Assembly: GCA_002909145.1 (NCBI GenBank)
Contig: PNQY01000033.1
Span: 1 to 34,805, forward strand
DNA length: 34,805 bases
Direction of reading: 5' to 3'
Source of the DNA: Candidatus Thioglobus perditus
GTDB taxonomy: Bacteria; Pseudomonadota; Gammaproteobacteria; PS1; Pseudothioglobaceae
This document shows positions 1 through 34,805 of the stretch, piece after piece. Position 1 is the first letter of the stretch; every line of letters begins with the position of its first letter. A model generated the notes under the pieces. That model did not search any database, was not told the origin of the DNA, and saw only the letters and a program-made list of their open reading frames with translations. A program made the translations under genes and the position numbers.

Positions 1-127
1 CACCACCGTTAGCTTCAGCCATAACTTTAGTCATTGCCGCAGTTAATGTAGTTTTACCGTGGTCAACGTGACCGATTGTTCCCACATTTACGTGTGGTTT
101 GGTTCTTTCGAATTTTTCTTTTGACAT
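1..127 (-). CDS. tuf: Elongation factor Tu, N-terminal fragment (cut by window edge)
   Basis: This is the first 42 codons of EF-Tu, the GTPase that delivers aminoacyl-tRNA to the ribosome. The start ATG is at 125-127 on the minus strand and the reading frame runs off the left edge. The fragment begins [20 protein letters not shown] and carries the G1 P-loop GHVDHGKT at residues 19-26, which is diagnostic of EF-Tu. A strong Shine-Dalgarno (AAGGAG) lies about 9 nt before the ATG. It follows fusA by 12 nt, the usual last position in a str operon (rpsL-rpsG-fusA-tuf). Whether a second tuf copy exists cannot be seen here. Identification is secure although only about a tenth of the protein is present. 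Confidence 0.96.
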
Positions 128-139
128 TTTAAACGCTCC

Positions 140-2242
140 TTACTTATTTAATTTTTCAATCACTTCATCAGCAACATTCTTTGGTGCTGCAGTGTACTTT
201 GAGAATTCCATTGAGTAGCTTGCACGACCTTGAGTCGCAGAACGTAGGTCATTTGCATAACCAAACATTTCAGCTAATGGAACATCTGCCTTTAATTGTT
301 TACCATTTGGAAGATCTTCCATACCACCAACTAAACCACGACGACGATTAATATCACCCATTACGTCACCCATATACTCTTCAGGAGTAACAATTTCAAC
401 TGCCATCATTGGCTCAAGCAATTGCGGGTTGGCTAATCTAACACCTTCTGATAGACACTTAGATGCGGCAATCTTAAATGCCATTTCATTCGAGTCTACG
501 TCATGGTATGAACCATCATAAACTGTAACTTTCATATCCACTAGAGGGAAGCCTGCTAATACGCCGTTTTCCATTTGTTCTTGAACACCTTTGTTAACCG
601 CAGGAATGTATTCCTTAGGAATAACACCACCCTTAATCTCATCAACAAACTCATAACCTGCACCAGGCTCTTGAGGCTCAATACGTAAATAAACATGACC
701 ATACTGACCACGACCGCCCGATTGCTTAGCAAATTTATGCTGATGCTCAACCAGAGATGTAATGGCTTCACGGTATGCAACCTGAGGTGCGCCAACATTA
801 CACTCAACATCAAATTCACGAACCATACGATCTACAATAATATCCAAGTGGAGCTCACCCATGCCTGCAATAATTGTTTGTCCTGATTCTTCATCAGAAG
901 ATACACGGAATGACGGATCTTCAGCTGCAAGCTTGCCCAATGCAATACCCATTTTCTCTTGGTCTGCTTTAGTTTTAGGCTCTACTGCCAATGCAATTAC
1001 TGGCTCAGGGAATTCCATTCTTTCCAAAACAATCTTCTCTTTCATGTCACACAATGTGTCACCAGTTGTTACATCTTTAAGTCCAATTGCTGCTGCAATA
1101 TCACCAGCACGAACTTCTTTAATCTCTTCACGCTCATTTGAGTGCATTTGCACCATACGACCAATACGCTCTTTCTTTCCTTTAGATGAGTTATAAACAA
1201 AATCACCCGCTTTTAATACACCTGAATAAACACGGAAGAAAGTCAAATTACCCACAAATGGGTCTGTTGCAATCTTAAATGCTAGAGCTGCAAATGGCTC
1301 ATCATCATTAGCATTTCTTGGGGCTCTTGTTTCTTCAGCATCATCAAGAATACCTTCAATTGAATCAACATCAAGTGGTGATGGCATGTATGAAATCATT
1401 GCATCTAGTGCTGCTTGTACACCTTTGTTCTTAAATGCAGAACCACAGAACATTGGAATAATTTCATTATTAATTGTTTGAGTACGAATACCTTCTCTAA
1501 TTTCATCAGCAGTTAATTCACCTTCTTCCAGGTATTTTTCCATTAACTCCTCAGTAGCTTCAGCTGCAGATTCAATCATGAACTCACGCTTTTCTTCAGC
1601 AAGATCTTGAAGTTCAGCAGGAATATCCTTGGCTTCGTAAGTTGCGCCTTGGTCCTCTTCATTCCAGTAGATTGCCTTCATAGTTATTAAATCAACTACA
1701 CCTTCGAAGTTTTCTTCTGCGCCGATTGCAATTTGCATTGGAACTGGGTTGCCACCTAGTCTAGTTTTAACTTGATCACAAACACGTAAGAAATCTGCAC
1801 CAGCACGGTCCATCTTATTTACAAAACCAATTCTTGGTACATTGTACTTATTTGCCTGACGCCATACAGTCTCAGACTGAGGCTCTACACCACCAACTGC
1901 ACAAAATACAGCACACGCACCATCTAATACTTTTAATGAACGCTCTACTTCAATCGTAAAGTCAACGTGTCCCGGAGTGTCAATAATGTTGATACGGTGC
2001 TCATCAAATTGATTGTCCATACCTTTCCACATACAAGTTGTCGCTGCAGAAGTAATAGTAATACCACGCTCTTGTTCTTGCTCCATCCAGTCCATGGTTG
2101 CACCACCGTCATGAACCTCACCAATTTTGTGAGTACGGCCTGTGTATAAAAGAATACGTTCTGTGGTTGTTGTTTTACCGGCATCAATATGTGCCATAAT
2201 TCCAACATTACGGTAGCGATTAAGTGGGTGATTTCTTGCCAT
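140..2242 (-). CDS. fusA: Elongation factor G
   Basis: 700-residue translational GTPase that drives ribosomal translocation and, with ribosome recycling factor, subunit splitting. The N-terminal G domain has the P-loop AHIDAGKTT at residues 17-25, the DTPGHVDF G3 motif near residue 90 and the NKMD G4 motif near residue 142. Domains II-V follow, with the typical [10 protein letters not shown] and GGRGQYGHV segments. Length matches bacterial EF-G (about 700 aa). The ATG at 2242 has an AAGGAT Shine-Dalgarno upstream. It lies 18 nt after rpsG and 12 nt before tuf, so it is certainly within the str operon and driven mainly by the promoter upstream of rpsL. Nothing is unusual in the sequence. Confidence 0.98.
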
Positions 2243-2260
2243 TTTCTTAAATCCTTTTTA

Positions 2261-2740
<480 letters not shown>

Positions 2741-2753
2741 TTATTATTATTTG

Positions 2754-3128
2754 TTATTTCTTAGGCTTCTTAGTACCGTACTTAGAACGACCTTGCATTC
2801 TGCCATCAACACCAGTTGTATCTAGCGCACCACGAACAGTATGGTAACGAACACCTGGTAAATCTTTAACACGACCACCACGAATAAGAATCACTGAGTG
2901 CTCTTGTAGGTTGTGACCTTCACCACCAATATAGGTAGTTACTTCGGCTGAATTTGTTAGTCTTACACGAGCAACTTTTCTTAGTGCTGAGTTAGGCTTT
3001 TTAGGTGTTGTAGTGTACACACGAGTACAAACACCGCGTTTTTGAGGGCAGCTGTCTAATGCTGGCACGCCACTTTTAACAATCTTCTTTTTACGTGGTT
3101 TACGTACCAATTGGTTAACTGTTGACAT
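2754..3128 (-). CDS. rpsL: 30S ribosomal protein S12
   Basis: 124-residue S12, which sits at the decoding centre and influences translational accuracy. The conserved [12 protein letters not shown] segment (residues 40-51) and [15 protein letters not shown] segment (residues 86-100) are intact. The lysines where streptomycin-resistance substitutions usually occur (K43 and K88 counting the initiator Met) are wild-type, and so is the adjacent D89, which is methylthiolated in many bacteria. It is the first gene of the str operon. A GGAG sits about 11 nt before the ATG, and a consensus-like promoter lies 84-112 nt upstream of the ATG, just past the end of the phosphatase gene. Confidence 0.98.
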
Positions 3129-3210
3129 AAATGCAATTTCTCCAAAAATTATCTAAATTTAATTTATAACTATTGACACCTACTGTTTTTCGGGGGCAAT
3201 AAAGGGAGGA

Positions 3211-3240
3211 ATTATACTGTGTTAAAAGGTCTTATGTCAA
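3211..3240 (-). promoter_or_regulatory. Sigma-70 promoter of the str operon
   Basis: On the minus strand a perfect -35 TTGACA (3235-3240) is separated by 18 nt from a perfect -10 TATAAT (3211-3216). Transcription should begin near 3204, giving a leader of roughly 75 nt before rpsL. It is the best promoter match in the window, as expected for a ribosomal-protein/elongation-factor operon. It begins only 6 nt after the stop codon of the phosphatase gene, so str transcription is probably largely independent of that gene. Confidence 0.85.
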
Positions 3241-3246
3241 CAAGAT

Positions 3247-3723
3247 TTAGAGTTTTTTTAACAAGGTTTCCAATAAAAAACCACTAGCACGATTTAGCAT
3301 TTTAAACACGTCATCAAATCGACCTTCAAAGTATGGATCTGGTACGCTTTTATTATTATTTTCTGGAATATTGTCCAGAATAAGTGAGAGTTTATGCTGA
3401 TACTCTTGCGGACAAATAGATCGCATATCTGCTAAGTTTGATGCATCCATGGCAAAAATATAATCATAATGATAAAAATCAGACTCATGAACTTGACGCC
3501 CACGCTGAGAAGATATATCAACACCAAACTTGCGTGCCGATGATTGTGAACGAGAGTCAGGTGACTCGCCTATATGGTAAGCATGGGTGCCAGCCGAATC
3601 TATTTCAAATAAATGCTCAACATTTTTAGCTTCTATCTGCGATTTAAAAGCACCTTCGGCTGTTGGAGATCGACAAATATTCCCCATACAGACAAATAAA
3701 ATTTTGATCTTTTCTTTACTCAC
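3247..3723 (-). CDS. Low-molecular-weight protein-tyrosine-phosphatase
   Basis: 158-residue cytoplasmic phosphatase of the LMW-PTP (Wzb/YwlE-like) family, which removes phosphate from tyrosine (in some members arginine) residues. The signature P-loop C(X)5R is visible as VCMGNICRSPTAEG near residues 10-23, with the nucleophile Cys and the phosphate-binding Arg. The catalytic general acid is the Asp of the DPYFEG motif near the C-terminus. The start is GTG at 3721-3723; an in-frame stop lies a few codons upstream and no better start exists. No clear Shine-Dalgarno is present. It is divergent from kdsD across 53 nt. No exopolysaccharide kinase or export genes adjoin it, so its substrate cannot be deduced. 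Confidence 0.93.
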   Translation of the reverse strand: MSKEKIKILFVCMGNICRSPTAEGAFKSQIEAKNVEHLFEIDSAGTHAYHIGESPDSRSQSSARKFGVDISSQRGRQVHESDFYHYDYIFAMDASNLADMRSICPQEYQHKLSLILDNIPENNNKSVPDPYFEGRFDDVFKMLNRASGFLLETLLKKL

Positions 3724-3776
3724 AGTTACTACAAGTTAGTTAAAATCAAACATTATATCAACTAATTCAACAACAC

Positions 3777-4742
3777 ATGTCAAACTCAATATTACAATCT
3801 GCAAAAGATGTTATTCTGCTTGAGGCTAGAGCCGTAGAAGAGCTTGCCAATCGTATTGATGATAGTTTTGTTGATGCTTGTAAGCTAATTCAAAATTGCC
3901 AAAACAAAGTTGTATTGATTGGTATGGGTAAGTCTGGGCATATTAGCAACAAAATTGCAGCCACATTTGCATCAACTGGAACGCCCGCATTTGCTGTGCA
4001 CCCTGGAGAGGCTGGACATGGAGATTTGGGTATGATAACTGAGGGTGATTTAGTTATCGCTATTTCTTACTCAGGTGAGTCTGATGAAATTATGACATTA
4101 ATTCCAGTTATTCAACGACTAGGTGTAAATATTATTGCTATGACTGGGAATGCCAACTCTTCAATTGGTGGTGTATGTGATGTGCATCTAGATGTAAGCG
4201 TTGAAAAAGAAGCATGTCCACATAACCTGGCGCCAACGTCATCAACTACAGTAGCGCTTGCTATGGGTGATGCATTGGCTGTAAGCCTACTAAACAACAA
4301 GGGCTTTAGCCCGGATGACTTTGCTAGATCACATCCATCAGGAGCGCTAGGCAGAAGACTGCTTACCTTTGTTAAAAATATTATGAAGACTGGTGATGAT
4401 ATCCCTATGGTTAATGGCGATACCAAACTACTAGACGCACTACTAGTTATGAGTCAAAAGGCCTTAGGCATGGTATTAATAACTAATAATAACAAACTTC
4501 TGGGTATTTTTACTGATGGAGATCTTAGAAGGGTATTGGAAGAGCATAGTGATATTCAAAACCTGCTAATTAGCGAGGTAATGACACCAAATTGTAAATC
4601 AATTTCAGCTGACAAACCTGCCGTGGTTGCTGTGCAGATTATGGATGAATTTAATTTAAATTCACTACCAGTAGTAGATGATGATAATCAGGTAGTTGGG
4701 GCAATAAACACTCACACACTCATGCAAGCTAAAATAATCTGA
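3777..4742 (+). CDS. kdsD: D-arabinose 5-phosphate isomerase
   Basis: 321-residue enzyme converting ribulose 5-phosphate to arabinose 5-phosphate, the first step of KDO synthesis for LPS. An N-terminal SIS sugar-isomerase domain (about residues 35-180) carries GMGKSGHISNK and SYSGESDE. Two CBS domains follow (about residues 200-321). K52, E104, E145 and H186 appear to correspond, with a constant offset of 7, to the catalytic residues described for E. coli KdsD (K59, E111, E152, H193). Length fits the family (about 325 aa). No Shine-Dalgarno is evident before the ATG. It is not followed by kdsC or the lpt genes, as it is in enterobacteria; the next gene is convergent. Confidence 0.93.
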   Translation: MSNSILQSAKDVILLEARAVEELANRIDDSFVDACKLIQNCQNKVVLIGMGKSGHISNKIAATFASTGTPAFAVHPGEAGHGDLGMITEGDLVIAISYSGESDEIMTLIPVIQRLGVNIIAMTGNANSSIGGVCDVHLDVSVEKEACPHNLAPTSSTTVALAMGDALAVSLLNNKGFSPDDFARSHPSGALGRRLLTFVKNIMKTGDDIPMVNGDTKLLDALLVMSQKALGMVLITNNNKLLGIFTDGDLRRVLEEHSDIQNLLISEVMTPNCKSISADKPAVVAVQIMDEFNLNSLPVVDDDNQVVGAINTHTLMQAKII

Positions 4743-4783
4743 ATTAATTACTGCATCTTTCCCTTTTTCAACTGTGTCAAGTT

Positions 4784-5905
4784 TTAGTTAATAATTCTTT
4801 CTATACCCCACCAAAATCCAATCAACGCGATTAGTATGGATACAGGCATTACCGCTAATTTTCGGTAGTTAAGTTTTAAGCCGCGTATAGTGAGTAACAC
4901 TACAACCACACCAAGTACAATCGCGATTTGAGCCAACTCTACACCCAAATTAAAACCAATAAGTGTAGCCAGAAAAGACTCTGGCGCCATATCAAAACTT
5001 TTAAGCATACTGGCAAAACCCAAACCATGAATCAATCCAAATAAAAACACAACGATACTTTTACGCCTGATGGATTGTTTTGCCAATAAGTTTTCAATTG
5101 CCACGTAAGCAATTGAAAACGCAATAATTGGCTCAACAATCCTTGCAGAGACTTCTATCACGCCATACATTGCTAAGCCAAGTGTGAGTGTGTGAGCCAG
5201 GGTGAATGTAGTTACCAGTAATAATAGCCTTCTCCATAATAATGATGAAAGCGCCATACCAATAATAAATAAAATATGATCCCACCCAAGTGGGACAACG
5301 TGATTAAAGCCAATACCAGTAAACTGAATAAACCTCTCAAAATCACTTAATGGTTCTGGGTGGTTAATATCTATCACACCACTAGGATCCCCATCTCGTA
5401 GCCATTGCCACTGAGACCAGTTGTACTCATCTTCTTTATATACTTGATAGCGTAATGCACTATCACCATAAATTGTTGCATATTGCCACTGAATAATTTT
5501 TGGCCACTCGTCTAGCTTGGCTGAATAAGTAAGGATTGTTTTTCTTGGTCTTTTCTTATAACCAACAATGTCAATATCAGCTGAATCAAGCTGCAAATCT
5601 TGCAACACACCATTTACTTTGAATTGAATACTGTTTATAAATTTGTCCTCAAACTTGATAAACTTATTACGTAGCACTTCTGGATCTAGAGCTCTAAGTT
5701 CATCATATTTATCTGAACTTGGAGCGTCAGTAGTTTTTTTATACTGAGTGCCAATACCTGTCATCGCTGCTTCAAGACTAAGGTTAACTACTATCTCAAC
5801 TTTCTTATCAGCAAAAATAGAAATCTCCACCAATGCGGGCTTAACTACATCAGCCTTCGCCAATGTAGATGCCAACACAAGTAGTGACAATAAAAGTTTT
5901 TTCAT
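4784..5905 (-). CDS. HupE/UreJ-type membrane protein with large periplasmic N-terminal domain
   Basis: 373 residues. A signal peptide (MKKLLLSLLVLASTLAKA) is followed by an extracytoplasmic region to about residue 190 and then some six or seven hydrophobic helices. The membrane part has the HupE/UreJ_2 hallmarks: PLGWDHILFIIG near residue 206, FGLIHGLGFASML and NLGVELAQIAIV. Characterised HupE/UreJ relatives are metal permeases (nickel or cobalt), but the substrate of this longer subfamily is not established, so a metal-transport role is only inference. It is downstream of soxB on the same strand, separated by a strong terminator. A TATAAT sits 6 nt before the ATG with no Shine-Dalgarno, so it may have its own leaderless promoter. 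Confidence 0.8.
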   Translation of the reverse strand: MKKLLLSLLVLASTLAKADVVKPALVEISIFADKKVEIVVNLSLEAAMTGIGTQYKKTTDAPSSDKYDELRALDPEVLRNKFIKFEDKFINSIQFKVNGVLQDLQLDSADIDIVGYKKRPRKTILTYSAKLDEWPKIIQWQYATIYGDSALRYQVYKEDEYNWSQWQWLRDGDPSGVIDINHPEPLSDFERFIQFTGIGFNHVVPLGWDHILFIIGMALSSLLWRRLLLLVTTFTLAHTLTLGLAMYGVIEVSARIVEPIIAFSIAYVAIENLLAKQSIRRKSIVVFLFGLIHGLGFASMLKSFDMAPESFLATLIGFNLGVELAQIAIVLGVVVVLLTIRGLKLNYRKLAVMPVSILIALIGFWWGIERIIN

Positions 5906-5911
5906 TGTGTA

Positions 5912-5917
5912 ATTATA
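5912..5917 (-). promoter_or_regulatory. Candidate -10 element for the HupE-like gene (leaderless start)
   Basis: On the minus strand TATAAT is followed by 6 nt (TACACA) and then the ATG at 5905, placing the predicted transcription start at or next to the start codon. It merges with the U-tract of the soxB terminator. The region where a -35 should lie falls inside the terminator hairpin and shows no good hexamer, so the call is tentative. Confidence 0.35.
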
Positions 5918-5943
5918 AAAAAAGCCCCGACCAGCGAGGCTTT
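5914..5943 (-). terminator. Rho-independent terminator after soxB
   Basis: On the minus strand, 9-nt arms (5935-5943 and 5921-5929) form a GC-rich stem with one G·U pair around a 5-nt loop (5930-5934). The stem is followed directly by a run of seven Ts. It starts about 20 nt after the soxB stop codon and ends about 9 nt before the HupE-like start, so it should separate the two transcripts. The opposite strand has no T-run and would not terminate well. Confidence 0.85.
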
Positions 5944-5962
5944 ATTATCATTTATTAATCAG

Positions 5963-7852
5963 TTAAAGTAATTTTCCTGAATAGTTCTCAATGCCTGGAT
6001 TGTTCTTCACACCTTTAACAGTTGGGTGGTTTACCTTGGCTAAGTTAAGAGTTTTTTGCTTACGCAAATAATCCGCAGCAACATCCCACATTAAACGCCC
6101 ATTACCTACAGAGCCAACTTGTGCCCAGCCAGACACTTTGTATGATTTGTTCGGATCTATAGGCGCACCATCATCATCTTTCATATTGCTAATACGATTA
6201 CCTAGAGATGCAGCTGGATCAATAGTGTAATCCATACCACCCATACGCACCATATCACCGCCTGATTGCAAGTACGGATCTTGTACAAATAAATTCTCAG
6301 CAATACCCTCTAACACTTCTTTAAGTTGTGTACCTTTCATCTCTGATACATAGGTTTCACCATATGTCATTGATGTGTTTGTCATCAAGTCTTCCATAGT
6401 TATATCATGACCTGCAGGAACAGACGTTCCCCAGCGTACGCCAGCAGACATAGCAAAGTCTGCACTATGCTCTTCGCGTAGCGAATTAACCAATACCTGA
6501 TCCCAAGTACCCATAAAGTTACCACGACGGTATAGGGTTTGCTCAGTTGTACATAGTTTTTCAGTCAAAATTTCATCATAGGTCTTGCCCAAACGATCAG
6601 CATTATTTGACATTTCTGAACTACGTGCTTCAACCACATTCTTATCATATTCAGTGTTGCGCATCTTGTTAATAAAAGACACCATCTGTGCATCTGGCTT
6701 AATAAAGTTAGTTAAAATTGGCAGCATCTTATATTCATAACCAACTACTTTATGGTCTTTAATGTTTAGATCCATAACTCCAATATACTTACCAGAACAA
6801 CCTGCATTGGTAACCACAGTAACACCGCCAGCATTTTTAACTTCAACAGGCTTAGGCATACCGTCGTGTGTATGACCACCAAAGATTGCATCAATACCGA
6901 CTACACGTGAAGCCATCTTAATATCCACATCCATACCATTATGTGAAACCACAATTACCGCGTCTGGCTTTTCATTCTCACGAATATCAGCAACTAACTC
7001 GCTCATCTCATCTTCACGAAGTCCAAACGACCAGTCTGGGAAGAAATATTTTTGCGGATTGGCATTTGATGTTCTTGGGAAGGCTTGACCAATTACTGCA
7101 ATTCGATGTCCGCCCACGTTTTTAATTACATATGGTTTAAATGGCAATGCATCATCTTCGCTGTACAAACCATTGCCATCATATTTGTCAGTCATAGTGA
7201 AATATTCATCGCCCATTAATGCATCTTCCATAATGCGCACATTCTGACCTAGGAAATCACCCTTGAAAAATCCAATATTTTTTAGTGTTTCTGCCTCTTT
7301 GTATGTGAATTCCCAATGACCAACCATAACATCCACACCAAGTATATTGCAAGCCTCAACCATATCAGCACCACGAGTCCAAAGTGACGTGCCAGAACCT
7401 TGCCAAGTATCACCACCATCAACAGTTAATGTGTTTTGCACTCCACCCGCACTTTCACGTAGAGAGTCTAGCACAGTCTTAATCTGTCCAAAACCACCAG
7501 TCTTGCCATATTTAGCAGCTAAATCTTCAAAGTTATTATAAGTAAATGCATAAGCCTCAGGCGAGCCAGGCTTAACACCAATTTCTTTCAATAAATTATT
7601 GCCAACAACATGAGGCAGTTTGGCAAAAGTATCACCAAAGCCCAGGTTAACATTTGGCTCACGAAAATAGTTTGGTAATAAATTACCGTGTGTATCGGTA
7701 ATATGCAAAATACGCGCATTACCTGTTTTTGCCACTTCATACATATTGTCCTGTCCAGATAGACTAGTACGATTCGCATAACCAGTGCCAATTAATCCAG
7801 CTGCTGATCCAGCACCAACAATTTTAATAAAATCTCTACGAGTTAACGACAC
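5963..7852 (-). CDS. soxB: Thiosulfohydrolase SoxB (sulfur oxidation)
   Basis: 629-residue periplasmic dimanganese hydrolase that releases sulfate from the sulfonate group on SoxY during thiosulfate oxidation. A Tat signal is visible (TRRDFIK near residue 5, followed by a Gly/Ala-rich hydrophobic stretch). The metallophosphoesterase-type domain has ITDTHG at 51-56, DGGDTWQGSG at 145-154, the SoxB-typical GHWEFT (where 5'-nucleotidases have GNHEFD) at 178-183, and GGHTHDG further on. The C-terminal 5'-nucleotidase-like domain is complete. The start is GTG, fixed by an AAGGAG 5 nt upstream. No soxXYZA or soxCD gene adjoins it; detached soxB is known in SUP05-type bacteria. A terminator follows. 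Confidence 0.95.
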   Translation of the reverse strand: MSLTRRDFIKIVGAGSAAGLIGTGYANRTSLSGQDNMYEVAKTGNARILHITDTHGNLLPNYFREPNVNLGFGDTFAKLPHVVGNNLLKEIGVKPGSPEAYAFTYNNFEDLAAKYGKTGGFGQIKTVLDSLRESAGGVQNTLTVDGGDTWQGSGTSLWTRGADMVEACNILGVDVMVGHWEFTYKEAETLKNIGFFKGDFLGQNVRIMEDALMGDEYFTMTDKYDGNGLYSEDDALPFKPYVIKNVGGHRIAVIGQAFPRTSNANPQKYFFPDWSFGLREDEMSELVADIRENEKPDAVIVVSHNGMDVDIKMASRVVGIDAIFGGHTHDGMPKPVEVKNAGGVTVVTNAGCSGKYIGVMDLNIKDHKVVGYEYKMLPILTNFIKPDAQMVSFINKMRNTEYDKNVVEARSSEMSNNADRLGKTYDEILTEKLCTTEQTLYRRGNFMGTWDQVLVNSLREEHSADFAMSAGVRWGTSVPAGHDITMEDLMTNTSMTYGETYVSEMKGTQLKEVLEGIAENLFVQDPYLQSGGDMVRMGGMDYTIDPAASLGNRISNMKDDDGAPIDPNKSYKVSGWAQVGSVGNGRLMWDVAADYLRKQKTLNLAKVNHPTVKGVKNNPGIENYSGKLL

Positions 7853-7857
7853 TCTTT

Positions 7858-7863
7858 CTCCTT
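7858..7863 (-). promoter_or_regulatory. Ribosome binding site fixing the soxB GTG start
   Basis: On the minus strand AAGGAG lies 5 nt before the GTG at 7852. It decides the start because no ATG is available near the Tat signal: the twin arginine is encoded just 4 codons downstream. It is one of the few strong Shine-Dalgarno sequences in the window, suggesting that soxB is well translated. Confidence 0.8.
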
Positions 7864-7897
7864 AAAAAGCAAATATAAGAGTTGTATGATACACAAT

Positions 7898-7930
7898 GGT
7901 CTGGTTAATTGATATGGGTTAATTAAGACC
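7898..7930. promoter_or_regulatory. Candidate operator between soxB and murE
   Basis: The octamer GGTTAATT occurs twice in direct orientation (7903-7910 and 7917-7924), 14 bp apart. The pair is bracketed by GGTCT (7898-7902) and its reverse complement AGACC (7926-7930), giving an imperfect dyad in the 140-bp divergent region. It lies about 45-80 bp upstream of the soxB start, where an activator or repressor could act. This could be chance in AT-rich DNA; no specific regulator is implied. Confidence 0.3.
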
Positions 7931-7980
7931 ACGCTAAACATAAGGCTTGTTAGATATTAATTTTTACACCAAAGCTCCCA

Positions 7981-7986
7981 TATAAT
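7981..7986 (+). promoter_or_regulatory. Candidate -10 element of murE (leaderless start)
   Basis: A perfect TATAAT is followed by only 6 nt (ACTCCT) before the murE ATG at 7993, so transcription would begin at or beside the start codon. The -35 position 18 nt upstream holds only a weak TTAATT (7957-7962). No Shine-Dalgarno is present between the two. Confidence 0.5.
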
Positions 7987-7992
7987 ACTCCT

Positions 7993-9375
7993 ATGAATAT
8001 TAATCAACTTTTACTAGATATTACTGATACACAATTTGATATTGAAATCAGTGGCATGTGTTTGAATACCAATAACGCCCAACCAGGTGATATATTTATT
8101 GCACTACGAGGCAAATCTACACACGGCATTAATTATATTGATCAGGCTATAAATAAGGGATGTGTGGCAGTATTAATTGACTCTCAAGATAGTGAGTGTG
8201 CCATTCCGTCTATTCGTATTGACAACCTATCAGAACACTTACAAACTCTAGCTTCTAGAATGTATCCTGATGCTACAAAGATTGAAGTTATAGGAATTAC
8301 TGGCACCAACGGTAAGACATCAGTAGCTTGTTTTATCTCTCAATTATTAGGAAATTTGGGGGTTAACAATGGTCTAATTGGCACGTTAGGAATATCTAAC
8401 AGTAAATACAGCTCAAGCAATACCACCCCAGATATATTAACCCTATATCGAGTACTGGATGATTATTATAATAATAATATCAATAAAGCAGTATTGGAAG
8501 TATCTTCACACGGCATTAGTCAAGACAGGATTCAAGGTTTAAATATTACCCAAGCAATCTTTACTAACCTAACTCAAGATCACCTTGATTATCATCTTAA
8601 TATTGAAGAGTATAGAAAAACTAAGCAAAAGCTATTTGCACTTAAAAGCATCGAACACGTAATTCTTAACAAAGACGATTCCAGTTACAAATACTTTTTG
8701 GAGGCCAGTAAAGGCAAAAAACAAATCGACTATTCTATAGATGATTTTGTCGATATAAAAACTACAGAGCAAGGATTTTTAGCTCATCTTGATGATTACA
8801 TTTTTGAAATTCCTTTTCTGGGTGAATTTAATCTAGTAAATATACTAGCAGCAATGAATAGTGTTGAGCAACTAGGGTTCGAGCGCAGTGAGATTATCCC
8901 ACTGCTACATAAACTAACACCGCCGCCCGGAAGAATGCACAAAATTAACCAACACCTTGCTTGGATTGATTATGCTCATACTCCAGATGCCATAGAAAAC
9001 GCAATTACTACTTTACAAAAACACTATCCAGACTTTAAAGTTCGTGTTGTCTTTGGTTGCGGTGGCAATAGAGATAAAGGCAAACGCGCCAAGATGGGCA
9101 AAATTGCATCAAAACTTGCAAGCACTATTATCCTAACCAACGACAATCCAAGATCTGAAGATCCACAATCAATAATTAACGACATATTGAACGGCATTGA
9201 CGATAGCTACAAACTAGATATTATTCAAGATCGAAAGCTAGCCATTGAAACAGCAATTACCACATTAAAAGACAATGAGTGCTTACTAATTGCTGGAAAG
9301 GGGCACGAATCAACTCAACAATTTAAAGATAAAACAATTGCTATGAACGACATTGATATCGCCAAGAATGCTTAA
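7993..9375 (+). CDS. murE: UDP-MurNAc-L-Ala-D-Glu:meso-diaminopimelate ligase
   Basis: 460-residue cytoplasmic Mur ligase that adds the third stem-peptide residue in peptidoglycan synthesis, using ATP. Domain 1 carries AQPGDIFIALRGKSTHG. The ATP loop GITGTNGKTS is near residues 102-111. The C-terminal TNDNPRSEDP contains the DNPR motif that marks meso-DAP-adding enzymes rather than lysine-adding ones. It is slightly shorter than E. coli MurE (495 aa). The ATG at 7993 lies 6 nt behind a TATAAT with no Shine-Dalgarno, suggesting a leaderless message. It overlaps murF by 8 nt. The usual upstream neighbour ftsI is absent. Confidence 0.96.
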   Translation: MNINQLLLDITDTQFDIEISGMCLNTNNAQPGDIFIALRGKSTHGINYIDQAINKGCVAVLIDSQDSECAIPSIRIDNLSEHLQTLASRMYPDATKIEVIGITGTNGKTSVACFISQLLGNLGVNNGLIGTLGISNSKYSSSNTTPDILTLYRVLDDYYNNNINKAVLEVSSHGISQDRIQGLNITQAIFTNLTQDHLDYHLNIEEYRKTKQKLFALKSIEHVILNKDDSSYKYFLEASKGKKQIDYSIDDFVDIKTTEQGFLAHLDDYIFEIPFLGEFNLVNILAAMNSVEQLGFERSEIIPLLHKLTPPPGRMHKINQHLAWIDYAHTPDAIENAITTLQKHYPDFKVRVVFGCGGNRDKGKRAKMGKIASKLASTIILTNDNPRSEDPQSIINDILNGIDDSYKLDIIQDRKLAIETAITTLKDNECLLIAGKGHESTQQFKDKTIAMNDIDIAKNA

Positions 9376-10627
9376 ATCCAATACCAAAACAATTGCTAAA
9401 GTCTTAGGTATAAAAGATGACGATATTAAATCTGTAGACTTTAAAAACATCTGTACTGATACTCGAAAGCGTATGGATGGTGCTATATTTTTGGCACTTA
9501 TTGGTGACAACTTTGATGCTCATAACTACATAGACAAGGCCAAAGAGATGGGGGCAATAGCTGTTATTGTCAGTAAAGAGGTTAAATCTAGCCTGCCAGT
9601 GCTTTTGGTTAATGACACACAACTAGCTTTAAGCAAGATTGCCAACTGGCATCTTAACAATATCAAACCAATAGCAATAGCCATAACTGGCAGTAATGGT
9701 AAAACTACCACTAAAAATATGCTTGCAAATATTCTTAAACTACAAGCACCAACTCTAGCAACAAAAGGCAACCTTAATAATCACCTCGGTGTGCCTATGA
9801 CCCTGCTAGAACTAGAAGAACAGCACCAATACGCAGTTATAGAAATGGGAGCAAATCATTTGGGTGAAATCTCCAAACTGCGTGAACTTGTGCAGCCAGA
9901 TATAGCCATAGTTACCAATACAGGTGATGCACATATTGGCGAGTTTGGTGGTTTTGATAACCTAGTAACAGCAAAAGGAGAAATTTACTCTAAAGACAGT
10001 CAAAATATTGTCAATACTAAAACTAGTTTTACTGGAGATGTAAGTTTTGGCAATGGCGGTGATATATTTGCCAGCAACATCAAGAATAATAATTTCGAAT
10101 TAAATATCAATGATGAAAAAATTGATATAACCTTAAATCTAATTGGTGAGCACAACATTGAAAACGCCCTAGCAGCAAGCGCTTGTGCATATAGCTTGGG
10201 CATCGATCTAGGGCTAATTAAGCAAGGCCTAGAAAACACTCAAGCCGAAACTGGCAGACTCAATATAATTAAACACAATAAGCTGACAATTATTGATGAC
10301 AGCTATAATTCCAACCCACACTCAGTAAAGTCAGCAATTAGGGCCTTGCAAGGTTTTGAAGGAGAAAAAATAATAGTACTTGGAACTATGGCAGAATTAG
10401 GCGCTGATAGTGAAACACTTCATAATGAAGTTGGCAAATTAGCTAAAGATTCAGCCACTGAATTTTATAGCTATGGAGCTATGGCAGAAAGCTACAATGG
10501 GACTCATTTTGATTACAAACAACAACTAGCAGACCACATTCTAACAAAGCACCATAGCTCTACTGTGCTTATAAAAGGCTCTAGAGTAACCAAACTAGAC
10601 GAGCTTGTTACTCTTTTGCAAAAATAA
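9368..10627 (+). CDS. murF: UDP-MurNAc-tripeptide:D-alanyl-D-alanine ligase
   Basis: 419-residue Mur ligase that adds D-Ala-D-Ala to make the complete UDP-MurNAc-pentapeptide. The ATP-binding AITGSNGKTTTK motif is near residue 105, followed by NLNNHLGVPMTLLEL, EMGANHLGEI and DDSYNSNPHS, all typical of MurF. I place the start at the ATG at 9368, which overlaps the end of murE by 8 nt (ATGCTTAA); an in-frame TTG at 9353 would add five residues but is less likely. Translation is probably coupled to murE. In most relatives mraY follows murF in the dcw cluster; here a tRNA and pgsA follow instead. Confidence 0.95.
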   Translation: MLKSNTKTIAKVLGIKDDDIKSVDFKNICTDTRKRMDGAIFLALIGDNFDAHNYIDKAKEMGAIAVIVSKEVKSSLPVLLVNDTQLALSKIANWHLNNIKPIAIAITGSNGKTTTKNMLANILKLQAPTLATKGNLNNHLGVPMTLLELEEQHQYAVIEMGANHLGEISKLRELVQPDIAIVTNTGDAHIGEFGGFDNLVTAKGEIYSKDSQNIVNTKTSFTGDVSFGNGGDIFASNIKNNNFELNINDEKIDITLNLIGEHNIENALAASACAYSLGIDLGLIKQGLENTQAETGRLNIIKHNKLTIIDDSYNSNPHSVKSAIRALQGFEGEKIIVLGTMAELGADSETLHNEVGKLAKDSATEFYSYGAMAESYNGTHFDYKQQLADHILTKHHSSTVLIKGSRVTKLDELVTLLQK

Positions 10628-10639
10628 AGCTCTTTAAGC

Positions 10640-10668
10640 TTGACCTTTTAATCAAACCTAGCGATAAT
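10640..10668 (+). promoter_or_regulatory. Promoter of tRNA-Arg
   Basis: A -35 TTGACC (10640-10645) and a -10 GATAAT (10663-10668) are separated by 17 nt, each one mismatch from consensus. Predicted start is near 10675, a few bases before the mature tRNA 5' end at 10681. A small inverted repeat (AAGCT/AGCTT) after the murF stop lies just upstream and might weakly attenuate readthrough. Confidence 0.7.
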
Positions 10669-10680
10669 TACGCGCTTAAC

Positions 10681-10757
10681 GCGCTCGTAGCTCAACTGGA
10701 TAGAGTACTCGGCTACGAACCGAGCGGTTGCAGGTTCGACTCCTGCCGAGCGCGCCA
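10681..10757 (+). tRNA. tRNA-Arg (anticodon ACG)
   Basis: 77-nt cloverleaf. The 7-bp acceptor stem is GCGCTCG/CGAGCGC with a G discriminator and encoded CCA. The anticodon stem is CTCGG/CCGAG around the loop CTACGAA, giving anticodon ACG. The T arm is GCAGG-TTCGACT-CCTGC. The A34 should be deaminated to inosine by TadA, as in other bacterial tRNA-Arg(ACG), to read CGU, CGC and CGA. It has its own strong promoter and lies between murF and pgsA. Confidence 0.97.
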
Positions 10758-10791
10758 CACTTATATTGATGTTCATCAGTTTAAAATCAGT

Positions 10792-10797
10792 TAGAAT
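10792..10797 (+). promoter_or_regulatory. Candidate -10 element of pgsA (leaderless start)
   Basis: TAGAAT is followed by 7 nt (ACTCACC) and then the proposed pgsA ATG at 10805. The arrangement and even the sequence resemble the murE start (TATAATACTCCT then ATG). A possible -35, TTGATG (10766-10771), is 20 nt away, longer than ideal. Readthrough from the tRNA-Arg promoter is an alternative. Confidence 0.35.
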
Positions 10798-10804
10798 ACT
10801 CACC

Positions 10805-11416
10805 ATGATGACACTACCCAACATAATTACCCTTTCCAGGGTCCTCTTAATCCCTTTATTTGTTATGTTGTATTACTTGCAGCCTGCTTATAGCCCAAAT
10901 GGATTTATTAACATTCAAGCACCTGAGAATATCTTTACACAAATTAATTTTTGGGTAACTGGCGTATACGCATTTATTAGTATTACCGACTACTTGGATG
11001 GCTATCTTGCTCGAAAGCTTAATATGACCTCGCAATTAGGCGCCTTTCTAGATCCAGTTGCAGACAAGCTAATGGTCTCAACAGCATTAATATTGTTGGT
11101 AGATTTCTACCCGAGCGATACGCATTGGTATATTAGTATCTGCGCACTAATTATTATTTCTCGTGAAATTTTGGTGTCAGCATTAAGAGAATGGATGGGT
11201 ACAATTGGTCAAAGATCTAACGTCAATGTATCTTTTATTGGTAAAGTTAAAACCTTTGTGCAAATTTTTGCTATTTTATTCTTACTATACCAACAACCTT
11301 TCTTTGGTCTTCCAAGTTTTGAAATTGGTGTTGCATTGCTACTTGCAGCAACCTTTTTAACATTGTGGTCAGGTTTTATCTATTTAAGAGAAGGGGTTAA
11401 AACTTTTGATAATTAA
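10805..11416 (+). CDS. pgsA: CDP-diacylglycerol-glycerol-3-phosphate 3-phosphatidyltransferase
   Basis: About 203-residue integral membrane enzyme that makes phosphatidylglycerol phosphate, committing CDP-diacylglycerol to phosphatidylglycerol and cardiolipin. The CDP-alcohol phosphatidyltransferase motif DG(X)2AR(X)8G(X)3D(X)3D is clear in DGYLARKLNMTSQLGAFLDP and the following VADK. The start TLPNIITLSRVLLIPLFVM is typical of PgsA, which is why I choose ATG 10805 (or 10808) over an in-frame TTG at 10766 that would add 13 unrelated residues. Several hydrophobic helices span the rest. It lies between tRNA-Arg and tRNA-Gly, and is not in the usual uvrC-pgsA pair. Confidence 0.93.
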   Translation: MMTLPNIITLSRVLLIPLFVMLYYLQPAYSPNGFINIQAPENIFTQINFWVTGVYAFISITDYLDGYLARKLNMTSQLGAFLDPVADKLMVSTALILLVDFYPSDTHWYISICALIIISREILVSALREWMGTIGQRSNVNVSFIGKVKTFVQIFAILFLLYQQPFFGLPSFEIGVALLLAATFLTLWSGFIYLREGVKTFDN

Positions 11417-11429
11417 TCCCATTTCTGAC

Positions 11430-11457
11430 TTGACTATTACTAAAAAAACACTATAAT
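11430..11457 (+). promoter_or_regulatory. Promoter of tRNA-Gly
   Basis: A -35 TTGACT (11430-11435) and a perfect -10 TATAAT (11452-11457) are 16 nt apart. The predicted start near 11464 is about 8 nt before the mature tRNA-Gly 5' end. The promoter begins 14 nt after the pgsA stop codon. Confidence 0.8.
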
Positions 11458-11471
11458 TTCAACCTTCTATC

Positions 11472-11547
11472 GCGGGAATAGCTCAGCTGGTAGAGCATCA
11501 CGTTGCCAACGTGAATGTCGCGAGTTCGAATCTCGTTTCCCGCTCCA
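11472..11547 (+). tRNA. tRNA-Gly (anticodon GCC)
   Basis: 76-nt cloverleaf. The acceptor stem is GCGGGAA/TTCCCGC, with a T discriminator and encoded CCA. The anticodon stem TCACG/CGTGA encloses the loop TTGCCAA, giving anticodon GCC, which reads GGC and GGU. The T arm has the usual GTTCGAATC core. A consensus promoter lies just upstream and a terminator hairpin just downstream. Confidence 0.97.
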
Positions 11548-11553
11548 GATTTA

Positions 11554-11582
11554 GAGGCCTGTTTTATCAGGTCTTTTTTTTA
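11554..11582 (+). terminator. Rho-independent terminator between tRNA-Gly and tRNA-Cys
   Basis: AGGCCTG (11555-11561) pairs with CAGGTCT (11568-11574), with one G·U pair, around a 6-nt loop. It is followed by a run of Ts through 11581. It starts 7 nt after the CCA end of tRNA-Gly, so most transcripts from the tRNA-Gly promoter should stop before tRNA-Cys. Confidence 0.8.
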
Positions 11583-11604
11583 CAATACGCTTTGCAAATT
11601 TATT

Positions 11605-11678
11605 GGCCGGATAGCAAAGCGGTTATGCAGGGGCCTGCAAAGCCTTATAGACCAGTTCGACTCTGGTTCCGGCCTCCA
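11605..11678 (+). tRNA. tRNA-Cys (anticodon GCA)
   Basis: 74-nt cloverleaf closely resembling E. coli tRNA-Cys in the D arm (GCAAAGCGGTTATGC). The acceptor is GGCCGGA/TTCCGGCC with encoded CCA. The anticodon loop CTGCAAA gives GCA, which reads UGC and UGU. The anticodon stem GGGGC/GCCTT has two G·U pairs at its outer end, slightly weaker than usual. No strong promoter lies in front; a TACAAT (11581-11586) at the end of the preceding T-run could serve as a -10, otherwise readthrough of the terminator is needed. Confidence 0.95.
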
Positions 11679-11691
11679 TATTCAAAGCCCA

Positions 11692-11720
11692 TTTTTACAT
11701 CTAGCAAATAGATGTAATTT
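11692..11720. terminator. Bidirectional terminator-like hairpin between tRNA-Cys and tlpA-like gene
   Basis: A perfect 8-bp inverted repeat, TACATCTA (11696-11703) and TAGATGTA (11709-11716), encloses a 5-nt loop. It is flanked by a T-run on the plus-strand exit side (AATTTTC) and by TAAAAAT on the minus-strand exit side. It lies between convergent units, tRNA-Cys (plus) and the TlpA-like gene (minus, stop at 11744). The stem is AT-rich and therefore weaker than a classical terminator. Confidence 0.5.
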
Positions 11721-11743
11721 TCAGGCTTTTGTACGCCTGCGCT

Positions 11744-12277
11744 TTAATTTGCCAATTTAACAATCTTCTCAACAATGTCCGGGTGGTTAAACTCTCTGCC
11801 ACCAACTGCCTTATAAGCAACACGGCCTTTTGGGTCAACAACATAAGTAGTAGGTAAGCCCATTACCTTCCATTTACTCATAATACTAGAGTCAGTATCA
11901 AACAACATAGTAAACTCAGGAGTAGGGTCTAGATCATTGATAAATGAAAATACAGTATCAATATCTTCACCAACATTTACCGTCACAATAGATATGTTTT
12001 TACCTTGTGTTAATAAACGCAACTTCTCTAAAGATGGCATTTCACGTCGACATGGCGGACACCAAGTTGCCCAAAAATTAACAACCACAGCTCTACCTTT
12101 TAATGACTTAATGTCAAAATACTCTTCATCTATATCTGTTAGCTTTAACTCTGGAGCCACTTGAGCTGGGACAAGTTGTTTAAAGCCATGAGTTAAGGGT
12201 GGCTGATCTAGAGCGTAAGTATTTATAGAGATCGACAATACAGCCACAATTAAAAAATTTAACTTATTTAGATACAT
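11744..12277 (-). CDS. TlpA/SoxW-like periplasmic thioredoxin
   Basis: 177-residue exported thiol-disulfide protein. The N-terminus is a hydrophobic signal or anchor (about residues 6-24). The AhpC/TSA-Redoxin-type fold has the active site NFWATWCPPCRREMP near residues 67-81 and the cis-proline motif LPTTYVVDP near residue 140. TlpA/ResA-family proteins reduce disulfides in periplasmic partners such as apocytochromes, copper centres, or SoxY-type proteins. Its start overlaps the end of the preceding 184-aa secreted protein by 10 nt, so the two are probably translationally coupled and may work together. The specific partner cannot be determined from sequence. Confidence 0.88.
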   Translation of the reverse strand: MYLNKLNFLIVAVLSISINTYALDQPPLTHGFKQLVPAQVAPELKLTDIDEEYFDIKSLKGRAVVVNFWATWCPPCRREMPSLEKLRLLTQGKNISIVTVNVGEDIDTVFSFINDLDPTPEFTMLFDTDSSIMSKWKVMGLPTTYVVDPKGRVAYKAVGGREFNHPDIVEKIVKLAN

Positions 12278-12822
12278 TTAACTCCATGCATTGTAAGAGA
12301 ATAAGGTTTAGATTCTATATCCCAACGGATAGTGATATCAAATTCGGCTTTAGGGGTTAACCCTACAGATAGCATTCCTCGATTCCAATCACCTCCACTT
12401 TCATACTCTTGCTCCTCTGGAATCTGTGCAAGACGAAAGGCAATTAAAGCTGATGGTTTGACATTTTTTTGTTTTAACTGCTGCAACCAGCTACTATTTT
12501 TTCTTATTGGATTTACCTGATCGCCACTAACAATATCCCAGTTGCTACGCAAGAAATGTATGCGTCCTGGAGCGTTATCATTACGCAATATTGCAGTGTA
12601 CACACAGGTTTGCACATATGGCTGTATTTGTTCTAAACTAAAGCCACGCCCATAATAAAATGCATCTAGATTTTCTAATGATAACTGCTGCAGAGAAAAT
12701 GTAACACCATGCTCAGTTTGCTTCCAGATTTCCGGCTTGAGCTCTGGGGAATGCACACTAGCCAGACTATTATAAAAATAAAAACCAACAATAATAAATG
12801 TGAATAGCTTGATTACTTTCAT
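12268..12822 (-). CDS. Secreted protein of unknown function
   Basis: 184 residues that I do not recognise. A hydrophobic signal peptide (about residues 4-22, ending SLAS) is followed by a soluble domain. Two Cys residues are visible in the mature part, one in QTCVYTAIL near residue 92 and one at the penultimate position (VKCI), which could form a disulfide. Notable segments are FYYGRGFSLEQIQPYV, FLRSNWDIVSGD and ESGGDWNRGMLSVGL. The 3' end overlaps the TlpA-like thioredoxin gene by 10 nt, so a redox-linked partnership is plausible but unproven. A GATAAT lies 7 nt before the ATG with no Shine-Dalgarno. The gene follows argG after 75 nt. Confidence 0.8.
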   Translation of the reverse strand: MKVIKLFTFIIVGFYFYNSLASVHSPELKPEIWKQTEHGVTFSLQQLSLENLDAFYYGRGFSLEQIQPYVQTCVYTAILRNDNAPGRIHFLRSNWDIVSGDQVNPIRKNSSWLQQLKQKNVKPSALIAFRLAQIPEEQEYESGGDWNRGMLSVGLTPKAEFDITIRWDIESKPYSLTMHGVKCI

Positions 12823-12829
12823 AAATTTG

Positions 12830-12835
12830 ATTATC
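12830..12835 (-). promoter_or_regulatory. Candidate -10 element for the 184-aa secreted protein
   Basis: On the minus strand GATAAT is followed by 7 nt (CAAATTT) and then the ATG at 12822, another possible leaderless start. No convincing -35 is seen at 16-18 nt spacing, so readthrough from argG remains an alternative. Confidence 0.3.
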
Positions 12836-12897
12836 TTACAAAATAACCACGTTAACTACAAATAAAAATATCATAAATTTTACAAACAGCTTATTTT

Positions 12898-14094
12898 TTA
12901 CTTTAAAGCCTTAAGGCGTAAGCGTAATGCATTAAGTTTAATAAAACCAGCTGCATCTTTTTGATCATAAGCACCTTCATCATCTTCAAAGGTTGCAATT
13001 TTTTCACTAAAGAGGGAGTCGTCTGATTTACGCCCAACAACAGTAATTCCACCTTTATAAAGTTTAAGACGAACAGTGCCATTTACTGTTTCTTGTGTTT
13101 GGTCGATTGCCGCTTGAAGCATTTCACGCTCTGGAGCAAACCAAAAACCGTTATAAACCATCTCAGCATACTTTGGCATTATCTCATCTTTTAAATGTGC
13201 TGCATTACGATCAAGTGTTAAGCTTTCCATTGCACGGTGTGCCTTAAGCATTACTGTACCAGCTGGAGTTTCATAACAACCACGTGACTTCATACCCACA
13301 AAACGATTCTCAACAATATCATCTCGACCAATTCCATGTGCTCCAGCACACTTGTTTAAATATTCCATTACAGTTGCTGGTGACATTTTTTCACCATTAA
13401 TAGCAACGATATCGCCTTTCTCATAACCAAGTTCAATATACTCGGCTTTGTCTGGTGCATTTTCTGGAGACACTGTCCAGCGCCACATATCATCTTCTGG
13501 CTCTGCCCAAGGGTCTTCTAAAATATCACCTTCATAAGAAATATGTAGTAAATTAGCATCCATAGAATATGGTGATTTTTTGTTTTGTTTTTGATAATCA
13601 ATTTCAATGCCGTGACTCTCAGCAAAGTTCATTAATGATTCACGAGAAGATAATTCCCACTCACGCCAAGGAGCGATCACTTTAATATCAGCGTCTAGTG
13701 CATAAGCATTCAATTCAAAACGCACTTGGTCATTACCCTTGCCGGTTGCACCATGTGAAATAGCATCCGCACCAACTTCATTGGCAATCTCAACCAAACG
13801 CTTAGAAATAAGCGGACGAGCAATAGAAGTTCCTAAAAGATATTCACCTTCATAAATAGCATTCGCTCTAAACATTGGGAAAACAAAATCACGCGCAAAC
13901 TCTTCTCGCAGATCTTCAATAAAAATCTCATTCACACCTGCTGCTTTTGCTTTAGCGCGTGCTGGCTCTACCTCTTCACCTTGACCAATATCAGCCGTAA
14001 ATGTTACTACCTCACATTCGTATGTGTCTTGTAACCATTTAACAATAATGCTTGTATCTAAACCACCTGAATAGGCAAGTACTACTTTATTCAT
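12898..14094 (-). CDS. argG: Argininosuccinate synthase
   Basis: 398-residue enzyme that condenses citrulline and aspartate with ATP, the penultimate step of arginine biosynthesis. The N-type ATP pyrophosphatase P-loop AYSGGLDTS is at residues 7-15. Other family segments are [29 protein letters not shown] and the citrulline/aspartate-binding region around residue 115-125. Length matches the type I bacterial enzyme (about 400 aa). It lies 17 nt downstream of the DUF2914 gene and so is probably cotranscribed with the Sel1/YcgN/DUF2914 group. No other arginine gene is nearby and no ARG-box was recognised upstream. It ends 75 nt before the unknown secreted protein. Confidence 0.97.
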
Positions 14095-14111
14095 TTTTCT
14101 TCTCTTACACC

Positions 14112-14507
14112 CTAAAGGGTTTTGTTATTTCCAAATATAAATGTTTTGGTTAACAGAATATCATTGTTTTGGTTAACCACCTCAACACGCCACTGCCCTG
14201 TCCATGTATGCCACAAATTTTTACTAGACCACACACGCCAACGTTTACCCTTAATATCAAAACTAATTTCAGCCTTAACTTTATCTTTATAAATCCAGCG
14301 ATGAGTTATCTTATCGCCAGTTAAATTACGGATATTGGTAAAGAAGTAGATTTTACCTAAAGAATCATCAGCTTCTGTAATTATCTCAACAGGCGTTCTA
14401 TTTTCAACAGACTTAGCAAATACAGCACTGGATATGTTTTTATGTGGCCAATCTGCCAGTGCAGAGTTTGTTAATAATAGTACAAATATTGCTATATATT
14501 TTTTCAT
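14112..14507 (-). CDS. Exported DUF2914-family protein
   Basis: 131 residues with a signal peptide ([18 protein letters not shown]) and a mature domain of about 110 residues matching DUF2914. The family pattern is recognisable: [21 protein letters not shown], then a basic [13 protein letters not shown] and GQWRVEVVN near the end. The function of DUF2914 is unknown; the domain looks like a small beta-rich periplasmic module. I start it at the ATG at 14507 because this sits exactly on a TAATG junction with ycgN and begins the signal peptide; a TTG at 14519 would add four residues. It is translationally coupled to ycgN and 17 nt upstream of argG. Confidence 0.8.
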
Positions 14508-14971
14508 TATTTCACCCAATCAATTATATGAAGTTCAATTTCATTATCATCAATTTCATTATCGGAAAAAGTTCTGCCACGCACCGAAATGCCAGCCAAA
14601 TGAACCGATTCCGGATCTTTACTAATAAGTGGATGCCAATCAAATAAAGGTTTATCTTCATGAAGCAAGCGATATGCGCAAGTATCCGGCAACCAATTAA
14701 ACTTATCGCCCCAATTGGGATAAATAGTTAAACAGTCTGGCACATATTTTTGACGATTTTCATAATGTGGACAACTGCAAGTTTGCTCGTCCATATAATG
14801 ACAAACCACATCAGTAAAATAAACATCTAGTGTATCCTCATCTTCCAATTTGTGCAAGCAACAACAACCACAACTATCGCAAAGCAACTCCCACTGATCA
14901 CGAGTCATTTCATCAAGAGACATAGTTTCCCAAAATCTCATATCTTCTGCTTTAGTTTTAGTTTTAGTCAT
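14507..14971 (-). CDS. YcgN/UPF0260 cysteine-cluster protein
   Basis: About 154-residue cytoplasmic protein of the YcgN (UPF0260) family. It contains the characteristic cysteine cluster LCDSCGCCCLHKLED near residues 28-42, and further cysteines in DVVCHY, TCSCPHY, PDCL and DTCAYR. The number and spacing of cysteines suggest binding of a metal or Fe-S cluster, as proposed for the wider CxxCxxCC family, but no biochemical role is established. The start is either ATG 14971 or GTG 14977; the GTG would overlap the sel1 stop as TAGTG and the ATG follows it by 5 nt. It ends in TAATG with the DUF2914 gene, so this trio is tightly coupled. Confidence 0.88.
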   Translation of the reverse strand: MTKTKTKAEDMRFWETMSLDEMTRDQWELLCDSCGCCCLHKLEDEDTLDVYFTDVVCHYMDEQTCSCPHYENRQKYVPDCLTIYPNWGDKFNWLPDTCAYRLLHEDKPLFDWHPLISKDPESVHLAGISVRGRTFSDNEIDDNEIELHIIDWVK

Positions 14972-14976
14972 TAACA

Positions 14977-17247
14977 CTAATTAGACTTAGAAATTATATG
15001 CAATAAAATTTGCTTACCTTCTTTATTACCTTTACGAGCTGATATGCTGGCCCAATAGTAAGCCTTCTTATAATCAACTTCCGCTCCAACTCCGTTGATA
15101 TACATCATTGCTAGAGAATTCTGCGACTGAGTCAAGCCTTGTTTTGCAGAGCTTTGCATAAGTATAAATGCCCTTCTATTATCTTTAGGCACCAAGGCGC
15201 CAATACTATAAATTGTACTTAAATTGTGCTGAGCAACAGGATTACCTTGTTTTGCACTAATAACCAGCTTCTCTATATTATTAAATATTTTGGAGTTTTT
15301 TTCTAAAGATCTGGCAATCTGACTTTTATTAGGAGTTAATTTTGCCAAATCATCAATTAACTTACGCCTGTCTAACTTTAAATCAAGTATTTTAGGTGTA
15401 GACGCAATAAATACTCGCTGTGGTGATGACCTTTGTATTTTAACTTTAGGTTTTTTTATAATTGGAGTAATGATATTTGCAGCAACTGGCTGAGTGATAA
15501 TTGGAGCGGTATCAGGCGCTTGTTTTTCCTTTATCTCCTGCAATTTTTGAGCTTTTTTAACTTCTTGCACCTCTTTTGCTTCTTTAGCTTTTTGAGCTTT
15601 TTGAGCTTTTTGAGCTTCTCTTTGGATTGCTACACTTTCAGCATTGTTAATATCTTCAAGCAACTCTATAGCAAGATGATTGTTTTGTTTTGCAGATAAA
15701 CTTGCCCATTTATAGGCGTCTTTAAACATGCCTTGATCATAATAAAGCTTGCCTAAAATATATTGAGACTCGTCATGCCCAGATTCAGAGGCCATAAGTA
15801 AATACGATCTGGCTAGCACCTCGTCCTTATCAACAACATTACCACTGTTATAAATAAGATACAACTGGTGTTGAGCAGGATTATATCCTTGTGTTGACAG
15901 GCTAAAAAGGGTTGTTAATGCACCATCAACATCCTTTTCAACCCCCTCATCAACAAGCGATAATAATGCAACTGAATATTTAGCCTCAACATTTCCATGT
16001 TCAGCAGCCCTTTTATGCCATAACACTGCCTTCTCTAAATCTTTATCGAGACCTTGGCCAAGTTTATATCTAAGCGCTAACAACTGTTGCGCCAACATAT
16101 GTTCATTTTCAGCAGCTTTAATTAACCATGATGAGGCCTGCTCTTCATCTTTTTGCACACCTTCGCCACGTATATACATAAGGGCCACTTCATATTGTGC
16201 ATCTACAAAACCCTGCTTGGCAGCCTTATTGTATAGCTCAAAAGCTTTTTTTAAATCTATTTCAGCATTATCGGCACTAGAATATAGTGTCGCTAAATTA
16301 TATTGAGCCTCAGCATGGTCATTATCAGCCGCCTTCTGGTAATAAGATATCGACATAGGTAAATCATTGGCAACTTTGTCACTATTACTATAAATATCAC
16401 CTATTAAAAACTGAGAGCTAGCATCACCTTGGTCTGCAGCCATAAGCGCCCAACGAAATGATTCAACATCGTCCTGAGCAACCAAATGCCCTTGTCTATA
16501 CAAAACTGCCAACCTAGCCTGGGCATCAACAAGACCTTGATTAGCAGATTTTTTATATACATCTATAGCATTAGAAGCGCTGCCTTCACGTTCAAGAAAA
16601 TCAGCTAAGTAAAATTGAGCTTCAGGATTAAGCTGATTTGCTGCTTTTTTATACCAATACTCGGCAAGTCTTAAGTCCTTATCTGCGCCAATGCCAAGCT
16701 CATATAACTTTGCCAAATTAAGCTGTGCCGGAGCGTATCCAAGCTGAGATGCTCTTTGATACCAATAATGTGCCTCTTTATTGTCAATCTCTGTACCTTC
16801 TGCACGACGATACATTACCGCCAAGTTGTACTGTGCATTAACAAAATCCTGTCTAGCAGCTTTTTCGTACCACTCAAGAGCTTTTTCTAAATCTTTATCA
16901 ACACCAATTCCGTAATAATAGCCATTAGCGATATTGAATTGGGCGCTTGCGTAACCTTGATCAGCCACCTGTGAATACCAATAAAAGGCTAACTTTGAAT
17001 CGGTCTTAACATTAATACCGTTGTGATACATATTTGCAAGACTAAATTGCGCCCTTGCATCGCCACTTTTAGCTGATTTTTCTAACTTGGTTAATATTTG
17101 ATCTGGAGATAAATCATCTGCAGAGTCTACTACGCCAAGCTCTCCTGGTTGCTGCTTAACAAACTTATTATCATCTTTTGATTGCAAGATTTGCAACGCT
17201 TGTGTATTTACAGATAACAATAAAATTAAAAAAGCTAACTTGCGCAT
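14977..17247 (-). CDS. Large exported Sel1-repeat (TPR-like) protein
   Basis: 756 residues. A signal peptide (MRKLAFLILLLSVNTQALQ) is followed by about 13 Sel1-like repeats of roughly 36 residues (about 60-535), recognisable by recurring AQ(F/Y)NLAxxY and GxGVxKD...A..WY.KAA patterns. A charged Lys/Glu/Gln/Ala-rich probable coiled-coil linker comes next (about 540-585), then an unassigned region, and two to three further repeats at the C-terminus (about 670-750). Such proteins scaffold protein-protein interactions, often in the periplasm or envelope; the partner is unknown. The linker is encoded by a 9-nt tandem repeat. It lies 54 nt after epmA and is coupled to ycgN. Confidence 0.88.
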   Translation of the reverse strand: MRKLAFLILLLSVNTQALQILQSKDDNKFVKQQPGELGVVDSADDLSPDQILTKLEKSAKSGDARAQFSLANMYHNGINVKTDSKLAFYWYSQVADQGYASAQFNIANGYYYGIGVDKDLEKALEWYEKAARQDFVNAQYNLAVMYRRAEGTEIDNKEAHYWYQRASQLGYAPAQLNLAKLYELGIGADKDLRLAEYWYKKAANQLNPEAQFYLADFLEREGSASNAIDVYKKSANQGLVDAQARLAVLYRQGHLVAQDDVESFRWALMAADQGDASSQFLIGDIYSNSDKVANDLPMSISYYQKAADNDHAEAQYNLATLYSSADNAEIDLKKAFELYNKAAKQGFVDAQYEVALMYIRGEGVQKDEEQASSWLIKAAENEHMLAQQLLALRYKLGQGLDKDLEKAVLWHKRAAEHGNVEAKYSVALLSLVDEGVEKDVDGALTTLFSLSTQGYNPAQHQLYLIYNSGNVVDKDEVLARSYLLMASESGHDESQYILGKLYYDQGMFKDAYKWASLSAKQNNHLAIELLEDINNAESVAIQREAQKAQKAQKAKEAKEVQEVKKAQKLQEIKEKQAPDTAPIITQPVAANIITPIIKKPKVKIQRSSPQRVFIASTPKILDLKLDRRKLIDDLAKLTPNKSQIARSLEKNSKIFNNIEKLVISAKQGNPVAQHNLSTIYSIGALVPKDNRRAFILMQSSAKQGLTQSQNSLAMMYINGVGAEVDYKKAYYWASISARKGNKEGKQILLHIISKSN
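15586..15617 (-). repeat. 9-nt tandem repeat inside the Sel1 gene
   Basis: The plus-strand unit AGCTTTTTG occurs three times in perfect tandem (15586-15594, 15595-15603, 15604-15612) plus a partial fourth. On the coding (minus) strand it encodes a Lys-Ala-Gln repeat in the coiled-coil linker. The unit is a multiple of three, so copy-number change would stay in frame. Confidence 0.8.
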
Positions 17248-17301
17248 AAAGCAATATGTGTTTTCTTTAAGAAGGTAATCATAACTTATTTTAATATAGC
17301 T

Positions 17302-18180
17302 CTAGTTAATTTGAGACAATAATCTATCTATTCCTATTGCTACTCCCGAGCATTGAGGCAATGATCCATTAAGCTGATCAATAAACTCATTATCTAGTTC
17401 TGGAGTATATTTTGATAAAAATTTCCTTTTACTAATATCACTAATAAAACGTTGCTCATATTCATACGCATCTTGCAATTCATCATAGCCATTTGCTATT
17501 TCAACTCCATTAATATAAAGCTCAAAACGATGGGCGACATTACTCTCAACTTTTGCAAGAGCAGCCTGTTGGTGCGGGTAATCATAAATAAAACACAGCG
17601 GTATCTCTTTTAACTTTGGCTCACATAATGCCGTAAACATGAAGATTTGCAAATCTTCAATCCATTCAAAGTCAGTTGTTAAGCCATATTTTTTGGCAAT
17701 TATTTTCAATTCTGAAAAACTGGCATTCAAAATATCAATATCAGTATATTTAAAGAATGCTTGTGCATAAGACATTTTTTCTGCCTGAGAGTTAAACCCG
17801 AGTGCATTAATTAAATCAACAATGTCATCCATTAGCTGATGAACATTAAAACCAAGCCGGTAATATTCAAGCATAGTAAATTCGTTAAAATTACTTGAGC
17901 CTTGTTCATTGTCACGGAATACTTGGCAGATCTGATAAATATCACCACTACCTCGAGACAATAGCTTTTTCATTTCCAATTCAGGAGAAGTGTGCAGATA
18001 TTTATGTTGTGGACTTATCTCACCATTAACCTGAGTAGCAATGCTGTCAATATATACGTCAGTTATGGGGTGATTTAAAAGCTGATGTGTTTTAACCTCA
18101 ACAACGTTTTGCGCAGAAAAGAATTGTCGTATTGTTGTTAGAAATTCACTATATTTTTTAAGCTCTTCCCGCATATTCAT
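17302..18180 (-). CDS. epmA: EF-P beta-lysylation protein (lysyl-tRNA synthetase-like) EpmA
   Basis: About 292-residue class II aminoacyl-tRNA synthetase paralogue (GenX/PoxA/YjeA) lacking an anticodon-binding domain. It activates (R)-beta-lysine and attaches it to a lysine of EF-P. Class II motif 2 is seen in [20 protein letters not shown] and motif 3 in [10 protein letters not shown] near the C-terminus. I start at ATG 18180 ([13 protein letters not shown]) with a second ATG at 18174; the longer open frame reaching 18246 encodes unrelated residues out of the efp gene. It overlaps the 3' end of efp by about 17-23 nt, placing enzyme and substrate in one operon. The partner epmB (lysine 2,3-aminomutase) is not in the window. 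Confidence 0.93.
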
Positions 18181-18721
18181 TTGTGCGCGTATCAACTTTA
18201 ATCTTCTCACCAATACTAACAAACAAAGGCACTTGTACAACAACACCGGTATTCATAGTAGCCGGCTTGCCACCTGTTCCCGCCGTATCACCTTTAAGGC
18301 CTGGGTCAGTATCAGCCACTTCAAGAGTAACATGGTTCGGTGGTGTTACTGAAATAGGATTGTTATTCCAAAGAGTTAACACACACATATCCTGCTCAAC
18401 CAGGTAGCCTTTTGCATCACCCATACCGGTATCATCTACAGTGTATTGCTCAAAAGATTCTGGATCCATAAAATTATAAGTTTCACCGTCACTGTATAAA
18501 TACTGCATATCCAGCTCCATTACATCAGCACCCTCTAATGACTCGCCTGATTTGAATGTTTTTTCTAATGTTTTCCCAGTAATTAAATCTTTAAGCTTAA
18601 CTCGGTTAGAAGCCTGACCTTTTCCAGGTTTACGAATCTCATTACTAATAATTGAACAAGGGTTGCCATCTAATATTAGCTTTAAGCCATTTTTAAATTG
18701 ACTAGTGGAGTAATATGCCAT
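18158..18721 (-). CDS. efp: Elongation factor P
   Basis: 187-residue three-domain beta-barrel protein that binds between P and E sites and relieves stalling at polyproline. The modified loop is RKPGKGQA, with the target lysine at position 34, the residue lysylated by EpmA in E. coli-type EF-P. The C-terminus [13 protein letters not shown] is the expected domain III ending. The ATG at 18721 has a weak AGG about 9 nt upstream. It overlaps epmA, whose product modifies it. It is divergent from sucC across only 53 nt, so the two promoters must be interleaved. Confidence 0.96.
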
Positions 18722-18735
18722 TTTTTTAACCTATT

Positions 18736-18770
18736 AAGTGTAAAATCAAAACATCTTATTTTACGCACTT
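18736..18770. promoter_or_regulatory. Imperfect dyad in the efp/sucC divergent promoter region
   Basis: AAGTGTAAAAT (18736-18746) and ATTTTACGCACTT (18758-18770) are reverse complements except for a 2-nt insertion, with an 11-nt spacer. The dyad fills most of the 53-nt gap between the efp and sucC start codons and could be an operator, or merely an AT-rich coincidence. I could not place -35/-10 pairs with confidence. Confidence 0.3.
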
Positions 18771-18774
18771 TTTT

Positions 18775-19935
18775 ATGCATATACACGAATACCAAGCCAA
18801 GACATTATTTAGACAATCTAATATCAAAACTCCTGAAGCAATTCTAATTGACAATACTGCAGATGCTAGCAGTGCATGTGATAAATTAGGTGGCAATATT
18901 TGGGTAGTTAAAGCTCAAGTTCATGCAGGTGGTCGTGGCAAAGGCGGCGGTGTTATTTTATGCAGAAGTTTAGAAGAAGTAGAGAGTGCATGCGATAAAT
19001 TACTAGGATCAAATCTAATTACTCCACAAACAGATGCCAAGGGCTTGCCAATTAACCAGCTGCTTATTGAAGGCGGCCAGAATATTGAACGCGAACTATA
19101 CTTGGGCTTATTGGTTGACCGTCAAACTCAACAAATTACTATTTTAGCTTCTACCGAAGGTGGTATGGATATTGAGAAAGTAGCTGCAGAAACACCTGAA
19201 AAAATAATTAAATTTGGCATAGATCCGCTAGGAACCTTAAATGAAGAAAGCTGTCTGTCTATAGCATCTCAACTAAATCTTGAAAATGATCTGGCTAATC
19301 AGTTCAGTACAACTTTATTAGGTCTATATGAAATATTTACCGAAAAGGATGTAAGTCTTATTGAAATTAACCCTCTGATTACTACTGCTGAAAATAATTT
19401 AATAGCACTAGACGGTAAGATTGATTTTGATGACAACGCCCTGTATCGACATGAAGACATTGTTGAACTGCGTGATGTCTCCCAAGAAGACGAGAAAGAA
19501 AATGAAGCAAGTGAGTATCAACTGAACTACATCTCTCTAGATGGTACGATTGGTTGTATGGTAAATGGAGCTGGTTTGGCTATGGCTACTATGGATCTCA
19601 TTGAACACCATGGCGGGTCTCCTGCTAACTTTCTAGATGTTGGTGGTGGCACAACCGCACAGCGTGTTGCAAAAGCATTTGAACTAATTCAAACCGAGGT
19701 CAATGTTAAAGGTGTTTTGGTCAATATCTTTGGTGGCATTGTACGTTGCGATCTGATTGCTGAAGGAATTTTACAGGCCATTGAAAAAGTAGGTTTAAAC
19801 TTGCCTATCGTGGTGCGTCTTGAAGGCACTAATGCTGCAGCAGGACTGAAGCTATTAGACGAGTCATCGGCTGATATTTATACAGAGGCAGACTTAACTC
19901 AAGCAGCCATTAAAATTGTGGAGTTATCAAAATGA
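18775..19935 (+). CDS. sucC: Succinate-CoA ligase (ADP-forming), beta subunit
   Basis: 386-residue ATP-grasp subunit that, with SucD, interconverts succinyl-CoA plus ADP and phosphate with succinate plus ATP. The N-terminal MHIHEYQAK, the nucleotide-binding [17 protein letters not shown] (about residues 43-59) and the C-terminal flavodoxin-like segments [10 protein letters not shown] and [11 protein letters not shown] are all typical. Length matches E. coli SucC (388 aa). No Shine-Dalgarno precedes the ATG. It overlaps sucD by ATGA. The genes sucA and sucB do not adjoin, fitting an incomplete oxidative TCA cycle as described in SUP05-type sulfur oxidisers, though absence from the genome cannot be shown here. 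Malate-CoA ligase (MtkA) is a close homologue and cannot be fully excluded. Confidence 0.93.
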
Positions 19936-20801
19936 GCGTATTAATAAATAAAGATACCAAAGTTATTACACAGGGCTTTACTGGCAAGCAAGGCACTTTT
20001 CACTCTGAACAATCAATTGCCTATGGTACACAATTTGTTGGCGGTGTAACACCCGGAAAAGGTGGACAGACACACTTAAGCTTACCTGTATTTAATTCGG
20101 TAAAGGAATCTATAGATGAAACAGGTGCAAGCGCTACTATGATCTACGTACCACCAAGATTTGCATACGCTTCAATTCTTGAGGCTATTGAGGCACAAAT
20201 GCCTATTATTGCTTGTATTACCGAAGGCATACCAGTACAAGACATGATTAAAATAAAAGCTATCTTAAAAAACTCAGACTCAACTTTAATTGGGCCAAAC
20301 TGTCCAGGAGTTATCACTCCAGGCGAGTGTAAACTCGGAATTATGCCCGGAAATATTCATAAATCTGGTAGTGTTGGAGTAGTGTCACGCTCAGGAACAT
20401 TAACTTATGAAGCAGTACACCAAACAACACAGGCTGGACTTGGTCAAAGCACATGTATTGGCATTGGAGGTGATCCAATTCAAGGTATGAATTTTATTGA
20501 TTGCCTAGAATTATTTGAAAAAGATGAGCAAACAAAATCTATTATTATGGTTGGTGAAATTGGTGGATCTGCTGAAGAAGAGGCCGCTGAATTCATTAAG
20601 TCTAACGTAACCAAACCAGTAGTATCCTACATTGCCGGACTAACAGCACCAAAAGGAAAACGCATGGGGCATGCAGGTGCAGTAATTAGTGGCGGATCTG
20701 GCAAAGCTGAAGACAAAATTAAAGCACTTAAAAATGCTGGAGTTGCTGTTGCACCAACACCAGCAAAAATGGGCGAGGCATTAGTTGAAATACTAAAATG
20801 A
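19932..20801 (+). CDS. sucD: Succinate-CoA ligase, alpha subunit
   Basis: 289-residue CoA-binding and phosphorylated subunit of succinyl-CoA synthetase. A CoA-binding Rossmann domain starts with [15 protein letters not shown]. The [20 protein letters not shown] and [12 protein letters not shown] segments follow. The active-site phosphohistidine is in [12 protein letters not shown] (about residue 246). Length equals E. coli SucD (289 aa). Start and stop codons overlap neighbouring genes on both sides as ATGA, so sucC, sucD and the next reductase gene are translationally coupled in one operon. Confidence 0.95.
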
Positions 20802-21568
20802 AAAAACCAATTGTAGTATTGGGTATTGGTGAACTTGGAAGTGTATTTGCACGTAGCTTTTTAAAAAATAACTATCCAGTTTATCCAATCACTAGAAATA
20901 GTGACATTGATGAATTAAACAAGTCTATTGATCCAGAGCTTATTTTAGTTTGCACTGGCGAAAGTGATTTGCAATCAGCATTAAAATCTGTCCCAGAGAA
21001 TTGGAAAGATCGAGTTGTAATGATGCAAAATGAATTGTTACCACGTGACTGGGAAGTGCACAATTTTAATAACCCGACAGTTGTATCTGTCTGGTTTGAA
21101 AAGAAAAAGGGTATAGATTCTAAGGTGTTGATTTCCTCGCCTGCATTTGGACCTAAAGCACAAATTTTATCTGCATCACTCGCATTGATTGGTATTCCTG
21201 CACATAGTGTTGCCAATGAAGAAGAGTTATTGTTTGAACTGGTGCTAAAAAATATCTATATTCTAACCACCAATATTGCAGGATTAGCCATTGAAACGGG
21301 CGCAACAGTTGATGATTTACGCAAGCATCATCTTGAGTTAATGCGCAATGTGTTCACCGATGTTTTAAAGCTGCAAAGCGCACTCACGGGTAGAGCTTTT
21401 TCTAAAGATGCGCTAGAAAAAGGTATGATATATGCCTTTGAAGGCGACCTTAATCACGTCTGCATGGGACGTAGTGCACCTGCAAGATTAGACAGAGCTC
21501 TGGATCTCGCTAAAGGTTTTAAATTAGACGTACCAAGCTTAGAAAAAATTAAAACTCTATCAGTCTAG
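20798..21568 (+). CDS. Rossmann-fold protein resembling a divergent ketopantoate reductase
   Basis: 256 residues. The N-terminus [17 protein letters not shown] (residues 6-22) is a GxGxxG-type dinucleotide-binding motif, and [13 protein letters not shown] (83-95) resembles the QN segment of ketopantoate reductases (PanE/ApbA). A helical C-terminal half includes [16 protein letters not shown] (148-163), where K151 and N159 may match family catalytic positions, though the usual Asn four residues after the Lys is Ile here. It is about 45 residues shorter than typical PanE. Activity and substrate are therefore uncertain. It overlaps sucD by ATGA, tying it to succinyl-CoA metabolism. Its TAG stop is shared with the convergent GlcG/HbpS gene in a single CTAG. 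Confidence 0.75.
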
Positions 21569-22056
21569 TCGTCGTCTGCAAAATCAATGCGTTCTTGTAA
21601 TTTTTTTATAGCATAATCCGCACAATCTGCATCTAAATGACCCCCAGGTGCGCCACTCACACCGATTGCACCAACTATACCACCGGCAACAATAATAGGC
21701 ACACCACCATCCATAACAATCAAACCATTAATATGATTTAACTCTTGGCGGATATCTTCACGTGCTTTTTTAAAATCACCACTTCTAATGCCTGACATAA
21801 TTGTCATATTTGCTTTTCGTTGAGCAATTTCCAAGGTAAAGTGAGCCGCTAAATCATCTCGAAGAGCAGCACGCACATTACCGTGCTTATCAACAACAAC
21901 GGTTGAGACTTGATAACCATCTTCTTGGCATTTTTTAGTAGACAACATCGCTAAATCAGTCGCTAAATCTAAACCAATATTTTTCTGTGACACTACGTCC
22001 GCTGCCTGTGCAGAAAACCCAGCAACAAACATTGATAAAAAAAGATATTTTTTCAC
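21565..22056 (-). CDS. Exported GlcG/HbpS-family protein
   Basis: 163 residues with a signal peptide (MKKYLFLSMFVAGFSAQA, cleaved near residue 18) and one GlcG/HbpS (DUF336) domain. Family markers are VVVDKHGNVRAALRDD, then RKANMT, and the glycine-rich GGVPIIVAGGIVGAIGVSGA near residue 118-137. HbpS from Streptomyces binds haem and senses redox stress; GlcG sits in glycolate loci. Periplasmic versions occur in many sulfur oxidisers, but the role is not established. The start is GTG (22054-22056) preceded by a GAGG Shine-Dalgarno. It is monocistronic, convergent with the reductase gene (4-nt overlap), and 90 nt downstream of the thioredoxin gene. Confidence 0.87.
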   Translation of the reverse strand: MKKYLFLSMFVAGFSAQAADVVSQKNIGLDLATDLAMLSTKKCQEDGYQVSTVVVDKHGNVRAALRDDLAAHFTLEIAQRKANMTIMSGIRSGDFKKAREDIRQELNHINGLIVMDGGVPIIVAGGIVGAIGVSGAPGGHLDADCADYAIKKLQERIDFADDD

Positions 22057-22122
22057 AAACCACCCCTCTAGTAATAAAACGAAAATACATTGTATAAGAG
22101 AAAATAAAAATCAGCAAGTATT

Positions 22123-22143
22123 AAAGTCACTACAACAGACTTT
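22123..22143 (-). terminator. Weak hairpin at the 3' end of the ftsH-to-thioredoxin operon
   Basis: AAAGTC (22123-22128) and GACTTT (22138-22143) form a 6-bp stem with a 9-nt loop, 3 nt after the thioredoxin stop codon on the minus strand. There is no T-run after it in that direction, so it is at best a weak or Rho-assisted terminator or a 3' stabilising structure. Confidence 0.3.
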
Positions 22144-22146
22144 GGT

Positions 22147-22476
22147 TTAAGCTTGCATTTTAGTTAATACTTTCTCGATTTGATGTTGTAAATCCAACAG
22201 GCTAAAGCCACGCACTTCTTCGATAAATTTCTGCCCCATGAAAAATACTTGCACCACTGGTAAAGAAAATACACCGTGTTGTGCGCATACCTCTTGTAAT
22301 TGCTCACAATCAATATAAATCATCTCTAGATCAGGAAACTTCTGGGAAAACTTATCATAAATCTGTGGCTTAATAGTTTGGCACACTCCACAATTTGCAC
22401 CGCCAAATAAAACCAATACCACATCTTTTTCAACCTTAAGAGCATCTAATTGTTGCTGGTTTTCTAATTGATTCAT
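22147..22476 (-). CDS. Small thioredoxin-family protein (CGVC active site)
   Basis: 109-residue cytoplasmic thioredoxin-fold protein with no signal peptide. The active site is GANCGVCQTIKPQ near residues 27-39 (CGVC instead of the CGPC of classical thioredoxin). The cis-proline loop is FSLPVVQVF near residue 72, so the fold and catalytic elements are complete. The Val in place of Pro should shift its redox potential. The start overlaps the HIT-protein stop as ATGA. It is the last gene of the long ftsH-rnf-queA run; a link to disulfide or Fe-S handling for the Rnf complex is possible but only inferred from position. Confidence 0.85.
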   Translation of the reverse strand: MNQLENQQQLDALKVEKDVVLVLFGGANCGVCQTIKPQIYDKFSQKFPDLEMIYIDCEQLQEVCAQHGVFSLPVVQVFFMGQKFIEEVRGFSLLDLQHQIEKVLTKMQA

Positions 22477-22829
22477 AGCGCCTCTTTAAGTTGTTCAAAG
22501 AATATATCTAAATTAGGTAAATCCAACTTCGACTCTCTTTGTTTTTTACCCCACATCGGCTCTGGAAAATAACTATCGGCCTCGAATCGGGCCATTATAT
22601 GCCAATGAACATGCGGTAACATGTTGCCAAATGAGGCAATATTGATCTTATCTGTATTGAAATAGCCTAACATCAACTTTTCGGTAATATCAATAATTCT
22701 AAAAATCTCAGTTTTTTCGGCTAGTGTACATTCACTAAATTCTTTAACCTTTCTCTGGGTAAATACCTTTACCCAAGGAATTTCACTTGTTTCAATTTCT
22801 ACAAAAACCAGTTTATTTTCAAAAATCAT
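22473..22829 (-). CDS. HIT-family nucleotide-binding protein
   Basis: 118-residue member of the histidine-triad superfamily of nucleotide hydrolases and transferases. The triad H-x-H-x-H is seen as HVHWHIMARF near residues 74-83, after FGNMLP. The N-terminal half (ENKLVFVEIETSEIPW) gives the usual beta-sheet. Members split nucleoside phosphoramidates or dinucleoside polyphosphates; this short form resembles proteobacterial Ap4A-hydrolase-like HIT proteins, whose substrates are mostly unknown. Both ends overlap neighbours by ATGA (queA upstream, thioredoxin downstream), so it is fully embedded in the operon. Confidence 0.87.
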   Translation of the reverse strand: MIFENKLVFVEIETSEIPWVKVFTQRKVKEFSECTLAEKTEIFRIIDITEKLMLGYFNTDKINIASFGNMLPHVHWHIMARFEADSYFPEPMWGKKQRESKLDLPNLDIFFEQLKEAL

Positions 22830-23839
22830 ACGCGCTCCAATAGCATTGCATCACCATAGGAGAAAAACCTATATTCATTTTCTATAGCATGCTGATAGAT
22901 TTGCATCATTCTATCACGTCCAATAAATGCGCTTACCAACATAAGTAGTGAAGATTTAGGTAGGTGGAAATTAGTGACCATCATATCTACAACTTTAAAC
23001 TCATACCCTGGGTAGATAAAAATATCAGTCTCCTCTTGTGCGGATTCTAACTTGCCATTTTTGGCAGCTGACTCCAGTGAACGCACTGCTGTAGTGCCTA
23101 TTGCAATAACACGACCGCCATTTTCTTTGGTTTGATTAATCTTATCAACTGTATCCTGATCGATCTCAAAATACTCACTATGCATTTTATGTTCTTTAAT
23201 ATTTTCTGCTTTAACTGGCTGAAACGTTCCTGCACCTACATGCAATGTTATAAAGCAATGCTCGATGCCTTTGGAATTAAGCGACTCCAATAACTCGTCA
23301 TCAAAGTGCAAGCCTGCAGTTGGCGCAGCTACTGCACCATCATTTTGAGCATAAACAGTCTGATATCTACTTAAATCACTCTCATTGTCATCTCGCTCTA
23401 TATAAGGAGGCAAAGGAATATGGCCAACCTCATCTAGCAAACTTAACAGGGAATTAGTTTTAAATTCTAATGTATAAAAACCATTACTCTTGCTAAGTAC
23501 AATAGCGCTTTCACCATTTTCCAAAAAAATAATGCTACCAATTTTTGGAGCCCTGCTAACACGCATCATAGCTAATACTTGAGTATCGCTTAACAAGCGC
23601 TCAATCATAATTTCAACTTTTCCACCTGACTCTTTGTTGCCAAACAATCTTGCTGGAATTACTTTGGTATTATTCATTACCAGCAAGTCTCCTGGTTGAA
23701 TAAAATTCGCTATTTGATGAAATTGTGCATCTATAATGCTTGATTGTGGTACTAAAAGCCTAGAATCTGTTCTGTTTTTTGGAGGATTTTGTGCAATCAG
23801 ATGCTTAGGTAGATCAAAATCAAAATCAGTTAACTTCAT
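22826..23839 (-). CDS. queA: tRNA preQ1(34) S-adenosylmethionine ribosyltransferase-isomerase
   Basis: 337-residue enzyme that transfers and isomerises the ribosyl group of SAM onto preQ1 in tRNA, forming epoxyqueuosine during queuosine synthesis. Typical segments are FDFDLPKHLIAQNP at the start, NNTKVIPARLFG near residue 56, AAPTAGLHFDDELL near 170, HVGAGTFQPV near 203 and GTTAVRSLESA near 248. Length is close to that of E. coli QueA (356 aa). The ATG follows the rnfG stop by 2 nt and its stop overlaps the HIT start. The usual partner tgt is not adjacent, and queA here occupies the place where rnfE would be expected. Confidence 0.95.
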   Translation of the reverse strand: MKLTDFDFDLPKHLIAQNPPKNRTDSRLLVPQSSIIDAQFHQIANFIQPGDLLVMNNTKVIPARLFGNKESGGKVEIMIERLLSDTQVLAMMRVSRAPKIGSIIFLENGESAIVLSKSNGFYTLEFKTNSLLSLLDEVGHIPLPPYIERDDNESDLSRYQTVYAQNDGAVAAPTAGLHFDDELLESLNSKGIEHCFITLHVGAGTFQPVKAENIKEHKMHSEYFEIDQDTVDKINQTKENGGRVIAIGTTAVRSLESAAKNGKLESAQEETDIFIYPGYEFKVVDMMVTNFHLPKSSLLMLVSAFIGRDRMMQIYQHAIENEYRFFSYGDAMLLERV

Positions 23840-23841
23840 GC

Positions 23842-24444
23842 TTATTTTTTATTATTCAAAAAATCTTTCTTACTGAATAATTCTAATAATTGATAAGTTG
23901 CACTAACTATAGCACGAGGAGTTATGGTCGCACCAGTAAAGCTATCAAATACACCACCGTCACGTTTAACTTTCCAGCTTTCTTTATCTGGATTACTTAA
24001 AGATAAGCCAGAAAATTGTTTAATCCAATCTGACTTCTTGGTTTCAATTTTATCGCCCAGGCCTGGTGTCTCTTTATGAGCAATAACTCTAACACCTAGT
24101 AATTGATTATTAGTATCAATACCTGTTAATAAACGAATATTTCCATTATATCCATTAGGATATGTATGTTCAATCAAGTGGGCAAATATTACATTATTAC
24201 TCTTTGCAGGATAAATAGTAACTGTTTGCTCTATATTATGAAGATGAAGTTTCTTAGTATATTTATCTGCCAATATATCGTTGCTATATCCGCTTACCAA
24301 CTCTCCCAAACGCTTAATAAGCAATTGTTGCTCATTATGCTTTATCTGCTCTTTAGTGGTTGTTTGAGTAAGTGCAACAAAAAATATACTAACAACAGTA
24401 AATACAAATAATAATAATCCAGCTTTTAAAATAGAACGTAGCAT
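23842..24444 (-). CDS. rnfG: Rnf electron-transport complex subunit RnfG
   Basis: 200-residue subunit with one N-terminal membrane helix (about residues 8-26) and a periplasmic FMN-binding domain. The covalent FMN attachment site, the Thr of the [S/T]GAT motif, is in DSFTGATIT near residue 170, within the GGVFDSFTGATITP segment. The HKETPGLGDKIE motif at about 123-134 is also characteristic. It starts on a TAATG junction with rnfD and is followed after 2 nt by queA, with no rnfE. It is part of the NAD-ferredoxin ion-translocating (Rnf) complex in the cytoplasmic membrane. Confidence 0.95.
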   Translation of the reverse strand: MLRSILKAGLLLFVFTVVSIFFVALTQTTTKEQIKHNEQQLLIKRLGELVSGYSNDILADKYTKKLHLHNIEQTVTIYPAKSNNVIFAHLIEHTYPNGYNGNIRLLTGIDTNNQLLGVRVIAHKETPGLGDKIETKKSDWIKQFSGLSLSNPDKESWKVKRDGGVFDSFTGATITPRAIVSATYQLLELFSKKDFLNNKK

Positions 24445-25388
24445 TATTTTCCGAATATTCTAGGTTGTGTGTAATAATCAATCAAAGGTACAGTAATATT
24501 CATCAGCAACACTGCAAATGCAACTGCGTCTGGATAGCCGCCAAAACTACGGATTACTACAATAAGCACGCCTATTAAAAATCCATATATTATTCTGCCC
24601 CTTGGAGTTGTGCTTGCTGATACCGGGTCAGTAGCGATAAAGAACGCTCCAAGCATTGTACCGCCCAATATTAAATGATTATGTGCCGGTAGATAAGCAT
24701 CAGCATTACCTATTGAAATTAAAAATGCAGTGACAGCAATACCTGCTATAAAAGAGGCAGGAATTTGCCAAAATATAATTCTACGTAACAATAAGTATAA
24801 ACCGCCAAATAAGAACCCTGCATTAATCCAAGCTTGTGAAGAAGAGTATACTTGTAAGTTATCAATGCTATTACCTAACGATAGCCCAGTTTTAACTGCA
24901 TCTAGCCTTGTCGCTCCACTCACTGCATCTATATTCGTCCAATTAAATAAAAGCTCAAGACTTTGACCGAAACTTAAAAAATCAACTTGCCAAGTACTCA
25001 TTTGCAATGGGTAGGATATTAGTAAAAATGCATACCCCAACATTGCTGGATTAAAAGGATTATTACCCAAACCGCCATATATTTGCTTGCCAAAAATAAT
25101 CGCAAAACTTACGCCGACAACAATAATCCACCATGGGGCAATACTAGGTATTGCTACTGCCAACAATACTGCTGTTAATATGGCAGAGCCGTCGCTAATG
25201 GTTTTTTTTACATCTTGCTTTCTTAATAGTAAAAATACAGATTCTGCCACTACAGCAGTAATAACTCCTAGAATAATTTGTAACAAAACACCCCATCCAA
25301 AGAAATAATAAGACGCGCCAATTCCCAACGCCAAAGCATAAACAACCTGGCGCATAATTTGGTTAGTGCTTAATCCATTGCTACGCAT
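24444..25388 (-). CDS. rnfD: Rnf electron-transport complex subunit RnfD
   Basis: 314-residue polytopic membrane subunit related to NqrB. About nine to ten hydrophobic helices are evident. The covalent FMN site is the Thr in VSGATRLDAV near residue 160, and GGLGNNPFNPAMLGYAFLL (about 105-123) and FFIATDPVSAST (about 250-262) are conserved family segments. The start overlaps rnfC by 8 nt and the stop overlaps rnfG. It passes electrons through flavins across the membrane and is central to ion translocation in Rnf. Confidence 0.95.
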   Translation of the reverse strand: MRSNGLSTNQIMRQVVYALALGIGASYYFFGWGVLLQIILGVITAVVAESVFLLLRKQDVKKTISDGSAILTAVLLAVAIPSIAPWWIIVVGVSFAIIFGKQIYGGLGNNPFNPAMLGYAFLLISYPLQMSTWQVDFLSFGQSLELLFNWTNIDAVSGATRLDAVKTGLSLGNSIDNLQVYSSSQAWINAGFLFGGLYLLLRRIIFWQIPASFIAGIAVTAFLISIGNADAYLPAHNHLILGGTMLGAFFIATDPVSASTTPRGRIIYGFLIGVLIVVIRSFGGYPDAVAFAVLLMNITVPLIDYYTQPRIFGK

Positions 25389-26883
25389 CTTTGTTTTCCT
25401 TGGATTTGCTTACACGCTGAATAGCGTCAGCAATCTTATCTTTTTGCTGTTTTTCTTTGGCCATTTTCTCCTTTAAGGCCTTTTTCTTCTTGGCCATCAT
25501 TTCAGCCCTTTCACTCATGTTACGCTCAATTCTAAACTCTCTATATTCGAATCTTTGTCTTGCAATATCTGCTCTTTCGGCGTCATTTATTTGCTTCTTA
25601 TTAACAGCTTTGGCAAATACAAAGTAATCTACCAGTGGAATATTACTAGGGCAAACATAAGAACAACATCCGCACTCTATACAGTTATCAAGATTATATT
25701 CTAGTGCCTTATCAATACTTTCACTTTTAGAACTCCAATAAAGCTGTTGTGGTAATAGATTTATAGGGCAAACTTGATTACAAGAACTGCAACGAATACA
25801 TTCATTAACTTGTGGTTCTGGCTCGAAATTATTGATAAAAATACAGTTGGTTATCTTGCAAATGGAGTACTGGTCACTATTAACATCAACACCCATCATC
25901 ATTCCACCCATTCGGATCTTATGTTTTTGTTTATTTGGCTTTGATTGAGACACAACACTAGCAAATGAAGTTCCAAGTCTTGCTTCATAATTTTTTGGAT
26001 CTTCAACCCCAGATCCAGTTACTGTAACAATTCTAGATACAAGTGGTCTACCATCAATTACAGCATCATGAATTGCTTTAACCGTGCCAACATTGTGACA
26101 CAAAACCCCAATATCAGATGGATGCTTACCTGCAGGAACTTCAACATCTAACAGCGATTTAATTAGCAATTTGTCCGCACCAGAAGTGTACTTGGTAGGT
26201 ATTCGCTGAATTGTAATTTTATCATTATGGTTATACATTAATAACGAGTTAAAGGCCTCTTGCTTGTCATCCTCTATGGCAATAATAGCTTTTTTAGCAC
26301 TACACGCATGCAACAATATTTCTGTGCCACGAATAATCTCTCTAGGGTAATTTTGCATTAGTGAGTCATCGCACATAATCCCTGGCTCACACTCTGTAGC
26401 ATTAACAACCAATGTGTTGGCATTTTTTACACTAGAAACTTTTATGTGCGTAGGAAATCCGGCTCCACCCATGCCAACAATGCCAGCGCTTCTAATTTTA
26501 TCAATAATTTGCTCTGGCTTGCAACTTAGAAAATCAGCACCACACTCTTCTTTTTCAACCCATTTATCCTTACCATCTGATTCAATAGTAATACACATGG
26601 CATCAATACCTGATGGGTGTGGGATTGGCTGTTTATCGATAGCTGATATAGTTCCAGAAATAGATGCGTGTATTGGTACACAATACTGACTACTAGTTCC
26701 AGCAATAACCTGTCCAGTTAGCACCTTATCACCAACCTCTACACAAGGCTTAGCCTGACCACCAACCTTTTGCTGTAATATTAAAACCGCCTTTTCTGGA
26801 GGTGGAACCTTGACAATCTTTGGATTCTTTACCGGGTAGGGATTAGGAATATGGATGCCACCTCTAAATATATTACTAAGCAT
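25381..26883 (-). CDS. rnfC: Rnf electron-transport complex subunit RnfC
   Basis: 500-residue peripheral subunit that carries the NADH and FMN site and two [4Fe-4S] clusters. [13 protein letters not shown] marks the nucleotide/flavin-binding domain. The clusters are [12 protein letters not shown] and [12 protein letters not shown], after residue 360. The C-terminal tail is a short Lys/Glu/Ala-rich helix, much shorter than the long repeat tail of enterobacterial RsxC. I start at the ATG at 26883 ([12 protein letters not shown]), which overlaps the rnfB stop by 8 nt; the open frame upstream to 27003 lies over rnfB and is not coding. It is coupled to rnfD through an 8-nt overlap. Confidence 0.95.
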
Positions 26884-27418
26884 GGGCAATATCCTTAATA
26901 TTTGGAATATATGTTCCAAGTGTTGGTTGTATTTCAACCATATCGATACAATCAACCGGACAAACAGGTATGCATAGTTCACACCCTGTGCACTCTTTAG
27001 CAATAACTGTTGTCATAACTTTTGATGATCCAACAAAAGCATCTACTGGGCAAGCTTGAATACATAAAGTACAACCAATGCAAACCTGCTCATCGACCAC
27101 TGCAACCATTGGCTCTTTAGTTTCACCATGTTCTGTATTTAGCGGTATTTGTTCTACACCTAAAAGATCAGCCAATTCGTCAGCGCCATCTTGCCCACCA
27201 GGGGGGCATTGATTAATCTGCGCTTCACCTTTTGCCAAAGCCTCAGCATAAGGCCTGCAACCAGGATAATTACACTGACCACATTGTGTTTGTGGCAAAA
27301 TCTTGTCTATTTGATTAACCAGCGGGTTGCCTTCAATCCTGAACTTAATAGCAGCATATCCTAAAATCAGACCAAGAATCAGAGTAAGAATAGAAAAAAT
27401 TAAAATAGAATCTAACAC
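26876..27418 (-). CDS. rnfB: Rnf electron-transport complex subunit RnfB (ferredoxin subunit)
   Basis: 180-residue Fe-S subunit with an N-terminal membrane helix (about residues 5-25). The domain [19 protein letters not shown] (near 47-65) binds one [4Fe-4S] cluster, and a two-cluster ferredoxin domain follows with [15 protein letters not shown] and [15 protein letters not shown]. It transfers electrons between soluble ferredoxin and the membrane subunits. The start is GTG at 27416-27418, overlapping the rnfA stop as TAGTG; the start context [15 protein letters not shown] is normal for RnfB. Length fits the gammaproteobacterial form (about 190 aa). Confidence 0.95.
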
Positions 27419-27993
27419 TATGCCAATCCAAGGAATCCCATAAATGCCATAGACATAAGTCCAGCAGTTATTAGCGCTATTGGTGCCCCTTTAAATGCTT
27501 GTGGCACATTGGCCATGTCAACTCTCTCTCGAATACTGGAAAACAATACTAGAACAAAGGAGAAGCCAATTGCAGCTCCAAATCCATACACTCCAGAAGC
27601 CAAGAAACCATTGTCCTGAGTAACATTAAGCAAAGCCACGCCTAATACTGCGCAGTTAGTGGTGATTAACGGCAAAAATACACCTAATGATTGATGTAGC
27701 ACTGGTGAAGTTTTGTTAACCACTAGCTCAGTAAATCCAACTACACCTGCAATAGTAACAATAAAAGCAATAGTTCTTAAGTACTCCAGATCAAAAGGTA
27801 TGAGAATATAAGTATTAATTAGATAGCTTGATAAGCTGGACAACGTTAATACAAAGGTAGTAGCAAAACCCATGCCAATAGCGGTTTCGATTTTCTTAGA
27901 AACCCCCATAAATGGACAAAGCCCTAAGAATTTGACTAGCACAAAGTTGTTAACTAATATTGTACTAACAAGAATTAAGACGTATTCATTCAT
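27418..27993 (-). CDS. rnfA: Rnf electron-transport complex subunit RnfA
   Basis: 191-residue membrane subunit related to NqrE, with about six transmembrane helices. The start [20 protein letters not shown] and the segment [14 protein letters not shown] are characteristic; the Cys in GLCPFMG and the one in TTNCAVLG are the residues proposed to hold a membrane Fe-S centre between RnfA and RnfE. It is the first rnf gene, starting 10 nt after the TSUP permease stop, so it is transcribed from upstream as part of the ftsH operon unless an internal promoter exists. Confidence 0.95.
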
Positions 27994-28003
27994 GTTGATA
28001 ATT

Positions 28004-28741
28004 TTAACTTAAAAACAACTTTAAAAGCCCTAACGAGCTGATTAGTAACAACGCTAATCCAATCCATTTTTTAAATAGTTGATCGTTAGCAATAATTTTA
28101 TCATGCGACCTGAGGCCTATTACATGACCTATTGCTGCTATAGGTATTAAATACAAAGCAATCTCCCATTCAATTGTTACACTCATTATCACAAAAGTAA
28201 TCATCTTAATACTAACCAAGATAAACCAGAGTACAAAAAGCGTATTGCGCAAATACTCCTTAGCAACATGACGCATATAAACTGCCACAATAAGTGGGGC
28301 GCCTGTAAGCGATGTTCCAGCCACATAACCACCCAATAATAGCAAAAGTTTGTCCACCCAAGACTTATGTGAGGTGATTTTTTGATTAAATATCCAGGTT
28401 AGTGCATAAAAAATGGTAATAAAGTAAATAAAAACAATTATCACATTATCAGGAAGGCTTATTAAACCTGCCACACCAATTAATGTGGGTGGAATAATCC
28501 ACAACAAAGAGTGTCTTAAATATTGCCAATCAACCTGCTTGATTGACTTTGATAATGTTAGAGAAGAAAAAAACAACAAATGTATGCCAATCATTGGTAG
28601 CCAATATAATGGAGTACCGCCAAGTAACAAAGCCAAGGGAAGACCGAGAGCGGCGCCACCAAAACCTAATCCAGTTCGAACAAACCCAGTCCAGAGGAAG
28701 ATCAGCCCCACTAATATTATGGAAACACCATCAAAAGTCAT
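28004..28741 (-). CDS. TSUP (TauE/SafE) family permease, possible sulfite/sulfonate exporter
   Basis: 245-residue integral membrane protein with about seven or eight hydrophobic helices. The N-terminal [21 protein letters not shown] (about residues 19-39, a Gly-rich repeat) and the second half [20 protein letters not shown] mirror each other, the internal duplication typical of TauE/SafE proteins (DUF81). Characterised members move sulfite, sulfoacetate or other organosulfur anions. Given soxB elsewhere in the window, export of sulfite is a reasonable guess, but substrate is not shown by sequence. It begins on a TAATG with glmM and ends 10 nt before rnfA. Confidence 0.85.
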
Positions 28742-30066
28742 TAGTTTAGAACATTGGCTAATATTTCTGCACTTTTTTTGGCAGTATTGGCATCTTTAGC
28801 TTCCACCATTACTCTAATAAGAGGCTCAGTTCCTGAAGCGCGTATTAACACCCTGCCATTATCTCCTAATTCTTTTTCTACCTCATTTTGCACTTTTTGC
28901 AACTGGGTATGACCATCAAGATCTATTTTTCCTGTAGTTCTTACATTAATTAATACTTGTGGATATTTCACCATTCCGTGCTTTAATTTTTCAAGACTTG
29001 ATTTACTTTTAATCAAAGCTTCAAGCACTTGTAATGCAGAAACGATGCCGTCACCAGAAGTGGTTTTATCCAAACAAATTATGTGCCCCGAACCTTCACC
29101 ACCCAAAATTGATCCATGCTTTTGCATCTGTTCCATAACAAAACGATCTCCAACATCGGCCTCAATAAAATCAATGTTTAAATCTTTAAGCCCTTTACGC
29201 ATGCCTAAATTGCTCATCTTTGTGCCTACAACTATATTGTTACCCAACCTACCTTGAGATTGCCAGGATTTAGCTACAATAAATACCAATTCATCGCCAT
29301 CTAACAGCTCACCATTCTCATCAACCATCATTAAACGATCGCCATCGCCATCAAAAGCGATACCCAGGTCAGCTTTAGTTTCTACAACAACCTCTTGCAA
29401 GAGTTTAGTATTGGTGGCGCCACAATTTTTATTAATATTAACACCATCAGGTTGGTTGTTAATAATAATAGTATTAGCACCTAATTCAGAAAATACATTG
29501 TCAGCAATGTGATAAGTAGCTCCATTTGCACAATCAATTACAATATTAAGACCTTCAAGATTTACTGATCGATCAAAAGTTGATTTACAAAATTCTATAT
29601 AACGACCCAAAGGTTGCTCATGTCTACGCGCTTTACCAATTTTGCTAGACTCAACACTAACCATAGGCTCATTAAGTTTTTCCTCAATTGCACTTTGATC
29701 TTCACCGTTTAATTTAAACCCTTCTGCAGAAAAAAACTTAACACCATTATCTTCAAAGTGATTGTGTGAAGCGCTAATCACTACTCCGGCACTGGCATTA
29801 TAAGTTTGAGTTAAGTATGCAACTGCAGGTGTGGGCATAGGTCCAAGCAAACCAACATCAACACCTGCTGATAAAAATCCAGCCTCTAGCGCTGACTCAA
29901 ACATATATCCAGATACACGAGTATCTTTGCCAATAATTACACTAGCCTTGCCTTTTTTTGCCAGGACCGACCCAACTGCCCAGCCAAGCTTTAAAAAGAA
30001 ATCTGCTGTAATTGGCTCTATACCAACTTTGCCACGAATGCCGTCTGTACCAAAATAATTAGCCAA
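28741..30066 (-). CDS. glmM: Phosphoglucosamine mutase
   Basis: 441-residue alpha-D-phosphohexomutase converting glucosamine 6-phosphate to glucosamine 1-phosphate, on the way to UDP-GlcNAc for peptidoglycan and LPS. The phosphoserine loop is [18 protein letters not shown] near residue 100, the metal-binding loop [12 protein letters not shown] near 241, the sugar-binding loop GGEGSGH near 324 and the phosphate-binding [12 protein letters not shown] near the end. The start is TTG at 30064-30066, two nt after the folP stop: the N-terminus [11 protein letters not shown] is invariant in GlmM, and a GGAG lies 7 nt upstream inside folP. The folP-glmM order is classic for gammaproteobacteria. Confidence 0.96.
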
Positions 30067-30068
30067 TC

Positions 30069-30878
30069 CTATTCTCCCATTACACTTTGTAAAACTGTTA
30101 ACGCATCTTTTGTCTCTAACACATCATGTACACGAACAATATCTGCGCCATTTTGCACTGCTATTATAGCTGTTGTTACACTTCCAGTTACTCTTGTGTC
30201 GACATCTCTATTACCAAGCATAGCTCCGATCATTGATTTACGTGAAAGCCCAGCAAGAACTGGCAATCCAAAAGTTTTAAACTCATTAAATCTTCTAAGA
30301 ATTTCCAAATTATGCTCAAGAGTTTTACCAAAACCAAAACCAGGGTCAATAATTATTCTGTCTTTACTAATTCCAGCTTTGGCACAAACATTCAATCTTT
30401 TGTCAAAAAAACTCTTAATATCATCTACAACGTCTTTATAAGTGGGGTTATTTTGCATAGTTCTAGGTGAACCTTGCATATGCATTAAGCAAATCTTTGT
30501 ATTGGAATCTGACATAACCTCAAGCGCGCCATCATTTTGCAGTGCGCAAACATCATTAATAATATTTGCACCAGCGGCCACTGCGTATTCCATCACCTTA
30601 GGTTTGGATGTATCAACTGAAATATCAACATCAAGTTGCGATCTTATTGCTTTAACGATTGGGATAACACGAGAAATTTCGTCTTCTTCTGATACCTCAA
30701 TAGCGTCAGGACGTGTTGACTCTCCACCTATATCAATAACATCTGCCCCTTGAGACACCATAAGCTTTGCTTGCTTGATGGCATTATCGAAACTTAAATA
30801 CCTGCCACCATCAGAAAACGAATCGGGCGTAACATTAAGTACGCCCATAATTGTAGCATTAAAGGATTTCATAGTCAT
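30069..30878 (-). CDS. folP: Dihydropteroate synthase
   Basis: 269-residue TIM-barrel enzyme that condenses p-aminobenzoate with dihydropterin pyrophosphate in folate synthesis, the target of sulfonamides. [17 protein letters not shown] near residue 11, [11 protein letters not shown] near 49-59, [22 protein letters not shown] and the C-terminal RVHDV motif are all present. The start is ATG 30878 (or 30872, two codons later). There is no Shine-Dalgarno, and both candidate start codons lie within a perfect 10-bp inverted repeat (30868-30891), so initiation may be restrained or depend on ribosomes finishing ftsH 19 nt upstream. Confidence 0.96.
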
Positions 30879-30891
30879 ATGTGACTATGAA
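30868..30891 (-). promoter_or_regulatory. Hairpin covering the folP start codon
   Basis: Perfect 10-bp inverted repeat: TTCATAGTCA (30868-30877) and TGACTATGAA (30882-30891) with a 4-nt spacer. On the minus strand it contains the folP start codon(s) and lies in the 18-nt gap after ftsH plus the first codons of folP. No T-run follows in the direction of transcription (the T-run precedes it), so it is not a terminator; a translational control or RNA-processing element is more plausible. Confidence 0.55.
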
Positions 30892-30896
30892 AAAAA

Positions 30897-32819
30897 TTAG
30901 GCCATCTGTTCTGTGTGCCCACCATCCAAAGGTTTGTCATCTGAATCATTAGTATTATCATCTGTATCAGCTCCAGAGCCTAACTCAGTAGACTTTACTT
31001 CAGAGTCAACAACCACTGCAGCTTCACGCATTGGCTTTCTATCCATTAAATCATCGATCTGCTCTTTATCAATAGTTTCAAACTCTATTAACGCTTTAGC
31101 CATTGCGTGCAAAACATCCTTGTTATCTTCTAAGATCTTTGTGGCTACTGTATAGTTATTATCAACAATATTACGAATTTCAGTATCAATTACTTTAAAG
31201 GTTTCTTCAGAGATATGCTTATGTTTAGTAACCTGCTTACCTAAAAAGACCTCGCCATCGTCTTCACCATAAGCTAGAGGCCCTAATGTGTCAGACATAC
31301 CCCATTGTTTAATCATTTTATGGGCAATTTCAGTAGCACGCTCAATATCATTGCTTGCTCCAGTAGTAACCGAATCTACACCATAAATAAGCTCTTCCGC
31401 AATTCGACCACCGAATAGTGCAGCAATCTGAGAATTAAGCTTGCGCTTAGAAATGCTATAACTGTCCTTTTCCGGTAAGAACATAGTTACGCCTAATGCT
31501 CTACCTCTAGGAATAATACTTACCTTATAAACCGGATCATGTTCAGGAACTAAACGCCCTACAATGGCATGTCCAGCTTCATGATAGGCTGTCATCTCTT
31601 TCTCAGCCTCATCCATAACCATGGTTTTACGCTCAGATCCCATCATAATTTTGTCTTTGGCTTTTTCAAACTCTTGCATGCCAACTAATTTTTTATTCTT
31701 TCCAGCAGTAATGAGCGCTGCTTCATTACAAAGGTTGGCAAGGTCTGCACCAGAAAATCCAGGGGTTCCTTTAGCAATATTAATTGACTTAACATTCTTA
31801 GCTATTGGTAGTTTGCGCATATGTACTTTTAAGATCGCATCACGGCCATTAATATCAGGCAGGCCAACCATCACTTGACGATCAAATCTTCCTGGACGGA
31901 GTAGTGCTGGATCTAAAACGTCTGGTCTATTGGTTGCTGCAATTACGATAATACCTTCAGAACCTTCAAAGCCATCCATTTCAACCAACATCTGGTTTAA
32001 GGTTTGCTCACGCTCATCATGACCACCACCCATTCCAGCGCCACGCTGACGTCCAACCGCATCAATCTCATCAATAAAAATAATACAAGGTGCATTCTTT
32101 TTGGCCTGTTCAAACATATCACGAACACGTGATGCGCCAACACCTACAAACATTTCCACAAAATCAGATCCAGAAATAAAGAAAAATGGCACTTCAGCCT
32201 CACCAGCAATGGCCTTGGCTAAAAGGGTTTTACCAGTACCAGGAGGGCCAACTAAAAGCACGCCCTTTGGAATCTTACCGCCTACTTTAGTAAATTTGCC
32301 TGGATCAGACAAAAAGTCTACCAACTCGGCCACATCCTCTTTAGCTTCTTCAACGCCAGCCACATCATCAAACGTAACATTCGACTCATCTTTAGTAATT
32401 AGTCGTGCTTTAGATTTGCCAAAGCTCATTGGATTTTTACCACCCATGGCGCCGCCTGCACCTTTCATAGAGTACAAAATCACACCGATCAATAACAAGA
32501 TTGGTGCTAATGAGATAATTAATTGCTTAAAGAATCCCTCTTTTTCAGGTGGTTTAGCAACAACATTAACTCCATTGTCTAATAAGTCACCCATTAATCC
32601 AAGATCTCCAGGATTATAAGTTGAGAACTGTTCGCCACCAGCCCCTACACCGGCAATATTATTACCAGCAAGTGTTACCTGAGATACATCACCCTGCTTA
32701 ACACTTTGAATAAACTGAGAATAGGTAATATCGTTCTTTTCATCATCAAGCTTAAATTGACTAAAGATAGAGGTAAGTACACTACCCAAAACCAGCCAAA
32801 GCAATAAATTCTTCATCAT
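30897..32819 (-). CDS. ftsH: ATP-dependent zinc metalloprotease FtsH
   Basis: 640-residue membrane AAA+ protease that degrades unassembled membrane proteins and regulators such as sigma-32 and LpxC. Two membrane helices (about residues 3-20 and 106-123) flank a periplasmic domain. The AAA module has Walker A GPPGTGKT and Walker [10 protein letters not shown], then the second region of homology [18 protein letters not shown] (split by a few residues). The zinc site is HEAGH near residue 417. The C-terminal tail is acidic and low-complexity. Start is ATG 32819 with no clear Shine-Dalgarno. The usual upstream rlmE (ftsJ) is missing. A sigma-32-like promoter lies upstream; folP follows. Confidence 0.97.
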
Positions 32820-32849
32820 AACGTATAAAATTGTATAAAAAAATAAGTT

Positions 32850-32863
32850 GGGTAACTATACCC
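32850..32863. promoter_or_regulatory. Short dyad in the ftsH leader
   Basis: GGGTA and TACCC form a 5-bp inverted repeat around a 4-nt spacer, about 31-44 nt upstream of the ftsH ATG and downstream of the predicted heat-shock start site. It could form a small leader hairpin or be a protein site; it is short enough to be chance. Confidence 0.25.
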
Positions 32864-32875
32864 TATTAAGCATAT

Positions 32876-32902
32876 ATATGGACTGTTAAAGGATTTTTCA
32901 AG
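32876..32902 (-). promoter_or_regulatory. Sigma-32 (heat-shock) type promoter of ftsH
   Basis: On the minus strand CTTGAAA (32896-32902) is a perfect match to the sigma-32 -35 core. After a 12-nt spacer, GTCCATAT (32876-32883) matches six of the seven... specified bases less one of the -10 consensus CCCCATnT: the two leading Cs are replaced and CCAT plus the final T are kept. The predicted start near 32869 gives a leader of about 50 nt. E. coli ftsH is under sigma-32 control, so the placement fits. No good sigma-70 pair was seen in this 148-bp divergent region. Confidence 0.55.
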
Positions 32903-32967
32903 CTTTATTACACATAATTCTACTTCAACATTCTTAAAATCTGTCATAATTCCTAACTTAAAAATAG

Positions 32968-33435
32968 ATGTTTAAAATTATGCTAAAAATCAATCTAATA
33001 ACTGCAATTATTATTACAACATTGTTAAGCTCTTGTGGTTTTCATACTCCATATAAGAACTCATCAATAAATGCATTTATAACTAGCGACAAAAACAATC
33101 TATTTGCAGATGAACTTAAAAAGCGTTTCAACCAAGAAGCGCCTCAAACTTTAACTATAAAAATAGGCTCTGAAAGTCAAAATAAACAAACTTCATCATA
33201 CTCATCTGATGGCAAAACCAGTGGCTACACCTTAAGTTTGAATGTTCCTGTTAAGGTAATTTCTAGTGATAATAAACTACTGCTGTCACAAGACTTAACA
33301 GCCAGCACACATTTAAGCAAAATAACCAGCTCAACCCAAGCTGATAGATTGCAAACTGAAGAAAGCTATACTCAATTACGCAATACCATTATCAAAAAAC
33401 TACTACGAAGATTATCTAAACTAAATGAAAATTAG
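32968..33435 (+). CDS. lptE: LPS-assembly lipoprotein LptE
   Basis: 155-residue outer-membrane lipoprotein that plugs and helps fold the LptD barrel for LPS export. A type II signal peptide ends in the lipobox LLSSC near residue 22, followed by GFHTPYK, matching the CGFxL start of mature LptE. The rest has the alternating beta pattern of the family, ending in a helix (TIIKKLLRRLSKL). Sequence conservation in LptE is low, so position supports the call: it overlaps holA by 11 nt, the usual lptE-holA pair. leuS, the usual upstream gene, is not here. The start may be ATG 32968 or ATG 32980. Confidence 0.87.
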   Translation: MFKIMLKINLITAIIITTLLSSCGFHTPYKNSSINAFITSDKNNLFADELKKRFNQEAPQTLTIKIGSESQNKQTSSYSSDGKTSGYTLSLNVPVKVISSDNKLLLSQDLTASTHLSKITSSTQADRLQTEESYTQLRNTIIKKLLRRLSKLNEN

Positions 33436-34444
33436 GCCTCAGCAGCTTGAATCTGAGCTGCATGATAAGCTTAAATCAGTTTATTTTATCTTTGGAGCAG
33501 AGACACTATTAATCGACCAAAGCCTTAGTCAAATCAGATCTGCTGCAAAAACTGCAGGATTCGATGAAAGAGTTAGTTTTGAAATTGATGCCAACTTTGA
33601 CTGGGACCAAATCTATGGTGAAATATCAGCAGCATCGTTATTCTCACCAAAGCGTATTATTGAATGCAGACTTAAAACTGGCAAGATTGGAGTTAAGGGT
33701 TCAAAATCCCTTAGTGATATTGTTAGCACAATTCCTAACGATATACTATTGATTGTCTCTACCGGTAAATTGGATATGGCTCAGCAAAAATCCAAGTGGT
33801 TTAAAACTCTGGATAAATATGGCGGTATTGTCCAACACTGGGAAGTTGACAGATCTCATCTTGTAGGCTGGATTACAAACCATATGTCTGGATTAGGGCT
33901 TGAAGACAACAAGGAAGTAGCGCAAAATATTGCTTTTTGTACTGAAGGCAATCTGTTGGCCTCCATGCAGGAGATTCAAAAACTAAATATGGCTTACCCT
34001 GATGGCAAAATCAACACCCAAGAATATCTTGATCAAGCAAATCAACAATCTAAATACACAGTTTATGGATTGATTGATGCTTCATTATCTGGAGATATTA
34101 ACCAAGTTGAGAAAATATACTCAACTCTAATAGGCGATAGCTCAATGCCTATTCAGCTTAGTAATTCACTATATCGAGAAATAAAATCAATTATTGATAT
34201 GTCAATTGAATTACAACAAGCAAAGGATGTTAACTCAGTATTACAAAAACACAGAGTCTGGAAAAAAAGAATACCAATTATTACCAATGCATTAAAACGC
34301 CATCCTTATCAAAGATTACAAAAATTATTATTATCATTAGGACGTATTGACCGTTCAATCAAAGGTATGGATAATTTAAATGTAATCAATGAATTACGCA
34401 CACTACTACTAAATCTAGCAGGAAAAACACAATGGACTCAATAA
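33425..34444 (+). CDS. holA: DNA polymerase III delta subunit
   Basis: 339-residue clamp-loader subunit that opens the beta sliding clamp. The N-terminus [33 protein letters not shown] is characteristic of HolA (the PVYLLxGDExxL pattern), with the degenerate AAA+ fold continuing through [14 protein letters not shown]. The helical C-terminal collar domain covers about residues 215-335. Length equals the usual size (about 340 aa). The ATG lies within the end of lptE (11-nt overlap) and its last codons overlap the proA start by 13 nt, so translation of the three genes is coupled. Confidence 0.93.
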
Positions 34445-34805
34445 ATGATCTAATTATCAAACTAGGTAAGAGCGCGAAAAATGCTGCAAAATCCCTACGT
34501 AGTGCCACAACTGCAGATAAGAATAACGCTCTTAATAATATTGCTAAACAAATTAACGACAACAGGGTGTCAATCCTAAAGGCAAACCAGAAGGATTTAT
34601 CTCACGGCAAAGAGAGCGGTCTCGATGATGCTCTGCTAGATAGACTTATGCTCGATGATGAACGCATTGACGGGATTATTGAAAGTCTTGAACAAATAGT
34701 AGCGTTGCCAGATCCAGTTGGTGAAATCACTGACCTTAAATTCCGTCCAAGCGGAATTCAAGTAGGTAAGATGCGTGTACCACTTGGAGTGATGGGTATC
34801 ATTTA
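34432..34805 (+). CDS. proA: Gamma-glutamyl phosphate reductase, N-terminal fragment (cut by window edge)
   Basis: The first 124 codons of ProA, the NADPH-dependent enzyme that converts gamma-glutamyl phosphate to glutamate 5-semialdehyde in proline biosynthesis. The ATG at 34432 lies inside the end of holA (13-nt overlap) and the frame stays open to the window edge. Diagnostic segments are [24 protein letters not shown] and, near the edge, [20 protein letters not shown], which begins the aldehyde-dehydrogenase-like nucleotide-binding domain. The holA-proA linkage fits several gammaproteobacteria. The catalytic cysteine region lies outside the window. Confidence 0.94.

Follow-up and report, generated by a model that had tools for sequence, protein, structure and literature searches.

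Probable leaderless starts of murE, pgsA and a minority of other first-in-operon genes in a Thioglobaceae-like gammaproteobacterium

A minority of the first-in-operon genes of a Thioglobaceae-like gammaproteobacterium, with murE and pgsA among them, are probably leaderless and transcribed from sigma-70 promoters, a reading to which we assign a probability of about 0.85. In the proposed model, 6-8 nt separate the end of the sigma-70 -10 box from the ATG, and RNA polymerase would start, by ordinary sigma-70 transcription, at or within ~3 nt of the A of the AUG; the ribosome would then initiate on the 5′-terminal AUG without a Shine-Dalgarno sequence. For this set of genes, we infer both the transcription start site and the mode of ribosome entry. 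The stretch of DNA analysed, referred to here as the window, comprises 34,805 nt and is contig 5 of a 1.59-Mb genome in 190 contigs. Thioglobaceae-like is a provisional designation founded on gene content, such as soxB and its relatives, and on the named records with a related murE cited below. A preliminary description of the window had pointed out four genes with a -10-like hexamer just before the start codon, and the geometries it gave are found in the sequence: TATAAT and 6 nt at both murE and a HupE/UreJ-like gene, TAGAAT and 7 nt at pgsA, and GATAAT and 7 nt at a gene encoding 184 amino acids. None of the four displays a Shine-Dalgarno sequence, and clear ones precede fusA and soxB (SoxB identity by TIGR04486), as the same description had reported.

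Among the four named genes, the case for a leaderless start is excellent at murE (7993..9375, forward strand; 460 aa, above cut-off with NCBIfam NF001126 and TIGR01085). The hexamer TATAAT (7981..7986, forward strand) is followed by the discriminator ACTCCT and the ATG (7987..7995, forward strand), which leaves 6 nt of spacing. An exact TATAAT stands 6-9 nt 5′ of the ATG in 29/29 distinct upstream sequences, a set made up of family sequences together with those of the Bathymodiolus heckerae thiotrophic symbiont and of the metagenome-assembled gammaproteobacterium ETNP2_MAG_37; the contig search for murE returned two near relatives only. The spacing amounts to 6 nt in 22 of these sequences, 7 nt in three, 8 nt in three and 9 nt in one, and the ATG after TATAAT opens the same protein in all 29. 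As determined by alignment, each of the six TATAAT columns carries 2.0 bits and the A directly 3′ of the hexamer 1.6 bits, followed by columns of 0.7, 0.2 and 0.3 bits; most columns on the 5′ side are near-random flanks at 0.1-0.8 bits. The spacer start ACTC, which had been remarked on as shared by murE and pgsA, is therefore not a motif, since only its A is conserved among the 29 murE sequences. The arrangement is kept in seven genera (g1, g2, g4, g5, g7, g9 and g11, the last via G010), and among the matches listed for the deep genus g3 the exact pattern TATAAT-N5-8-ATGAA is absent at the murE start.

Because soxB is transcribed divergently, murE needs its own promoter in the intergenic region between the two genes (7853..7992 in the window), which measures 99-397 nt across the family loci with this divergent arrangement. 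On the basis of the 6-nt spacing and the established sigma-70 geometry, transcription of murE would begin at A7993, and the best reading of these sequences is a leaderless mRNA or one with a leader of 0-3 nt. The divergent pair, which sets sulfur oxidation beside cell-wall synthesis, is preserved in 28/30 family loci.

The case for pgsA (10805..11416, forward strand; 203 aa, opening with ATG ATG; TIGR00560 above cut-off) is good. Its hexamer TAGAAT (10792..10797, forward strand) ends 7 nt before the ATG in the window and lies 5-9 nt 5′ of it in 17/30 family loci from seven genera; the pgsA loci of genus g2 and part of g5 are without it. In genus g6 (loci L176 and L177), TAGAAT is located 37-38 nt upstream of the ATG within a similar flank, and in L176 an AAAGG-like Shine-Dalgarno sequence precedes the gene. 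The displaced hexamer is thus tied to the promoter and independent of the ATG, and compared with the 17 other loci the sequences of L176 and L177 point to a probable switch from a leaderless to a leadered start. A tRNA-Arg gene lies just 5′ of pgsA in the window, and read-through from its promoter is a possible second source of transcript. As for murE, a leaderless mRNA or a leader of 0-3 nt is the best reading of the upstream sequences. The protein itself comprises 203 residues here and in a few relatives (G013, G023 and G032) versus ~194 in most of the family, likely owing to an internal insertion.

At the HupE/UreJ-like gene (4784..5905, reverse strand; 373 aa; Pfam PF13795, E 2e-43), leaderless transcription is possible and the case is graded weak. 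The TATAAT (5912..5917, reverse strand), 6 nt before the ATG at 5905, overlaps the T-tract of the intrinsic terminator hairpin 3′ of soxB (5921..5943, reverse strand; found by terminator scan, with a 9-bp stem in the fold and an MFE z of -2.6). We give even odds to the view that the hexamer is merely this T-tract with its trailing sequence, and that the gene is expressed by read-through or from another promoter. Not only do hairpin and T-run stand immediately before the hexamer, but TATAAT is missing from most relatives that retain the hairpin, several of which have the ATG right after the T-run. Against this view, TATAAT followed by 6 nt and the ATG is seen again in G008 and G015, which belong to two other genera. 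In many relatives (L179-L189), the HupE-like gene opens with its ATG immediately behind the T-tract that ends soxB, within ~3-15 nt; in some relatives the upstream gene is a different one.

The 184-aa gene (12268..12822, reverse strand) has no Pfam or NCBIfam match. Its GATAAT (12830..12835, reverse strand), 7 nt before the ATG at 12822, is known from the sequence only; a single relative was found among 40 genomes, its start region does not align, and a role of this hexamer as a leaderless promoter is unsupported. The leaderless reading, which had been put forward for all four genes, holds as the best one for murE and pgsA and is not supported for the HupE-like gene, given the terminator overlap and poor conservation, and for the 184-aa gene, which lacks usable relatives. 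Treating the four as one class was dropped, with one of them having a single relative and another being doubtful.

A genome-wide plot of the distance between -10 motif and start codon, proposed in the preliminary description as a check, was run on 1.22 of the 1.59 Mb (GC 36.6%, anti-Shine-Dalgarno normal). Genes were called on codon usage alone with a home-made caller that contains no ribosome-site or promoter term and missed the pgsA start, and were divided into those leading a transcription unit and those internal to operons. Hexamers were scored when they matched TATAAT in at least 5/6 letters, with A2 and T6 fixed. Measured from the hexamer's end to the start codon, the leading genes display a main -10 peak at ~27-36 nt and a small secondary peak at 6-8 nt that exceeds the AT-rich background: 63/605 ATG-start leading genes carry such a hexamer at 6-8 nt, compared with a dinucleotide-shuffle mean of 34.2 (sd 5.6) and a shuffle maximum of 52, so that the observed count was reached in 0/200 shuffles. 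For leading genes without a Shine-Dalgarno sequence, the figures are 53/381 versus 23.6 ± 4.5. Operon-internal genes show no excess (21 versus 18.5 expected), and its confinement to leading genes is as expected for leaderless genes that are first in their unit. Among the 20 possible orderings of these letters, TATAAT comes first in every gene set.

Two further features distinguish the genes with a near hexamer. A Shine-Dalgarno match of at least 4 nt is rarer in them (16/97 versus 391/1015, p 8e-6), and the extended -10 element TGn precedes 17/97 near hexamers versus 5/214 control hexamers (p 5e-6); its rate at the hexamers of ordinary leadered promoters is similar, 57/407. A -35 element is not enriched over ordinary promoters or background, and leadered promoters score no better here. 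The excess of ~29 genes corresponds to ~5% of leading genes and roughly 2-3% of all genes. Because the shuffles alone yield 34.2 of the 63, about half of the single matches are chance, and an individual gene therefore has to be backed by comparison with relatives; such backing exists for murE and pgsA, in part for the HupE-like gene and not for the 184-aa gene.

The same peak, albeit weaker, is present in G021, a member of another genus of which 800 kb were analysed (30 hits versus 18.7 ± 4.0 in shuffles). All reciprocal best hits between the two genomes taken together average 75% protein identity; the starts could be aligned and compared in 353 orthologue pairs, and murE and pgsA are not among them. 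Leading-gene hexamers at 6-9 nt keep the same distance (±1) in 14/22 pairs versus 10/49 for hexamers at 10-24 nt (p 8e-4); the values are 3/16 at 0-4 nt and 36/73 for ordinary promoters at 26-33 nt. Owing to the peak in G021, the kept distance, the enrichment of TGn and the scarcity of Shine-Dalgarno sequences, we consider promoters to be the best reading of the near hexamers. The set conserved in G021 includes panD, an RfaH-like gene, sbcB, xthA, a gene for an RND permease, a glcD-like gene, rnd, hslO, pssA, a rluA-family gene, bioD and a 191-aa gene, which we take from its sequence to be rnfA. Our impression is that these are low-expression housekeeping enzymes. That murE, pgsA, pssA, xthA, sbcB, rnd, the rfaH-like gene, hslO, bioD, panD and the glcD-like gene form a selected core of leaderless housekeeping genes in the family and a distinct translational class is a speculative extension that we think improbable; if true, these genes would respond jointly to the state of the ribosome or its initiation factors.

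Two other accounts of the near hexamers as a whole have to be weighed. The hexamers might be real -10 boxes of secondary importance, with the functional mRNAs arising from upstream promoters and carrying leaders. In line with this, a second -10-like word is found 26-39 nt upstream in 32% of the near genes (the other genes have one there in 44% of cases), and a TATGAT-type site is present farther upstream in the gap between soxB and murE. We nevertheless regard this account as unlikely in view of the Shine-Dalgarno depletion in near genes and of the murE alignment of 29 sequences, where TATAAT is the only block of columns at 2 bits. The other account, that AT-rich background yields TATAAT-like words by chance in a 37% GC genome while selection for unstructured starts raises the AT content near the ATG, is the probable explanation at the 184-aa gene and, in part, at the HupE-like gene, and shuffles alone do account for 34 of the 63 hits, but as a full explanation it is very improbable and, at the level of sequence comparison, is refuted by the rank of TATAAT above all permutations of its letters, the missing operon-internal excess, the TGn enrichment, the distance-specific conservation and the 29/29 murE sequences.

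Gene starts of the type favoured here, with a sigma-70 -10 box directly before a leaderless ATG, are already known, and the present genes are a well-conserved new instance. A published survey (Zheng 2011, PMC3160421) reports leaderless genes whose Pribnow box stands ~10-12 bp ahead of the start codon for 206 bacterial genomes; in it, TA-led genes occur in 15/239 gammaproteobacterial genomes, mainly of the Xanthomonadales and Legionellales, where on average 4.5% of genes are leaderless. The present set resembles them in its Pribnow-like hexamer, the lack of a Shine-Dalgarno sequence and the leading position of the genes, but its share of all genes is a little lower (roughly 2-3%). A search of the text of PMC3160421 for the name Ruthia gave no hit. 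In Deinococcus, the near -10 motif has been proven by mutation (PMC12340547), and in Deinococcus-Thermus, as proposed here, a -10 motif a few bp before the open reading frame drives a leaderless mRNA; there, however, about one third of genes carry the motif TANNNT (PMC12340547), whereas here a small minority carries a fuller TATAAT consensus. The assertion in the preliminary description that leaderless starts are unusual as a recurring theme in gammaproteobacteria does not agree with the survey figures of PMC3160421 or with published counts of tens per genome, namely 33 mapped leaderless mRNAs in Salmonella (PMC3293720) and 83 in Klebsiella (PMC3536570). The likeness to these two organisms lies in the number per genome; their leaderless mRNAs were mapped, whereas ours are predicted from sequence and conservation. 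The papers searched include no transcription start-site study of SUP05.

With the list given here, the Thioglobaceae, abundant and largely uncultured marine sulfur oxidisers, would join the gammaproteobacteria with conserved probable leaderless genes. The annotation of gene starts and promoters is corrected accordingly, as gene finders that expect a Shine-Dalgarno sequence can miscall leaderless starts. Since pgsA appears leaderless behind TAGAAT in seven genera and has the hexamer at 37-38 nt in another, switching from leaderless to leadered starts is open to study within one family. As a minor observation, pssA (C63:8580-9332, L050) and pgsA encode the two enzymes at the branch point of phospholipid synthesis, and both look leaderless here.
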